Part shown: positions 1-64,000 of the stretch, piece by piece
Layout of the letters: each line of letters opens with the position of its first letter
Numbering within the stretch: the first letter of the stretch is position 1
Notes under the pieces: model-generated
The model's database searches: none
What the model was told of the DNA's origin: nothing
Seen by the model: the letters and a program-made list of their open reading frames with translations, nothing else
NCBI GenBank assembly: GCA_903904005.1
Contig: CAIVAR010000170.1
Location: 1 to 64,000, forward strand
Length of the DNA stretch: 64,000 nt
Origin: an uncultured Anaeromyxobacter sp.
GTDB lineage: Bacteria; Myxococcota; Myxococcia; Myxococcales; Anaeromyxobacteraceae
Direction of reading: 5' to 3'
Position numbers and translations under genes: made by a program

Positions 1-1851
<1,851 letters not shown>

Positions 1852-1869
1852 TCGACGACGTTCCGTGAA

Positions 1870-2814
1870 TTGAAGGGGCCCCGATCGCGAGAGCGGTCGG
1901 GGCCTCGTCGTATCCGGGCGCGTCATTGGAAAGGACTCATTGACGCGATTTTCGGGGCGTATGCCTTTTCTTCTTCGGGATTCGAGTGGACGGACAGCGT
2001 CGAAAATCTCACCGTTCCCGCCGTCATCGAGCCCAAGGTGACGATGCCCACGGGAATCACCATCACCGGGATCACGGGAGCCCTCGGCTTCTTCGACGGC
2101 GGGGCGGGAATCGGTCAGAGCCCGATCATCACCTGGTCAGCGCCTCTGGTCGGGGTTCCGGATGTCTACTGCCTCACGGGCTACACCCTGTCCGTGCAAG
2201 CGAACGGCGTGACCCGGTACGACAAGGCGTGGACCATCTACACACCCTTCACGCGGGTGAAGATGGTGCCCGGCGCCCTGCAACTCGGGAAGACCTACGT
2301 CTTCACCCTGGCGGCGCAGAAGAAGGCCCACCTGGCCGCGCCGTTCCGGACGGGACTGGGCGACTTCAGCGCCAGCACTCCGTCGGGGATGTTCACGCCG
2401 GGGTCGTGCTCCGCTGGCTTGCCTTCGACCTGCCCTCCGAACCTCACCTGCAATCCAGGCAGCGGGGCGTGCGTGGCCCCGTCGGGCAATGGATTTGCGG
2501 GAACGTGGAGCGGAGTGGGATGCGGCTCCTACTGGGTGACGCTCACGGCGGCCTGCGACGGCACCGTCCACTACGATGACGGATGCGGCGCGACGGGAGC
2601 ACATGGTGTGGGAACGATCACCCCCGACGGCGTCTACAACCTGAGCGGCACCGCCTGCTCCTCCACCGCGCCCTTCTCCCACAGGGGGACCTGGGCGCTC
2701 ACCGGTGCCGATTCGATGTGGGCCCAGGCCGACCTGTACTTCCAGGGTTCCTGGACTCCGTCGGGTGGACTGGCCTGCACCTTCACCCGGACTGCACCCG
2801 CGACCTGCCCCTGA
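1870..2814 (+). CDS. Hypothetical secreted-type protein, probably 5'-truncated
   Basis: The open frame (up to 314 residues) encodes a beta-rich, Thr/Gly/Ser-rich protein resembling an extracellular fibronectin-III-like module (ITWSAPLVGVPDVYCLTGYTLSV...YVFTLAAQK) followed by a Cys-rich segment (CSAGLPSTCPPNLTCNPGSGACV) and a C-terminal beta domain with four or more Cys. The nominal TTG start at 1870 falls inside the mdh terminator hairpin and the first 60 codons do not look like protein. The next in-frame ATG is 2044. There is no signal peptide and no ribosome site, although the Cys content points to export. DNA around 1921-1990 is clearly less GC-rich than its neighbours. A decayed or truncated gene is the likeliest reading. 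Confidence 0.45.
   Translation: MKGPRSRERSGPRRIRARHWKGLIDAIFGAYAFSSSGFEWTDSVENLTVPAVIEPKVTMPTGITITGITGALGFFDGGAGIGQSPIITWSAPLVGVPDVYCLTGYTLSVQANGVTRYDKAWTIYTPFTRVKMVPGALQLGKTYVFTLAAQKKAHLAAPFRTGLGDFSASTPSGMFTPGSCSAGLPSTCPPNLTCNPGSGACVAPSGNGFAGTWSGVGCGSYWVTLTAACDGTVHYDDGCGATGAHGVGTITPDGVYNLSGTACSSTAPFSHRGTWALTGADSMWAQADLYFQGSWTPSGGLACTFTRTAPATCP
1877..1904 (+). terminator. Hairpin terminator after mdh
   Basis: A 12-bp stem (1877-1888 with 1893-1904, one G-U pair) closed by a GAGA tetraloop begins 25 bp after the mdh stop. No U-run follows, so it may act with Rho or only protect the 3' end. Confidence 0.6.
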
Positions 2815-2856
2815 GGCCATGACCGGAGCCCCGCTCGGCCAGCCGGCCAGGCGGGG

Positions 2857-2885
2857 TGTTCGTGATCCCGGGGATGGTCCGTCAC
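2857..2885 (+). repeat. Short direct repeat, copy 1 (upstream of the repeat lipoprotein)
   Basis: TTCGTGATCCCGGGGAtGGT followed by CCGTCA recurs at 6413-6440 with two or three differences. The two copies bracket the 3041-6349 lipoprotein gene in the same orientation. The rest of 2815-3040 holds no gene I can see. Confidence 0.5.
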
Positions 2886-3040
2886 CATGAGTACCTATTG
2901 ACAACTCGTGCGGGCGACTGCCCGGGGTGCGAGAGAGGCGCACACGTTGGCCGGAAGGGCCCTTGCTCGCTCTGGTGGAGGGTTCATACTTCTGATCGAA
3001 CCGGTGCGCGCGGGGGGCCACGCAACCCAGTGAGGCTCCC

Positions 3041-6000
3041 ATGGCGTCTCGAATCACGTCCGGATCGCTTCTCGTGGCACTTTCGTCCTTCCTCTCCCTG
3101 GTGCTGGTGACTGGATGTGGTGGCACCAGCGGCGGCGATGCCGGCAGCCCCACGCCAACGGCCGCAGCCACCCCCACCTTCAGCCCGGCGGCCGGCACCT
3201 TCGCCTCGGCGCAGTCGGTGACCCTCTCCTCCACGACCTCCGGGGCGGCGATCCACTACACCCTGGACGGCTCGATCCCGACGGCCTCGTCGGCGACCTA
3301 CACCGCCGCCATCTCGGTCGGCTCGTCGATGACGGTGAAGGCCATCGCCACCGCCACCGGGTACACGGACAGCTCGGTCGGCAGCGCCGCCTACGTCATC
3401 AACATCCCGCTCCCCGTCGCAGCCACCCCCACCTTCAGCCCGGTGGCCGGCACCTTCGCCTCGGCGCAGTCGGTGACCCTCTCCTCGACGACCTCCGGGG
3501 CGGCGATCCACTACACCCTGGACGGCTCGATCCCGACGGCCTCGTCGGCGACCTACGCCGCCGCCATCTCGGTCGGCACGTCGATGACGGTGAAGGCCAT
3601 CGCCACCGCCACCGGGTACACCAACAGCGCGGTCGGCAGCGCCGACTTCGTCATCAACATCCCGCTCCCCGTCGCAGCCACCCCCACCTTCAGCCCGGCG
3701 GCCGGCATCTACACCTCGGCGCAGTCGGTGACCCTCTCCTCCACGACCTCCGGGGCTGCGATCCACTACACCCTGGACGGCTCGATCCCGACGGCCTCGT
3801 CGGCGACCTACACCGCCGCCATCTCGGTCGGCTCGTCGATGACGGTCAAGGCCATCGCCACCGCCACCGGGTACACGGACAGCTCGGTCGGCAGCGCCGC
3901 CTACGTCATCAACATCCCGACCCTCAGAGGCATCGCCCTGCCGAGCGAGGTCTCCGCGCTGCCGACCGGGACGGCGCCGCCGGCAGGCGTGAGGGCCAGC
4001 CCGCGCTTCTCCAGCCGCGTCGCCTCGCTCTCGAACGAGCCCCCGGCCGATTCCGACTACGCCCAGGCGCGTACGTTCAAGTTCGTGAGCGAGCAGTCGC
4101 TCGGCGTGTTCGACATCTTGAACACCCTCTTCAACGCGATCGGCCAGACCCACTACGACGACGTCGCCGTACTCAACCAGCCTGCCTATTCCGCCATGGT
4201 GGCCTTCCAGCAGAAGGACCAGACGGGTCAGGAGCAGAAGCAGCTCGTGAAGTGGGTGGTGCAGTCGACCCGCGACTCGGCATCCACGCCGAACGTCGTC
4301 AAGCTGTGGATGCGCCAGTCGGTCAGCAAGGACCCCACCATCCAGACGATCCAGGCCAAGGTGGTCATCACCGAGGCCCCGATCCAGAATCCGGACGGCT
4401 CGTACACCGACTACGGCGTGTGGCGCATGGACGCGAGGACCATCGCCCTGGACCCGTCGGGTTGGCACTTCGTCGCCACGGCGACGCGTGACGTCCAGGG
4501 CCGGGCGGTCATCATGATGGAGCAGGGATCCAGCGCCACGCCCACCCGGGGCATCCTCTACAAGTCGGCATCGAGCGGTCTCGGCAAGGTGAAGTTCACG
4601 ACCGACGTGTGCGGGCCGACGGGGTGCACGCCGACACTGATCGGTGTGCCCTACGCCTACGACGCGCAGAACGTGACGCTCAAGTACGGCGGTGCGTCCC
4701 CCGTGACGAAGGCGCGGAACTCGTTCGTGGACCTCGTCAACCGGTACGGTCTCTACGACGCGACCACCGGCGAGGACGTCGCGAAGACCAGGCGGTTCGG
4801 GTTCCCGATCCGCGGCTCCGTGGGCGGCACCGAGGTCTTCGGGTATTACGGCGCCTGGCAGGGGCGGCACCAGCTCTGGGCCAACGGCTCCAGCGTGCCC
4901 CCCGGACTCCAGGTGAACCGGGCCGACGTCCCGCCCGGACAGACGGGCGCGGCCTACACCGCCAGCGAGGTCTTCAAGGGCATCCTGGTGAAGCGCTCCT
5001 ACGCTCCGGCGCTGGCCTCGGACCTGACCGGGCTCGTGGTCCAGACCTGGGACAACGAGAGCTTCGAGATCGGGTTCGACGGCACGAAGTGGTGCACCAG
5101 TCCCATGTTCGGGTACCCGCCCGGCACGCCGCCGCCTCCGGGGCCGATGCCCGGCGTCTGCGCGGGGCAGAACTCGGCCGACTTCACCGACTTCATTCGC
5201 CTCGTCTCCAATCCCAACGACAAGTTCCGCAACGTGATGATCTTCCAGCCGGGCATGACCCCCAAGTACTTCGTGTACCTGACCGACTACCCGGCCGGCG
5301 CACCCGACCCGGGCTTCTACGAGGCCGAGATGCTGAACGGTCCGCCGCAGCGGAAGCCGTCCGCCACCGTCAAGACGGTCTTCCAGGACACCGATCGCCT
5401 CCAGGTGAACGTCGGCGGAATGGTCTACGTGAGCTACGACGGGACCGGCTGGATCCGGAAGACCGTCGAGTCCTTCGACGACAAGACCATGACCGCGACC
5501 TTCAAGGCCGGCGGCGACCTGCCCTTCACCCTCAAGACCGGTCCCGAGTACTACTTCAACAACGGCGGCACGAACTACGTCGTCAAGGTGGAGAACGGTG
5601 CCACCGTCGTGAAGCTCGAGATGCAGTCGGTGGCCAACCCCAACAACGCGTCCAGCTTCGTTCCGGCCGGAACGGTCTTCGAGCAGCAGTGGTGCCAGCC
5701 GGGCAGCACGTGCAGCACCTACGAGTTCGTGACCGACCGGGCGAGCCAGAAATTCATGAAGCTCATCTACAAGACGGTCAGCGAGGCCGATGCGGGCTCC
5801 CAGCGGGTGATCGGAGGCGAGGTCGACTTCGGCATGTTTGGATTCAAGGCCGTCATCGGCGGAGCACCGGTCCAGTTCAACTGGGACTACCCGCAGACGG
5901 GGCAGACGAACGGCGGCACGCAGCAGTACCTCGTCGACACCGGTGGTGCCTACGTGATGCTGGACGACCCCATCCGGCTCGAGTCCGTGGACCTGACCAA

Positions 6001-6349
6001 CGCCGCAAGCCTCACGCGCAGGTTCACGCTCCAGTTCGACGGCAACTGGATGCAGGGGCTCCCCAACGTCTTCCAGGAGCTGAACTCCTCCGGCTTCCTG
6101 GTCACGAACGAGATCAAGCAGAAGGCCTTCTCGGTCCCGACCGGAATGGTCATCGGCTCGTACATCGTGAAGCAGCTCCAGATCAGCGAGTACATGGAGA
6201 CGCTCCCGTCGGCCACGCCACTCGACCTCACCGAGGCCAAGGCCATCACTGTCGACGTGTCGGTTCCGGTGTTCGTCGACCCCGTCATCGGCGACATCCC
6301 GGCCAACGCCCCGCTCCTGTTCTCCGAGGGCAAGCCGGTCACGCCGTAG
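3041..6349 (+). CDS. Large lipoprotein with three chitobiase C-terminal-like (CHB_HEX) repeats
   Basis: Predicted exported lipoprotein of 1102 residues. The signal peptide ends in the lipobox LVTGC (Cys26). Residues about 42-296 are three tandem 85-residue units of the type ATPTFSPAAGTF...IHYTLDGSIPT, which matches the CHB_HEX_C bacterial beta-sandwich found at the ends of chitinases and other surface proteins. The remaining 800 or so residues are beta-rich with many Tyr, Gly and Trp and I do not recognise a fold; no catalytic motif is apparent. The ATG has a weak GAGG upstream. It stands alone between convergent neighbours. Likely an outer-surface structural or binding protein; its ligand is unknown. 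Confidence 0.85.
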   Translation: MASRITSGSLLVALSSFLSLVLVTGCGGTSGGDAGSPTPTAAATPTFSPAAGTFASAQSVTLSSTTSGAAIHYTLDGSIPTASSATYTAAISVGSSMTVKAIATATGYTDSSVGSAAYVINIPLPVAATPTFSPVAGTFASAQSVTLSSTTSGAAIHYTLDGSIPTASSATYAAAISVGTSMTVKAIATATGYTNSAVGSADFVINIPLPVAATPTFSPAAGIYTSAQSVTLSSTTSGAAIHYTLDGSIPTASSATYTAAISVGSSMTVKAIATATGYTDSSVGSAAYVINIPTLRGIALPSEVSALPTGTAPPAGVRASPRFSSRVASLSNEPPADSDYAQARTFKFVSEQSLGVFDILNTLFNAIGQTHYDDVAVLNQPAYSAMVAFQQKDQTGQEQKQLVKWVVQSTRDSASTPNVVKLWMRQSVSKDPTIQTIQAKVVITEAPIQNPDGSYTDYGVWRMDARTIALDPSGWHFVATATRDVQGRAVIMMEQGSSATPTRGILYKSASSGLGKVKFTTDVCGPTGCTPTLIGVPYAYDAQNVTLKYGGASPVTKARNSFVDLVNRYGLYDATTGEDVAKTRRFGFPIRGSVGGTEVFGYYGAWQGRHQLWANGSSVPPGLQVNRADVPPGQTGAAYTASEVFKGILVKRSYAPALASDLTGLVVQTWDNESFEIGFDGTKWCTSPMFGYPPGTPPPPGPMPGVCAGQNSADFTDFIRLVSNPNDKFRNVMIFQPGMTPKYFVYLTDYPAGAPDPGFYEAEMLNGPPQRKPSATVKTVFQDTDRLQVNVGGMVYVSYDGTGWIRKTVESFDDKTMTATFKAGGDLPFTLKTGPEYYFNNGGTNYVVKVENGATVVKLEMQSVANPNNASSFVPAGTVFEQQWCQPGSTCSTYEFVTDRASQKFMKLIYKTVSEADAGSQRVIGGEVDFGMFGFKAVIGGAPVQFNWDYPQTGQTNGGTQQYLVDTGGAYVMLDDPIRLESVDLTNAASLTRRFTLQFDGNWMQGLPNVFQELNSSGFLVTNEIKQKAFSVPTGMVIGSYIVKQLQISEYMETLPSATPLDLTEAKAITVDVSVPVFVDPVIGDIPANAPLLFSEGKPVTP
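3164..3928 (+). repeat. Three tandem 255-bp repeats inside the lipoprotein gene
   Basis: Units start at 3164, 3419 and 3674, each exactly 85 codons. They differ at only a few positions (for example GGCACCTTCGCC in units 1 and 2 versus GGCATCTACACC in unit 3). The near-identity implies recent duplication or ongoing homogenisation. Confidence 0.92.
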
Positions 6350-6412
6350 ACGCGCGCGGGACGTGAACCGATCCGGGCTGCGGGAAGGTCCCGCGGCCCG
6401 GGACGGCGGGGA

Positions 6413-6440
6413 CTTCGTGATCCCGGGGACGGTTCCGTGA
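6413..6440 (+). repeat. Short direct repeat, copy 2 (downstream of the repeat lipoprotein)
   Basis: TTCGTGATCCCGGGGAcGGT then TCCGTGA, matching the copy at 2857-2885. It is followed at once by a perfect 8-bp hairpin at 6450-6469. Confidence 0.5.
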
Positions 6441-6449
6441 GTGGTTCTT

Positions 6450-6469
6450 GCGCGGCCTGAAGGCCGCGC
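6450..6469 (-). terminator. Hairpin after the uracil phosphoribosyltransferase-like gene
   Basis: GCGCGGCC and GGCCGCGC form a perfect 8-bp stem with a 4-base loop, three bases past the stop codon of the minus-strand gene. There is no clear U-run on either strand. Confidence 0.45.
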
Positions 6470-6471
6470 TG

Positions 6472-7287
6472 TCAGACCCACGCGTTGTTCATCACCTCGC
6501 CGAGGCCGCCGGCCCCGGGGACGATGTAGTCGTGGTCGTTCAGCCCCTTCTCCTCGTCCCAGTAGGTCCCGGGGACGGACCCCTTCACCTTCTCTGGCGA
6601 CAGCCCGCGGTCGAGCCGAACCGCGTAGACGACCAATTCCGGGTGGTCCTTCCGCATCCGGCGCAGGTACTCGGGCGTGACGATGAGGTGCAGCGCGATG
6701 ATCTTCCGCGGCGTGCCCGGCACCTTCTTCTTGTAGGTGTCGAGGGCCATGGAGAGGGACGAGCCGGTGGCGCCCATGGGATCCGGGAAGAGCAGGAAGG
6801 CTCCGTCCACGTCGCCGCCGATCTTCATGCCGCCGATGCCGGCCCCGACCACCTGCTCGGCGTCGCCCAGCATGCGGCTCATGATGATGTGGTCCTGCCG
6901 GACCAGCTTCGGGATGAGCACCGTGTTGAGCATGTCGTACACGGTGTGTGAAGGAACGGCCCCGGCGCGGGCGATGTTCACGGTCACCGCCCGGGTGTCG
7001 GGCTCGAGGGTCTGTCCGCGCCAGACGCCCTCCGGGGTGTGGTCGATCATCCGGGTGGGGACCTCGACCACCTTGCGCGGGAACTCGGCGTTCACCACCA
7101 CCCGCGCCAGGCTGCGGTAGATGTCGACCACCAGGTTGTTCACCACCGGCTGCTCGGTCTCCTTGGCCGCGAGCTTCGCGAGCAGGTCGAGCAGGAACGG
7201 GTCGGCAAGGAGGTGGACGTTGGCCCCGTAGCGATGCTCGATCTCGGGGACGCGGTAAGGGACGCTGTCGTAGAGGGTGTCGCGCAC
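6472..7287 (-). CDS. Uracil phosphoribosyltransferase-like protein
   Basis: Type I phosphoribosyltransferase fold. The PRPP-binding loop LLFPDPMGATGSS is at about 165-177, and the C-terminal segment DYIVPGAGGLGEV corresponds to the uracil-binding end of Upp (VPGLGDAGD in enterics). An upstream IARAG segment also fits Upp. At 271 residues it is about 60 longer than typical Upp, with extra N-terminal sequence and several insertions, so the substrate may be uracil or a related base. Expected role is pyrimidine salvage from base and PRPP to UMP in the cytoplasm. It is monocistronic on the minus strand. Confidence 0.78.
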   Translation of the reverse strand: MRDTLYDSVPYRVPEIEHRYGANVHLLADPFLLDLLAKLAAKETEQPVVNNLVVDIYRSLARVVVNAEFPRKVVEVPTRMIDHTPEGVWRGQTLEPDTRAVTVNIARAGAVPSHTVYDMLNTVLIPKLVRQDHIIMSRMLGDAEQVVGAGIGGMKIGGDVDGAFLLFPDPMGATGSSLSMALDTYKKKVPGTPRKIIALHLIVTPEYLRRMRKDHPELVVYAVRLDRGLSPEKVKGSVPGTYWDEEKGLNDHDYIVPGAGGLGEVMNNAWV

Positions 7288-7446
7288 GGGCGCACTTTGC
7301 CCGGGGGCACGGCGCGGTGCAAGGCTGTCGGCGGCTGGGCGTGCGCCGGGTCGCTGGGGTCGTCGGGATGGCCGGCCATGGCCCTCATCTGGGTGGCGGT
7401 GCCGGCGCCCTCCTCCACGCGGGGCTCGCGTCGAGAAGGTAGCAAC

Positions 7447-8274
7447 TCACTCCCCCGCCGGCGTCCTTCCCGCCCGCAACCGCGCCATCCTCCGCGCCCC
7501 CGACCGGCGCAGGAAGGGGAGGATCCAGAGCAGGAGGCGCGGGAAGGCCGCGGCGAGCCGGGCCAGCAGGCCGCCCCCGGCCGGCACGAGCACCTCCGGC
7601 GCGCCGGAGCGGATCGCCCGGAGCACCGCTTCCCCCACCGCGTCCGGGTGGAGCGGCGGTTCCACGAAGGAGAGCGCCGCCTCGTCGTGGCGAAGCTCCT
7701 GCGCGAGCTGCGCGGTGTCGACCGATCCGGGCGTCACCACCGACACGGTCACGCCGCTCCCCGCGAGCTCGGCGCGCAGCGAGAAGGAGAGGTGCCGGAG
7801 GCCGGCCTTGGTGGCCCCGTAGGCCGCCTCGAAGGGCATCGGCACGATCCCGCCGAGCGAGGCCACGTGGACGATGGCGCCGCCCCGCTCCCGCAGCGCC
7901 GGCAGCGCCACCCGGGTGCCGAGGAGGGCGCCGGTGAGGTTGGTGTCGACGATGGCGCGGAGCCGCTCCGCGGGCTGCGCCTCGAGCGGCCCCACGTCCA
8001 GGATCCCGGCGTTGTGCACGAGGAGGTCGAGCCGCCCGTGCCGGAGGACCACCTCGGCGACGGCACGCTCCCACGCCTCGGCGTCGCGGACGTCGAGGAG
8101 GACCACGGTCGCCGTCGCGCCGCCGGGAAGCCGGACCTCGCGAAGCGCCTGCTCGTCCCTCCCGGCGAGGACCACCTGCGCCCCCGCCCCGGAGAGCGCA
8201 CACGCGATCGCCTGGCCGATCCCGCCGGCCCCTCCGGTGACGAGCGCCACCCTCCCCTGGAGCGATCCGGCCAT
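7447..8274 (-). CDS. SDR family NAD(P)-dependent oxidoreductase
   Basis: Classical short-chain dehydrogenase of 275 residues. The cofactor motif TGGAGGIG is at 13-20, the NAG motif at 88-90, and the catalytic Ser139, Tyr152 and Lys156 (YGATK) are all present. The C-terminal 50 residues are hydrophobic and Arg-rich (LLARLAAAFPRLLLWILPFLRR), which suggests membrane association, as in lipid- or sterol-modifying SDRs. The substrate cannot be inferred. It starts 4 bp after the DUF456 gene stops, so the two are probably one transcript. Confidence 0.88.
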   Translation of the reverse strand: MAGSLQGRVALVTGGAGGIGQAIACALSGAGAQVVLAGRDEQALREVRLPGGATATVVLLDVRDAEAWERAVAEVVLRHGRLDLLVHNAGILDVGPLEAQPAERLRAIVDTNLTGALLGTRVALPALRERGGAIVHVASLGGIVPMPFEAAYGATKAGLRHLSFSLRAELAGSGVTVSVVTPGSVDTAQLAQELRHDEAALSFVEPPLHPDAVGEAVLRAIRSGAPEVLVPAGGGLLARLAAAFPRLLLWILPFLRRSGARRMARLRAGRTPAGE

Positions 8275-8278
8275 GGCG

Positions 8279-8761
8279 TCAGTGGAGGAGGTAGCGCGCC
8301 GCCACCACGCCGAGGAGCACGAAGGCGAGCATCACCTTGAGCACGCTTCCCAGGACGAACCCCACGAAGGCGCCCACGCCGGCCTTGAGCGCCTTCTCGA
8401 AGTTGGGGTCCTTCGCGTACTCGAAGGCGAGCGCGCCCACCACCGGACCGAGCACGATCCCGGGCAGTCCCAGGAACATGCCGACCACGAGCCCCACCGC
8501 CGAGCCCAGCACCGCCCACTTCGAGGCGCCGAAGGCCTTCGCCCCCAGGATGCTCGCCGCCCAGTCGACCGCGGTGATGGCGAGACCCATCGCCCCCGCG
8601 AAGGCCACCGTGCCCCAGCCCAGGATGGCGAAGTGGCCGGCCCAGGCGAGGGTCACGACCCCGAGCACGAGCAGCACCGCGCCGGGCAGGACCGGCAGGA
8701 CGAGCCCGGCGACGCCGGCGGCGAGGAGGGCCACGCCGAGGAGGTGGAGCGCGATCGACAT
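8279..8761 (-). CDS. DUF456 family membrane protein
   Basis: A 160-residue integral membrane protein with about four helices. The family hallmark is visible in the middle: GAKAFGASKWAVLGSAVGLVVG, then LPGIVLGPVVGALAFEY. DUF456 proteins have no established biochemical function. The gene precedes the SDR gene with a 4-bp gap and is divergent from the DUF3365 haem protein across an 84-bp promoter-sized gap. Confidence 0.85.
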   Translation of the reverse strand: MSIALHLLGVALLAAGVAGLVLPVLPGAVLLVLGVVTLAWAGHFAILGWGTVAFAGAMGLAITAVDWAASILGAKAFGASKWAVLGSAVGLVVGMFLGLPGIVLGPVVGALAFEYAKDPNFEKALKAGVGAFVGFVLGSVLKVMLAFVLLGVVAARYLLH

Positions 8762-8845
8762 GGGCCCGTTCTCCCAGACTCACCGCCCCGGGCGCAACCC
8801 CGCGACGTTGCGCTAGAGTCGTCCCTTCTCCCGGAGGAGGTCCCC

Positions 8846-9400
8846 GTGCTCATCACCATCGCCCTCTCGACGATCCTCGGCGCCCCCGGCGCCATCCCCC
8901 TCCCGGACGCTCCCGCGGCGTGGCGGCCGGCGGTGGAGAAGGCCCAGGAGGCCGGGCGCGCGTTCCAGAAGGCGCTCCAGGCCCGGCTCGCCGAGGCGAT
9001 GTCGCAGGGCGGTCCTCCTGCCGCCATCGACGCCTGCGCCACCGACGCGGGGCGCATCGCCGCGGAGGCCGCGGCCGCGTCGGGCGTGAAGATGGGGCGC
9101 ACCTCCGACCGGCTGCGCAACCCTGCCAACGCCGCGCCCGACTGGACCCGTCCGGCGCTCGAGGGGGCGGTGGGGAAGAAGGGGGCCGAGGTGGCGCCGC
9201 TCGCGGTGGACCTGGGCGGGAAGGTGGGCGTTCTCCTCCCCATCGTGATCGGGTCGGCCTGCCTCGGCTGCCACGGACCGGCGGCGACCCTTCAACCCAA
9301 GGTGAAGGAGGCGCTCGCCGCCCGCTACCCTGCGGACCGGGCGGCGGGGTACGCGGTGGGCGACTTCCGCGGCTTCCTCTGGGTGGAGACGGCGAAGTAG
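8846..9400 (+). CDS. DUF3365 (Tll0287-like) c-type haem protein
   Basis: A 184-residue exported protein. The start is the GTG at 8846, placed by GGAGGAGG seven bases upstream; longer in-frame starts would overlap the divergent gene. A short hydrophobic leader is followed by the DUF3365 signature IDACATDAGRIAAEA and GRTSDRLRNPANAAPDW, and one CXXCH haem site (CLGCHG) in the second half. Family members are soluble periplasmic haem sensors or electron carriers. The frame of the following RNA methyltransferase opens directly after the stop. Confidence 0.85.
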   Translation: MLITIALSTILGAPGAIPLPDAPAAWRPAVEKAQEAGRAFQKALQARLAEAMSQGGPPAAIDACATDAGRIAAEAAAASGVKMGRTSDRLRNPANAAPDWTRPALEGAVGKKGAEVAPLAVDLGGKVGVLLPIVIGSACLGCHGPAATLQPKVKEALAARYPADRAAGYAVGDFRGFLWVETAK

Positions 9401-9495
9401 CCCCGGATCCGGACAGCGCGGCCGCACGGCTCGGCGGGCTCCCCTGGAGCGCGCTCGCGGGGCTCGCGTCCGCGCTCGAGACGCCCATCGGCGCC

Positions 9496-10641
9496 GTGCT
9501 CGCCGGGGGCGCCGCGGAACGGGTCCTCGATCGATTCCTCCGCTCGCGGCGCGACCTCTCCCCGGAGGCGCGCCGGGTCGCGGCCGAGGCGATCTTCGGC
9601 GTGGGGCTCTGGCGCCGCCGCCTCCGCCACCACGCCGGCGCCGATGCCCCGCCGCTCCTGCTCCTCGCGGCGCTGCTCCGCGATCTCGCCGGGCGCGAGG
9701 ACGCCGAACGGCTCTGCGCCCTCCCCGCGGGCGCGCTGCCGCCCCCCCTCCCCCCGCCCGCGGACCTCGCCATCCTGCACTCGATGCCGGACTGGCTCGC
9801 CGCCGAGCTCGAGCGCGCGGCAGGCGTCGAGGCGCCGCTCCTCGCCGGGGCGCTGAACCTCCCCGGCCCGGTCTTCCTGCGGGCGAACCGTGCGCGGACC
9901 TCCCGCGATGCGCTCCGTGCTCGCCTCGCCGCCGAGGGCGTGGCCACGCGCCCCACCCGCCTCGCCCCGGACGGGCTCGAGGTCACCTCTCCCCGCCCCA
10001 ACCTGCTCGCCCTCCCCGCCTTCCGGGACGGACTCTTCGAGGTCCAGGACGAGGGGAGCCAGCTCCTCGGCGAGACGGTCCTGGCGCGACCCGGCGAGAC
10101 GGTCCTCGACCTCTGCGCCGGCGCCGGTGGAAAGACCCTCCAGCTCGCCGCCGCGGTGGGGCCGGACGGGACCGTCCACGCCTGGGATCCCGACGCCTCC
10201 CGCCTGGCCCGGCTGCGAACGCGGGCCGCGCGGGCGGGGGCGAGGGTCATCGTCCCCACGGACGGCCCGTCGGCCGACCTGATCGTCGACCGGGTGCTCG
10301 TCGACGCCCCCTGCTCCGAGCTGGGCGTCCTGCGGCGGGGGCCCGACCAGCGGTTCCGGATCGATCCGGCTACGTTCGCGCCGCTGCCCGCCCTCCAGCT
10401 CGCCATCCTGGAGCGCGCCGCCGGCCACGTCCGTCCGGGCGGCCGGCTCGTCCACGCGACCTGCACGCTGCGGCGGGAGGAGAACGAGGAGGTGGCCCGG
10501 GCGTTCGGGGCGCTGCGTCCCGACTTCACCCCGGGTGATGCACTCCCGGGGCTCGCGGACGACGAGGGATTCCTGCGCCTCCTCCCCCCCCGCCACGGCA
10601 CCGACGGCTTCTTCGCCGCGGCCTGGACGCGCCGCCCGTAG
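9496..10641 (+). CDS. RsmB/NOP-family RNA (cytosine-5) methyltransferase
   Basis: SAM-dependent m5C methyltransferase, probably acting on rRNA. SAM motif I is LDLCAGAGGKT, motif IV VDAPCSELG holds one conserved Cys and motif VI HATCTLRREEN the other, so both cysteines of the dual-Cys mechanism are present. The C-terminus HGTDGFFAAAW is typical. The N-terminal NusB-like RNA-binding domain of E. coli RsmB is shortened. The frame is open back to 9400 but has no ATG, GTG or TTG until GTG 9496, so the start is uncertain by up to 30 residues. It ends flush against the convergent threonine aldolase gene. Confidence 0.82.
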   Translation: MLAGGAAERVLDRFLRSRRDLSPEARRVAAEAIFGVGLWRRRLRHHAGADAPPLLLLAALLRDLAGREDAERLCALPAGALPPPLPPPADLAILHSMPDWLAAELERAAGVEAPLLAGALNLPGPVFLRANRARTSRDALRARLAAEGVATRPTRLAPDGLEVTSPRPNLLALPAFRDGLFEVQDEGSQLLGETVLARPGETVLDLCAGAGGKTLQLAAAVGPDGTVHAWDPDASRLARLRTRAARAGARVIVPTDGPSADLIVDRVLVDAPCSELGVLRRGPDQRFRIDPATFAPLPALQLAILERAAGHVRPGGRLVHATCTLRREENEEVARAFGALRPDFTPGDALPGLADDEGFLRLLPPRHGTDGFFAAAWTRRP

Positions 10642-11703
10642 CTAACCGCCGGCGACGCCGGCCGAGACCTCGGCGAGGTCGCGGGCGAAGGCCCGCACGT
10701 CGGCCTCGGTGGTGTCCCAGGAGCACATGAGCCGGGCCCCGCCCCAGCCGATGAAATCGTAGAAGTGCCAGCCGCGGGCGTGCATCGCGTCGCGCACCGC
10801 CGGGGCGAGTGCGAGGAAGATGCTGTTGGCCTGGCGCGGGTAGCGGATCTCGACCCCGGGGATGGCCGAGACGAGGCCGTGGAGCAGCTCGGCCATGGCG
10901 TTCGCGTGGGCGGCGTGGCGCAGCCAGGCTCCCCCCTCGAGCATCCCCACCCAGGGCGCGGCCAGGAAGCGCATCTTCGAGGAGAGCTGCCCGGCCTGCT
11001 TGCACCGGTAGTCGAACTCGCGGGCCAGGTTGCGGTCGAAGAAGACCACCGCGTCCCCCACCGCCATCCCGTTCTTGGTGCCGCCGAAGCAGAGCACGTC
11101 GACCCCGGCCTGCCAGGTGATCTCCTTGGGGGAGCAGCCCAGCGAGGCCACGGCGTTCGCGAAGCGCGCGCCGTCCATGTGGATGCGCAGCTGGTGCGAC
11201 TTGGCCCGGGCCCAGATCGCCTTCAGCTCGTCGGGGCCGTAGACCGTGCCGAGCTCGGTGGCCTGGGTCACGCTCACCACCCGCGGCTTCGGGTAGTGGA
11301 TGTCGGTGCGCCGGCGCACCGCCCAGTCGACCGCATCGGGATCGATCTTCCCGAGCTTGCCGGCGGCGGTGAGGACCTTGGTGCCGTTGGAGAAGAACTC
11401 GGGGGCGCCGCACTCGTCGGTCTCGACGTGGGCCGTCTCGCTGCAGACGATGGAATGGTAGCTCTGGCACATCGAGGCCAGGGCCAGGGAGTTGGCGGCC
11501 GTGCCGTTGAAGACGAAGAAGACCTCGCAGTCGGTCTCGAAGAGCTCGCGGAGGAGATCGGCGGCGCGGGCCGTCCAGGGGTCGTCGCCGTAGGACTGCA
11601 CGTGCCCGGCGTTGGCGCGGGCCATCGCCTCCCAGGCCTCGGGGCAGATCCCCGCGTAGTTGTCGCTCGCGAATTGCCGCCGGCCGTCGGGTGTCGTGCC
11701 CAT
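10642..11703 (-). CDS. ltaE: Low-specificity threonine aldolase (beta-eliminating lyase family)
   Basis: PLP enzyme that cleaves threonine or allo-threonine to glycine and acetaldehyde. It has 353 residues with the fold-type I landmarks: Lys210 in CFGGTKNGM as the PLP Schiff-base lysine, Asp177 in HMDGARFANA, and the N-terminal FASDNYAGICPEAWEAM substrate loop. Length and order match bacterial threonine aldolases. The gene is alone on the minus strand and its stop codon abuts that of the RNA methyltransferase with no gap. Confidence 0.9.
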   Translation of the reverse strand: MGTTPDGRRQFASDNYAGICPEAWEAMARANAGHVQSYGDDPWTARAADLLRELFETDCEVFFVFNGTAANSLALASMCQSYHSIVCSETAHVETDECGAPEFFSNGTKVLTAAGKLGKIDPDAVDWAVRRRTDIHYPKPRVVSVTQATELGTVYGPDELKAIWARAKSHQLRIHMDGARFANAVASLGCSPKEITWQAGVDVLCFGGTKNGMAVGDAVVFFDRNLAREFDYRCKQAGQLSSKMRFLAAPWVGMLEGGAWLRHAAHANAMAELLHGLVSAIPGVEIRYPRQANSIFLALAPAVRDAMHARGWHFYDFIGWGGARLMCSWDTTEADVRAFARDLAEVSAGVAGG

Positions 11704-11738
11704 GGGCGGCGGATTCTAACCGCGCGCCGCCCGGGGCA

Positions 11739-12233
11739 CTACCCTCCGGCCGAGGGCTTGAGCTGGATGTTGCAGTCGTCGACGGACGTGATCCCCTTCA
11801 GGATCTCCCGGGCCAGCGACGACTTCCCGGCCTGGATGGCGAGCCCGACCACGCTCCCATCGATCTTCGCCCCCTTCGCCTGGATCACCTGGCCGCCCAG
11901 GGAGACGGCGTCCTTGCCGATCCGGGCCCCGGTCTCGACGATGACGTCGCCGCCCAGGGCCACCGCGTCCTGATTGACCTGCGAACCGGTGCGCAGCGTC
12001 ACCGTGCCGCCGACGGCCACCGCCTTCTCCACCACGGCTCCCCCTTCGATGGCGAGATCTCCTTGGAGGACGACGGCGTTCTCCACCCGTTCACCGGACC
12101 GGATGACGAGCGACTCCCCCTTGGCTACGCGGTCGCGGGGGCCGACCTCGACCTTGCACTCGCCGGCGCGGGCGGAGGGTGCGGCGAGGAGGGTGGCGAG
12201 GGTGAGGACGGCGAGGGAAGCGGTTCGGCGCAT
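11739..12233 (-). CDS. Secreted beta-helix-like repeat protein (bactofilin-resembling)
   Basis: A 164-residue protein with a clear signal peptide (MRRTASLAVLTLATLLAAPSARA). The mature part is a run of short repeats of the type GxxVxxDAVxLGGDVxVETGARI, about 17-18 residues each, as in right- or left-handed beta-helices; the pattern recalls bactofilin/polymer-forming cytoskeletal proteins, but this one is exported. It ends in DDCNIQLKPSAGG with a second Cys that could pair with the N-terminal one (GECKVEV). Function unknown. Start ATG at 12233. Confidence 0.7.
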   Translation of the reverse strand: MRRTASLAVLTLATLLAAPSARAGECKVEVGPRDRVAKGESLVIRSGERVENAVVLQGDLAIEGGAVVEKAVAVGGTVTLRTGSQVNQDAVALGGDVIVETGARIGKDAVSLGGQVIQAKGAKIDGSVVGLAIQAGKSSLAREILKGITSVDDCNIQLKPSAGG

Positions 12234-12281
12234 GGTGGGACCTCCAGGGTCCCTCCCCTACGCAGCCCCCGGCCCCCTATT

Positions 12282-12674
12282 TCAGGCCGCCCGCGCCTCG
12301 GCGATGACGGCGCGGACCTGCTCCGGGGTGTAGGGCTTCTGGAGGAGCCAGGTCCCGCCGATGGTGAGGGATGGATCGCTCTCCGCGGTGAACCCGGAGG
12401 AGAGGATGGCCCGTACCGCGGGGTTCACCTCGCGCATGCGGCGCAGCACCTCGCGGCCGTCGACGTCGGGCATCATGACGTCGAGCACGACCAGGTCGAT
12501 CTCCTGCCAGCGGGCGAGGTAGGTGTCGATCGCCTCCTGGCCGCACTCGGCGAGCGTGACGGCGTGTCCGTCCCGCTCCAGGATCCGCTGCAGGGCGCGG
12601 CGCACCACCCGCTCGTCGTCCACGACGAGAACGCGCGCACCGGGGTTCCGGGGAGGAGCGGGGACGTCTGCCAT
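12282..12674 (-). CDS. Stand-alone response-regulator receiver protein
   Basis: A 130-residue CheY-like receiver without an output domain. The acidic pair Asp19-Asp20, phospho-acceptor Asp65 (LVVLDVMMPDVDG), the Ser of ILSSG and Lys112 (LLQKPYTP) are all in place. No kinase gene is adjacent, so its partner is elsewhere. It probably acts by protein-protein contact. Confidence 0.9.
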   Translation of the reverse strand: MADVPAPPRNPGARVLVVDDERVVRRALQRILERDGHAVTLAECGQEAIDTYLARWQEIDLVVLDVMMPDVDGREVLRRMREVNPAVRAILSSGFTAESDPSLTIGGTWLLQKPYTPEQVRAVIAEARAA

Positions 12675-12711
12675 CCGCTCATCGTACGCGTCCGGAGGGC
12701 CATGGCAAACG

Positions 12712-13359
12712 TCACGTCGGGGTGGTGCGGGCCGACGGCCACCCCATCCGGGCGATCCGCCAGGCCGCGTAGGCGAAGGGGGGGGCCGCCAGGACGTCCA
12801 CGGCGTAGTGGACGTGCTGGACGAGCACCAGGAAGGCCACGCTGGCGGTGCAGGCCAGGAAGAAGGCCTTCGCCGCCCTTCCCGGGACGGCCAGGAAGAG
12901 CAGGAACATGGTCGAGGTGTGGCCGGAGAAGAAGAGGTCGCGGGTGAGGGGCTTCGCCGCCCCCCCGAACAGCTGCACGAGTGGGTCCTCGAGGACGATC
13001 ATGCCCGGAGGGGGATCGAGTGGGGTGGCCCACATGACGACGATGCGCAGGAGCGCCATCACCACGTAGGCCTGGACGCCGAGGAGGAGCCGCACCGGCG
13101 TGCGCACGAGCAGGAGGACCGCGAGCAGGATGCCCACGTAGATGAGGGTGAAGACGGGCCAGGTCACGTCCCGGGGGGCGAGGAGCGCCAGCACGGGGTC
13201 GGCGAGGACAGCCCCCGGCCTCCGTTCCACCCACTTCACGAGCGCGGCCAGGGCCGAGAGGGTGACCACGAGCGCGGGCGGGGTGAGGACGGCGCGCCAG
13301 CGGAAGCCGCGGTCGGACCAGGCGCGGCGCCAGGTCGCGTCGAGAGGAAGGGAGCCCAT
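12712..13359 (-). CDS. PAP2-type (sphingomyelin-synthase-like) membrane phosphatase
   Basis: Integral membrane protein of 215 residues with about six helices. The active-site pattern FFSGHTS and later HVHYAVDV (His plus Asp) matches the PAP2_C/sphingomyelin synthase-like branch of phosphatidic acid phosphatases, which transfer or hydrolyse phospho-head groups of lipids. I chose ATG 13359 (MGSLPLDATW) because the longer frame runs through the upstream PilZ gene in another phase. It starts 11 bp after the PilZ gene stops, so the two are probably co-transcribed. Confidence 0.8.
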   Translation of the reverse strand: MGSLPLDATWRRAWSDRGFRWRAVLTPPALVVTLSALAALVKWVERRPGAVLADPVLALLAPRDVTWPVFTLIYVGILLAVLLLVRTPVRLLLGVQAYVVMALLRIVVMWATPLDPPPGMIVLEDPLVQLFGGAAKPLTRDLFFSGHTSTMFLLFLAVPGRAAKAFFLACTASVAFLVLVQHVHYAVDVLAAPPFAYAAWRIARMGWPSARTTPT

Positions 13360-13370
13360 CCGTTCCGCGC

Positions 13371-14372
13371 CTACCTGGGCCCCACCTGGCGGTCGCGGAA
13401 GGCGAGCTCGCCGAGGAGGGCCGAGATCTCCGGATCGCGCGGGGAGAGCTGGAGCCCCCGGCGCAGCAGCCCGATGGCCGTCGAGATCTCCCCCATCGAC
13501 ACGGCGGAGACCGCGAGGTCGAAGCACTCCTGGGCCCCGGGCGAGCGGACCACAGGGGGGCGGGGCGCGGCTGCAGAAACCGGTGCAGCGGAAACCGGTG
13601 CGGCGGGGGCCGGGGCCGGGACCGGCGGAGCCAGCGGCTGCCGCGACGCCGGGACGGGCTCGGCGGGGGCCCGGTCGGGCCGGGCCGCCGCAGATGGCGG
13701 AGGACGCGGGGTCGGAGGGCCGGGCTGCCGTTCCCCGCGCTGGGCCTCGAAGTCGGCAAGTGCCGCCTTCCACTTCCACGCCGGAGCGGCCTCGCCGAGC
13801 GACAGGGTGATCACCCGCTGCTCGAGCAGGGCGAAGATCGTCCGCGCCGCCTGGGCGGCGGTGAAGGGGCCGTTCTGGATGATGTTGGCGATGGTCGTCC
13901 CGTCACCGAGCGCCCTGAGGAGCGCCACCTCGTCGGGTCCGAAGTCGAAGATGAACTGCGGGGGTGGGCGGAGGAACAGCTTCGTCTCCATGGGAAGGCG
14001 CTCCGGCACCTTCCGCATCGTTCCCTCGATGCCCGGCTGGCCGGCCACGAGCTTGCGGAACCAGGCCGCCGGATCGCCGTCGGGTTGCCGGTCGGCGAAG
14101 ACGATCCCGGCCCGGATCCGCCCCTGGTCGGCCACCCAGGCCACCGAGCCGAAGACCGACAGCGGCTGCCCCGCCGGCTCGGCCTCAATGACGAGCCGGG
14201 CGACCTCCCCGACCTTCATGGGGCGAGGGGTGACGATCTGGCAGCCGGTTGCCGAGACGTCGAAGGTCTCGGCGGACCAGCCGGCACCGGCGTGGCTCAC
14301 CACCACGCGGTACTTGGCCCGTACCCGCGGGAACTTCCTCGGATTCTGTACGAACGCCCCGACCGTAGCCAC
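13371..14372 (-). CDS. PilZ domain protein with TPR-like C-terminus
   Basis: A 333-residue cytoplasmic protein. Residues about 10-110 form a PilZ domain, the c-di-GMP receptor fold, with the first binding motif seen as RKFPRVRAKYR and the second as DVSATGCQIV (DxSxxG). A middle region (FDFGPDEVALLRALGDGTTIANII) resembles the DUF4388/PATAN-type modules common in myxobacteria. A Pro/Ala linker of about 60 residues leads to a short TPR-like helix pair (AQECFDLAVSAVSMGEISTAIGLLRRGLQ). Probably a c-di-GMP-responsive adaptor. It is followed by the PAP2-type gene in the same transcript. Confidence 0.82.
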   Translation of the reverse strand: MATVGAFVQNPRKFPRVRAKYRVVVSHAGAGWSAETFDVSATGCQIVTPRPMKVGEVARLVIEAEPAGQPLSVFGSVAWVADQGRIRAGIVFADRQPDGDPAAWFRKLVAGQPGIEGTMRKVPERLPMETKLFLRPPPQFIFDFGPDEVALLRALGDGTTIANIIQNGPFTAAQAARTIFALLEQRVITLSLGEAAPAWKWKAALADFEAQRGERQPGPPTPRPPPSAAARPDRAPAEPVPASRQPLAPPVPAPAPAAPVSAAPVSAAAPRPPVVRSPGAQECFDLAVSAVSMGEISTAIGLLRRGLQLSPRDPEISALLGELAFRDRQVGPR

Positions 14373-14442
14373 GGGACCAGCCCTCCTGTCGGCCCGGACA
14401 CTAACAGGGCGGGGCGGCGCGCCGCCAGGATTCCGGCCCCGG

Positions 14443-14607
14443 CTACCGGCCCGTGCGCAGGGTCTCGAAGAGGAAGACCGTGAAGAGCGCGACCATCATC
14501 ACGGCCACGGTACCGCCCGCGACGAGGCCGCCGATCACCGCGGCTCGCCCCGCCCGAGACCTGGGGAGCGGGATCTCGGTCTTGATGAACCGGCGGGCCG
14601 GACGCAT
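14443..14607 (-). CDS. Small single-pass membrane protein (54 residues)
   Basis: A short frame running from ATG (complement of 14605-14607) to TAG (14443-14445). It encodes a basic N-terminus (MRPARRFIKTEIPLPRSRAGR), one transmembrane helix (AAVIGGLVAGGTVAVMMVALFTVFLF) and a short tail ETLRTGR. Charge distribution and composition look like a real small membrane protein. It lies upstream of the PilZ gene on the same strand with a 70-bp gap. Function unknown. Confidence 0.5.
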   Translation of the reverse strand: MRPARRFIKTEIPLPRSRAGRAAVIGGLVAGGTVAVMMVALFTVFLFETLRTGR

Positions 14608-14667
14608 CCTGCGTTTCTAGCCCGCCCGGCCTTGCCGCGCAGCCCGAAAGTGGCGGCTCCGCCGGGG

Positions 14668-14696
14668 TTGACACCCATCCCCGGGCTCGCCAACCT
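14668..14696 (+). promoter_or_regulatory. Candidate sigma-70 promoter, near-leaderless
   Basis: A perfect -35 TTGACA (14668-14673), a 17-base spacer and a poor -10 CAACCT (14691-14696). The ATG at 14705 would lie at or within a few bases of the transcription start. Confidence 0.35.
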
Positions 14697-14704
14697 CTCG
14701 CGCC

Positions 14705-15601
14705 ATGCCCCTCTTCCGGCGCGCCGACGGGGACCTGGTCCGCGACCTCCCCCCGGTCCGCGGCATCGTCCCGTACCTCATGCGGCGCCGCAACGAGAGC
14801 GCCGTCTACCACGAGTCCCTCTACGACGTCGGCCGCGCCCGCGCCTGGCTCCGGGCCTACAACCGGTCCCACACGGACCGGGCCACCCTCTTCCACCTCG
14901 TCCTCTACGCGTCGACGCGCGCCCTCCACCTCCGGCCCGGCCTGAACCGGTTCACCTCGGGCGGACGGGTCTACCAGCGGCGCGAGGTGGCGATCGCCTT
15001 CGCCGCGAAGAAGGAGATGAAGGACCCGGCCCCGTTCGCCACGGTGAAGCTCCGCTTCGGGGCGGAGGAGTCCTTCGGGGAGACCGTCCGGCGGCTGGCC
15101 GAGTCGGTCGACGAGGGGCGGTTCGCCCCGTCCCGGCGCATCGACCAGGAGGCGGCGCTCCTCATGCGCCTCCCCGGATTCGTGGTGTCGGGGCTCACCA
15201 CCCTGGCCGCCCGGCTGGATCGCTGGAACCTGCTCCCCGGTTTCCTGATGCGGGACGACCCGTTCTTCTCGAGCCTCTTCCTCGCCAACCTGGGCTCGGT
15301 GGGGCTCTCCGACACCTTTCACCACCTGTACGAGTACGGGACGGTGAGCATCTTCGGCGTGGTCGGGAAGGTGCGCCCCACCGTGGTCCCGGTCCGGGGC
15401 GGAACCGAGGTCCGGGAACTGCTCTCGGTGCGCTGGACCCTCGACGAGCGGGTGAACGACGGCTTCTACGCGGGCCGTTCCCTGTCCATCGCCCAGGACG
15501 TGATCGAGGACCCGGAACGGTACCTCGGCCCGCCCGGCGCGGAGCAGGTGCCCACGCGGGAGGCCTGGGAAGCCCTGCGCGCGCGGCGCGACGAGGGGTA
15601 G
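14705..15601 (+). CDS. 2-oxoacid dehydrogenase acyltransferase (E2)-like domain protein
   Basis: A 298-residue protein made only of a chloramphenicol-acetyltransferase-like E2 catalytic fold; there is no lipoyl domain, E3-binding domain or linker. Recognisable parts are an N-terminal RRNESAVYHE region, LHLVLYASTRALHLRPGLNRF, FSSLFLANLGSVGLSDTFHHLYEYGT and the C-terminal LDERVNDGFYAGR. In true E2 enzymes the last motif is HxxxDG; here the His position is Glu, so ordinary acyl transfer is doubtful. A diheme cytochrome gene follows after 9 bp. Role unknown. Confidence 0.72.
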   Translation: MPLFRRADGDLVRDLPPVRGIVPYLMRRRNESAVYHESLYDVGRARAWLRAYNRSHTDRATLFHLVLYASTRALHLRPGLNRFTSGGRVYQRREVAIAFAAKKEMKDPAPFATVKLRFGAEESFGETVRRLAESVDEGRFAPSRRIDQEAALLMRLPGFVVSGLTTLAARLDRWNLLPGFLMRDDPFFSSLFLANLGSVGLSDTFHHLYEYGTVSIFGVVGKVRPTVVPVRGGTEVRELLSVRWTLDERVNDGFYAGRSLSIAQDVIEDPERYLGPPGAEQVPTREAWEALRARRDEG

Positions 15602-15610
15602 ACTCACGCC

Positions 15611-16504
15611 GTGCGAACCCGCGCCCCGATCCTCCTCGCGCTCTGCGCGGCGCTCGCCGCCTGCGAGCGCCCGCCTCCGGCCACCCGCGGGATCCCGCCC
15701 GCTGCCGAGGCCACGGTCCGGCGCTGGCTCGCCGGAGCCACCCCCGACGACGCCCCCGCCACGCCGCGACCGGCGATGGACCGGGGGTTCCTGGCGCTCG
15801 GCGCCGAGGTCTACCGGCTGCGCTGCATCCCCTGCCACGGCGTGAACGGGAACGGGAAGGGCATCCACGCCGGGCGCCTGACCGTCCCGTCGCGCGACTT
15901 CACCCGGGGTGTCTTCGAGTTCCGCTCCACGCCCACCGGGACCCTCCCCACCGACCTCGACCTCTTCCGCACCGTGTCGCGGGGCGTCCACGGCACCGCC
16001 ATGATCCCCTGGAGCTGGCTCGGCGACGACGAGCGCTGGGCGGTGGTGGAGCACGTGAAGGCCTTCTCCCCCCGTTTCCGGGAGGAGGGGCCCGGGGAGC
16101 CGGTGGCGGTCCCGCCCGTGCCGGCCGAGACGCCGGAGCTCGTGGCGCTGGGCGCGCTCGCCTGGGCCCGGAACGGGTGCGCGAAGTGCCACGGGGAGAC
16201 CGGCGAGGGGGACGGGCCGTCGGCGCCGACGCTGCGCCGCGACGGGGGCGGCCCCATCCGTCCCCTCCCCTTCTCGGGCGGGCGCTTCCTGCGCGGTGGG
16301 TCGCTTCCCGACCTCTGGCTCACCCTCGCCACCGGGCTCGACGGGACGCCCATGCCCTCCTACGCCTCCGTCCCCCGGGACGAGCTCTGGGCGCTCGCCG
16401 CCTGGGTTCGCGCACGGGCCGGCCTGCCCCGGGCCGGCGAATGGGCGCTGCCGCCCGACGCCGACGAGCAGCTCGGCTGGCGCATCGACTTCGCGGAGCG
16501 GTAG
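15611..16504 (+). CDS. Diheme c-type cytochrome lipoprotein
   Basis: A 297-residue exported protein. The signal peptide ends at lipobox ALAAC (Cys18), so it should be anchored in a membrane facing the periplasm. Two cytochrome c domains follow, with CIPCHG at 72-77 and CAKCHG in the second half. Likely Met axial ligands are in GTAMIPW and GTPMPSY. Each domain has the GxGDGP/GNGKGI turn after the haem site. The start is GTG 15611. It sits 9 bp after the E2-like gene. Probable periplasmic electron carrier; partners are not encoded here. Confidence 0.86.
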   Translation: MRTRAPILLALCAALAACERPPPATRGIPPAAEATVRRWLAGATPDDAPATPRPAMDRGFLALGAEVYRLRCIPCHGVNGNGKGIHAGRLTVPSRDFTRGVFEFRSTPTGTLPTDLDLFRTVSRGVHGTAMIPWSWLGDDERWAVVEHVKAFSPRFREEGPGEPVAVPPVPAETPELVALGALAWARNGCAKCHGETGEGDGPSAPTLRRDGGGPIRPLPFSGGRFLRGGSLPDLWLTLATGLDGTPMPSYASVPRDELWALAAWVRARAGLPRAGEWALPPDADEQLGWRIDFAER

Positions 16505-16631
16505 GTCAGCCGTCCTTCCCGGTGGCGCTGGCGATGCACCGGTCGCCCAGGAAGACGTCGCCGAGAAAAAGGAGGGCGCGGTGGGCGCGGCTGACTAGCT
16601 TTCCGGAAACCTTACCGGGAGGGATTCACGA

Positions 16632-17570
16632 ATGCACTTCGTCGCAGCGGGCGCACGCGGCCGAAGGGCCGCCGTCGGCGCTCTCGTCCTGTCCCTGCAG
16701 TTCGCCCCCCTCGACGCGCGCGCGGACGACCCCAAGTTCGCCTACGGCAAGGGGGCCGACCTCGCGAAGCAGCCCGACTGGGCGGCCTCGGTGACGGCCG
16801 GCTTCGGCATGACCACCGGCAACGCCCAGGCGCTCAACTTCTCGGGAGCGGGCAGCGTCGCCCACCGCTTCACGCAGAGCGACCTGCTGGCCTTCGACGC
16901 CATGGTCGCCTTCCAGCGGAGCACCATCCAGACGGCCCAGGATGCCCCGCCCTACGACGGGGTGATCACCCCGGACGAGGTGTACAGCATCACCCAGTCG
17001 GTCTCCGAGGCCTGGGGCACGAAGCTCCGCTACGACCACTTCTTCGACCTCAACGCGGTCTACGGCCTCGCCTTCGCCGGCGGCGACATCCCGGCCGGCA
17101 AGCAGTTCGTGGGCGGCGTCCAGGCCGGCTACTCGCGGGCCCTCTGGAAGACCGCCACCTCCGAGCTCGTCGGCGAGGTGGGGCTCGACTACACCTACCA
17201 GCGCTACGTGGTGGGCAGCCCGAACGCGATCGACATCGCCGCCATCCGCGCCTTCATCGGCTACACCGGCAACCCCAACGCCGACCTCTCCTACAGCGCC
17301 AGCGTCGAGTACCTGGGCAACCTGAACACCGAGAACACCCCCACCGGCCAGGTGGGCGCGTTCGGCGACAACCGTGCGGTGGGGAAGCTCGGCGTGACCT
17401 GGAAGATCTTCGGGGACGGCAGCATGGGCTTCCGGTTCCGGGCGCTCTACGACTCGGCCCCGGCCCCCAGGCCGCCTCCGGCCGGCTTCTCGTGGGCCCC
17501 GGGCTACCAGCCCCTCGCCAACCCGTGGGACACCTTCACCGAGCTCGTTCTCGTCTACAAGCTCATGTGA
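16632..17570 (+). CDS. DUF481 family outer-membrane protein
   Basis: A 312-residue protein with a signal peptide ending near DARA|DDPKF. The mature part is a run of amphipathic beta-strands beginning WAASVTAGFGMTTGNAQALNFSGAGSVAHRFTQSDLLAFDA, which is the DUF481/YdiY (salt-induced outer membrane protein) pattern. The C-terminus ends in alternating hydrophobic residues (FTELVLVYKLM), as in barrel proteins. Function is unproven in the family. A strong intrinsic terminator follows within 30 bp, so it is monocistronic. Confidence 0.8.
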   Translation: MHFVAAGARGRRAAVGALVLSLQFAPLDARADDPKFAYGKGADLAKQPDWAASVTAGFGMTTGNAQALNFSGAGSVAHRFTQSDLLAFDAMVAFQRSTIQTAQDAPPYDGVITPDEVYSITQSVSEAWGTKLRYDHFFDLNAVYGLAFAGGDIPAGKQFVGGVQAGYSRALWKTATSELVGEVGLDYTYQRYVVGSPNAIDIAAIRAFIGYTGNPNADLSYSASVEYLGNLNTENTPTGQVGAFGDNRAVGKLGVTWKIFGDGSMGFRFRALYDSAPAPRPPPAGFSWAPGYQPLANPWDTFTELVLVYKLM

Positions 17571-17596
17571 TCCCTGGCCTTATCGCCGGATCACCG

Positions 17597-17625
17597 CGCC
17601 CGGCCCGTGCCGGGCGTTTTTTTTT
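17597..17625 (+). terminator. Intrinsic terminator
   Basis: CGCCCGGC and GCCGGGCG form an 8-bp perfect stem with a CCGT loop, followed by nine T residues (17617-17625). This is the clearest Rho-independent terminator in the window. Confidence 0.92.
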
Positions 17626-17667
17626 ACACGACCCCGTTGCGTCCGCTGGCGCGTCGCGTCAAGATAT

Positions 17668-17681
17668 TGATTCTTGAATCA
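17668..17681. promoter_or_regulatory. Palindromic operator candidate before the acyl-CoA dehydrogenase
   Basis: TGATTC-TT-GAATCA is a perfect 6-bp inverted repeat ending immediately before the AGGAGG ribosome site (17681-17686) and centred 17 bases from the ATG. It is AT-rich in very GC-rich DNA. A weak promoter (TTGCGT at 17637, AAGATA near 17661) lies just upstream. The position fits a TetR- or FadR-like repressor site; the regulator is not encoded nearby. Confidence 0.45.
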
Positions 17682-17691
17682 GGAGGGGCCC

Positions 17692-19443
17692 ATGCCCGAC
17701 AAGAAGACCGCCAGCTACGTCCAGTCCATCTGCATGGGGGAGATCGAGGAGGAGATCATCGTCCCCTTCCCCGAGATGGCCGAAGGGGAGAAGGAGACAC
17801 TCGGCCAGGTGCTCGCCTCGGTCCGCCAGCTGCTCGGCGGGCGGGAGAAGGAGTTCCGCGAGTGGGACACCAAGGCCGAGATGCCCGGCGCCTTCATCGA
17901 GGAGCTTCGCCAGTTCGGCCTCTTCGGGCTCGTCATCCCGGAGGCCCACGGCGGCATCGGCTTCGGCTCCACCGCCTACTCCCGCGTGCTCCAGGAGATC
18001 GCCAAGTTCGACGGCTCGGTGGCGCTCACCGTGGGCGCCCACAGCTCCATCGGCATGCGCGGCCTGCTCCTCTTCGGGACCGACGCGCAGAAGGCCCGCT
18101 GGATGCCGAAGCTCACCACCGGTGAACTCATCGCGGCCTTCTGCCTCACCGAGCCCGGCGCCGGGTCGGACGCCGCCGCCGTCCGCACCACGGCCCGCCG
18201 CGACGGCAACGACTGGATCCTGAACGGCGAGAAGATCTGGATCACCAACGGCGGCATGGCCGACTTCTTCACCGTCTTCGCGAAGACGCCCGACGTGCAG
18301 ACCGGCGGCAAGGCGGCCCTCACCGCCTTCGTCGTCACCCGCGACATGCCCGGCGTCTCCACCGGCCCCCACGAGGACAAGATGGGGATCCGGGCCAGCT
18401 CCACCACCACCGTCCGGATGGACGAGGTGCGGGTCCCGGGCGACCACGTGCTGGGCGGCGTCGGCCAGGGCTTCAAGGCCGCCATGAAGATCCTCAACTC
18501 CGGCCGCACCGGCCTGGGCGGCGGCGCGGTGGGCGGGATGAAGCGGCTCATCTCGCTGTCGGCGAAGCAGGCGGTCGAGCGGCAGCAGTTCGGCCGCCCC
18601 ATCTCCGAGTTCGGCATGATCAAGGAGAAGGTGGGCGTGATGGTGGTCGACGCCTACGCCTCCGAGTCGGTGGTGAGCATGGTGGCCGGGCTCATCGACC
18701 AGGGCTACGAGGACTACGCGGTGGAGGCGGCCATCTCCAAGGTCTTCGCCACCGAGGCCCTCTGGCGCACCTCCGACGAGGCCCTGCAGATCGCCGGCGG
18801 CAACGGCTACATGCGGGAGTTCCCCTACGAGAAGGCGATGCGCGACAGCCGCATCAACCGGATCTTCGAGGGGACGAACGAGATCCTGCGGCTCTTCATC
18901 GCGCTCTCCGCCATGAACGACGTGGGGCAGCAGCTGAAGGAGCTCGCCTCGGTGGTGAAGAGCGGCGTGGCCGATCCCATCAAGGGCTTCGGCGTGCTCT
19001 CCGGCTACGCGCGGAAGCGCGCCTCGCTGGCCACCGGGCTGGTGGGCGAGCGGCGCAGCTTCACCCTGCTCGTACCTGAGGTGAAGAAGGCGGCCACCGT
19101 GGTCGAGGAGGGCACCCGCGACGTCGCCCTGGCGGCCGACCGGATCCTGCGCAAGCACGGCGGCAAGGTGGTCGGCAAGCAGTTCGCCACCCACCGGCTG
19201 GCCGACATCCTCATCGACCTGTTCGTCCTCTCCACGGTGCTCTCGCGGGTCAACTCGGCCGTCGAGAACAAGGGAGCGGAGGGCGCCGCCCAGGAGCTCG
19301 CCATCCTCGAGATCTTCGCCGGCCGTGCCCGTCGCCGGATGCGCAGCAACCTGAACCGCATCGACGACAACGACGACGAGCTGGTGAAGCTGGTCGCCGA
19401 TCACGCCTTCGAGAAGGAAGGCTACAGCTGGGACACCATCTGA
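17692..19443 (+). CDS. Acyl-CoA dehydrogenase (VLCAD/ACAD9-like, long form)
   Basis: FAD enzyme for the first step of fatty-acid beta-oxidation. The 583-residue length, with a C-terminal helical extension of about 180 residues, matches the very-long-chain branch rather than the 380-residue soluble form. Signature 1 is FCLTEPGAGSDAAAVRT. The flavin-binding FEGTNEILRLFIAL segment contains the catalytic-base region, and GGNGYMREFPYEKAMRDSRI is signature 2. I chose ATG 17692 because AGGAGGGG lies just before it. It is transcribed alone after the upstream terminator, with a palindrome over its leader. No electron-transfer flavoprotein genes are adjacent. Confidence 0.93.
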   Translation: MPDKKTASYVQSICMGEIEEEIIVPFPEMAEGEKETLGQVLASVRQLLGGREKEFREWDTKAEMPGAFIEELRQFGLFGLVIPEAHGGIGFGSTAYSRVLQEIAKFDGSVALTVGAHSSIGMRGLLLFGTDAQKARWMPKLTTGELIAAFCLTEPGAGSDAAAVRTTARRDGNDWILNGEKIWITNGGMADFFTVFAKTPDVQTGGKAALTAFVVTRDMPGVSTGPHEDKMGIRASSTTTVRMDEVRVPGDHVLGGVGQGFKAAMKILNSGRTGLGGGAVGGMKRLISLSAKQAVERQQFGRPISEFGMIKEKVGVMVVDAYASESVVSMVAGLIDQGYEDYAVEAAISKVFATEALWRTSDEALQIAGGNGYMREFPYEKAMRDSRINRIFEGTNEILRLFIALSAMNDVGQQLKELASVVKSGVADPIKGFGVLSGYARKRASLATGLVGERRSFTLLVPEVKKAATVVEEGTRDVALAADRILRKHGGKVVGKQFATHRLADILIDLFVLSTVLSRVNSAVENKGAEGAAQELAILEIFAGRARRRMRSNLNRIDDNDDELVKLVADHAFEKEGYSWDTI

Positions 19444-19447
19444 CCCG

Positions 19448-19975
19448 CTAGCGTCCGGCGCAGAGGGTGGCGGCCCGCTCGAAGCGGACCCGGTCTCCCG
19501 GCGCCTCGAGCCCGACCTGGTCGATCACCTCGGTGCAGCCCTCGGCCGGCGCGTGGCGGGCCAGCGTCTCGGCGGCCACGCCCCGCAGGGTCGCGTCCGG
19601 ACCGCTGCGCAGCACCGGCGCCAGGGCGGCGCGCAGCCCCGCCGGGTCGAGCAGGTGGCCGAGCGTCCGCACCGCCGCCTGCCGTACGGTGGGCGGCGCG
19701 TCGGCCGCGTCGACGAGGGCCCGGGCGACCCGTTCCCCCTCGGCGGCGTCGGCCGCCCCGAGCGCGACCAGGGCCCGGGATCGCTTGGACGGCATGCGCT
19801 CCCCTGCGGTGGCGATCCCGGCCAGCACCGGCACCGCGGCCGGTCCGAGCCCCTTCCAGCGGGCCACGGGGATGCGGGTGTCGATGCTTCCGAGGAGGGT
19901 CTCCACCTGGTCGACCACCGTCGGGTCGGGCGGGGCGGCGAGGAGCAGGGCGGCGAGCGCGAGCGGGAGGGTCAT
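19448..19975 (-). CDS. HEAT-repeat-like exported protein
   Basis: A 175-residue protein starting at ATG 19975. A short leader (MTLPLALAALLLAAPPDP) suggests export. The rest consists of helical repeats (VARALVDAADAPPTVRQAAVRTLGHLLDPAGLRAALAPVL, ATLRGVAAETLARH) of the HEAT/PBS-lyase type used for protein contacts, with one Cys pair near the end (GCTEVI...TLCAGR). It follows the metzincin gene by 8 bp on the same strand. Function unknown. Confidence 0.65.
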   Translation of the reverse strand: MTLPLALAALLLAAPPDPTVVDQVETLLGSIDTRIPVARWKGLGPAAVPVLAGIATAGERMPSKRSRALVALGAADAAEGERVARALVDAADAPPTVRQAAVRTLGHLLDPAGLRAALAPVLRSGPDATLRGVAAETLARHAPAEGCTEVIDQVGLEAPGDRVRFERAATLCAGR

Positions 19976-19983
19976 GGCCGGGC

Positions 19984-21666
19984 TCACTGGACGAGGGGGT
20001 TGGCCCGGACGATGGCGGCCTGCTCGGCGGTGACGGTGGCGGCGGAGTAGAAGCCGAGCGCCCAGAACATGAGGTTGTCGCCCCCGCCGCAGACGCTGGC
20101 CGGAACCCTGAGCTGCTGCGTGCAGTCGGTGGTGCTCATCGCGTAGGTGCTCGCGGTGACGGGACCGGTCAGGCAGTTGACCCGCTGGCTCGACGGCGCG
20201 CAGGCCGAGCACAGGCAGGTGGGGGTGTCCTTCACCGGGTCGAAGAGGGTCCCGGGCCATTCGGTGTCGTGGTAGAGGCCGAGGAAGTGCCCCATCTCGT
20301 GGGCCACGATGTAGGCCGTCTCGTCGGCGCCGCAGGCCTGAGGATTCGGCGCGCCGGCACATACGGCGGTTCCCCGGCCCATGTTCAGGTCCTCCGCCGA
20401 GGCGAGCGCACCGCTCGCCACCGTTCCACCCACCGACGCCGGCCCCGGGATGGTCCCGTCGATCCCGAGCACCGTTCCGGGATCCGCCGAGGTGAATCCG
20501 CTCACCAGGAAGAGGCTCATCACGTTTCCCGGGGCGGCCAGGCGGAGGATGCTCGCCACGTCCCCGCAGGCGCTCGCGTCGTCTGCGTTCACGCCGCCGG
20601 CGTAGCGGGCCTTCACCAGCGGTGACGCATCGACGAAGGTCACCGCACCGAGCGAGAGCCCGGCCCGCGCGAGGTAGGTGGCGAGGGTCTGGCGCATCCG
20701 GACCACCGACGGGTCGACCTCCGCGGCGGCCGCGGTGAGCGCCTCGGTGACGATGACGAAGGTGAGGTCCACGGTGCCGGTGGCGGCGACCGGGCCCGGC
20801 TTCAGGAACGCCTGCAGGTCGTAGCGCCCCGGGGGGTAGGACGTGACGCCGTCCCCGACCACGCAGGTGGGGCTGCCGATGGCGCGGCACTCGGCGGCGA
20901 AGTCGTTCACGACCACCGACCAGGTGCCGGAGGGCACGCCGCCCTGGTCCTGGACGTGCTTCAGCATGTTGCTCGTGTTGGGGACGGTCATCGTCCCCGT
21001 CCAGGGCGCCGAGGCCCCGAAGTAGATGGCACCGATGCCGTCGGGGCCGCTCGCACCGCCCCAGTTGGCCGGGTCGTCCGGGGGCACGACCCGATCGTCG
21101 AAGTAGAGGGTCTCGCCCACCGTCACGGTGAGTGGAACGACGGTGTTGTCGATCCGGACGCCCTGGTAGGTGATGAAGCTGGCCGCGCGGGGCTCCGCCC
21201 CCTGGCTCAGGATGGTGACGCCTCCGGTTCCGGCCGGGACCTGGAAGGTGACGGTGGTGCCCACGGCGTGCGCGCCGAGCGGGATCGCCCGGGGCGCCGG
21301 CAGCGCGCTCGGCTGGGGGGTGGGCAGGGTGCAGGTCGCGACCACGTACACGGTCGCCGTGGCCGCCTGGGCCGGATCGGAGACCCGCGTCGCCGTCACG
21401 TGGTAGGTGCCGGAGGTGTCCGGCGCGGTGTAGAGCCCCCCGGACGTGATGCTGCCGCCGCGGATCCCCTCCTGCACCGACCAGTTCACGGTGGGCGCCG
21501 TCTCCCCCTCGATTCCGGCCGTGAACTGCTGCCGCTGCCCGGGCCCGACGACCGGCCCCGACGGGCTGACGGTGAGCACCGGGGCGGGGCTCGACGACCC
21601 CTTGGAACAGGCCACGGCCGTCGAGAGGGCGACCAGGGCGGCCAGCACCGGGATCCGGGGCGTCAT
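19984..21666 (-). CDS. Metzincin-type zinc metalloprotease lipoprotein
   Basis: A 560-residue lipoprotein: signal peptide with lipobox AVAC (residues about 17-20). An Ig-like domain (VLTVSPSGPVVGPGQRQQFTAG...GTYHVTATRVSD) spans about 28-110, followed by a beta-sandwich with Cys pairs. A peptidase domain then carries the full metzincin zinc site HEMGHFLGLYH (456-466) and a Met-turn candidate DNLMF near 531-535, the spacing seen in pappalysin-like enzymes. Several Cys around 485-500 would make disulfides. Expected to act at the cell surface on protein substrates. The start ATG at 21666 puts the signal peptide first. Confidence 0.85.
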   Translation of the reverse strand: MTPRIPVLAALVALSTAVACSKGSSSPAPVLTVSPSGPVVGPGQRQQFTAGIEGETAPTVNWSVQEGIRGGSITSGGLYTAPDTSGTYHVTATRVSDPAQAATATVYVVATCTLPTPQPSALPAPRAIPLGAHAVGTTVTFQVPAGTGGVTILSQGAEPRAASFITYQGVRIDNTVVPLTVTVGETLYFDDRVVPPDDPANWGGASGPDGIGAIYFGASAPWTGTMTVPNTSNMLKHVQDQGGVPSGTWSVVVNDFAAECRAIGSPTCVVGDGVTSYPPGRYDLQAFLKPGPVAATGTVDLTFVIVTEALTAAAAEVDPSVVRMRQTLATYLARAGLSLGAVTFVDASPLVKARYAGGVNADDASACGDVASILRLAAPGNVMSLFLVSGFTSADPGTVLGIDGTIPGPASVGGTVASGALASAEDLNMGRGTAVCAGAPNPQACGADETAYIVAHEMGHFLGLYHDTEWPGTLFDPVKDTPTCLCSACAPSSQRVNCLTGPVTASTYAMSTTDCTQQLRVPASVCGGGDNLMFWALGFYSAATVTAEQAAIVRANPLVQ

Positions 21667-21768
21667 GGCCTTTCTTCTAACCCGGGATGCGGCGACGTGT
21701 CGCAAGGGAACCATGGCGCGATTTCCGGCCTGGGGTGTAACACCAGCAGTCATGGAGGAATCCAATCG

Positions 21769-22695
21769 ATGAACATCGTCCACCGCACCGTCGCCCTCAC
21801 CGCAGCCGCGGCCCTCACCACCGTCGCCTCCCCGGCCCGGGCCTGCTCGGTCTGCGGGTGCGGCGACCCGCTCGTGGGGGTGGGCCAGGTGGCTGGCCCG
21901 GCCGGACAGTTCGGCCTCGAGCTCGACGGGCAGTACCTGTACCAGAAGGCGGGCGGCGAGGAGCCGGGCACCCTCGACATCCTGAACCAGTGGTCCCTGC
22001 TCTTCACGGCGTCGTACACGCCGGTCAAGAACCTGAACCTGGTCGTCACCCTCCCCTGGGTCTGGAAGGACATGCAGATGGAGATGGAGGACGGCACGCG
22101 CATGTCCTCGTCCAACCTGAACGGCTTCGGCGACATGCAGGTGGGGGCACGCTGGTTCTTCTGGGAGGACGTCGACCTCGGCAACCGCACGCGCCAGACC
22201 CTCTCGGTGTCGGCCTCGACCTTCATCCCCACCGGCAACAACTCGGCGGTGGACGCCGACGGGATCCGCGTCGACGAGCACGGCCAGATCGGGACCGGCG
22301 GCTGGGGCCCGAACGCCGGGCTCTTCTACCGGTTCCAGGGGGACCTCTGGAGCGCCTACGCCGGCGTCTGGGGGCTGTACCGGACGACGAACTCCTACGG
22401 GTACCGGTTCGGCGCCGCGGCCATGTGGACGGCGGTGGGGCAGGTCCAGCCGCTCGACTGGCTGGCGGTCGCGCTCGGGATCGACGGCCGCTACGCCGGC
22501 TACGACCAGCAGGACGGGGGGAACGTCGAGAACACGGGCGGCCTGGTCCTCGCCGCGGTCCCCGCGGTCTACGCCCGGATCTTCCCCGGCGGCTGGCTGC
22601 TCGCCAAGGCGCAGCTTCCCTTCGCGACCAGCCTGAACGGCATCCAGACCGTCGGGCCGGTGGTCACGGCCGGCCTTCGCTACGAGTTCGAGTGA
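21769..22695 (+). CDS. Outer-membrane beta-barrel protein with Cys-rich N-terminus
   Basis: A 308-residue protein. The signal peptide ends SPARA and the mature N-terminus is CSVCGCGDP, a CxxCxC cluster that could bind metal or a thiol partner. The rest is alternating amphipathic strands (WSLLFTASYTPVKNLNLVVTLPWVWKDMQ, QTLSVSASTFIPTGNN) ending in VTAGLRYEFE, typical of a barrel C-terminus; it resembles transporter-like barrels of the MetA-pathway phenol-degradation family. The start is placed by GGAGGA at 21754. It is divergent from the metalloprotease gene. A metal-transport role is only a guess. Confidence 0.68.
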   Translation: MNIVHRTVALTAAAALTTVASPARACSVCGCGDPLVGVGQVAGPAGQFGLELDGQYLYQKAGGEEPGTLDILNQWSLLFTASYTPVKNLNLVVTLPWVWKDMQMEMEDGTRMSSSNLNGFGDMQVGARWFFWEDVDLGNRTRQTLSVSASTFIPTGNNSAVDADGIRVDEHGQIGTGGWGPNAGLFYRFQGDLWSAYAGVWGLYRTTNSYGYRFGAAAMWTAVGQVQPLDWLAVALGIDGRYAGYDQQDGGNVENTGGLVLAAVPAVYARIFPGGWLLAKAQLPFATSLNGIQTVGPVVTAGLRYEFE

Positions 22696-23296
22696 GCGCG
22701 AGCTTCTTCGCGTCCTCCTCGACCGCGGCGATCACCGACGGCACCTGCGACTTGTTGGCCATGTTGACGATCCACCCGGCCACGCTCCCGCCCGGATCGG
22801 CGTCGATGCGGTAGGTGAAGCGGCTCTCCGCCGCGCCGGCCGGGGAGACCTCCCAGCCGCCGGTGTTGCGCTTCATGTGGATGGCCCCCTCGGGAGGGGC
22901 CCCGTGCTTCTCGTCGAGCGTCCAGCGGAGCTCGAAATCCCCGCCGTCGTCGACGTCGTCGACGGCGACCTCCATCCGGAAGGCGTAGTCCCGGGGGCTC
23001 ATGAGGGGCGGCTCGTACCGCTCGTAGACCCAGACCTTGCGACAACCCGGCAGGTCCTTGGCCCCCTCCTGGCAGCCCTCGGCATGGAGCACCTTGCGGC
23101 TGGCCAGGTAGGGGGAGATCCGCTCGTTCTCGAAGCCGCGGAGCAGCACCTGGCGCACGGCCCAGGCGGGGGCCTGGAACTTTCCTTCGGCCCGGAGCGC
23201 CACGAGGTCGCTGTCGGGCCGCTCCTGCCGGAAGAGCTTGCCCTGGGGGAAGGTCGAGACGAGCGTCCAGGCGGCGACTGCGAGGACGAGGCGCAT
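22664..23296 (-). CDS. START/SRPBCC-like lipid-binding domain protein
   Basis: A 210-residue exported protein with an N-terminal hydrophobic leader (MRLVLAVAAWTLVSTFPQG). The body follows the START-domain order: an early helix, KVWVYERYEPPLMSPRDYAFRMEV, FELRWTLDEKHG, and the C-terminal helix SVAGWIVNMANKSQVPSVIAAVEEDAKKLA that covers the lipid pocket. Members bind hydrophobic ligands. Its 3' end overlaps the convergent barrel gene by 32 bp. Ligand unknown. Confidence 0.72.
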   Translation of the reverse strand: MRLVLAVAAWTLVSTFPQGKLFRQERPDSDLVALRAEGKFQAPAWAVRQVLLRGFENERISPYLASRKVLHAEGCQEGAKDLPGCRKVWVYERYEPPLMSPRDYAFRMEVAVDDVDDGGDFELRWTLDEKHGAPPEGAIHMKRNTGGWEVSPAGAAESRFTYRIDADPGGSVAGWIVNMANKSQVPSVIAAVEEDAKKLALTRTRSEGRP

Positions 23297-23357
23297 GACA
23301 TCCTCTTAGTCGAAATTCGGAGGCCTTGCAGCGCCGGCCGCGCTAACTTGCCCTTCC

Positions 23358-24878
23358 GTGCCCACCTCCCGCAGCTCCTCCTCTCCCCGCGCCCTCCAGT
23401 CCCGGATCCTCGGCGCCATCGACGTGGGGACGAATGCCGTCCGGCTCGAGCTGGCGCGTCCACTCCCCGACGGCTCCTTCGATCTCGTCCACACCGAGAG
23501 GGACCCGGTCCGGCCCGGCGAGGGGGTCTTCAAGACGGGGCGGATCCCCCACGAGGTGGAGCTGCGGCTCCTCTCCACGCTGCGCCGGTACGCGGCGCTG
23601 GCCCGACGCCACCGGGCGATCGTCCGAGCCGTGGCCACGAGCGCCGTCCGCGAGGCCAAGAACGGCCCGGAGGTGGTGGCCAGGGTGCGCAAGGCCACCG
23701 GTCTCGAGCTCGAGGTCATCTCGGGCAAGGAGGAGGCCCGCCTCATCGCGCTGGGGGTCCTGCGGGGACAGCCGCCGCGCGCCCGGAACCTGGTGGTGGA
23801 CATCGGGGGCGGCTCCACCGAGATCGCGGTGGCGGTGGGAGACCACCCGCAGAGCCTGCACAGCGTGGCCATCGGCTCGGTCCGGCTCACCGAGACCTTC
23901 GACTCGATGGGCCGGGTTCAGCCGAAGCGGCTGGAGCTCATGCGCACCTTCGCGGCCGAGGCCTTCCAGCGCTCCCTGCCGCGCTTCGCCCATCCGCGCC
24001 GGGCGCTGGGCAGCTCGGGGACCATCGGCACCATCGTCGCCTACGCCGCGGAGGGCGGGCGCCGGGTGGCCACCCGCAAGCGCATCCGGCGCGCCGTCGA
24101 GGTGCTCGCCGCCATGGGGCTCGACGAGCGGCGCCGCATCTTCGACGCCCGACGGGGAGAGATCGTGGTCGCCGGAGCGGTGGTGCTCGAGGCGCTCATG
24201 GACCGGCTCGAGCTGGAGAGCATCACCTCGGTCGAGACCGGGCTGCGGCAGGGGCTGCTCGTCGACATGCTGGAGCGGCAGGGGCGGGACGCGCCCGACG
24301 CCAGCACCGGCGAGGCGGCCCGGGCGCTCGGGCGCCGGTTCGCCTTCGACGAGGCCCACGCCGACCAGGTGGCCCGGGTGGCGCTGACGCTCTTCGACGA
24401 CCTGGCCGGGGTCCACGCGCTCCCGGCCTCGGCGCGCCCGGTCCTGGAGGCGGCCGCGCTCCTGCACGACGTGGGAAGCGCCGTGAGCTACGCGAAGCAC
24501 CACAAGCACACCTTCTATCTGATCGCCAACGGCGACATCCCCGGCTTCTCCGACCGGGAGCGGCAGCAGGTCGCGCTGGTGGCCCGCTACCACCGGCGCA
24601 GCCCCCCGGACCGGGACCGGCCCGACCTGGCGCTGCTCGCCCCGGCCGACTTCCGGACGGTCCGCAAGCTCGCCACCCTGCTGCGGCTCGCCGACTCCTG
24701 CGACCGAAGCCACCACCAGCTGGTCCGGGGCGTCCGCGCCCGGATCGCCGCGGGCGCCGTCCACCTGTCCCTGCGGTCCCGGGGCCCGATCGACCTCGAG
24801 GTCTGGGATGCCGAGCGGGAAGGGGCCCTCTTCCGCCGGGTCTTCGGGCGCCGGCTGGAGCTGTCGGTCCGCCGGTAG
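23358..24878 (+). CDS. ppx: Ppx/GppA family exopolyphosphatase
   Basis: A 506-residue cytoplasmic enzyme of the actin-like ATPase fold that removes phosphate from polyphosphate or pppGpp. The N-terminal phosphate loop is GAIDVGTNAVRLEL (about 19-32), the second phosphate motif is VVDIGGGSTEIAV, and GSSGTIGTIVAY follows. The C-terminal third is an HD-type helical domain (LLHDVGSAVSYAKHHKHTFYLI...YHRR), as in full-length Ppx. The start is GTG 23358. It is divergent from the START-like gene. Whether polyphosphate or pppGpp is preferred cannot be told from sequence. Confidence 0.9.
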   Translation: MPTSRSSSSPRALQSRILGAIDVGTNAVRLELARPLPDGSFDLVHTERDPVRPGEGVFKTGRIPHEVELRLLSTLRRYAALARRHRAIVRAVATSAVREAKNGPEVVARVRKATGLELEVISGKEEARLIALGVLRGQPPRARNLVVDIGGGSTEIAVAVGDHPQSLHSVAIGSVRLTETFDSMGRVQPKRLELMRTFAAEAFQRSLPRFAHPRRALGSSGTIGTIVAYAAEGGRRVATRKRIRRAVEVLAAMGLDERRRIFDARRGEIVVAGAVVLEALMDRLELESITSVETGLRQGLLVDMLERQGRDAPDASTGEAARALGRRFAFDEAHADQVARVALTLFDDLAGVHALPASARPVLEAAALLHDVGSAVSYAKHHKHTFYLIANGDIPGFSDRERQQVALVARYHRRSPPDRDRPDLALLAPADFRTVRKLATLLRLADSCDRSHHQLVRGVRARIAAGAVHLSLRSRGPIDLEVWDAEREGALFRRVFGRRLELSVRR

Positions 24879-25015
24879 GGGTAACCCCCCGGAATCGTGG
24901 CGCTCACGCCCTTTTCTGGATAGACGACGCCCACGCACCTCCCCCCACCACGACGCACCGGCTGAAATAAGGTCGCGCCCCCCGCGTTGGGGCGTCGGTC
25001 CGCAACGGGAGCCCA

Positions 25016-25723
25016 ATGTTCGCCGATCGTCTCGCGCAGTCCCCGCTCTTCCACCCCACGACCCAGCTCCCCCGCGCCGCGGAGCAGCGCCAGTACCTGG
25101 TGCCGCTCCTGCTCGCCACCGCCGCCGCGCTGCTCTTCTCCATCATCGCCGTCCCCCGGATCGACTTCGAGCGGGCGGCCGCGGACGCGCTCGACCGCAG
25201 CGAGGGGGCCGCGCAGATGACTCCCCACGACCGGGAGGTGAAGCTGGAGCAGGCCCGCAAGGTCGCGGCGCTCGCGGGATACGCCGGCGCCGCCTTCGGA
25301 ACGGCCCTGTCGGCGCTCATCGCCGCGCTCGGCGTGTGGCTCGCCTTCCAGGTGGTGGGGACCAAGCCGGGGCTCCCCCAGACCTTCACGGTGATGTGCT
25401 GGGCGCTGTTGCCCGGGGCCATCGAGGCGGTCCTGAGCGTGCCGGCGCTGCTCCTGCGTGGCACCATCCAGCCCGAGCAGCTCGGGTCCCTCCTCCCCGC
25501 CAACCTGGGCGCGTTCCTCCCGGCCAGCGTGACCGGACCGCCGGCCCTGTTCCTCGGGGCGGTCGACCTCTTCTCCCTCTGGTCGATCTGGATCGTTGCC
25601 GCCGGCATGGCGGGGGTGGCGCGCGTCTCGACGCGGCGCGCCCTCGTCACCGTCACCGTCCTCTGGATCGCCTACGTGGCGGTCTTCCGCGTGGCGCTCC
25701 CCTCCCTGGGGGGCTCGAGGTAG
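25016..25723 (+). CDS. Yip1/DUF1282-like membrane protein
   Basis: A 235-residue integral membrane protein with about five helices. An N-terminal cytoplasmic segment (MFADRLAQSPLFHPTTQLPRAAEQRQYLVP) is followed by helices separated by short loops, including the family-like segment TFTVMCWALLPGAIEAVLSVPALLL. Yip1-type bacterial proteins have no fixed function. The TolC gene starts 2 bp after its stop, so it is the first gene of the exporter operon. A GC-rich hairpin (GCCCC/GGGGC) lies in its 5' leader at about 24977-25000. Confidence 0.72.
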   Translation: MFADRLAQSPLFHPTTQLPRAAEQRQYLVPLLLATAAALLFSIIAVPRIDFERAAADALDRSEGAAQMTPHDREVKLEQARKVAALAGYAGAAFGTALSALIAALGVWLAFQVVGTKPGLPQTFTVMCWALLPGAIEAVLSVPALLLRGTIQPEQLGSLLPANLGAFLPASVTGPPALFLGAVDLFSLWSIWIVAAGMAGVARVSTRRALVTVTVLWIAYVAVFRVALPSLGGSR

Positions 25724-25725
25724 AC

Positions 25726-27084
25726 ATGCACCCTCTCCTGCTCCTCCTGCCACTCGCCCTGGCCGCGGCCGAGGCCGCTCCCATCACCCTCGACGAGGCC
25801 CTCGCCGCCGCGGCGAGGTCCAACGTCGACCTCAAGATCGCCGGGACCGACCGGTCGCTCGTGGGCGTCGAGGAGTACGCGAGCTGGGCGGGCGTGCTTC
25901 CCCGGCTCGACCTGACCGCGAACTTCGGCAACGTCTACACGGCGCCGAGCGTCCAGAACATCACGACGGTCTACCTCACGCCCGATCCCAACCCCACCGT
26001 GGCCTACAGGTACGCGCTCGAGAACGTCCCGGCCAACGACGTCGAGGCCTACAGCCTGGGCCTCACCCTCAAGGTCCCCATCTTCGACGGCATGCGCAAC
26101 TGGGCCACCATCGCCCGGGCCAAGGCGCTCCTGCGCGCCGCCGACCAGACCTACGACGAGGCCTCGCTCAACGTGGCCTTCGACGTCACCCGGCGCTTCT
26201 ACGAGGTGGTTCGGGCCGAGCGGAGCCTCAAGGTGCTGCAGGAGGCGGTGCAGCGCAGCGAGATCCTGGTGCGCCGGACCGACGCCCTCTACGAGGCCGG
26301 CCGCGCCCCGCGCAGCGAGACCTGGGCCGCCCGGGTCACGCTGGGCAACGACCGGATCTCGGCCGAGCAGCAGGTCTCCCGCGTCAGCGACGCACGCGTG
26401 GCCCTCGCCATCGCCCTCGGTCGCGGCGCCGACACCGAGCTGAAGGTGGTCGCGCCGCAGAACCTCGACCGGGTCGCCTTCCAGGAGCCGCCCGCCCAGG
26501 ACGCCCTCGTCGACCTGGCCGTCCGCAAGCGCCCCCTGCTCAACGCCAGCGAGCAGAAGGTGCAGGCCGCGGTCCAGGAGATCCGCTCCGCGCAGGCCGG
26601 CTACTACCCCGTCGTCTCGGCCCAGGCCTCCTACAACCGCCAGGGGCCCTACATCGCCGGGACGCAGGGCGTCTACGGGGATCCCACCGGCCAGTACGTG
26701 GCCAACTTCGCCATCGTGGTGAACTGGAACCTCTTCGAGGGGCGGACCACCGCCGCCAACGTCCAGCGCGCCAACCTGAACGAGGAGCGGGCCAAGCTGG
26801 TGGCCGACCAGAACCTCCTGAACGTCACCGGCGAGATCGCCCGCTCGAGCGTCCTCTACCGGACCCTCTCCACCTCGGCGGTGCTCGCCGAGGAGAACTT
26901 CAAGTCGGCCCGCGAGAACCTGCAGCTCGCCGAGCGGCGCTACGACGCCGGCGCGGGCACCCAGGTCGAGGTCCGCGACGCGCTGCTCAACTTCACCCGG
27001 GCCGAGCTCACCCTGCTGACGACCCGCATCGACGCCATCATCGCCCGCGCCGACCTGAACCGCGCCGTGGGCGGCGCGCTGTAG
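25726..27084 (+). CDS. TolC family outer-membrane efflux protein
   Basis: A 452-residue protein with a signal peptide (MHPLLLLLPLALAAAEA) and the internal duplication typical of TolC: ITLDEALAAAARSNVDLKIA opens the family, long helices with heptads follow, and repeated strand segments (YSLGLTLKVPIFDGMRNW and FAIVVNWNLFEGRTT) mark the two barrel halves. Length is normal. It forms the outer-membrane duct for the MacA-like adaptor and ABC proteins encoded next, 19 bp downstream. Confidence 0.92.
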   Translation: MHPLLLLLPLALAAAEAAPITLDEALAAAARSNVDLKIAGTDRSLVGVEEYASWAGVLPRLDLTANFGNVYTAPSVQNITTVYLTPDPNPTVAYRYALENVPANDVEAYSLGLTLKVPIFDGMRNWATIARAKALLRAADQTYDEASLNVAFDVTRRFYEVVRAERSLKVLQEAVQRSEILVRRTDALYEAGRAPRSETWAARVTLGNDRISAEQQVSRVSDARVALAIALGRGADTELKVVAPQNLDRVAFQEPPAQDALVDLAVRKRPLLNASEQKVQAAVQEIRSAQAGYYPVVSAQASYNRQGPYIAGTQGVYGDPTGQYVANFAIVVNWNLFEGRTTAANVQRANLNEERAKLVADQNLLNVTGEIARSSVLYRTLSTSAVLAEENFKSARENLQLAERRYDAGAGTQVEVRDALLNFTRAELTLLTTRIDAIIARADLNRAVGGAL

Positions 27085-27103
27085 CCGAAAGGAAAGAAGC
27101 ACC

Positions 27104-28423
27104 ATGTCCTGGACCAAGCGCATCATCGCCGCCGCCTTCGTGCTGGCCGTCGTGGGCATCGTCGCCGCGTCGCTCTCGCCCAAGAAGGACCCGCCGGTCA
27201 CCGTGCAGACCTCGGCGGTCCGCAAGGGACCCATCACCCGCAAGGTTGCGGCTGCCGGGAAGCTGCAGGCCGCCACGCAGGTGAAGCTCTCCTCCAACCT
27301 GTCCGGCGACCTGCTCGACCTGCCGGTGCGCGAGGGGGACAAGATCAAGAAGGGGCAGTACATCGGCCGCATCGACGCGCGCCGGTACGAGGCCCAGCTG
27401 CACCAGCGCGAGGCCATGGAGCAGAGCGCCCGTTCGGAGCTCTCCGTGGAGGAGGTGAACCTCGCCAGGCTCGACGCCGACGTGAAGCGCGTGGAGCGGC
27501 TCGTCAAGCAGGACAGCGCCAGCAAGGCCGAGATGGAGAAGGTCGTGGCCGAGCGCGACGGCGCCGCCGCGCGGGTGCAGTCCGCCAAGGACCGCATCAA
27601 GAACGCCTCCGCCAGCCTCTCCGAGGCCCGCTACATGCTCAGCTTCACCACCCTCACCGCCCCCATCGACGGCATCCTCACCTCGCGCCTCAAGCAGGTG
27701 GGGGAGCGGGTGCGCGGCTCCGACTTCAACGAGGACCCCATCGTCATCATCGCCACCCTCTCCAGCATGGAGATGAAGGTGGAGGTCGGCGAGCACGAGG
27801 TGGTCTACCTGCACGAGGGGGACCCGGCCGAGATCGAGATCGACGCCTTCCCCGACCGGAAGTTCCCCGCCCAGGTGATCGAGATCGCCAAGAACGCCAC
27901 GGTGAAGAACGCCGGCACCGAGGCCGAGGTGACCACCTTCCCGGTGCGCATCGCCCTCACCGTTCCCGTCCCGGGCGCGCTCCCGGGCATGAGCGGCCAG
28001 GCCACCATCTCCACCGAGACGCACGACCAGGCGCTCATCGTCCCGCTCCAGGCGGTCTCGGTGCGAACCGAGAAGCAGCTCGCCGCCGGAAAGGAGCCGA
28101 AGGACGGCGCCGCCCCGCCTCCGGAGGCCGGCGGCACCGCCGCGAAGAAGACCAACCGCGAGCCGATGCAGAAGGTGGTCTTCGTCGTCGAGGATGGCAA
28201 GGCACGGGTCCGCCGGGTGGAGACCGGCCTCGCCAGCGAGAACGACATCGAGCTCGTCTCCGGGGTGAAGGAGGGCGAGGTGATCGTGGAGGGGCCCTAC
28301 AAGCTGCTCTCCCGCGACCTCGCCGACGGGAAGCCGGTCAAGTCGGACAGCCCCGAGAAGGAGAAGGACAAGGGGACGCCCAAGGTCTCGGGCGAGGCCA
28401 AGAAGGGAGCGGGCGGGTCGTGA
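27104..28423 (+). CDS. MacA-like periplasmic adaptor (membrane fusion protein)
   Basis: A 439-residue adaptor linking inner-membrane permeases to TolC. One N-terminal membrane anchor ([19 protein letters not shown]), then a lipoyl-like half ([34 protein letters not shown]), a long coiled-coil hairpin (about 90-200, Ala/Glu/Lys/Arg-rich), the second lipoyl half ([20 protein letters not shown]) and a beta-barrel domain. The tail is Lys/Glu/Gly-rich and contains an insertion ([22 protein letters not shown]). Its TGA overlaps the GTG of the ATPase gene by 4 bp. Confidence 0.92.
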
Positions 28424-29169
28424 CCGAGGCCCCCCTCATCTCCGTCGAGAACCTCACCCGCCACTACAGGGTCGGGGAGGAGGAGGTGCGCGCCCTCGAC
28501 GGCGTCTCCTTCGACGTCATGCGCGGCGAGTGGGTCGCGGTGGTCGGGCAGTCGGGCTCGGGCAAGTCGACGCTCATGAACCTCATCGGCGCGCTCGACA
28601 CCGCGACCGGCGGCTCCTACCGGATCAACGGGAAGGACGTCGAGCACCTCTCCGACGACCAGCTGGCCGACCTGCGCAACAACGAGATCGGCTTCGTCTT
28701 CCAGACCTTCCAGCTGCTCTCCCGATCCACCGCGCTCGCCAACGTCGAGCTGCCGCTCGTCTACCGCGGCCTCCCGCGCAAGGAGCGCAAGGAGAAGGCG
28801 GTGCAGGCGCTCGAGTCGGTCGGGCTCGCCAACCGCATGCACCACAAGCCCAACGAGCTCTCCGGCGGCCAGCGGCAGCGCGTGGCCATCGCCCGGGCGC
28901 TGGTGGGGAACCCGTCGCTCCTCCTCGCCGACGAGCCCACCGGCAACCTCGACAGCGCCACCGGCGAGGAGATCATCCGGCTCTTCGGCGAGCTGCACAA
29001 GCGCGGCCACACCATCATGCTCGTCACCCACGAGCCCCGGCTGGCCGCCCGCTGCCCGCGCGCCATCCGGCTCTCCGACGGCAAGGTGGTCGCCGACGGC
29101 CCGGGCGCCGAGGTGGCGTCGCTGGGGGCGCCACCGGTCCAGTCCCCGCAGGCCGGAGCGGCCGCGTGA
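28420..29169 (+). CDS. ABC transporter ATP-binding protein (MacB/LolD type)
   Basis: A 249-residue ATPase that energises the permeases next door. Walker [11 protein letters not shown]-loop FVFQTFQL, signature [15 protein letters not shown], Walker [13 protein letters not shown] and the switch His in [12 protein letters not shown] are all intact. In E. coli MacB the ATPase is fused to the permease; here it is separate, as in LolD. Start GTG 28420 and stop TGA overlap their neighbours by 4 bp on both sides, which implies translational coupling. Confidence 0.93.
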
Positions 29170-30413
29170 AGGGCGTCCGGCGCGCCTTCGCGGAGCTCGT
29201 CGAGAGCTTCCGGATCGCCTTCGGGGCGCTCGTGGGCGCGCGGCTGCGCACCTTCCTCACCACGCTCGGGATCGTCATCGGCGTCTCCACGGTCATCGCC
29301 ATCGTGGCCATCATCCAGGGTCTCGACCGGAGCTTCGAGGAGCAGATCCAGTTCCTGGGCGCCCACACGCTCTACGTGGACCGCGCCCCGTGGATCCAGA
29401 GCGACGACACCTGGTGGATGTACCGCAACCGGAAGAAGATCACGGTCGAGGAGCTTCGCGCCGTCCAGCGCGAGTCGCAGCTCGCGGTGTCGGTCGCCCC
29501 CATGTCCGGCGTCCGCGGCAAGGTGGCGCGCGGCAACGTCGAGCTGGAGAGCGTGGTCATCCGGGGCACGAGCGAGGAGTACCTGAACGCGAACGGAGGC
29601 TCGGTGCAGGCCGGGCGGTTCCTGGTGGCCGGCGACGTGGAACTGGCGCGGGCGGCGGTGGTGCTCGGCACCGACGTGGTGGACCGGCTCTTCCCCGACG
29701 AGCCCGTCGCCGCGGCGGTGGGGAAGAAGGTGCTCGTGGCCGGGCGTCCGTTCCAGGTGGTGGGGGTGCTCGAGCGGCAGGGGCAGATGCTCGGCATGCC
29801 GCTCGACAACGTGGCCGTCATGCCCTACCCCAGCTTCGGCCGGATCTTCGGGAACCAGCGCAACATGGTGCTCTCGGTGGCCGCCCCGCCCGGGAAGGTG
29901 GCGGAGCTGGAGAGCGAGCTCACCCCCATCCTGCGCAAGGCCCGGCACGTCCTGCCGGGCAAGCCCGACGACTTCGCCTTCAACCGGCAGGAGCAGTTCC
30001 TCAAGCTCTACAAGCAGCTCACCGGCGCCCTCTACGGCATGGCCATCGGCGTGGGGCTCATCACCCTCATCGTGGGCGGCATCGGGATCATGAACATCAT
30101 GCTGGTCTCGGTCCACGAGCGCACGCGGGAGATCGGCGTGCGCCGGGCGCTGGGGGCGCGGCGCAGCACCATCCTCATGCAGTTCCTCATCGAGTCGGCG
30201 GCGGTGGCGGCCCTGGGTGGGGCGCTGGGCACCGCGGTCGGGCTCGGGGTGGCGCAGCTCGTGGCGCTGCTCTCGCCGCTCGCCGCGGCGGCCACGCCGT
30301 CGGCCATCGTCTTCGGCATCGCCTTCTCCACGGCGACCGGGCTCATCTTCGGCATCTGGCCCGCCTGGCGTGCCGCCAACCTCGATCCGGTGGAGGCGCT
30401 GCGCTACGAATGA
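29166..30413 (+). CDS. MacB/FtsX-type ABC permease 1
   Basis: A 415-residue permease with the MacB plan: one N-terminal helix ([24 protein letters not shown]), a large periplasmic domain of about 220 residues, and three C-terminal helices containing the FtsX signature [36 protein letters not shown] start 29166 overlaps the ATPase stop. The periplasmic domain is shorter and different from that of the second permease, suggesting a heterodimer. Confidence 0.9.
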
Positions 30414-31639
30414 GGGGCTTCCTCGACAACCTGGGGCTCGCCTTCGGCACGCTGAAGGGCAACCCGCTGCGGTCGCTGCTCACCCTGCTCGGCATCGTGA
30501 TCGGCGCCGCCACGGTGGTGGGCATGATGGCGCTCGTCGAGGGCTTCCGCATCAGCGTGAACAAGGACCTGGAGGGGCTGGGGGCCGGGGCCTTCCAGGT
30601 GCAGAAGTGGCCGGCCACCTTCGGCCACGTCGACCGGGCCAAGTACGCCAAGCGGCCGGACCTGACCCGGGAGCAGGGGGAGGCGCTGCGCTCGCTGCCC
30701 CACGTGGGCCACGTCTCCATCGAGGCCTACCACAACGGCCGCCCCGAGCGCGTCGCCACCCGCGACCGCGCCACCAAGCCCAACATCCAGATCGTCGGCG
30801 GACTGCCCGACTACCAGTACGCGAACGCCATCACGGTGGCCGACGGCCGCTTCTTCACCGACACCGACATCGCCGTGGGCGGACGGGTCGCGGTGGTGGG
30901 CGCCGACGTCGCCGACGTGCTCTTCCCCGGGGAGAGCGCGGTCGGCAAGGAGATCCGGATCCGGTCGAGCCCCTTCACGGTGGTGGGCGTGGCCGAGCGG
31001 CGGGGCAGCACGCTGGGGGGCAGCCAGGACGGCTGGGTGGTCATCCCCCTCGACCCGTTCTACCAGGTCACCGGGAAGGTCACGAACCACAACATCGCCA
31101 TCCAGGCCACGACGCCCGACGACTTCAACAAGGCCCAGGACGAGGTCATCGCCCGGCTTCGCGGCCTGCGGGGCCTGCGCGGGATCCAGGAGAACAACTT
31201 CGACATCTACAGCAACGAGACCCTCACCGGGACCTTCAACCAGTTCGCCGCGGTGGTCGCGGCGGCCACCTTCGCGGTGACGCTGCTCGCCCTCGTGGTG
31301 GGCGGCATCGGGGTCATGAACATCATGCTGGTCTCGGTGGCGGAGCGGACCCGCGAGATCGGGGTCCGCATGGCGCTCGGCGCCCGGCGCCGCCGCATCC
31401 TCTCCCAGTTCATCATCGAGGCGGTCACCCTGTCCTTGCTGGGCGGCCTGCTCGGCGTGCTGCTCGGCGCCGGCGGCGCCGTCATGGCCCGCGAGGTCTG
31501 GGCCATTCCGTCGAGCGTCCCGGCCTGGGCGGTGCTACTCTCCCTGCTCTCGGCATCGGGGGCCGGCGTCGTCTTCGGCATCTACCCCGCCATCCGCGCC
31601 AGTCGTCTCGACCCGGTCGAGGCCATGCGGACGGAGTGA
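30410..31639 (+). CDS. MacB/FtsX-type ABC permease 2
   Basis: A 409-residue paralogue of permease 1, with helix 1 [24 protein letters not shown], a periplasmic domain and the signature [35 protein letters not shown]. It overlaps permease 1 by 4 bp (ATGA). With one ATPase and two permeases this is probably an asymmetric (heterodimeric) MacAB-TolC-like exporter of unknown cargo, which could be a lipid, peptide or siderophore-like molecule. lepB follows 21 bp later but may have its own promoter. Confidence 0.9.
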
Positions 31640-31660
31640 GGGAAAGGGCCGTCCGACACC

Positions 31661-32350
31661 GTGGACAAGGCGAAGGTCAAGCGCGAGATCAAGGGCTGGA
31701 CGATCACCATCCTGGCCGTCCTGGCGTTCCGGACGCTGCTCTACGAGGCGGTCTACATCCCCTCGGGATCGATGATCCCCACCCTGCAGATCGGCGACTA
31801 CGTGGTGGTCGAGAAGTGGGCCTACGGCGTCCGGCTTCCGTTCACCGATCGTGCACAGGTGATGTGGTCCTCGCCGGCGCGGGGCGACATCGTGGTGCTC
31901 CTCGCACCCCCGGGCAACCCGCGCAACGACGACCTCATCAAGCGGGTGGTGGGGATCGCGGGTGACACCGTCGAGGTCAAGAACGGCGCACTCTGGCTGA
32001 ACGGCAAGCCGGTGCCGCGGCGCCCGCTGCCGGGCCCCTGCACCTACGAGAACCGTCTCGAGGGCGGCCCCTGGCGCACCGAGCGTTGCGCCGCGGCCGA
32101 GGAGCAGCTCGACCGGCACACCTACCTCACCTACTGCACCCCGAACGTGGAGTGCGGGGACGTTCCGCCCACCGTGGTGCCGCCCGGGACGGTGTTCCTC
32201 GTGGGTGACCACCGGGACCACAGCGCCGACAGCCGGGTCTTCGGGCCAGTGCCGGTGGATCGCGTCAAGGGGCGGGCGTGGAACGCGCTCTTCTCCTGGG
32301 GTCCGGGCGGGATCCGGACCGACCGCGTCGCGCATTCCGTCAATCACTGA
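31661..32350 (+). CDS. lepB: Signal peptidase I
   Basis: Inner-membrane Ser/Lys protease that removes signal peptides. 229 residues: one N-terminal anchor (WTITILAVLAFRTLLYEAVYIP), the catalytic Ser37 in PSGSMIPT, Lys94 in DDLIKRVVG, and box E GDHRDHSADSRVFGPVP. There is an insertion between the Lys and box E (GPCTYENRLEGGPW...TPNVECGD) with four Cys, perhaps two disulfides. The start is GTG 31661. The gene ends 45 bp before the first repeat of the accessory island. Confidence 0.93.
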   Translation: MDKAKVKREIKGWTITILAVLAFRTLLYEAVYIPSGSMIPTLQIGDYVVVEKWAYGVRLPFTDRAQVMWSSPARGDIVVLLAPPGNPRNDDLIKRVVGIAGDTVEVKNGALWLNGKPVPRRPLPGPCTYENRLEGGPWRTERCAAAEEQLDRHTYLTYCTPNVECGDVPPTVVPPGTVFLVGDHRDHSADSRVFGPVPVDRVKGRAWNALFSWGPGGIRTDRVAHSVNH

Positions 32351-32395
32351 GGCGTCGCGCGGAGCCCTACGTCGTGCCGGCGGTTCCGGATGGTG

Positions 32396-32622
32396 GGCGT
32401 CGCGGGATCCTTCCGTGATGCCGGCGGTTCCGGATGGCCCGCGTCGCTGGGGGGCGCCCGCTTCGAGGCGAGGCCGTTCGCGGCCGACTGGCGCCGAAGA
32501 ACAGCGCGACTCGAATGGAGGCGGTTCGGCGCCCTCTCAGATGCGCCCCGCGCCGGGGCCACCCGGCCCGCCTGGAGCACTGGCGGGCCCCGCGACTCGC
32601 GGTGCATTCGACGGCGTCCGCG
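32396..32622 (+). repeat. Island repeat R1, intact copy (at least 227 bp)
   Basis: Bases 32396-32574 match the complement of 35544-35722 without gaps over 179 bp; I count about 26 differences, roughly 85% identity. Bases 32572-32622 match the complement of 34028-34078 (9 differences in 51). R1 is therefore the uninterrupted form of a repeat that the IS splits at the other end of the island. It contains a strong palindrome (GCCCCGCGCCGGGGC near 32542) that could stop transcription. The block GCCGGCGGTTCCGGATGG is also duplicated just outside, at about 32375 and 32419. I see no convincing gene in 32351-32637. Confidence 0.85.
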
Positions 32623-32637
32623 TGACGGCGCGCACCC

Positions 32638-33396
32638 TCAGCGGCGGCCGCGGACCGCCAGCGCCCGCGCGGGAAGCCGGAACGGCCCGGCGGGGGAACC
32701 GAGCAGTTCGAAGCAGGCGTCGCGGATCTGGTCCCGTCGCCGGGCGTCCTGCCGGAGCAGGTAGGCGGTGGTGGGCCCGCCCCCGGTCGTGAACGGCTCC
32801 CAGAAGTCGCCGAAGTTCGCGTATCCCACCTCGACGTCGATGGTCCCGCCCTCGACATCCTTGAACCCGGCGCCGGTCCACAGCGTGGCGAGTTCTCCCT
32901 CGCGCCGGAGAGGGAGGCGCGCGTCGTCCGGCGCTTCAGGGTCGAACCGGGATGCGCTCCTCCAGAAGGTCTGCACGAGGGCAAAGCCGTCCGCGGCCCA
33001 GGTGCAGGCCGCAACGCACCCTCCCGGACGGACGACGCGGGAGGCTTCCGCTGCGGCGCGCGGCGCGTCCGACACGAAGGAGAGGACGAGCTGGGAAAGC
33101 GCTCCCCCGAAGCTCCCGGAGTCGAACGGAAGGGACTCGGCCGTCCCGACCCGGACGTCGGCGCCTGGCGTACGGAGGCGGCAGGCCTCGACGAACGGCA
33201 CCGTCGGATCGATGGCGGCGACCTGGCCCGCCCCGAATCGCGCGGCCAGGACCTCCGTCAGGAAGCCGGGGCCGCAGCCCACGTCGAGCACCGGGCCTTC
33301 CACGACGCCGGAGAACTGGAGGAAGCGCGGCGCGAGGAGGCGCGAGTACCGCCCGATGAAGCGGTCGTATCCGTCGGCAGCCACGGCGAAGGTCAT
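32638..33396 (-). CDS. Class I SAM-dependent methyltransferase
   Basis: A 252-residue Methyltransf_11-type enzyme. ATG 33396 (MTFAVAADGYDRFIGRYSR) was chosen over longer starts because homology-like sequence begins there. Motif I is VLDVGCGPGFLTEVLA, the acidic residue of motif II is in AAIDPTVPF, and motif IV is LSQLVLSF. The substrate is unknown; small-molecule acceptors are usual. It lies between inverted repeat copies, apart from the flanking lepB and ptsN loci, so it may be a mobile cargo gene. Confidence 0.83.
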   Translation of the reverse strand: MTFAVAADGYDRFIGRYSRLLAPRFLQFSGVVEGPVLDVGCGPGFLTEVLAARFGAGQVAAIDPTVPFVEACRLRTPGADVRVGTAESLPFDSGSFGGALSQLVLSFVSDAPRAAAEASRVVRPGGCVAACTWAADGFALVQTFWRSASRFDPEAPDDARLPLRREGELATLWTGAGFKDVEGGTIDVEVGYANFGDFWEPFTTGGGPTTAYLLRQDARRRDQIRDACFELLGSPAGPFRLPARALAVRGRR

Positions 33397-33559
33397 GCCG
33401 CCGATATGTCCCGCCAGTGGGGTCGGGGCAACCCCCGGGTGTCGGTGTAGGGCGACCTCGCAGGGTGGTGCCGGATGTAGCGGCTTCCTTCGGGTCAGCC
33501 CTCCGTTCCCGTCCCCCGTCACCCCGGACGCGATACGGATCTTGTCAGGAGGTCAACCC

Positions 33560-33793
33560 ATGTACCGACAGCCGCCGGAGCTGGAAAGCGACCCAGGACG
33601 TTCGGGACTCCTCGAGACGATCACGGCCCGTTTCGCCGCGGAGGATGCGGCGCGCGCCGCCTGGCTGGACGCGCGCATCCACGAGCTGCGGGGGCGTGCC
33701 GCCTGTTCCTGCTGCGGCCTCAAGAGCGGTCATCACCCAAGGTGTACTCGCCGCAACCCGGAAGGGGACGAGGGCGAGGGCGAGACGCACTGA
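33560..33793 (+). CDS. Small Cys/His-rich protein (77 residues)
   Basis: A short gene with the best ribosome site of the island (AGGAGG at 33547-33552, 7 bases before the ATG). The protein has a helical N-terminal part (LLETITARFAAEDAARAAWLDARIHELRG) and a C-terminal cluster CSCCGLKSGHHPRC that could bind zinc. It is divergent from the methyltransferase across a 160-bp gap. No family is recognised. Confidence 0.55.
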   Translation: MYRQPPELESDPGRSGLLETITARFAAEDAARAAWLDARIHELRGRAACSCCGLKSGHHPRCTRRNPEGDEGEGETH

Positions 33794-34027
33794 CGGTGAC
33801 GGGCGCCGTATCGCGGATCGCCTTCGGGCCAGCGGGCAGTCTGCCGCCGGCACCGGGCCGCCCCTCCTCCGCTCCGTTGTCCTCGCGGCCGTCTGGATTC
33901 GTTTTGCAGGACCGGCGGAGTGGGCTGCTGCGGAGACTTCGCTCGGAGTGGCGCCCGCGCCGGCTGACGATGATCCGGGCCGAAGGCGACGCGAGCGGCG
34001 CGCTTCGGGGGGGGCCGGCTCGCCAGC
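33794..34027. other. Intergenic stretch without a gene
   Basis: Very GC-rich and free of a frame with plausible composition or ribosome site. Together with the repeat fragment and the left end of the IS it makes a 378-bp gap between coding regions. Confidence 0.5.
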
Positions 34028-34078
34028 CGCGGGTGCCTTCGTCTGGATCGCGAGTCGCGGGGCCCGCCCGTGCGCCAG
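34028..34078 (-). repeat. Island repeat, inner fragment left of the IS (R3)
   Basis: These 51 bp match the complement of 32572-32622, including an unbroken 21-base block, and the match stops exactly at CCAG (34075-34078), where the IS begins. The complementary part of the repeat resumes at 35544. Confidence 0.75.
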
Positions 34079-34083
34079 ACAGA

Positions 34084-34095
34084 ATGGTTGGACCC
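34084..34095 (+). repeat. Left subterminal inverted repeat of the IS
   Basis: ATGGTTGGACCC, five bases inside the left end. It pairs at 11 of 12 bases with 35530-35541 and perfectly with 34162-34173, which covers the first two bases of the recombinase start codon. Confidence 0.85.
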
Positions 34096-34173
34096 ACGCA
34101 TACGCGATCGTGGGTTACTCCGCAGAGGGGAACTCCACGGCGCAGAGCCACAGCGGAAGGCGGGTCCAACCAT
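34084..34173 (+). promoter_or_regulatory. Structured leader over the recombinase start codon
   Basis: A perfect 12-bp stem (34084-34095 with 34162-34173) would bury the AU of the start codon and enclose the GGAAGG ribosome site. Bases 34092-34098 and 34109-34115 (ACCCACG/CGTGGGT) form an alternative hairpin that competes for the same left arm, so two mutually exclusive folds are possible. Transcripts entering from outside would carry the stem. A circle-junction transcript would start within or just after the left arm. Confidence 0.55.
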
Positions 34174-35266
34174 GGAAAACGTACGATTCGTCGGACTGGA
34201 TGTCCACGCAGATAGCATCGCCATCGCGGTCGCAGAGCCGGGGCGGGGTGAGCCGGGGCAGTTGGCGGTCATTGCGAACGACACGGCATTGCTGCTGAAG
34301 CGGCTGCGGCGGCTTGGGCAGGTGAAGTGCTGCTACGAGGCGGGACCGACCGGATTCGGCTTGCAGCGTGCGCTGACGGCGGAGGGGATCGACTGCGTGG
34401 TGGTCGCGCCGTCGCTCGTGCCGACGCGGTCGGGGGACCACGTGAAGACCGATCGACGGGACGCGGCGAGGCTGGCGCGCTTTCTCCGGTCGGGTGACCT
34501 CACCGAGATCTATGTGCCAGATGTAGCCACCGAGGCGATGCGTGACCTGGAGCGTGCACGCGAGGATGCCAAGAAGGCGCAGACGGTGGCCCGGCACCAG
34601 CTCGGGAAGTTCCTGCTCCGCCACGGCCGCCGCTACGACGGCAAGACCGCCTGGACGGTGAAGCACTTCAAGTGGATCCACGCGCAGCACTTCGAGCAGG
34701 AGGCCCAGAACCGAGTCCTCGAGGACTATGTGCGGACAGTCCAGGACCAGACGGAACGGGTGGACCGGCTGACGAAGAGGATCTTGGAACTCGTCGAGAC
34801 CTGGAGCCTGCGGCCCCTGGTGAAGGCGCTGCAGGCACTGCGAGGCATCCGCGTCATCTCGGCCGTGGTCCTGGCGGCCGAACTGGGCGACCTCACACGA
34901 TTCGAGAGCGCTCCCAAGCTGATGGGCTACCTCGGCCTGGTGCCGTCGGAACACTCCAGCGGGGAGGGCCGGAAGCTTGGGCGCATCACGCGAGCGGGCA
35001 ACGGCCACGCCCGCCGCATCCTGGTGGAGGCGGCCTGGGCATACCGATTCCGCCCGCGGCAGAGTCGGGCAATCATCCTGCGAAGCGCGGGAGTGCCGCA
35101 GGAGGTTCGGCGCATCGCCTGGCGTGCGCAGGAGCGCCTCTGCGCCAAGTACCAGAAGCTCACGGCGCGCGGAAAGAACAAGAACAAGACGATGGCAGCC
35201 GTCGCGAGGGAACTCGCCGGCTTCGTCTGGGCGATCGCCCGGGAACCGACCTTGCTCGCGCACTGA
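34172..35266 (+). CDS. IS110 family recombinase (transposase)
   Basis: A 364-residue enzyme with the two-domain plan of the family. The RuvC-like DEDD N-domain begins VRFVGLDVHADSIAIAV (first Asp), continues with CCYEAGPTGFGLQ (Glu) and KTDRRDAARLARFL (Asp pair). A coiled-coil linker follows at about 150-235. The C-terminal Tnp_20 domain has LRGIRVISAVVLAAELGDLTRF and LVPSEHSSG...GRITRAGNGHARRIL, containing the conserved Ser nucleophile region. The start ATG 34172 is embedded in a 12-bp stem. The longer frame back to 34070 lies in IS-end and host DNA. Confidence 0.95.
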   Translation: MENVRFVGLDVHADSIAIAVAEPGRGEPGQLAVIANDTALLLKRLRRLGQVKCCYEAGPTGFGLQRALTAEGIDCVVVAPSLVPTRSGDHVKTDRRDAARLARFLRSGDLTEIYVPDVATEAMRDLERAREDAKKAQTVARHQLGKFLLRHGRRYDGKTAWTVKHFKWIHAQHFEQEAQNRVLEDYVRTVQDQTERVDRLTKRILELVETWSLRPLVKALQALRGIRVISAVVLAAELGDLTRFESAPKLMGYLGLVPSEHSSGEGRKLGRITRAGNGHARRILVEAAWAYRFRPRQSRAIILRSAGVPQEVRRIAWRAQERLCAKYQKLTARGKNKNKTMAAVARELAGFVWAIAREPTLLAH

Positions 35267-35529
35267 AAGGAGGAGGATTCGGATGGTCAAGGCGGCGGAC
35301 GAGCGGGCCCGGCCAAAGGGGAATCCTCGCCCCGCCTATGAGCAGGTCCAACCGGCCCACGCTCGCCGCCAGACAGAGGCAGCCCCCGACGGATTCAGGT
35401 CATGCGGTAACCAACCCGCGAATATCAGGCTGATCCGCCGTCGCTTAGAGTTCCGCCTCGTCCGTCGCCTTGGCCACCCGAGACCAAAAGCAACGAAGCC
35501 GACCCCGCGAACGGTGCCGGCCTGTTGAC
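35267..35529 (+). ncRNA. Candidate bridge/seek guide RNA region of the IS (3' noncoding end)
   Basis: The noncoding end downstream of the recombinase gene carries two short copies of the insertion junctions: CGCCAGACAGA at 35367-35377 equals the left junction 34073-34083, and ATATCAGGC at 35422-35430 equals the right junction 35540-35548. An 8-bp inverted repeat (GAGGATTC 35273-35280, GAATCCTC 35321-35328) could form the 5' stem. IS110/IS1111 elements are known to encode a guide RNA in a noncoding end. RNA ends and fold are not determined here. Confidence 0.55.
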
Positions 35530-35541
35530 GGGTTCAACCAT
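35530..35541 (-). repeat. Right subterminal inverted repeat of the IS
   Basis: GGGTTCAACCAT, two bases inside the right end; it is the complement of the left repeat with one mismatch. TTGACG at 35525-35530 overlaps its first base and would serve as the -35 of a circle-junction promoter. Confidence 0.8.
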
Positions 35542-35543
35542 AT

Positions 35544-35722
35544 CAGGCGGGCCGGGTGGCCCCGGCGCGGGGCGCATCTGAGCGGGCGCCGACCCACGTC
35601 ATCCCGGATCTCGCTGTCCGGCGGCGCCAGTCGGCCGCGGACTCCCGCTCCGCGAAGCCGGCGCCCCCCAGCGACGCGGGCCATCCGGACCCGCCGGCAC
35701 CACGGCAGGACCCGGCGACGCC
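35544..35722 (-). repeat. Island repeat, outer part right of the IS (R2)
   Basis: 179 bp, the complement of 32396-32574 at about 85% identity without gaps. It ends two bases from the stop codon of ptsN. With 34028-34078 it makes up one repeat copy interrupted by the IS. Confidence 0.88.
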
Positions 35723-35724
35723 GC

Positions 35725-36189
35725 CTACGGCCGCGCGTCCTCGTCGACGACCAGTTGACGCATCGCCGCGGCGTCCGGCGCCTCCAGCAGCGCCCTGCGA
35801 AATTCGGGGCGCTTGAGGAGCCGGCTCACGCGGGCCAGCGCCTGCAGGTGCTCGGCCCCGGCGCGCTCCGGGGCGAAGAGGGCCACGAAGATCCGTGTGG
35901 GCTTCCCGTCGTGCGCCCGGAAGTCCACCCCGTCGCGGCTGCGCCCCAGCGCCGCGGCCAGGCCCGGCAGCCCGGGTACCTTGCAGTGGGGCACCGCGAC
36001 GCCGTCACCGACCCCCGTCGACCCCAGCTTCTCCCGGGCCAGGAGACCCGCCGAGAGCGCCGCCGCCTCGACGCCGGTAGCGCCGGCCACCGGCCTCGCC
36101 AGCTCGGCGAGGACCGACGCGACGGTGCCGCCGGAGAGGTCGTCGATCACGCAGTCGGGGCGGAGGATGTCGGCGAGGCGCACCACCAC
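35725..36189 (-). CDS. ptsN: PTS IIA-like nitrogen-regulatory protein
   Basis: A 154-residue cytoplasmic EIIA(Ntr) domain. The phosphorylatable His68 lies in GDGVAVPHCKV, and the family order (LSAGLLAREKLGSTGVGDGVAVPH...THIFVALFAPE-like...HLQALARVSRLL) is normal. It relays phosphate state to potassium, nitrogen or stress control. The start is one of three consecutive GTG codons (36184-36189 and the next one inward). It is the last gene of the rpoN-hpf-ptsN series, a conserved order in many proteobacteria. Confidence 0.9.
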   Translation of the reverse strand: MVVRLADILRPDCVIDDLSGGTVASVLAELARPVAGATGVEAAALSAGLLAREKLGSTGVGDGVAVPHCKVPGLPGLAAALGRSRDGVDFRAHDGKPTRIFVALFAPERAGAEHLQALARVSRLLKRPEFRRALLEAPDAAAMRQLVVDEDARP

Positions 36190-36242
36190 CGGCTAGCATG
36201 GCCGCCCGCGCGATTCAAGGAACGCGGGCGGCCTGCCGGGTC

Positions 36243-36791
36243 CTACGAGGGGCGGGCCTCGATGACGCCCAGCTTCCCGTCGTCGCGCCGGTAGACCACG
36301 TTGATGGCGTGGCTCTTCGTCTCCTGGAAGACGTAGAAGCGGCTGTTCAGGAGGTCCATCTGCACGATGGCCTCGTCGAGCGACATGGGCTTGGCCTGGA
36401 ACTTCGAGGTCGAGACCACGCGGGACGAGGGGGCCTCGGACTGCTCCTCGTGGATCTCGTGGCGGATGTCGACCGGGATCCAGTCCTTGGGGATGAGGGT
36501 CGCCTTGTGGTCGCGGACCCGCTCCTTGTGCTTCTTCAGCTGCCGCTCGATCTTGTCGGCGGCCGCGTCGATCGAGGCGTACATGTCGTCCGACTTGCCC
36601 CGGCCCCGCACCGAGAAGGCCCCGGCCTTCATGGTGATCTCGGCGTGGTGGGAGAGGTTCTCCACGTGGAGCACGACGTGGGCCTCGCCCGGCCGGTCCA
36701 CGAAGCGCTGGATGTGGTCGACCTTCGCCTTCACGTGTTCCTTCAGTGCTTCGGTGGGCTCGAGGTGGCGGAACGTGATGTTCACCTGCAT
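36243..36791 (-). CDS. hpf: Ribosome hibernation promoting factor, long form
   Basis: A 182-residue protein that pairs 70S ribosomes in stationary phase. The N-terminal ribosome-binding domain (MQVNITFRHLEPTEALKEHVKAKVDHIQRF...HHAEITMKAGAF) covers residues 1-100. After a linker, the C-terminal dimerisation domain VVSTSKFQAKPMSLDEAIVQMDLLNSRFYVFQ completes the long type. The start ATG 36791 follows AGGAGG. There is a 146-bp gap to rpoN, long enough for its own promoter; 53 bp separate it from ptsN. Confidence 0.94.
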   Translation of the reverse strand: MQVNITFRHLEPTEALKEHVKAKVDHIQRFVDRPGEAHVVLHVENLSHHAEITMKAGAFSVRGRGKSDDMYASIDAAADKIERQLKKHKERVRDHKATLIPKDWIPVDIRHEIHEEQSEAPSSRVVSTSKFQAKPMSLDEAIVQMDLLNSRFYVFQETKSHAINVVYRRDDGKLGVIEARPS

Positions 36792-36937
36792 CGTGTCCTC
36801 CTGGGTGCGGCGCGGGATGCGAAAATGAATCGGCCGCGGCGCTCCGGAATCCTCCTCGCGGAGGCAACCGGCACGACCACGGCCAACGAACTGCATGTCG
36901 CTCGAAGCGTCACGAGTTCCACCGTCATCATAGCAGA

Positions 36938-38437
36938 TCAGAAGAACTTCTTCCGCTTCGAGCTGGGGAGAATGCCCAGCACTTCTCGATACTTGGCAAC
37001 GGTCCGGCGTGCGATCTCGATGTTCTGCCCCTTCAGGAGTTCCACGATCTTCTGGTCGGAGTGGGGGCGCTTCGGGTCCTCCGCTGCCACGATCTGCTTG
37101 ATGTGGTTCTTCACCGCCTCGCTGGCGATCTCGTCGCCGCCGGTGCGGGCGATGGCCGAGTTGAAGAAGAACTTGAGCTCGTAGATCCCCTGCGGCGTGT
37201 GCACGTACTTGTTGGTGGTGACGCGCGACACCGTCGACTCGTGCATCCCGATGTCCTCGGCCACGTCGCGGAGGATGAGGGGCTTCAGATAGGCGATGCC
37301 CTTGTCGAAGAAGTCCTTCTGGAACTTCACGATCGATTCGGTGACCTTGTAGATGGTGCGCTGCCGCTGGTGGATCGAGCGGATGAGCCACACGGCGCTG
37401 CGCAGCTTGTCCTGGATGTACTCCTTGGCGGCGCCGGCGCTCCCGTTCTTCAGCGCCTGGCGGTACATGCCCGAGATGCGCAGCTTGGACAGGCCGTCGT
37501 CGTTCAGCACCACCACGTAGCGGTCGCCGACCTTCTGCACGTGCACGTCGGGGGTGATGTACTGCGCCTCCTCGCTCGTGTAGGCGCGCCCCGGCTTGGG
37601 CTCGAAGGCAGCGATCACCTTCACCGCCTTCACCACCTGCTCGATGGGGATCTTGAGGTCGCGGGCGATGGCCGCGTAGTTCTTCGACTCGAGGTGCTTC
37701 AGGTGGCGCTCGACGATGGCCACCACCTCGGGCAGGTCGGCGTTCAGGTGGCGGGCCTGGAGCAGCAGGCACTCCCGCAGGTCCCGGGCGGCCACGCCCG
37801 GCGGGTCGAGCGACTGCACCTTCTTCAGGACCTTCTCGGCGAACTCGATGCCCACACCGGCCTCGAAGGCCACGCGGACGAGCGGGTCGCGCACCGCCGA
37901 GTCGTCGTCCTCCCCCTCCACCGCCGGCATGCGGAAGTACCCGTCGGCATCGAGGTTCCCGATGATGAGCATGGCCACCTGCTCCTCCTCGGGCGTGAAG
38001 GCGGAGAGGCGCATCTGCCAGACCAGGTGGTCGCCCAGGTCGCCCTTGCGGGTGAGGCTGGCCTCGTAGCCAGGCAGGTCCTCGTCCCCCAGGTTCTTGT
38101 TGGAGGGGGCGGTGTGGCCCTGCAGCTGGTAGTGCTCGAGGTACTGGTCCCAGTCGATCTCGTTGGACCCTTCCTCGCCCTTCACCTCCTCCGACTTCTC
38201 GGGCTCCTTGGGCGCCGGCTCCAGCCGCTCCAGGCTGGCCTCGGCGGGGCTCGCCCCCTCGGCGCGCTCGTCCTCCTCCGGGGCCTCGTCGAGCAGCGGG
38301 TTCTCGTTGATCTCGGTGCGGATGAGGTCGACCAGCTCGAGGCGGGAGAGCTGGAGGAGCTTGATGGCCTGCTGCAGCTGGGGCGTCATCACCAGCTGCT
38401 GCGTCATCTTGAGGTGCTGGCGCAGCTCGAGACTCAT
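36938..38437 (-). CDS. rpoN: RNA polymerase sigma-54 factor
   Basis: A 499-residue sigma-54. Region I is the Gln/Leu-rich start ([35 protein letters not shown]), followed by an acidic region II (about 50-105). The core-binding domain holds [18 protein letters not shown], the HTH is [21 protein letters not shown], and the RpoN box [10 protein letters not shown] is near residue 475. ATG 38437 overlaps the lptB stop by 4 bp, so rpoN is translationally tied to LPS export. Confidence 0.97.
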
Positions 38438-39192
38438 GGGCGCACCTCGTGGCGGGGCTCGTCGTCGAGCCGGAACTTCTCCCCCAGGTAGACGGCGCGC
38501 GCGCGCGGGCTCGCGGCGATGTGGGCGGGCGTCCCCTCCTCGAGGATGCACCCGGCGGAGAGGATGTAGGCGCGATCGCAGATGCCGAGCGCCTCGCGCA
38601 CGGCGTGGTCGGTGAGGAGCACGCCGATGCCGCGGGTCCGCAGGGAGCCGATGAGCCGCTGCAGCTCCCCCACGGCGATGGGATCGACCCCGGCGAAGGG
38701 CTCGTCGAAGAGGATGAAGCGCGGGTCGTTGAGCAGGCTGCGCGCCACCTCGGCGCGGCGCCGCTCGCCCCCGGAGAGCTGCTCCCCCAGGCTGGCCTCC
38801 ACGGTGCGCAGGTGGAACTCGTCGAGCAGCTCGTCGGCCCGCCGCTCCCGCTCGACGCGCCCCTTGCCGAGCGCCTCGAGGACGGCGGTGAAGTTCTGAC
38901 GGACGGTGAGCTTGCGGAAGATCGAGGCCTCCTGGGGCAGGTAGCCGACCCCGCGCCGGGCCCGCAGGTGCATGGGCAACCGGGTCAGGTCCTCGTCGCC
39001 GAGCCGCACCGTGCCGGCGTCGGGACGGACGAGCCCCACCACCATGTTGAAGCTGGTGGTCTTGCCGGCCCCGTTCGGGCCGAGGAGCCCCACCACCTCG
39101 CCCGGGGCGACCCGGAAGGAGACCCCGTCGACGACCCGGCGGCTCCGGTAGCTCTTCACGAGCCCCTCCGCCTGAAGGACGCGCGCACTCAC
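38434..39192 (-). CDS. lptB: LPS export ABC transporter ATPase
   Basis: A 252-residue ATPase of the Lpt machine that extracts LPS from the inner membrane. Walker [11 protein letters not shown]-loop [13 protein letters not shown] (the LptB-specific form), signature [15 protein letters not shown], Walker [14 protein letters not shown] and His in LTDHAVRE are all present. It overlaps lptA upstream and rpoN downstream by 4 bp each. The LptF/G permeases are outside this window. Confidence 0.96.
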
Positions 39193-39656
39193 TTGCCGGG
39201 CTCCTTCCTTCGCGGTCCGGGGAGCTCCTGCCCGGGCTGCGGGACGATGGTTCCCTTGGCCGAGGTCAGCGTGGCCCGGTCCTCGGCGAGGTCGTAGGCG
39301 AGCACGTCGCCCTTCATCACGCTCTCGCCGTCCTGGAGGATCGGGTTGCCGGTGCAGGTGACCCGGGCCGTCTTCTCCTCGTAGATGGCCGTCTCGCAGG
39401 TGACGGTGCGCGGGCCGCGGGTGAGCTTCACGTCGCCCGTGCAGACGGCGCGGCGGATCTTCCCGGCGGCGTCGTTCTCGGCGACGAGCCTGCGGCAGGT
39501 GAGGGTCGCGTCCTCGCGGGTGAGGGTCACGAGCGGCTTCCCCGTGAAGACGACCTTGCCCTCCTTGTAGAGGTACTGGACCTCCTCGGCGACCACCGTC
39601 ACCGGAGGTGAAGGGGGCGCGGCGGCGAGGACCAGGGCGAGGCAGGCGCCGATCAC
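39189..39656 (-). CDS. lptA: LptA/OstA-like LPS bridge protein
   Basis: A 155-residue periplasmic protein with a short signal peptide ([18 protein letters not shown]). The beta-jellyroll repeats of the OstA domain are visible ([60 protein letters not shown]). Three Cys in the domain could form a disulfide. It sits between lptC and lptB with 4-bp overlaps on both sides, the standard lptCAB order. Confidence 0.9.
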
Positions 39657-40222
39657 GGGGCAGCCCCCCCTGCCACCAGGCGGACGCCGCCCCGGATCTC
39701 CACGTTGCCGGAGGTGGGGTCGGCGGTGAAGGCCGGGCCGGCCAGCCGGTAGCCAGGGCCCGTCACCTCGACGGGCTCGTCGCCGCGGACCACGCCGTCG
39801 GCCTCGGCCCAGCGCGCCGAAGGGGTCCGGGCGGTCGCGTCACCGCGGGTGAGAACGACCCCCCCGCGCGCCTTCCAGGTCCGGGTCCCGAGGTCGCCCT
39901 CGAGTTCCGGCGCGGAGACGGCCAGGTCGGGAACGCCGGGGCGGGGCACGGTGGCGTGCGCCCCCGCTGCCACCACCTCCCCGGAGTCCTTCCGGTAGGT
40001 GGCGCGGTCGGCGGTGCCCGAGGCCCGGAGCTCGGGGCCTCTCCAGGCACGGAACGCCACGCGCTCCAGGGTCACCTCGGGCGGCGGGGGTCGGGCGGGG
40101 GGCTCACCCCCGGTGCAGCCGCCGAGGAGGAGAATTGACGCCGAACAAGCGCCCAGGGCCCGCGCCGTGGGGCGCGACCTCGTCCGTTGGTGGCTTTTGG
40201 CACGAAAGTTCAAGTGGCACAA
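39653..40222 (-). CDS. lptC: LptC-like LPS export protein
   Basis: About 189 residues. The N-terminal hydrophobic stretch ends in a lipobox-like LGGC ([12 protein letters not shown]), so this LptC may be a lipoprotein rather than a single-pass membrane protein. The mature part contains a jellyroll ([53 protein letters not shown]) as in LptC/YrbK. Start codons available are TTG 40222 or TTG 40213; there is an in-frame stop just upstream and no ATG or GTG before the signal peptide. It overlaps lptA by 4 bp. Confidence 0.8.
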
Positions 40223-40230
40223 CCCTTGCT
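40215..40230 (+). promoter_or_regulatory. Sigma-54 (-24/-12) promoter, pointing against the operon
   Basis: TGGCAC-AACCC-TTGCT, with GG at 40216-40217 and GC at 40228-40229 exactly ten bases apart, is an excellent match to TGGCACN5TTGCW. It is on the plus strand in the 77-bp gap between two minus-strand genes, so a transcript from about 40241 would run antisense through the acyltransferase gene. No plus-strand gene follows. Confidence 0.6.
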
Positions 40231-40299
40231 AAAAGACGATACCCGCTGCGACCCGGAGGCCACAAGATCATTCGGCATCGCCCTTGCGTAGGCTTGAAA

Positions 40300-41229
40300 C
40301 TATCGTGATTCCGGTGGCTTGGTCTTCCAGCGCCGGTGCATCCAGACCCACTGCTCGGGGGCGAGCCGGATCGCCTGCTCCATCCGCGCCGTGCAGTGTG
40401 CCGTGATGCGGAGCGCCTCGGCGTCCTTGTCGGCCGGGACCGGGTCGTAGGAGACCGGCTCCACCTCGAGGACGTAGCCGTCCCCCGCCTTCGGGCCACG
40501 GCGCCTCGACCAGCCCACGAAGACCGGGCAGCCGAACCGGAGCGCGAGGTCGGCGGCGGCGCGCGGGGTCGAGGCCAGGTGGCCGAAGAAGGGCACGAAG
40601 ACGCTCTGCACCTTGGTGTCCTGGTCGATGAGGATCCCGAGCGCCTTGCCGTCCCGCAGGGCCTTGAGGAGCGTCCGGCCGCCACCCGGGTCCTCGCGGA
40701 AGAGGGTCGGCACCCCTCCGCGCTGCCGGAACGCCTCGACCATGTCGTCGAGGCGCCGGTCCCAGCTGCGCGCCGCGATGACGATGGCGGGCACGCCGGC
40801 CCCGACGATGCGCCGGGCGAGCAGCTCCCAGCTGCCCAGGTGACCGGTGACGAAGATGAACCCCTTCCCGGCCTGGCTCGCGCCGCGGAGCATCGCCTCG
40901 CCATCGCCGGCGAAGGCGATGTACCGCCCCAGGTCGCGGTCGAGCCGGGGCATCTGTGCCGCCTCGGCGGCGCCATGGCCGTAGTGCAGGAAGGTCGCGT
41001 GCGCGATGGCGCGCCGCTCCTCCTCGGACTTCTCCGGGAACGCGAAGGCCAGGTGCGCGAGCGCGAGCTCCCGGTCGCGCCGTCCCACCCACCAGGCGAC
41101 CTGGCCGATGAGCCCGCCCGCCGCCCAGACCAGCCGGAACGGCAGGATCGCCCCCAGCCACATGCCGAGCTGGATGGCCCGGATCCGGAGGGTCCGGCGG
41201 GTGCGCTTGGCCCAGGGGACGCCGCTCAC
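40300..41229 (-). CDS. Lipid A-type lauroyl acyltransferase (LpxL/HtrB-like)
   Basis: A 309-residue inner-membrane enzyme that adds a secondary acyl chain to lipid A precursor. One N-terminal helix (AIQLGMWLGAILPFRLVWAAGGLIG) is followed by the HX4E catalytic motif HLGSWE (His130, Glu135) and LGILIDQDTKVQSVFVPFFGHLASTP. The C-terminus WVWMHRRWKTKP is a family hallmark. It overlaps kdsC by 4 bp. A 77-bp gap with an opposing sigma-54 promoter separates it from lptC. Confidence 0.9.
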   Translation of the reverse strand: MSGVPWAKRTRRTLRIRAIQLGMWLGAILPFRLVWAAGGLIGQVAWWVGRRDRELALAHLAFAFPEKSEEERRAIAHATFLHYGHGAAEAAQMPRLDRDLGRYIAFAGDGEAMLRGASQAGKGFIFVTGHLGSWELLARRIVGAGVPAIVIAARSWDRRLDDMVEAFRQRGGVPTLFREDPGGGRTLLKALRDGKALGILIDQDTKVQSVFVPFFGHLASTPRAAADLALRFGCPVFVGWSRRRGPKAGDGYVLEVEPVSYDPVPADKDAEALRITAHCTARMEQAIRLAPEQWVWMHRRWKTKPPESR

Positions 41230-41732
41230 GGCCGGGCCGGCCCCCGCGCCTCGAGGATGAGCTCGCAGAGCTCCCGGACCGCGCCGCGCCCGCCCGGGAA
41301 CCGGGAGACGAAGCGGACCTCCGGGAGCACCGAGGGGAAGGCGTCGGCCGGCGCCGCCGACAGCCCCACCCGGCGAAGGAGCGGGATGTCGTTCACGTCG
41401 TCGCCCATGTAGGCGACCTCGTCGTCGGCGAACCCCAGGTGGGCGAGCGTGGCGTAGCCCACGAGCTTGTCGACCTGCGAGAAGACGAGGTGCTTGAACC
41501 CGAGTTCCTCGAGCCGCCTGCGGGTGGCCCGGCCGGGGCGGCCCGAGATGACGCCGAAGTCGACCTGGTCGCGGAGCCGGACGATGCCGTGGCCGTCGCG
41601 CACGTCGAAGGCCTTGAGCGCCTCCCCCTCCGGCCCGAACCAGATCCGGCCGTCGGTGAGGACACCGTCGACGTCGAGCAGCACGAGCCGGATCCGCGCC
41701 GCGCGCGCGCGCAGGTCGGCGTCGGCGGTCAC
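41226..41732 (-). CDS. kdsC: 3-deoxy-D-manno-octulosonate 8-phosphate phosphatase
   Basis: A 168-residue HAD phosphatase (C0 type) that makes free KDO from KDO-8-phosphate. The nucleophile Asp20 and Asp22 are in LLDVDGVLTDG, motif II is GVISGRPG, and motif IV is VAYMGDDVNDIPLLRRVGLSAAP. The short tetrameric KdsC form lacks a cap domain. The start GTG 41732 overlaps the kdsA stop (GTGA). Confidence 0.95.
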   Translation of the reverse strand: MTADADLRARAARIRLVLLDVDGVLTDGRIWFGPEGEALKAFDVRDGHGIVRLRDQVDFGVISGRPGRATRRRLEELGFKHLVFSQVDKLVGYATLAHLGFADDEVAYMGDDVNDIPLLRRVGLSAAPADAFPSVLPEVRFVSRFPGGRGAVRELCELILEARGPARP

Positions 41733-42556
41733 GGCTGCCCCAGCGCCCGCCGGATGCGCAGCAGGTCGGCGAGGAGCCGGTCGGCCATGTCGAAGTCGAG
41801 CGAGTTGGGGCCGTCCGACTTCGCGACCGACGGGTCCTCGTGGATCTCGGTGAAGAGCGCGTCGATGCCCACCGCCACGGCCGCCCGCGCCAGCGGGGCC
41901 ACGAACTGCCGCTCGCCCCCGGTGACGTCGCCGCCGGCGCCGGGGAGCTGGACCGAATGGGTGGCGTCGAGGCAGACCGGCACCCCCAGCTCGCGCATGA
42001 TCACCAGGCCGCGCATGTCCACCACCAGGTTGCCGTAGCCGAAGGAGGCACCCCGCTCGGTGAGCAGCACGTTCTCGGCCCCGGCCTCGCGGCACTTGGC
42101 CACCGCGTGGCGCATGTCCCTGGGGGCCACGAATTGCCCCTTCTTCACGTTCACGGCCCGTCCGTGCCGGGCGCAGGCCATGACCAGATCGGTCTGGCGG
42201 CACAGGAAGGCCGGCACCTGGAGGACGTCGACCACCCGCCCCACCGGCTCGGCCTGCCAGGTCTCGTGGACGTCGGTGAGGGTGGGAAGCCCGGTCTCCG
42301 CCTTGACCTTCTCGAAGACGGCGAGCCCGGCCTCGAGCCCGACGCCGCGGAAGCTCTTCCCGGAGGAGCGGTTGGCCTTGTCGAAGCTGGCCTTGAAGAC
42401 CACCGGGATCCCGTGCCGGGCCGCCAGTTCCTTCACGCGCCGCGCGTGCGAGAGGGCCTGGGCCTCGCTCTCGATGACGCACGGGCCCGCGATGAGCAGG
42501 AGCGGATGGCCGTCTCCGACGTCGTGCCCGCCGATGCGGGCTCGAACCTTCTCCAT
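41729..42556 (-). CDS. kdsA: 3-deoxy-8-phosphooctulonate synthase (KDO-8-P synthase)
   Basis: Condenses PEP with arabinose-5-phosphate in the KDO branch of LPS synthesis. 275 residues with IAGPCVIESE (Cys26), SFDKANRSSGKSFRG and DATHSVQLPG. The Cys in the first motif, instead of the Asn of E. coli KdsA, places it in the metal-dependent class II. It lies between pyrG and kdsC in the same transcript, 50 bp after pyrG. Confidence 0.96.
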   Translation of the reverse strand: MEKVRARIGGHDVGDGHPLLLIAGPCVIESEAQALSHARRVKELAARHGIPVVFKASFDKANRSSGKSFRGVGLEAGLAVFEKVKAETGLPTLTDVHETWQAEPVGRVVDVLQVPAFLCRQTDLVMACARHGRAVNVKKGQFVAPRDMRHAVAKCREAGAENVLLTERGASFGYGNLVVDMRGLVIMRELGVPVCLDATHSVQLPGAGGDVTGGERQFVAPLARAAVAVGIDALFTEIHEDPSVAKSDGPNSLDFDMADRLLADLLRIRRALGQP

Positions 42557-42606
42557 GGGGCCTCCTCGGCGCCGGCACCGGCGGGACCCTCCGGCCCCAC
42601 CGGCGG

Positions 42607-44292
<1,686 letters not shown>

Positions 44293-45024
44293 CTATCGTC
44301 CCGCTGCCACCATCGCGCGGGCCCGCTCCAGATCCTGCTCGGTGTCCACGCCGAATCCGCTGTAGGTCGTGTCGACGACCCGGATCCGGAATCCGTGCTC
44401 CAGCGCCCGCAGCTGCTCGAGCCGCTCCTCCCGCTCCAGCCGCCCCGGCTCGAGCGCCGCGAAGCGCTCCAGGAAGGCGGGGGTGTAGGCGTACATCCCC
44501 ACGTGGGCCCGGGCCAGCGGCGAGGGCCCCGCCTCGCGGCGCGCCGGGATGGGGGCGCGGGAGAAGTAGAGGGCGTTGCCGTGGCGGTCGGTGACCACCT
44601 TGACCACCTCGGGGCGCTCCCACTCCCCGTCCACGAGCGGCCGGGCCATGGTGGCCATCTCGGAGGTTCCCTCGTCCATGGCGTGGATGAGGGCCTCCAC
44701 GGCCGCCGGCTCGATGAGCGGCTCGTCGCCCTGGAGGTTCACCACCATGGTGGGGCGGGGCAGCATGGCCCGGGCGGCCATGGCCACCCGGTCGGTGCCG
44801 GTCTCGGCGGGCCCGGTCACGAAGACCTCGGCGCCGGCCGCGCGGGCGGCGGCGGCGATCCGCTGGTCGTCGGTCGCCACCACGAGCACGTCGATGCCCC
44901 GCGCAGCCCGTGCGCGCTCCACCACGTGGGCGACCAGGGGTTTTCCATGGATGTCAGCGAGGGGCTTCCCGGGAAGGCGACTTGCCCCGAACCGTGCGGG
45001 GATGATGATCGCGACGCGCCTCAC
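44293..45024 (-). CDS. kdsB: CMP-KDO synthetase (3-deoxy-manno-octulosonate cytidylyltransferase)
   Basis: A 243-residue nucleotidyltransferase that couples KDO to CMP. The P-loop-like IIIPARFGASRLPGKPLADI, VVATDDQRI, NLQGDEPLI and the C-terminal DTTYSGFGVDTEQDLERA are all canonical. The start GTG 45024 has no ribosome site and lies only 5 or so bases from the predicted transcription start, so it may be translated from a leaderless mRNA. It is the first gene of the LPS-rpoN operon. Confidence 0.96.
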   Translation of the reverse strand: MRRVAIIIPARFGASRLPGKPLADIHGKPLVAHVVERARAARGIDVLVVATDDQRIAAAARAAGAEVFVTGPAETGTDRVAMAARAMLPRPTMVVNLQGDEPLIEPAAVEALIHAMDEGTSEMATMARPLVDGEWERPEVVKVVTDRHGNALYFSRAPIPARREAGPSPLARAHVGMYAYTPAFLERFAALEPGRLEREERLEQLRALEHGFRIRVVDTTYSGFGVDTEQDLERARAMVAAGR

Positions 45025-45035
45025 GCCGGGAACCG

Positions 45036-45064
45036 GTTGTATGCGTCGCGGTCGCGATGGTCAA
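45036..45064 (-). promoter_or_regulatory. Sigma-70 promoter for kdsB
   Basis: On the minus strand TTGACC (45059-45064), a 17-base spacer and TACAAC (45036-45041). The start would be near 45029, about five bases before the kdsB GTG. Confidence 0.6.
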
Positions 45065-45165
45065 CGACCTCGTCTGGAAAAGAGAGGGCGGGTCCGGCCG
45101 GACACAGAAGGCCCGCAATGACGGGCACTTCCCCGTACCTCCCGGGGCCTGTATGTTCCGCCGCC

Positions 45166-46122
45166 ATGCCGGTCGTCCGGGTACCGTTCACCGTCGAGCC
45201 GAACTACGCGGGGTGGCGGCTCGACCGCTACCTCCAGGAGAAGATCCGGCGCCTCTCCCGGGAGCGCATCCAGCGGCTCATCGCGACCCGCATCGAGCAC
45301 GAGGGGACGTCGCGCCTGAAGCCGGCCACCCGGGTCACCGCGGGCATGCGCTTCGCGATCCTCAAGGACGCGGACCCCGAGCCGGAGACGCCGATGGCGT
45401 TCGGGGTGATCTTCGACGACGCGCGCCTGCTGGTCGTCGACAAGCCGTCCGGCCTCCCGGTCCACCCGACTGCCCGCTACGCCGAGCACACCTTCACCGC
45501 GCTCGCCAAGGCGGCCTACCCGGCCCGCAAGGTCGACCCGGCCCACCGGCTCGACCGGGAGACCTCCGGGCTCATGGCCTGCGGCTGCGCCCCGAAGTTC
45601 ACCCGGGCCCTGAAGGCCTCCTTCGCGGCCGGCCGGGTCGAGAAGACCTACCTGGCCCTCGTGCAGGGCGACCCCGCCCTGGACCGCTTCGAGGTGGAGG
45701 CGCCGCTGGCGCTCACCGGGTCGAGCGGGGTGAAGGTCCGCATGCACGTCGCCGAGGGCGGCCTCCCCTCGCGCACCGGCTTCGAGGTCCTGGGGCGCCG
45801 CCGTGCCGCCGACGGCGTCCCGGTGGCCCTGGTGGCCTGCCACCCCCGCACCGGCCGGCAGCACCAGATCCGCGCCCACCTGCACCACGCCGGCCTGCAC
45901 CTGGTGGGGGACAAGATCTACGGCCCGGACGAGATGATCTTCGACCGATTCACGAAACGTGAAATGAGCGACGCGGACCACGCCCTGCTCCGCCTGCCCC
46001 GCCATGCGCTGCACGCCTGGCGCCTCGCGCTGCCCCATCCCGAGACCGGGGAGCGGCTCGAACTCGAGGGGCCGCTGGCGCCGGATCTCCAGGCGTTCTG
46101 GGACGGTTGCTCCTCCGGGTAG
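45166..46122 (+). CDS. RluA-family pseudouridine synthase
   Basis: A 318-residue RNA-modifying enzyme. The N-terminal S4 domain (WRLDRYLQEKIRRLSRERIQRLIA) covers about 17-65, and the catalytic Asp130 is in the RluA/RluD motif HRLDRETSG. HPRTGRQHQIRAHLHHAGLHLVGDKIYG completes the fold. An in-frame ATG at 45118 would add 16 residues that do not belong to the S4 domain, so 45166 is preferred. The exact target uridine in rRNA or tRNA cannot be read from sequence. Divergent from kdsB. Confidence 0.9.
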   Translation: MPVVRVPFTVEPNYAGWRLDRYLQEKIRRLSRERIQRLIATRIEHEGTSRLKPATRVTAGMRFAILKDADPEPETPMAFGVIFDDARLLVVDKPSGLPVHPTARYAEHTFTALAKAAYPARKVDPAHRLDRETSGLMACGCAPKFTRALKASFAAGRVEKTYLALVQGDPALDRFEVEAPLALTGSSGVKVRMHVAEGGLPSRTGFEVLGRRRAADGVPVALVACHPRTGRQHQIRAHLHHAGLHLVGDKIYGPDEMIFDRFTKREMSDADHALLRLPRHALHAWRLALPHPETGERLELEGPLAPDLQAFWDGCSSG

Positions 46123-46146
46123 ACGACCGGTGGGGCGCCGCCGCGG

Positions 46147-46746
46147 TCACCTCGCCCGGGTGGACGGCTGGAGCCAGGGCTGGAACAGCCTCGTGAGGAG
46201 CGGGACGACGGCGTAGGTCATCGCGATCACCATCCCCACCGAGGTGAGGAGCGAGCCGGTGAACAGGGACAGGTGCGCGAGCTCCGGCGCGACCCAGCGG
46301 GACATGGCGAGGGACATGGGCATCACCGCGAGGAAGAGCACCACCGCCATCTTCCACCGCGGTGGCGCGTCGGGCGCCGGGGCCGACACGAAGAAGGCCT
46401 CCATCCCGGAGTAGCGGCGCACGTGCCCCGGGGCAGGTTCCGGCGGCGCGACCGCCTCGCGCCACCGGGCGAAGGCCGGCGACGCCAGCCAGGCATCGTG
46501 GTCCGCCTCCGTCGCGAAGCGTTGCAGGACCGAGAACGTCACCTGGCCGGCGGCCTCGCGCCGGAAAACCAGGCTCCCCGTGGTCCCGGGAAAGCGGCCG
46601 AACGCCTCGAGAAGCCCCTCCAGGGTGGCGAGGAAGCCTGCCTCCTGCGCCGTGGGCACCTCGCGGTCGACGAGGACCGTGACCGACCCGTGCGCGAGCG
46701 CGTTGTCCCTGGGTGCCGCCGTGGAAACGGGATAGAGAATCTCCAT
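46147..46746 (-). CDS. Antibiotic-biosynthesis-monooxygenase (ABM) fold membrane protein
   Basis: A 199-residue protein: an ABM-like ferredoxin-fold domain (SVTVLVDREVPTAQEAGFLATLEGLLEAFGRFPGTTGSLVFRREAAGQVTFSVLQRFATEADHDAWLAS) over residues 15-100, then two C-terminal transmembrane helices (KMAVVLFLAVMPMSLAMS and LFTGSLLTSVGMVIAMTYAVVPLLTRLF). This combination occurs in predicted quinone- or small-molecule-handling proteins. ATG 46746 shares the tetranucleotide CATG with the start of the divergent porin gene. Confidence 0.75.
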   Translation of the reverse strand: MEILYPVSTAAPRDNALAHGSVTVLVDREVPTAQEAGFLATLEGLLEAFGRFPGTTGSLVFRREAAGQVTFSVLQRFATEADHDAWLASPAFARWREAVAPPEPAPGHVRRYSGMEAFFVSAPAPDAPPRWKMAVVLFLAVMPMSLAMSRWVAPELAHLSLFTGSLLTSVGMVIAMTYAVVPLLTRLFQPWLQPSTRAR

Positions 46747-48091
46747 GCGCGGAAGCCTATCGCGGGAAGGGCGCCTGCGGCTCCTGCTGCTCGGGGGGCT
46801 CACCCTCGCGGGGGCTCCGGCCGGGAGCACCCGGGCCGCGGGCGAGCTCTACCCGGAACCCGCCGCCGGCATGTCGGAGAGCTACCGCATCGAGACCCGG
46901 CGCTGTCCGCGCCCCGCCGACCCGCGCAAGACCATGATGGACTGCCGGCTCGACTGGTTCGACGCCGCCCTCGCCGCCGTCACCGAGTTCTGGGCCGAGA
47001 CCCGGCAGGAGCTCCAGCTCGCCGGCGTGACCCCGCGCGCGTCCCTCTACGGGAGCTTCTTCGCCGGCGCGGGGGATCCCGTCCCCGGCCCGATGTGGGG
47101 CGGGACGCTGTCGCTCTCGTTCGCCCTCGACATCGGCAAGATCGCCGGTGGCCCGAAGGGGCTCGGCTTCTACGTGGGAGGGGTCGGGGCGTGGTCGAAG
47201 GAGCCGTGGCCCTTCCCGGTGAGCGTCAACTACCTGCAAACGAACGTGTGGCTGAACGAGCTCTACCTCCAGCAGGTGCTCCTCGACGGCGCACTCACGC
47301 TGGCCGCCGGGCGCCTCCAGCCGGCCATGACCTTCGCGTTCCTCCCGGTGATGCTGAACCACGTGGGGCCGCTCCTCATGGCGGGCTGGCTCACCCTCGA
47401 CGAGCCGCCCTACCCGCCCGGCCCCGCCTCCCAGTGGGGGCTGCAGGGCGTCTGGACCATTGCCCACCAGTTCCAGGTGGCGGCGGGGCTCTACGGCAAC
47501 AACCCGTACGCGGCCCGGGGCGACCTGCACGGGTTCGCCTGGCAGCTCTGGGAGGGCAACCGGGGCGTCTACGCGATGGCGCAGGCCTCCTGGCTCCCGG
47601 GGGCGAAGCCCGGGACGGACGAGCTCCCCGGGCTCTACGCGATCGGCGGCTGGTACGACGGGAACGACTTCCCGGTGCTGGGAACGGGAACGGTGTCCAG
47701 GGGCAATTGCGGCTTCTACGTGCAGGGGCAGCAGATGCTCCTGCGGCAGGGAGGGATGGGGAGCGCCCGCGGCCTCACCGTGTGGGGACAGCTCACCTGG
47801 ACGCCGCGCCTGGAGGTGAACCCCACGCCGCTCGGCGGGATCGCGGGGCTCTCCTGGCACGGCTTCGCCGACGGGCGGCCGAAGGACACCGTCTCGGTGG
47901 CGGGCTACGCCGGCCGCTACTCGCCGTCGCTGTCGGGGAGCCGCGGCCTGGAGGGGGTCGAGCTCACCTACGACCTCGTCCTGACCGGCGCCCTCTCGGT
48001 CCTCGTCGACCTGCAGGGCATCTTCAACGTGAACGGGATCGCCGGCGTGAACGCCTTCGTGGGCGGCCTGCAGGTCGCCCTGAGCCTCTGA
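46745..48091 (+). CDS. Carbohydrate porin (OprB family)
   Basis: A 448-residue outer-membrane porin. Signal peptide MRGSLSREGRLRLLLLGGLTLAGAPAGSTRA; the mature barrel contains OprB-like segments (WGGTLSLSFALDIGKIAG, SVNYLQTNVWLNELYLQQVLLDGALTLAAGRLQP, GVELTYDLVLTGALSVLVDLQGIFNVNGI) and ends in VGGLQVALSL. Imports sugars. The ATG overlaps the start codon of the divergent ABM gene, leaving no room for an upstream ribosome site outside that gene. Phosphofructokinase follows 52 bp downstream, a sensible partner for sugar use. Confidence 0.8.
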   Translation: MRGSLSREGRLRLLLLGGLTLAGAPAGSTRAAGELYPEPAAGMSESYRIETRRCPRPADPRKTMMDCRLDWFDAALAAVTEFWAETRQELQLAGVTPRASLYGSFFAGAGDPVPGPMWGGTLSLSFALDIGKIAGGPKGLGFYVGGVGAWSKEPWPFPVSVNYLQTNVWLNELYLQQVLLDGALTLAAGRLQPAMTFAFLPVMLNHVGPLLMAGWLTLDEPPYPPGPASQWGLQGVWTIAHQFQVAAGLYGNNPYAARGDLHGFAWQLWEGNRGVYAMAQASWLPGAKPGTDELPGLYAIGGWYDGNDFPVLGTGTVSRGNCGFYVQGQQMLLRQGGMGSARGLTVWGQLTWTPRLEVNPTPLGGIAGLSWHGFADGRPKDTVSVAGYAGRYSPSLSGSRGLEGVELTYDLVLTGALSVLVDLQGIFNVNGIAGVNAFVGGLQVALSL

Positions 48092-48143
48092 CCGCGGGGA
48101 AGTTCGCTCGCCCCCGGATGGCCGGCGCAGCTAGACTCGGGGC

Positions 48144-49340
48144 ATGAAGAAGCGGCGAATCGGCATCCTGACTGGCGGCGGCGACGTCCCGGGCCTGAAC
48201 TCGGTCATCAAGAGCGTGGTCTACCGGGGCTGGGAGCGGGGGCTCGAGGTGGTGGGCATCCGCAAGGGGTTCGAGGGGCTCACCCACCTCGACCTCGACG
48301 ATCCGGCCAGCCGGGCGCGCTACGTGATCGAGCTGAACCGGGACAATTGCCGGACCATCGACCGGCACGGCGGGACCTTCCTCCACACCAGCCGGGTCGG
48401 CCCCGCCAAGGTCCGCAACCTCCCCCGGCACCTCGTCGGCAAGAGCCTCCCCTCGAGCGAGGGGAAGGGCGGCGTGACCTACGACCTGACGCCCCAGGTG
48501 CTCGCCAACCTGGAGGCCCTCGGGATCGACGCCCTCATCGCCATCGGCGGCGACGGGACGCTCAAGTCGGCGGCCCAGCTCGATCGACTGGGCGTGAAGG
48601 TGATGGGCATCCCCAAGACGATGGACAACGACGTGCAGGGCACCGAGTACTGCGTGGGCTTCTCCACCGCCATCACCCGGGCCACCGCCGCCATCGACCG
48701 GCAGCGGACCACCATCGGGTCGCACGAGCGGCTGGGCATCTTCCGCGTCTTCGGCCGGGACGCCGGCTTCACCGCGCTCTACTCGGCCCACGTCACCTCC
48801 AACCGCTGCGTCATCCCCGAGTACCCGGTCGACCTCGAGAAGCTCATCCACCTGCTCGTCACCGAGAAGCGGGAGAACCCCTCCAACTACGCGCTCGTGA
48901 TCCTCTCCGAGGGGGCCACCTGGAAGGGCTACCAGGTGCAGGAGTTCGGGCGTGCCGACGCGCTGGGACGGCGCAAGAAGGCCAGCGTGGCCGAGGTGCT
49001 CTCGGAGGAGATCCAGATCCGCACCGGGGAGGAGACCGTCGTCTCCGACCTCACCTACGACCTGCGCTCCGGCGAGCCCGACTTCCTCGACAAGCTGGTG
49101 GCCTCCACCTTCGGTACCATGGCGCTCGAGGCGCTGATGGACGGGTCACACGGCCTCATGAGCGCCGTCGTGAACGGCTGCTACGAGCTGGTCAACCTCC
49201 CCGACCCGTCGCTCGGCCCGCGCCGCGTGGACGTGCCCACCATGTACAACGTGGACCGGTACCGCCCCCTCTATGGCGACAAGCGCCACTGGCCCATCTT
49301 CCTCACCCGGGTCTCCCCGGCGCCGCGGGACCTCGCCTAG
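48144..49340 (+). CDS. pfkA: 6-phosphofructokinase
   Basis: A 398-residue PFK. Nucleotide loop GILTGGGDVPGLN (8-20), the second loop AIGGDGTLK (133-141) and the catalytic segment PKTMDNDVQGTEYCVGFSTA (157-176, base Asp161) are clear; HVTSNRCVIPE also fits. It pairs Gly in GGDG (the ATP-type residue) with Lys in PKTMDND (the PPi-type residue), a combination known in the group III/clade X PFKs that usually use ATP. Phosphoryl donor therefore needs testing. Its last 4 bp overlap the convergent small gene. Confidence 0.92.
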   Translation: MKKRRIGILTGGGDVPGLNSVIKSVVYRGWERGLEVVGIRKGFEGLTHLDLDDPASRARYVIELNRDNCRTIDRHGGTFLHTSRVGPAKVRNLPRHLVGKSLPSSEGKGGVTYDLTPQVLANLEALGIDALIAIGGDGTLKSAAQLDRLGVKVMGIPKTMDNDVQGTEYCVGFSTAITRATAAIDRQRTTIGSHERLGIFRVFGRDAGFTALYSAHVTSNRCVIPEYPVDLEKLIHLLVTEKRENPSNYALVILSEGATWKGYQVQEFGRADALGRRKKASVAEVLSEEIQIRTGEETVVSDLTYDLRSGEPDFLDKLVASTFGTMALEALMDGSHGLMSAVVNGCYELVNLPDPSLGPRRVDVPTMYNVDRYRPLYGDKRHWPIFLTRVSPAPRDLA

Positions 49341-49732
49341 CCTTCCGGCGGGTCGAGGTCGGAGAGGTCGCGCTCCGGATCGTCGTGGTGGAGGGTGAAG
49401 CCCGCCAGGTCGGGGGGCCAGGGCTCGTCGCCGAAGGTCGCCCCTTCCAGCCGAGCGAGCCATCCGTCCTCCACGAAGAGCGCGAACCCGGCACCGCCCG
49501 GCAGCCCGGGAACGGCGGCGTGGAGGTCGTCGAGGACGACCCGTGCCGCCGCGACGGGGGCGCGCGGCGCCCCGCGTCCGGGTCGGAGCACGGTGGCGAA
49601 GCTCGTCGGCGTGGCGATCCGGTGGACCACCGCGAGCCCGGAGAGCTGGTCGCGAAGCGCCTCGAGCGCCGGGTGGTCCCCGGCGAGGAAGGCGTGGAGC
49701 ACCGCGTGCTCCAGGTGGGTGAGCTCGCCCAT
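49337..49732 (-). CDS. Conserved-type hypothetical protein (131 residues)
   Basis: A soluble acidic protein, mixed alpha/beta, without signal peptide or membrane segment. It starts MGELTHLEHAVLHAFLAGDHPALEALRDQLSGLAVVHRI and ends Asp/Pro-rich (DDPERDLSDLDPPEG). The N-terminal helices resemble an EF-hand-free all-alpha adaptor, but I recognise no family. It is convergent with pfkA (4-bp overlap) and divergent from apbE. Confidence 0.65.
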   Translation of the reverse strand: MGELTHLEHAVLHAFLAGDHPALEALRDQLSGLAVVHRIATPTSFATVLRPGRGAPRAPVAAARVVLDDLHAAVPGLPGGAGFALFVEDGWLARLEGATFGDEPWPPDLAGFTLHHDDPERDLSDLDPPEG

Positions 49733-49787
49733 GCCGGCGCCGACGATGGTACTGCGCTCCCCCCGGCGCCGCCCTAGGAAAGCGGCC

Positions 49788-50831
49788 TTGGCCCGCCGCC
49801 TCCTCCTGCTCCCGCTCCTCTCGGCCTGCGCAGCGCTGCCGACGCCGCCGGCCGGGGCGGGAGCGCTCTACGCCGAGACCCGGCCCGCCATGTCCACGGT
49901 GGTCACCATCGCCGTCGCCGCCCCGCCGACTCCGGAGATCGTGGCGGCGGTCGACGCGGCCTTCGCGGTCTTCGCGCGGGTCGACGAGGCGATGAACGAG
50001 TGGCGCCCGGGGTCGCCCCTCGCGGCGCTGAACGGCGCGGCGGGGTCGGGGCGGCCGGTTCCCCTCCCCGGCGACCTCTGCCAGGTGCTCCGGGCCGGGC
50101 GGGACGGCGCGGAGCGGACCGGCGGCCTCTTCGATCCCACCTGGGCTGCGCTGCGGAGCGTGTGGCGCTTCGGCGACGGGGAGCCCCCGCGCCTGCCGTC
50201 CGACGCGGAGGTCGCGAAGGCCTGCCCGCTCGTCTCCTGGCGCGAGCTCGAGATCGTGCCGCTCGCCACGCCGGCGTCCGATGCCCCCTGCACGGCCCTG
50301 CTCCGGCGGGCCGGGATGCAGGTGGGGCTCGGTGGGATCGCGAAGGGCTGGGGGGTCGACCGGGCGGTGGCGTCGCTGCGACGGGCGGGGCTCCGGGACT
50401 TCACGGTCCAGGCCGGCGGCGACCTCTACGCCGCGGGGACGCGCGGTGGCCGCCCCTGGCGCGTGGGCGTCCGCGACCCGCGCGGCGCGCCGGACGAGCC
50501 CTTCGCCTGGCTCACGGTCTCCGACGCGGCCTTCTCCACGAGCGGTGACTCGGAGCGCTTCTTCGTCCTGGAGGGGAGGCGGTACCACCACCTCATCGAC
50601 ACCGGCACCTGCCGCCCGGCCACGGCGAGCCGGCAGGCGAGCGTGCTCGCGCCGACCGCGCTCGAGGCGGAGATCCTCGGCAAGGCGGTGTTCGTGCTGG
50701 GCGGGCAGGAGGGGCTCGCGCTGGTGGCGCGCAGCGGGGCGGCGGCGGTGATCGTGACCGCGGCGAACGAGGTGGTCGCCTCGCCCGGGCTCAGCGTGCG
50801 GCTCGAGGTGGCGCGTCCGCCGTCCCCGTGA
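49788..50831 (+). CDS. apbE: FAD:protein FMN transferase
   Basis: A 347-residue exported flavin transferase that links FMN covalently to a Thr of target proteins. Leader LARRLLLLPLLSAC with a lipobox Cys; the ApbE body shows AMNEWRPGSPLAALN, GGLFDPTWAALRSVWRFG, VGLGGIAKGWGVDRAV (substrate-binding loop) and the C-terminal metal site FSTSGDSERF...HLIDTGTCRPA. I prefer TTG 49788 because AGGAA precedes it; ATG 49746 in the same frame is possible. The FMN-binding protein at 51790 is its obvious substrate. Its 3' end overlaps the convergent operon by 41 bp. Confidence 0.9.
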   Translation: MARRLLLLPLLSACAALPTPPAGAGALYAETRPAMSTVVTIAVAAPPTPEIVAAVDAAFAVFARVDEAMNEWRPGSPLAALNGAAGSGRPVPLPGDLCQVLRAGRDGAERTGGLFDPTWAALRSVWRFGDGEPPRLPSDAEVAKACPLVSWRELEIVPLATPASDAPCTALLRRAGMQVGLGGIAKGWGVDRAVASLRRAGLRDFTVQAGGDLYAAGTRGGRPWRVGVRDPRGAPDEPFAWLTVSDAAFSTSGDSERFFVLEGRRYHHLIDTGTCRPATASRQASVLAPTALEAEILGKAVFVLGGQEGLALVARSGAAAVIVTAANEVVASPGLSVRLEVARPPSP

Positions 50832-51312
50832 AGCCGGGGCGCGGGTCGCGGCCGGAGGCGGGCAGCAGGGCCGCCACGAGGAGGAGGAGCCAGGCGAGCA
50901 TCGTCGCCTGGAACCCCACGAACGCGGCCACCTTGATGGGCGCGAGCCAGGGCCAGGCGAAGCGGATGGCGAACCCGGCCCCGATCCCCGCTGCCGCGCA
51001 GCCCCAGGTGATCCCGGCGAGGAGCGAGAAGGGGCGCCGCCTCGCCCCGAAGGCGAAGGCCACGAGGTGGAGCGTCACGAGGAGCAGGAGCGGCACGGCG
51101 AGCAGGTGCGGGACGGCCACCTCGAGCAGGCCGGCGAGCGAGCGCGGGGGCGCGAAGCCGGCCTCCGAACCGAGGAAGAAGGCCCGGACGTGCCCCCCGT
51201 CGAAACCGATCTTGCGCGCGAAGAGGACGGCGCCGGTGGCCATGACGAGGGCGACCATGGTCGCGAAGGCGGCGACCGGCAGGGAGAAGCGGGCCATCCG
51301 GGGATCAACCAT
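50791..51312 (-). CDS. Four-helix membrane protein of the flavin cluster (A)
   Basis: A 173-residue integral membrane protein with about four helices. His69 and His82 lie in one helix, 13 residues apart (PHLLAVPLLLLVTLHLVAF), a spacing seen in b-type haem proteins, and His41 precedes it. The end is cytoplasmic and Pro/Arg-rich. It resembles the neighbouring membrane protein in helix order and length, so the two are probably distant paralogues. It is the last gene of the porin-FMN operon and overlaps the previous gene by 8 bp. Function inferred only from context: membrane electron transfer. Confidence 0.7.
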   Translation of the reverse strand: MVDPRMARFSLPVAAFATMVALVMATGAVLFARKIGFDGGHVRAFFLGSEAGFAPPRSLAGLLEVAVPHLLAVPLLLLVTLHLVAFAFGARRRPFSLLAGITWGCAAAGIGAGFAIRFAWPWLAPIKVAAFVGFQATMLAWLLLLVAALLPASGRDPRPGFTGTADAPPRAAR

Positions 51313-51793
51313 CGGTCCGCCTCGGTTCCCGGCCGAAGGTCACCCAGGCGAGGACGACCGCGGCGAGGAGCGCCGCCATGGCCAGGCCGAAGGCCCCGAT
51401 CCGCAGCGGCGCCCATCCCGGGAATCCGGGCCAGGCGACCGGCAGGAAGGGGGCGAGCAGGTCGACGAGGGCCGCCGCCGTCGCGACGGCAAGCAGGCCG
51501 TTGCGCACCCCGGGGGAGACCGGGCAGACCACGAGCAGCGAGCCCACCGTGAGCAGCAGGAAGCCGTAGAGGAAGGCCCCCTGGTGGACCTCCTCCCAGA
51601 GCGCCACCGGCCCGAATCGCTCCCCGGGCAACGGCTCGAGGATGCGGGAGAGCCCCTCCGGCGTCAGCGCCCCGTGGGCGGCGCGGGAGGCGATCCAGCC
51701 CACGAGCAGGAGCACCGCGAAGGCCAGGAAGGCCCGCACCGGGGGACGGGCCCGGTCGAGCACCGCCGGGCTGGGCTGCACGAGGAACCTCAC
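51305..51793 (-). CDS. Four-helix membrane protein of the flavin cluster (B)
   Basis: A 162-residue integral membrane protein with about four helices, similar in layout to protein A. His40 ends the first helix (GWIASRAAHG) and His70 starts the second (LWEEVHQGAFLYGFLLLTVG). GTG/ATG-type coupling: its start overlaps the stop of the FMN-binding gene by 4 bp. No family is recognised. With protein A it could carry electrons from a quinone or haem to the periplasmic flavoprotein. Confidence 0.7.
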   Translation of the reverse strand: MRFLVQPSPAVLDRARPPVRAFLAFAVLLLVGWIASRAAHGALTPEGLSRILEPLPGERFGPVALWEEVHQGAFLYGFLLLTVGSLLVVCPVSPGVRNGLLAVATAAALVDLLAPFLPVAWPGFPGWAPLRIGAFGLAMAALLAAVVLAWVTFGREPRRTDG

Positions 51794-52332
51794 GGCACCT
51801 TCCTCGCTTCCCGGGCCATCTGGAGCGCGTGCAGCAGCCAGCGCGCCTGCTCCGACACCCCGCGCGCCGAGAGCGTCGATCCGGAGATGGGGGCGAGGTC
51901 GTCGCCGACGGCGAGCCGGTCGGCGGAACCCTTGCCCGCGAACTGCCCGAGCCAGCGCTCCGATGGCTTGTACTCGGGCGGCTCGAGGAAGGAGATCACC
52001 ACGATGCGCCGGATCCGGCCGTCGGGCTCGAAGGCCACGAGCAGCGTCTCGCGCTTGGTGCGGACCACGTGGCTCTGGAGCACCCCGTAGCCGAGGACCT
52101 CGTTGGCGCGCCGCGCCGTGTAGAAGGTGACCATCCGCTCCGGGATGCGGGAGCGGGCGAGCGTGTCGAGCTTCCTCGCCATGTCCTCGGAGAGGAGGAC
52201 GTCGGCGGCGTCGAACCGGTCGGCGTCCGGGAAGATCGCCCGGAGCGGGTCGGGCTTGCCGGCGGCCGGCCCGTCGGCGCGCGCGGCGGCGCTCCAGGCG
52301 ACCAGGGCGAGGGTGACGAGGAGGCGGGTCAT
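51790..52332 (-). CDS. Periplasmic FMN-binding domain protein (RnfG/NqrC-like)
   Basis: A 180-residue exported protein. Signal peptide MTRLLVTLALVAWSAAARA; the FMN-binding domain follows with GYGVLQSHVVRTKRETLLVAFEPDGRIRRIVVISFLEPPEYK and the flavinylation motif ISGSTLS, where Thr153 should receive FMN from ApbE. Unlike RnfG or NqrC there is no membrane anchor, and no Rnf or Nqr subunits are nearby. It follows the porin gene by 7 bp and couples to the membrane genes, so it looks like a soluble flavin electron carrier. Confidence 0.88.
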   Translation of the reverse strand: MTRLLVTLALVAWSAAARADGPAAGKPDPLRAIFPDADRFDAADVLLSEDMARKLDTLARSRIPERMVTFYTARRANEVLGYGVLQSHVVRTKRETLLVAFEPDGRIRRIVVISFLEPPEYKPSERWLGQFAGKGSADRLAVGDDLAPISGSTLSARGVSEQARWLLHALQMAREARKVP

Positions 52333-52339
52333 CTGCGCG

Positions 52340-53620
52340 TCAGTAGACGAACCCGATGCCCAGGTCCCACTGCTGCAAGGTCTGGGAGGCCATGGTCTTC
52401 ACCTGCTGCCAGTCGGCCTTCACCACCACCTGCGCGATGGGCTTGAAGTCGATCCCGGTGGTGATCACCCGCCGGTCGTTGGCCGGGTCGAGCACCCCCG
52501 CTCCCTGCACCGCCGACTGGGTGTTCAAGGCCTCGAAGCGGAGGTACGGCGAGAGCGACATGGAGGAGCCGACCAGCGTGAGGACGTCGAATCCCGCCTC
52601 CACGTAGCCGCCCCAGGAGGCGCTGCCGATGTAGGCCTCGGGGGCCTTGCCCAGGATCTCCGAGACCCTCCCCGCCTCCGAGAGGGAGCCCCAGGCCACG
52701 ATGGCGCGGGCGGTGAGCCCCTTCCAGGCGACGAGCGCGTGGACCTCCCCGATCAGGATCCAGGGGGAGACGGTGGCGCCGGCGGCGTCCTTCTTCCCCT
52801 GCCCGGCGTTGCCGCCGTAGAAGCTGCCGCCGAAGGTGGCCGGCCCCACGTCGACGTTGACGCTGCCCACGCCGGCCCAGGTCCGGGCCGGACCGAAGGC
52901 GCCGGTGCGCGCGTTGCGGACCCAGGTACCGGCCTCGAGCGGCTCGGTGCCGAAGGCGTTCATGCCGGTGACGAGGTAGGCCTTGTAACGGAGCGGCCCC
53001 ACGTCGCCGTAGACGCCGATGCCATTCTGGTTCCAGGTGGTGGGGATGATGACCCGGTCCACGAAGGGCCGGTAGACGCCGTAGAAGAAGATGGGCTCGT
53101 GGTTCTCGTTCAGGAACCCCACCGGCAGGAGCACGTTGCCCACCCGGAGCTGCAGCGGGTCGAGCAGCTTGAAGTCGAAGTAGGCGAGCTCGATCCCGAT
53201 CTCCCTCGCCCCGTGCTCGAACTCGATCTCCGAGTTGAAGACGATCCGGTCGCTGAACCGGTAGCCCACGTAGAGGACGAGCCGGAGGATCTCGGCGACG
53301 TCGGCGCGGTCGTCGGCGTAGTTCGTGTAGACGAACTCGCCGTAGCCGCCGATGGAGAGCCCCTTCGGCTGGTAGTGAACCTTGGAGGCCCCCATGCCCA
53401 TGCCGGCGTAGGAGCCGAAGGTGACGGCGTCGGGGACCGACATCTCGAGCTTGAGGCGGCGGACCTCCTCGGAGAGGGCCTTCAGCTCCGCCTGGGTGGC
53501 GGGGCGGTCGTCGCCGGCGGGGGGCGCTGCGGCGGGAGGCGGCGCCGGGGGCGGGGCCTCCTCGGCCAGGGTGGGAAGGGCGAGGGAGACGAGCAGGAGC
53601 AGGACGATCGGTCGGCGCAT
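52340..53620 (-). CDS. Outer-membrane porin with N-terminal coiled coil
   Basis: A 426-residue barrel. Signal peptide MRRPIVLLLLVSLALPTLA, a Pro/Ala linker, a short coiled coil (QAELKALSEEVRRLKLEM), then alternating strands including GLSIGGYGEFVYTNYADD, IGIELAYFDFKLLDPLQLRVGNVLLPVGFLNENHEP and the terminal QQWDLGIGFVY. The middle resembles phosphate-selective (OprP/O-like) and Geobacter-type porins. It is the first gene of the FMN operon, under a promoter whose -10 lies in a Fur-box-like sequence, which suggests iron or another metal as the cargo. Confidence 0.82.
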   Translation of the reverse strand: MRRPIVLLLLVSLALPTLAEEAPPPAPPPAAAPPAGDDRPATQAELKALSEEVRRLKLEMSVPDAVTFGSYAGMGMGASKVHYQPKGLSIGGYGEFVYTNYADDRADVAEILRLVLYVGYRFSDRIVFNSEIEFEHGAREIGIELAYFDFKLLDPLQLRVGNVLLPVGFLNENHEPIFFYGVYRPFVDRVIIPTTWNQNGIGVYGDVGPLRYKAYLVTGMNAFGTEPLEAGTWVRNARTGAFGPARTWAGVGSVNVDVGPATFGGSFYGGNAGQGKKDAAGATVSPWILIGEVHALVAWKGLTARAIVAWGSLSEAGRVSEILGKAPEAYIGSASWGGYVEAGFDVLTLVGSSMSLSPYLRFEALNTQSAVQGAGVLDPANDRRVITTGIDFKPIAQVVVKADWQQVKTMASQTLQQWDLGIGFVY

Positions 53621-53645
53621 GCGTGGGCGGGGCCTCTTCGATGTT

Positions 53646-53664
53646 GAGAACGATTCCTATTATC
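53646..53664 (-). promoter_or_regulatory. Fur-box-like operator
   Basis: On the minus strand GATAATAGGAATCGTTCTC matches the 19-bp consensus GATAATGATAATCATTATC at 14 positions. It is strikingly AT-rich here, and sits 26 bases before the porin ATG, covering the -10 element and start region. Confidence 0.62.
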
Positions 53665-53686
53665 ATGAACGAGATGGGGCGGACAA
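53659..53686 (-). promoter_or_regulatory. Sigma-70 promoter of the porin-FMN operon
   Basis: TTGTCC (53681-53686), a 16-base spacer and GATAAT (53659-53664) on the minus strand; the -10 is inside the Fur-like box. Transcription would start near 53652, giving a 30-base leader. Confidence 0.55.
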
Positions 53687-53746
53687 GGAGAATCGCGGTG
53701 GCCGGGAAGGCCCCGCTCCGGGGGTGGGAAACCACGGGGGGATGGA

Positions 53747-54403
53747 TCAGCGCCGGTGGCGCGCCCGGCGGTCGGCGACCGCCTCGGCCTTGGCGATGCG
53801 CGAGCGCTGCTTCACCGCCAGCAGGTAGAAGCGCTGCCGGAGCACCTCGGCCTCGACCTCCGGGAGGTCGCCGTGCCGTCCCCGCTGCGCCTCGCGCCGG
53901 TCGATGGCCCGGGCCAGCGTCACCGCGGCGGCCACCGAGACGTTGAGCGACTGGGAGAAGCCGCGCATGGGGATGGCGAAGCGGGCGTCGGCCATGGCGA
54001 GCGCGTCGTCGGATACGCCCCGGCTCTCGTTCCCGAAGACGAGCGCCACCGGCCCCGCGAAGTCGAGGTCGGAGAGCCCCACCGAGCCCTCGCCCAGCCA
54101 GGAGACGTGGATCGCGTAGCCGCGCGCCCGGAGCGCGGTCAGGCACTCCCGCGTCGACGTCCAGCGGGTGACGTCGAGCCACTTGTCGGCGTTCTGGGAG
54201 ATCTTCTTGTTCCGGTCGAAACCCTTCATGGGCCCCTCGACCACGTGGACGTCCTGGATCCCGAAGGCGTCGCAGGTGCGCAGCACGGCGTTCACGTTCT
54301 GCGGATCGCAGAGCGCCTCGATCACCACGGTGAGGGTCCGGGTCCGGCGGGAGACCACCTCGTCGATGCGCGCCTTGCGCTCCGGGAGGAGGTAGTCGCT
54401 CAC
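53747..54403 (-). CDS. TrmH/SpoU family RNA 2'-O-ribose methyltransferase
   Basis: A 218-residue SPOUT methyltransferase. Motif 1 NVNAVLRTCDAFGIQDVHVVEG, motif 2 ALVFGNESRGVSDDAL and motif 3 AIPMRGFSQSLNVSVAAAVTLARAI form the trefoil-knot SAM site. The N-terminal RTLTVVIEALCDPQN and C-terminal extension with basic residues match TrmH (tRNA Gm18) of Gram-negative bacteria and Thermus. Its start overlaps the obgE stop by 4 bp, so it ends the rplU-rpmA-obgE transcript. Confidence 0.88.
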   Translation of the reverse strand: MSDYLLPERKARIDEVVSRRTRTLTVVIEALCDPQNVNAVLRTCDAFGIQDVHVVEGPMKGFDRNKKISQNADKWLDVTRWTSTRECLTALRARGYAIHVSWLGEGSVGLSDLDFAGPVALVFGNESRGVSDDALAMADARFAIPMRGFSQSLNVSVAAAVTLARAIDRREAQRGRHGDLPEVEAEVLRQRFYLLAVKQRSRIAKAEAVADRRARHRR

Positions 54404-55470
54404 CGCGCCGCCTTGCCCCGGGGCTTCCCCACCTTCTTCTTCGCGAGCCGCGCCACGGCGGGGTCCTCCCCGCGCAGCGCCTTGGCGACGGCGTCGAGCA
54501 GCGGGTCGATCCCCTCGCCGGTGACGGCCGAGATGGCGAGGATGAGGGGCTTCTTCTTCCTGCGGGCGAAGCTCTTCTTCAGGGCCTCGAACCGCTCCTT
54601 GGCCTCGGGCACGTCCATCTTGGTGACCGCGATGACCTGGGGCTTCTTCGCGAGCTCGCGCGAGTAGAGGGCCAGCTCCCGGTCGATGGCGTCGAGGTCG
54701 GCGCGCGGCGCGCGCCCCTCGCCCGGTGCCAGCGGGTCGACCAGGTGGACGAGCACCTTGGTCCGCTCCAGGTGGCGCAGGAACTGGTGGCCGAGGCCGG
54801 CCCCGGCGTGGGCCCCCTCGATGAGCCCGGGCACGTCGGCGACCACGAAGCTCTTCCCGCGCCAGCCCACCACGCCCAGGTTCGGCGTCAGCGTGGTGAA
54901 CGGGTAGTCGGCGATCTTGGGGCGGGCCTTGGAGATGCGGCTGATCAGGGTGGACTTGCCGGCGTTGGGGTAGCCGACGATGCCCACGTCGGCGAGCAGC
55001 TTCAGCTCGAGCTGCAGGTCCTTCTCCTCCCCCTTCGTTCCCGGCTGCGCGAAGCGCGGCGCCTGGTTGGTGGAGGTGGCGAAGTTCATGTTGCCGAGGC
55101 CGCCGCGGCCGCCCTTGCAGATCACGAAGCGCGGGCAGGCCTCGCCCATGTCGGCGAGCACCTCGCCGGTGGCGGAGTCCTTCACCAGCGTGCCCGGGGG
55201 CACGCGCAGCTCGAGGGCGGACTGGGAGAGGCCGTTCTGGTCGGAGCCGCGCCCCTGCTCCCCGCTCTTCGCCCGGTGCTCGCGAATGAAGCGGTAGTCG
55301 AGCAGCGTGTTCATCTGCGGGTCGACGATCAGGATCACGTCGCCGCCCCAGCCGCCGTCGCCGCCGGCCGGGCCGCCGCGCGGAATGAACTTCTCGCGGC
55401 GCCAGGCCACGGCGCCGTTCCCTCCGTCGCCGGAGGCGACCTTGATCCGCACCTCGTCGACGAACTTCAC
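54400..55470 (-). CDS. obgE: GTPase ObgE/CgtA
   Basis: A 356-residue essential GTPase of late 50S assembly. The Gly-rich Obg fold covers 1-158 ([28 protein letters not shown]), then the G domain: G1 GYPNAGKST, switch [13 protein letters not shown]3 [11 protein letters not shown]4 TKMD. The C-terminus is a basic tail ([12 protein letters not shown]) with no OCT domain. Downstream of rpmA by 73 bp, the normal order. Confidence 0.97.
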
Positions 55471-55543
55471 GTGGCCTCCATACGACGAACGCCGCGGGCC
55501 TTGAGGCTCCGCGGCGCTCGCGACATCCGGGGCTGCCGGGGCG

Positions 55544-55801
55544 CTATGCCTTCGGCACCACCTTGACGACGCGGCGATCGCCGCGCGTCTTCTGGTACTC
55601 CACCGTGCCGTCCACCTTGGCGAAGAGGGTGAAGTCCTTGCCCATCCCGACGTTCTGGCCGGGGTGGAAGAGCGTTCCCACCTGGCGGACGAGGATGTTG
55701 CCGGCGATGACGCTCTCCGAGCCGTAGACCTTCACGCCGCGGCGCTGCCCGGCGGAGTCACGCCCGTTGCGGCTGGAGCCCTGTCCCTTTTTGTGAGCCA
55801 T
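55544..55801 (-). CDS. rpmA: 50S ribosomal protein L27
   Basis: An 85-residue L27. N-terminal [24 protein letters not shown] reaches the peptidyl-transferase centre and needs no cleavage; [28 protein letters not shown] is the globular part. 27 bp after rplU. Confidence 0.98.
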
Positions 55802-55828
55802 TTCTTGTTCCCTTTCCTTCGGGGCTGG

Positions 55829-56134
55829 CTAGCCGCGGACCTCGGTGATGACGACCTCGGTGAAGGGCTGACGGTGACCGCGCTTCTTGGTCCAGCCCTC
55901 CTTCTTCTTGCGGAAGTGGATGACCTTGGCGTGGCGCCCGTGGGCGACGATCTCGCCCTGTACGGCCGCGCCGGTCACGGTGGGCTTGCCCACCTTGGCC
56001 TCGCCCTCGCCGCCGACGAGCAGCGCGTCGAAGGAGAGCTTCTTGCCCACGTCGCCCTCGAGGAGCTCCACGCGGAGCTTGTCGCCCTTGGAAACGCGAT
56101 ACTGCTTGCCACCGGTCTGGATCACCGCATACAT
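55829..56134 (-). CDS. rplU: 50S ribosomal protein L21
   Basis: A 101-residue L21: [30 protein letters not shown] at the start and [27 protein letters not shown] at the rRNA-binding end. AAGGAG lies 8 bases before the ATG. The promoter sits about 90 bp upstream, leaving a leader with a GCGCGA/TCGCGC hairpin and a T7 tract that might allow feedback control. Confidence 0.98.
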
Positions 56135-56230
56135 CGAGCCGCTCCTTCGTGAAAAAAACTTCGGAATGCTCTCGGGTTACTCCCCCGGCGCGAACTCGCG
56201 CTGCGGGGCCTTGGCCTCCGGAAGGGCGGT

Positions 56231-56260
56231 TCTATACGATCGCCCCCCACATCCTGTCAA
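56231..56260 (-). promoter_or_regulatory. Sigma-70 promoter for rplU-rpmA-obgE-trmH
   Basis: Perfect -35 TTGACA (56255-56260), an 18-base spacer and -10 TATAGA (56231-56236) on the minus strand; the start would be near 56224. This is the strongest promoter in the window. Confidence 0.75.
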
Positions 56261-56342
56261 GGAAACCCGGAGGTTACCCTCACGTGGCCGTGCCGTTCGC
56301 CACGGGATTGGATACGGTAGCGCCCCCGGAGAGCGAGGAAGC

Positions 56343-57212
56343 GTGCGGCAGGGAACCCTAGAAGTCGAGCCAGGCATCCGGATCGCCTACGCGATCCAGG
56401 GATCGGACGGTCCGGCGCTCGTCGTCCCGAACGGGTCCTGGGTGGCCGCCCCGATGCGCCCGCTCGGCGTCGGCCGGCGGATCGTCTCCTACGACCTGCG
56501 CGGCCGGGGACGCTCCTCGCCGGTGGAGGACCGGAGCCGGCTCGGGGTCGGCTTCGACGTGGCCGACCTGGAGGCGCTGCGGCGCCACCTCGATCTCGAC
56601 CGGCCGTCCGTGCTCGGGCACTCCTACTCCTCGGCGGTGGCGCTGCTGCACGCGCTCGAGCACCCGCACGCGGTGGCGCGGCTCGTGCTCGTTGGCGCCT
56701 TCGCGGCGCGCCGGATCCCCTGGCACGACACCGAGATGCCCACCCTGGGAGAGATGATCCGCCCCCCGGGATCCACGCGGCTCGGCGCGCTCCGCGCCGG
56801 CAAGGTCCACCGCTCCGATCCCCGCACCTACGCCCGCGAGTGGATGCGCCACTACCTCCTGCCCCAGCAGCTGGCCCGCAAGGAGAACGTCGACCTCGTC
56901 CCGCTCGACGCCTGCGACCTGCCGAACGAGTTCCCGGAGCGCTGGATCCCCGACTGGCTGGAGCGGATCTACCCGTCGCTCGGAGACTGGGACTGGCGCC
57001 CCCGCCTCCCCTCGCTCGACCTGCCGGTGCTCCTCGCCTGGGGGCAGACCGAACGGGGGGCGCCCGAGGTGGAGCAGGAGTGGCTCTCCGGGCTGCAGCA
57101 CGGGGAGCTGCTCGTGGTGCCCGACGCCGGCCACTGGCCGTTCTGCGAGAACCCGGACGCCTTCTTCCCGGCGGTGGAGAGGTTCCTCTCGCAGCCGTCC
57201 CGGGCCCCCTAG
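56343..57212 (+). CDS. Alpha/beta hydrolase
   Basis: A 289-residue hydrolase. The start GTG 56343 follows GAGGAA; longer frames run through the rplU leader. The nucleophile elbow is VLGHSYSSAVAL (Ser in GHSYS, with Ser replacing the usual second Gly), the oxyanion strand VVPNGSWVAAP and SYDLRGRGRSSP precede it, and the catalytic His is in VPDAGHWPFCENPD. A cap domain rich in Trp and Arg lies between. Substrate unknown; haloalkane- or ester-type activity is possible. Its stop shares CTAG with the convergent small gene. Confidence 0.86.
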   Translation: MRQGTLEVEPGIRIAYAIQGSDGPALVVPNGSWVAAPMRPLGVGRRIVSYDLRGRGRSSPVEDRSRLGVGFDVADLEALRRHLDLDRPSVLGHSYSSAVALLHALEHPHAVARLVLVGAFAARRIPWHDTEMPTLGEMIRPPGSTRLGALRAGKVHRSDPRTYAREWMRHYLLPQQLARKENVDLVPLDACDLPNEFPERWIPDWLERIYPSLGDWDWRPRLPSLDLPVLLAWGQTERGAPEVEQEWLSGLQHGELLVVPDAGHWPFCENPDAFFPAVERFLSQPSRAP

Positions 57213-57433
57213 GAGTCGAGCTTCACGGCCCGCATCTTCACCTCCATGTAGGCGTGGAGGTGATCGCGGAGCCCGCCGAGCGCGGATTCGAGCTCCCGCT
57301 TGGCCTTCTTCACGTCGCCGCCGCTCTCCGCGAGCAGCTGCCGCGCGTAGGCGTCGACGTCGATGCCGAGGACCTTCTTCCCCGGCTTGTGCGCCGGGAT
57401 CTTCCTTGCGGGCTTCCTTCGGGCAGCGGCCAT
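57209..57433 (-). CDS. Small basic helical protein (74 residues)
   Basis: MAAARRKPARKIPAHKPGKKVLGIDVDAYARQLLAESGGDVKKAKRELESALGGLRDHLHAYMEV: a basic N-terminus followed by an amphipathic helical domain. ATG 57433 has GAGG seven bases upstream; GTG 57439 would add two residues. It could bind nucleic acid, but no family is recognised. It shares its stop (CTAG) with the hydrolase gene. Confidence 0.6.
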   Translation of the reverse strand: MAAARRKPARKIPAHKPGKKVLGIDVDAYARQLLAESGGDVKKAKRELESALGGLRDHLHAYMEVKMRAVKLDS

Positions 57434-57466
57434 GGACACACCTCGAGGTTGGAGGAAGCGAGGATA

Positions 57467-58318
57467 TCAGCCGCCGCCGTCCGGTTCGACGTCGTGGAAC
57501 CGGCGGTAGTCGATGGCGCGCCGTCCGTCCTCGAGCGTCACGAGGACGTCGGCGAACCGCTGGCCCCAGAGGATCTGGTCCGGCCTCCAGGCGTGCCGGG
57601 CGTGCACGGACTGCGAGAGGGTCTCGTCGAGCCCGGTCATCGAGGCGACCAGGTCGACGTCCTTCGCGCGCAGGCTCTCGGCGGTCTCTCCGAAGAGCGG
57701 GCTCTCGGGGGTGATCGGATGCACCACGAGCCAGGTGAAGGCGAAGAAGGCCGACTGGCTGCGCCGCAGCCGCAGGTCGTGGACGCGCCGGACCTCCTCC
57801 CCCTCGGGGGTGCGCTCGGACCGGAGCAGCACGAGGTGGGCCTGGGCCTCGGCGATCTGGTTGCCGCGCTCGTTGGCCATCCGGACGAGGAGCGACGGGA
57901 CGCCGTCGAAGCGGGCGATGACGGCGTTGCGGCTGAAGATGACCCGCGCGGTGGGGCGGGAGAACTTGGCGAAGACGAGGCCGGTGACGAGGGCGAGCCC
58001 GAGCAGCCCGACGAGCGCCTCCAGGGTCACGAGCAGGTTGGCCCAGATTCCCCGGGGCGCCATCTTGCCGTAGCCGATGGTGGCCATGGTCTGGACCGAG
58101 AAGAAGAAGGCGTCGGTGAAGCTCCCCGGCCGGGCCTCCTCGATGCCGTCGCCGATGGCGAGGTAGCCGCACGCGAAGAGCAGGTTCGCGCCCAGGTAGA
58201 CGACGAGCACGAGCGCGAAGAACTGGGCCCAGGTGGTGGTGAGGAGCGAGTGGTAGACGTCCCGCAGCGGCGCGGTGCGCAGGCCGATGGAGAGGATCTC
58301 CCGGCCCGAACCGGGCAT
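57467..58318 (-). CDS. Inward-rectifier-type potassium channel (KirBac family)
   Basis: A 283-residue channel. An amphipathic slide helix (RDVYHSLLTTTWAQFF) is followed by outer helix FALVLVVYLGANLLFACGYLAIG, a pore helix with the selectivity filter TIGYGK (80-85), inner helix LLVTLEALVGLLGLALVTGLVFAKFSRPTARVIFS, and the Ig-like cytoplasmic domain (LLVRMANERGNQIAEAQAHLVLLR...VHPITPESPLFG). A GTG about 14 residues upstream is an alternative start. Gating ligand unknown. Confidence 0.92.
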   Translation of the reverse strand: MPGSGREILSIGLRTAPLRDVYHSLLTTTWAQFFALVLVVYLGANLLFACGYLAIGDGIEEARPGSFTDAFFFSVQTMATIGYGKMAPRGIWANLLVTLEALVGLLGLALVTGLVFAKFSRPTARVIFSRNAVIARFDGVPSLLVRMANERGNQIAEAQAHLVLLRSERTPEGEEVRRVHDLRLRRSQSAFFAFTWLVVHPITPESPLFGETAESLRAKDVDLVASMTGLDETLSQSVHARHAWRPDQILWGQRFADVLVTLEDGRRAIDYRRFHDVEPDGGG

Positions 58319-58376
58319 GCGGGTGACGCGGTGTCGCGGGGTTCCGTCGGAGGGCACGCCGATCCGATCTAACCGG

Positions 58377-59386
<1,010 letters not shown>

Positions 59387-59390
<4 letters not shown>

Positions 59391-59608
59391 GATCGATCCC
59401 CTCCCCGCCGGCCCAGGCGCCCCGAGGCCCGCAGGCCGAAGTAGGCCGCGCCCGCCGCCGCCACGCCCCCCTCGAGCCAGTGCCGGTCGCGCAGCAGCAC
59501 GCCGGCCACCACCACCGAGAGGACGAGCAGCACGACGAGGAACCAGCGGCTCGGTCCCCCGGCCGACCCGGCCCCGGCCGGCCCCGCGCCCCAGCCCGCC
59601 CAGGCCAT
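59387..59608 (-). CDS. Small membrane protein (73 residues)
   Basis: Gly/Ala-rich N-terminus, one clear helix ([18 protein letters not shown]), a charged turn RDRHWLEG and a second weaker helix ([14 protein letters not shown]), then a basic tail. The start ATG shares one base with the gatB stop (TGATG) and its stop overlaps mtnA by 4 bp, so it is coupled to both neighbours. Function unknown. Confidence 0.65.
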
Positions 59609-61059
59609 CAGGGGCTCCCCAGCTTGCGCCGGAGCACCGCGTTCACCACCGCCGGGTTGCCCTTGCCCTTCATGCCCTTCATCACCTGGCCGACGAGGAA
59701 GCCGAGGAGCTTGGCGTTGCCGGCACGGTAGCGCGCCACCTCGTCCGGGCTCGCGGCGATGACCGCGTCGGCCGCGGCCTCGACCGCCGACTCGTCCGAC
59801 ACCTGGGCCAGCCCGCGCGCCGCCACGATCGCCTGCGGGTCGCCTCCCTCGCGGAAGAGCTCCTCGATCACCTGGCGCACCCCGGGGCCGCCGATGACCC
59901 CCTCGTCGACGAGCCGGACCACCCCGGCGAGGGCGGCCGGCGCGAGCTTGCCCTGCGGCGCCCCGGAGCCGGCCTCGTTGGCGAGGCGGGCCACCTCCCC
60001 GTTGATCAGGTTGGCGATCCGCTTGGCCGCCTCGGCCCCGCCCCCGCGCGCGACGAGCGCCGCGTCGAAGAACTCGGCCGTCCGCCGGTCGGCGGTGAGC
60101 ACCGCCGCGTCGTAGGCGGAGAGCCCCAGGTCGCGCTGGTACCGGGCAGCCCGGGCCCGCGGAAGCTCGGGCAGCGCGCGGCGCGCCTCCTCGATCCAGG
60201 CCGCCGGGACCCGCACCGGCGGCAGGTCGGGCTCGGGGAAGTAGCGGTAGTCGTGGGCCTCCTCCTTCGAGCGCATCGAGCGGGTCTCGCCGCGCTGCGG
60301 ATCGAAGAGGCGGGTCTCCTGGACGATCTTCCCGCCCCCCTCGAGGATCTCCACCTGGCGACGCATCTCGTACTCGATGGCCTGCCGCAGGAAGCGGAAG
60401 GAGTTCATGTTCTTGATCTCGCAGCGGGTGCCGAGGACCGTGGAGCCCACCGGCATGACCGAGACGTTGGCGTCGCAGCGGAACGAACCCTCCTCGAGGT
60501 TGCCGTCGTTCACGCCGAGGTACATGAGGACCGCGCGCAGCGCCTTCAAGTATTCGACCGCCTCGTCGATGGAGCGGATGTCCGGTTCGGAGACGATCTC
60601 GAGCAGCGGCACGCCGGCGCGGTTCAGGTCGACGCCCGAGGAGCCGTCGGCGGCCACGCCGTGCAGGTTCTTGCCGGCGTCCTCCTCCATGTGGATGCGG
60701 GTGAGCCGCACCCGCCGCTCGGCCCCGTCGAGCGCGAACTCGACCTCGCCGCCCTGGCAGATGGGCAGCTCGTACTGGCTCACCTGGTAGCCCTTGGGGA
60801 GGTCCGGGTAGAAGTAGTTCTTCCGCGCGAAGACGCTCTTCTCCTGGATGGCGCAGCCGAGCGCGAGGCCGGTGCGGACCGCGAACTCGACCACCTGCCG
60901 GTTCAGGGCCGGCAGCACCCCGGGCATCCCCAGGCAGACCGGGCAGACGTGGGCGTTGGGCTCGGCGCCGAAGGTGGTCGGGCAGCCGCAGAAGATCTTG
61001 CTCCGGGTGAGGAGCTGGGCGTGGACCTCGAGTCCGATGACGAGCTGCCAGCCGCTCAT
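59608..61059 (-). CDS. gatB: Asp-tRNA(Asn)/Glu-tRNA(Gln) amidotransferase subunit B
   Basis: A 483-residue GatB that phosphorylates and amidates mischarged tRNA with ammonia from GatA. N-terminal [42 protein letters not shown] includes the four-Cys zinc site; [19 protein letters not shown] and [13 protein letters not shown] follow. The C-terminal Yqey domain ends in [25 protein letters not shown] 61059 overlaps the preceding membrane gene by 4 bp. Confidence 0.97.
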
Positions 61060-61508
61060 GCCGACCGATCCGTCCTGCCCGAAGGCGCGCTCGGGAAGGG
61101 CTGCACGGCGTTCCCCCTCCAGCGCCGCTCGGTCGGGAAGAGGGCGACGAGCGCTGCCAGGGGCACGGCGGCGACCGCGAGGAGCACCGGGTCGCCGGTG
61201 ACGATCTCGGCCACGAGCGGGAACATGGCCGCTCCCTCCAGGATCGCCCAGGCCACGAGGAGCCGGGCGAAGGCGACCGTGTCCCGCGTCCCCGGATCGC
61301 GGGAGCGGATGCGGGGGGGCAGGACGCGGGAGAGGAGGAGCCCGAGCCCCACCACCGCCGCGGCCATGAATCGGAACATCCCGGCGAGCCCGGGCGTGCG
61401 CAGGTCGCCCGGCGGCGCGGTGACGAGGGCCACCCCGGCGAAGAGGACCGGCGTGGCCACCAGGCCGGCCCAGACGATCACCGCGACGCGGCGGGTGGGC
61501 GCGCTCAT
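61056..61508 (-). CDS. Four-helix membrane protein between gatA and gatB
   Basis: A 150-residue integral membrane protein: [63 protein letters not shown] and [17 protein letters not shown]. It overlaps gatA at its start and gatB at its stop, 4 bp each, so all three are translationally coupled. Membrane genes are not a normal part of gat operons. No family is recognised. Confidence 0.72.
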
Positions 61509-62977
61509 CCGATGGCCCCCGGTGCGGGCGCGGGGCCCATCTCCCGCTCCAGCGCGCGGGCGGCCCGCAGCATCGTCGCCTCGTCGAAGGGGCGTCCGAC
61601 GAGCTGCAGCCCGATGGGCAGCCCGGACTCGGGGTGAAGCCCGGCCGGCACCGAGAGCCCGGGGAGCGCCGCCAGGTTGCAGGAGATGGTGAAGACGTCG
61701 GCCAGGTACATCTGGAGCGGGTCGGCCACCTTCTCGCCGAGCCGGAAGGCCACCGTGGGCGAGACCGGACCGGCCACCAGGTCGCAGCGCTCGAAGGCGC
61801 GGTCGAAGTCGCGCCGGACGAGCGTGCGGACCTTCTGGGCCCGCAGGTAGTAGGCGTCGTAGTAGCCGGCCGACAGCGCGTAGGTCCCGAGCATGATGCG
61901 CCGCTTGGGCTCGGCGCCGAAGCCCCTGTCGCGGGTCTCGCCGTACATTTCACCCAGCGTTCGTGCGGGGGCGCGCAGGCCGAAGCGCACGCCGTCGTAG
62001 CGCGCCAGGTTGGACGAGGCCTCGGCCGGCGCCACCAGGTAGTAGGCGGCCACCCCGTACTTCGCATGGGGCAGCTCGACGTCGACCAGGGTCGCCCCCA
62101 TGGCCTCGTAGGCGGCGAGCGCCTCACGGACCCGCCGCTCGACGCCGGCCTCCGAGCCGCCCTGGAACCACTCCCGCGGGACGCCGATGCGCAGCCCGCG
62201 CGCGCCCCCCTCCAGCCCCTCGAGGTAGTCGGGAACCGGAAGGGTCGAGGAGGTCTGGTCGCGGGGATCGTGGCCGGCCACCGCCCCGAGGAGGGTGGCC
62301 GCGTCGGGGACGGTCCGCGCGATGGGGCCGACCTGGTCGAGCGAGCTCGCGAAGGCGACGACGCCGTAGCGGGAGACCCGGCCGTAGGTGGGCTTCACCC
62401 CGACCACGCCGCAGAGCGAGGCCGGCTGCCGGATCGAGCCTCCGGTGTCGGTTCCGAGCGCCCCGAAGACCTGCCGGGCCGCCACGGCCGCCGCGCTCCC
62501 GCCGGACGAGCCCCCGGGCGTGCGCTCGAGGTCCCACGGGTTGCGGCACGGGCCGAAGGCGCTGTTCTCGTTGGAGGAGCCCATGGCGAACTCGTCCATG
62601 TTGAGCTTGCCGAGCACCACGGCGCCGGCGGCGGCGAGCCGCTCCACCACGGTGGCGTCGAAGGGCGGGACGAACCCCTCGAGGATGCGCGAGCCGCAGG
62701 TGGTCTCGAGCCCCCTGGTGAGGAAGATGTCCTTCAGCGCGATGGGGATGCCGTCGAGGCGGGAGCGCGCCTCGCCCCGGGCGCGCCGGGCGTCGGCGGC
62801 GCGGGCGTCGGCGACGGCCCGCTCCGGCGCGACGCGCAGGAAGGCGTGCAGCCTCCCGTCGGTGGCCTCGATGCGCGAGAGCGAGGCGAGCGTCACCTCC
62901 TCGGAGGAGACCTCCCGCCGCTCCAGCGCGCGGGACAGGTCGGTGAGCGACCGGTCCAGGATCCCGGGAAGGCTCAC
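61505..62977 (-). CDS. gatA: Asp-tRNA(Asn)/Glu-tRNA(Gln) amidotransferase subunit A
   Basis: A 490-residue amidase-signature enzyme that frees ammonia from glutamine. The Ser-Ser-Lys triad is in place: Lys in [12 protein letters not shown], and both Ser in [48 protein letters not shown] is the central signature. It overlaps gatC and the following membrane gene by 4 bp. Confidence 0.97.
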
Positions 62978-63264
62978 TCGAGGATCCTGGGAACCTGGAA
63001 GCAGCTCCCGGCCCGGGCCGGCGCGTTGGCGAGCGCCTCCTCCGGCGGGAGGCAGGGCAGCAGCACGTCCTCGCGGAAGGGGGTCTCCCCGGCGGCCAGG
63101 GCATGGGTCATCGGCTCGACGCCGGAGACGTCGAGCTCCTCGAGCTGCCGGACGTAGTCGAGGATGGCCGAGAGCTCGCCGGCGAGCCGCGTCTCCTCCT
63201 CGGGGGAGAGCCGCAGCCGCGCCAGCGCCGCGATGCGCCGGACCTCGTCGAGCGAGAGCGCCAT
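62974..63264 (-). CDS. gatC: Asp-tRNA(Asn)/Glu-tRNA(Gln) amidotransferase subunit C
   Basis: A 96-residue GatC that holds A and B together. [47 protein letters not shown] is the family core; the extended C-terminus ends CFQVPRILE, as usual. ATG 63264 was chosen over the longer frame because it starts the family match. 5 bp after the zinc-ribbon gene. Confidence 0.95.
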
Positions 63265-63269
63265 CGGGC

Positions 63270-63608
63270 CTACTGGTGGGACGGGTCGGGCTTCAGCCAG
63301 TTGAGGATGGCCGCCACGACGCCGCGACGCCCCTCGTTGATCTGGTGCTGGAACGCCTCGATCTCGCCGTGCTCCAGGAAGATGCCGTTGCAGGCGAAGC
63401 AGACGTCGACGGGGACTTCGCGCAGCTTCACCTCGTGCATCTGCTGGCCGCAGCCCGGGCAGTGGCCGTGGTGGAGGTCGCGCAGGCGCTTGGCCTCCTC
63501 GGCGGCCATGTCCCGGTGGACCTTCTGCGCGAGCTTCCGCTTCTTCTCGGCGTCTTCCTTCGCGAAGTAGTCGTCCTCGGTGTGGGAGGGCTTGACGGTG
63601 TCCGACAT
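63270..63608 (-). CDS. TFIIB-type zinc-ribbon protein
   Basis: A 112-residue soluble protein. A charged helical N-terminus ([30 protein letters not shown]) precedes the zinc ribbon [38 protein letters not shown], a zf-TFIIB (PF13453-like) pattern with two CxxC pairs. Function in the family is unknown. It lies between the TPR gene and gatC with 5-bp gaps. Confidence 0.82.
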
Positions 63609-63613
63609 GTCGT

Positions 63614-64000
63614 TCACTCCTTGAGCTGGCTGATGAGCCGCCGGGCGGCGGCGGCATCGTCTCCGGTGGGCCGAACGGCCAGGAACTTCTCGTAACCGGC
63701 CACGGCTTCGGCCTTCCTTCCCATGTAGCGGTAGGTCTCGGCCAGGCCGAAGAGGGCTTCGGCGTTGCGGGGGTCGGAATCGAGGGCACCCTCGAAGCTG
63801 GCCTCCGCCTGGGCGTACCGCGAGAGATCCAGATAACACGCCCCGCGCCCGGCGAGGGCCGTGGCGTTGCGTCCGTCGATGGCGAGCGCCTGCCCGTACA
63901 GGTCGAGCGCCTCCTCGCACCGCCCCCGCTCCCGCTGCTCCCTCGCCCGTGCCAGCACGCCGCGGAGCGCGGCCCCGGCCTCGTCCCTCGGGGCGGCCCG
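63614..64000 (-). CDS. TPR-repeat protein (N-terminus outside the window)
   Basis: The frame is open to the window edge, so the start is unknown; GTG 63958 is one possible start. Three tetratricopeptide repeats are seen: ALDLYGQALAIDGRNATALAGRGACYLDL, AEASFEGALDSDPRNAEALFGLAETYRYM and AVAGYEKFLAVRPTGDDAAAARRLI. It is the first visible gene of the gat operon. Confidence 0.8.
   Translation of the reverse strand, partial: RAAPRDEAGAALRGVLARAREQRERGRCEEALDLYGQALAIDGRNATALAGRGACYLDLSRYAQAEASFEGALDSDPRNAEALFGLAETYRYMGRKAEAVAGYEKFLAVRPTGDDAAAARRLISQLKE

What the first reader, a model, noticed from the sequence alone, without database searches (positions are those of the whole stretch)
35267..35548. 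The IS 3' noncoding end carries copies of both insertion junctions: a candidate bridge/seek guide RNA
CGCCAGACAGA (35367-35377) is identical to the left junction 34073-34083, and ATATCAGGC (35422-35430) is identical to the right junction 35540-35548. Each copy spans host flank, CAG and IS end. Chance matches of 11 and 9 bases at exactly these junctions in 277 bp are unlikely. IS110/IS1111 elements are known to encode a guide RNA that pairs with target and donor. Oddly, both matches are plus-strand hybrids of flank and IS end; published models expect one guide per loop to be complementary. CCCGCCT (35331-35337) is a weaker candidate for a complementary right-flank guide.
Basis: partly seen in the sequence, partly recalled or inferred. 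Interest (0 to 1): 0.72.

Follow-up and report, generated by a model that had tools for sequence, protein, structure and literature searches.

The report
Guide RNA of a jumping element

Summary
Confirmed and explained. Window 34079-35546 is a 1,468-bp IS110/IS1111-type insertion sequence inserted in a dispersed genomic repeat. Uninterrupted copies of that repeat elsewhere in the genome give the empty site GCGCCAG|GCGGG. The 3' non-coding end holds a bridge/seek RNA (about 35318-35443) with a target-binding and a donor-binding loop. Its helices show compensatory changes across 33 relatives. The guides are RTG CCCGCCT (35331-35337), LTG CGCCAG (35367-35372), a weakly defined RDG (35393-35401) and LDG ATATCAG (35422-35428). 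Across 66 related elements, with ends called without using the RNA, the guides covary with the flanks and IS ends (z 15.6, 9.0 and 9.4; wrong-flank controls null). This held in 20 hold-out elements for the two target guides, and in phylogenetically independent pairs. The order, RTG before LTG, is the published IS1111 order. The base after LDG tracks the first target base past the core (10:0 independent pairs, p=0.001), as expected of a mirror image of IS621 'handshake' guides; the corresponding LTG-side signal is inconclusive. New member of a known kind, with one possibly new mechanistic detail.

The parts
34079..35546 (+). the insertion sequence (1,468 bp, taking the CAG overlap at the right end)
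   Evidence: ends from uninterrupted repeat copies in the same genome and sub-terminal inverted repeats
34084..34095 (+). left sub-terminal inverted repeat ATGGTTGGACCC
   Evidence: pairs with 35530-35541; inverted-repeat scoring
35530..35541 (+). right sub-terminal inverted repeat GGGTTCAACCAT
34172..35266 (+). IS110-family DEDD recombinase, 364 aa
   Evidence: PF01548, PF02371; NF033542 246 bits vs cut-off 140; D10/E56/D94/D97 contexts and GLVPSEHSSG motif; similar in sequence to ISCro4 9t56 and IS621 8wt6
34061..34078 (+). left half of the target repeat, ending in core CAG
35547..35600 (+). right half of the target repeat, GCGGGCCGGGTGG...
35318..35443 (+). bridge/seek RNA core with two loops (transcript ends not known)
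   Evidence: MFE fold; RNAalifold consensus; 97.3% standard pairs, 10 pairs with double changes, covariation score 0.263 vs 0.092 shuffled
35318..35328 (+). helix P1 5' strand GGGG-AAT-CCTC (pairs with 35376-35386)
35331..35337 (+). right target guide (RTG) CCCGCCT; pairs with top strand AGGCGGG of the right junction
   Evidence: covaries with right flank: 235 vs 105 expected, z 15.6; positions +1 to +4 each p<0.001 in independent pairs
35340..35364 (+). helix P2 GAGC/GCTC and its variable hairpin
   Evidence: 4 of 4 P2 pairs have double changes
35367..35372 (+). left target guide (LTG) CGCCAG; identical to the left flank top strand, so pairs with the bottom strand
   Evidence: covaries with left flank, z 9.0; position -2: 17 independent pairs with, 1 against
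35373..35374 (+). AC just past the LTG core, identical to the first bases of the IS (34079-34080); putative target-loop handshake bases
   Evidence: 61/66 and 45/66 vs 47.8 and 33.4 expected, but only 2 independent pairs with and 2 against at +1: inconclusive
35376..35386 (+). helix P1 3' strand GAGG-CAG-CCCC
35387..35443 (+). donor-binding half: helix P3 (35388-35391 with 35439-35442), helix P4 (35404-35407 with 35416-35419)
35393..35401 (+). right donor guide (RDG) candidate ATTC..GTC, complementary to GAAT (34082-34085) and GAC (34078-34080) of the left IS end, discontiguous
   Evidence: 35399 with LE+2: 57/66 vs 40.3; overall complementarity 486 vs 467, z about 2.5: weak
35422..35428 (+). 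left donor guide (LDG) ATATCAG, identical to the right IS end 35540-35546
   Evidence: covaries with the right IS end, 340 vs 260, z 9.4; 5 independent pairs with, 0 against at -2
35429..35429 (+). G just past the LDG core, equal to the first target base past the core (35547); putative donor-loop handshake base
   Evidence: 40/66 vs 22.3; hold-out 13/19 vs 8.6, p=0.0018; 10:0 independent pairs, p=0.001

Best explanation
The 3' non-coding end of this IS1111-type element is the gene of its bridge/seek RNA. SHOWN by sequence and comparison: the RNA forms two internal loops. In the target loop, RTG (35331-35337) is complementary to the top strand right of the insertion point and LTG (35367-35372) to the bottom strand left of it; both include the CAG/AG core. 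In the donor loop, LDG (35422-35428) reads the right IS end the same way, and a discontiguous RDG probably reads the left IS end. Across relatives, target guides change together with target flanks, and the left donor guide with the right IS end. INFERRED from IS621, ISEc11 and relatives: the RNA binds the DEDD recombinase, brings the circular donor junction (RE-core-LE) and the target together, and directs cleavage and exchange at the core without target duplication. INFERRED and new for this group (about 0.5): the bases just 3' of the LTG and LDG cores are handshake guides that pair with the partner DNA after strand exchange.
For: DEDD recombinase with both Pfam domains; sub-terminal inverted repeats and long 3' non-coding end, as in IS1111. 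Uninterrupted target copies. Conserved RNA with compensatory helices in 33 relatives. Guide-flank covariation in 66 elements, controls null; all-against-all scan puts the guide pairings at the top; RTG and LTG replicated in 20 hold-out elements; phylogenetically independent pairs. Guide order matches PMC11187229. One-base donor-loop handshake; IS621 handshake geometry: PMC11208158.
Against: No expression or biochemical data. Folding energy alone is not unusual (z -0.11). No Rfam match. RDG pairing is weak and discontiguous. LDG could not be re-tested in the hold-out set, where it barely varies. LTG-side handshake is not supported by independent pairs (2:2) and the second handshake base in the donor loop shows nothing. 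Only one copy of this IS in its genome, so its own flanks cannot be compared between insertions.
Confidence: 0.94

Rival explanations
1. The junction copies are relics: the IS captured flank sequence from an earlier site, or short matches arose by chance, with no guide function.
For: The 9-base match alone occurs in 1.5% of shuffles and CCCGCCT in 6%.
Against: The two guide positions vary together with the flanks in dozens of elements and in independent pairs, and the RNA structure around them is conserved with compensatory changes.
Confidence: 0.02
2. The base after LDG tracks the target not because it pairs with exchanged target DNA but because it pairs inside the RNA with the RTG base that reads the same target position.
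For: LDG+1 is complementary to RTG+1 whenever both agree with the flank; in 11 elements whose RTG+1 mismatches the flank, LDG+1 follows RTG five times and the flank twice.
Against: A guide tuned to the preferred target would give the same pattern; IS621 has an experimentally tested handshake base at the mirror-image position.
Confidence: 0.2
3. The extension of both matches past the core is coincidence: conserved RNA bases (TAGAC) happen to equal conserved IS-end bases (AGACA), with no pairing role.
For: LTG+1 shows 2 independent pairs with and 2 against; LTG+2 only ties when pairs differ in the RNA, because the IS end hardly varies.
Against: Elements whose IS end begins TC mostly carry TC in the RNA (7 TC/TC, 1 TG/TC); LDG+1 is 10:0.
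Confidence: 0.3

Closest known systems
IS1111-family seekRNAs (ISEc11, ISPa11, ISKpn4, ISPst6; PMC11187229)
   Same: Downstream non-coding region, sub-terminal inverted repeats, DEDD recombinase, top-strand match located 5' of the bottom-strand match, target matches overlapping at the insertion point.
   Different: Different target (a GC-rich dispersed repeat); donor guides and a donor-loop base that follows the target are described here, which the sections of that paper read here do not discuss; no experiment here.
IS621 bridge RNA (IS110 group; PMC11208160, PMC11208158)
   Same: Two internal loops reading target and donor, core included in the guides, discontiguous RDG, handshake bases next to the core.
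   Different: RNA lies in the right end, guide order within each loop is reversed, and the putative handshake bases follow LTG/LDG instead of RTG/RDG.
attC-targeting IS1111 elements
   Same: Several relatives with the same RNA architecture sit in attC-like sites (L024 most clearly; also L018, L022); judged by eye.
   Different: The window element's guides point to a dispersed repeat (GCGCCAG|GCGGG).

Membership tests
IS110/IS1111 superfamily | DEDD (RuvC-like) recombinase with Transposase_20 C-terminal domain and SG motif | tested here: met
   PF01548 and PF02371, NF033542, GLVPSEHSSG at residues 255-264
IS1111 family | sub-terminal inverted repeats of 7-17 bp | tested here: met
   ATGGTTGGACCC / GGGTTCAACCAT, 11 of 12 complementary
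IS1111 family | long non-coding region downstream of the recombinase gene | tested here: met
   93 bp upstream versus 280 bp downstream
IS1111 family | site-specific insertion without target duplication | tested here: met
   empty sites in the same genome differ only by the shared CAG core
IS1111 seekRNA | RNA with top-strand match (RTG) 5' of bottom-strand match (LTG) | tested here: met
   RTG 35331-35337, LTG 35367-35372; covariation; order stated in PMC11187229
bridge RNA | donor-binding loop with LDG and RDG | tested here: met
   LDG strongly; RDG only weakly
bridge/seek RNA | RNA is made and bound by the recombinase | not testable with these tools
   needs RNA sequencing of the purified complex
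bridge RNA handshake guides | bases beside the core that pair with the non-cognate DNA after exchange | tested here: inconclusive
   donor-loop base supported (10:0 independent pairs); target-loop base not resolved (2:2)

The most novel reading that the evidence does not exclude
In IS1111-type elements the handshake guides sit at the 3' ends of LTG and LDG, the mirror image of IS621. In RNA-centred terms the two groups would then use one geometry, with the DNA duplex flipped, and the bottom strand (relative to the recombinase gene) would be exchanged first.
Probability: 0.45. Interest if true: 0.6.

Novelty: new member of a known kind. Interest (0 to 1): 0.42.

Why it matters
It adds a large, well-resolved set of IS1111-type guide RNAs (86 elements with called ends) whose targets and guides can be read side by side. 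It also gives a testable rule for which bases matter beyond the guides themselves when such recombinases are reprogrammed, and a prediction of which DNA strand is exchanged first in IS1111.

Tried and rejected
Rfam scan of 30000-40000: nothing. Single-sequence folding energy: not unusual. Viral-contig scan with the protein alone: nothing; scans with RNA motifs found relatives in a viral collection. Protein alignment failed because a relative's gene carries a stop. Considered that both full junction-spanning matches are guides: rejected beyond the first base or two past the core. Considered that the RNA copies each new junction: rejected, since identical elements lie in different flanks. The 11-base guide-defined target occurs 34 times in the genome against 20 for the reversed control, so the guide alone does not single out one site. 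Relatives with unresolved ends (for example L017, L027, L081, L113, L134), L143 and L165, and repeat copies of one element, were left out of the statistics. All-against-all covariation values below about z 6 are largely shared ancestry and were not interpreted.

Full report
THE OBSERVATION. The sequences and coordinates given are exact. In 3,000 dinucleotide shuffles of the non-coding region, an 11-base match across the left junction never arose and a 9-base match across the right junction arose in 1.5%. The junctions are real. A search of the window's own genome finds one copy of the IS but at least 12 dispersed copies of the sequence on its right side, and several of these continue directly into the left flank with a shared CAG. 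Uninterrupted copies read GTGCGCCAGGCGG(G/T)CC. The IS is therefore 34079-35546, inserted at CAG in a GC-rich repeat, without duplication.

THE ELEMENT. The gene at 34172-35266 encodes an IS110-family DEDD recombinase. It is similar in sequence to the solved ISCro4 and IS621 recombinases. Sub-terminal inverted repeats, a short 5' and a long 3' non-coding region place it in the IS1111 type as defined in PMC11187229.

THE RNA. The region 35318-35443 is conserved far beyond the recombinase's close relatives. Fetched relatives come from bacterial genomes labelled Solirubrobacteraceae, Desulfobacterales, Gammaproteobacteria, Elusimicrobia, Gemmatimonadetes and Acidobacteria, from plasmids and from a viral-contig collection. 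RNAalifold on 33 sequences gives two stem-loop units, each with an internal loop. For the named helices, 97.3% of cells pair, 10 of 20 pairs show double changes, and the covariation score is 0.263 against 0.092 in shuffles and at most 0.083 for slid structures.

THE GUIDES. IS ends were called only from inverted repeats; guides were read from alignment columns. In 66 distinct elements (59 to 66 usable per test) the RTG matches the right flank at 235 positions against 105 expected (z 15.6), LTG the left flank at 205 against 138 (z 9.0), and LDG the right IS end at 340 against 260 (z 9.4). LTG against the right flank and RTG against the left flank give z -1.5 and -1.2. A scan of all RNA columns against all flank and end positions, both senses, puts the guide pairings at the top. 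Twenty later-fetched elements reproduce the two target guides; LDG hardly varies among them and could not be re-tested. With phylogenetically independent pairs on a recombinase tree, RTG +1 to +4 and LTG -1 to -3 hold, and LDG -2 and -3 at p about 0.03. A clean example is L015 and L016, two close relatives: one has core AG with RTG core CT, the other core AA with RTG core TT. L010, the nearest relative by recombinase (79% identity), keeps the donor loop almost unchanged and differs in both target guides.

THE ODDITY. Published IS1111 seekRNAs have the top-strand match 5' of the bottom-strand match (PMC11187229). The window has the same order: RTG CCCGCCT first, then LTG CGCCAG. What remains is their continuation past the core: AC(AGA) after LTG equals the start of the IS, and GC after LDG equals the right flank. 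In IS621 the bases just past the core at the 3' end of RTG and RDG are handshake guides that pair with the partner DNA after top-strand exchange (PMC11208158). Because the guides of each loop are in the opposite order in IS1111, the mirror-image position is just 3' of LTG and LDG: exactly there. The donor-loop base follows the first target base past the core in 40 of 66 elements (22.3 expected), in 13 of 19 hold-out elements (8.6 expected, p 0.0018), and in 10 independent pairs against 0 (p 0.001), while six control pairings are null. Further bases show nothing. On the LTG side the IS end varies too little (2 pairs with, 2 against). The handshake reading is therefore supported for one base, plausible for its partner, and not proved. 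Pairing of LDG+1 with RTG inside the RNA would give a similar signal.

MECHANISM. Shown: guide-flank covariation, RNA structure, insertion at a core without duplication. Inferred by homology: RNA binding by the recombinase, synapsis of circular donor and target, exchange at the core. Inferred here: handshake bases on the LTG/LDG side and hence bottom-strand-first exchange.

NOVELTY. A new element of a known kind. No paper found in the held library describes handshake bases in IS1111, but that library is incomplete and ISfinder could not be consulted.

Noticed in passing
window 32447-32600 (minus) and 34050-34078 / 35544-35660: A GC-rich dispersed repeat of very roughly 200 bp, at least 12 copies in the genome in both orientations; a second, uninterrupted copy lies about 1.5 kb upstream of the IS in inverted orientation. 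It resembles a REP/BIME-type repeat; its nature was not worked out.
   Followed up: partly
L024, L022, L018 (right flanks AACGCCC..., AACGCCT..., AACGCAT...): Relatives with the same RNA architecture sit in attC-like sites, with RTG core TT instead of CT to match the AA core of the target.
   Followed up: partly
L036, L042 donor loop: In one alphaproteobacterial subgroup the donor loop holds a 9-base stretch AACATACGG exactly complementary to the left IS end, a much longer RDG than in the window element.
   Followed up: partly
L077, L078, L079, L082: Near-identical copies of one relative sit in four different contigs of a viral collection, all with AAG|GCAGT at the left junction.
   Followed up: no
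window 35725-38551 (minus): The IS lies just downstream of a PTS IIA-like gene, followed upstream by genes resembling a ribosome hibernation factor and RpoN (sigma-54); names judged from translations, not searched.
   Followed up: no
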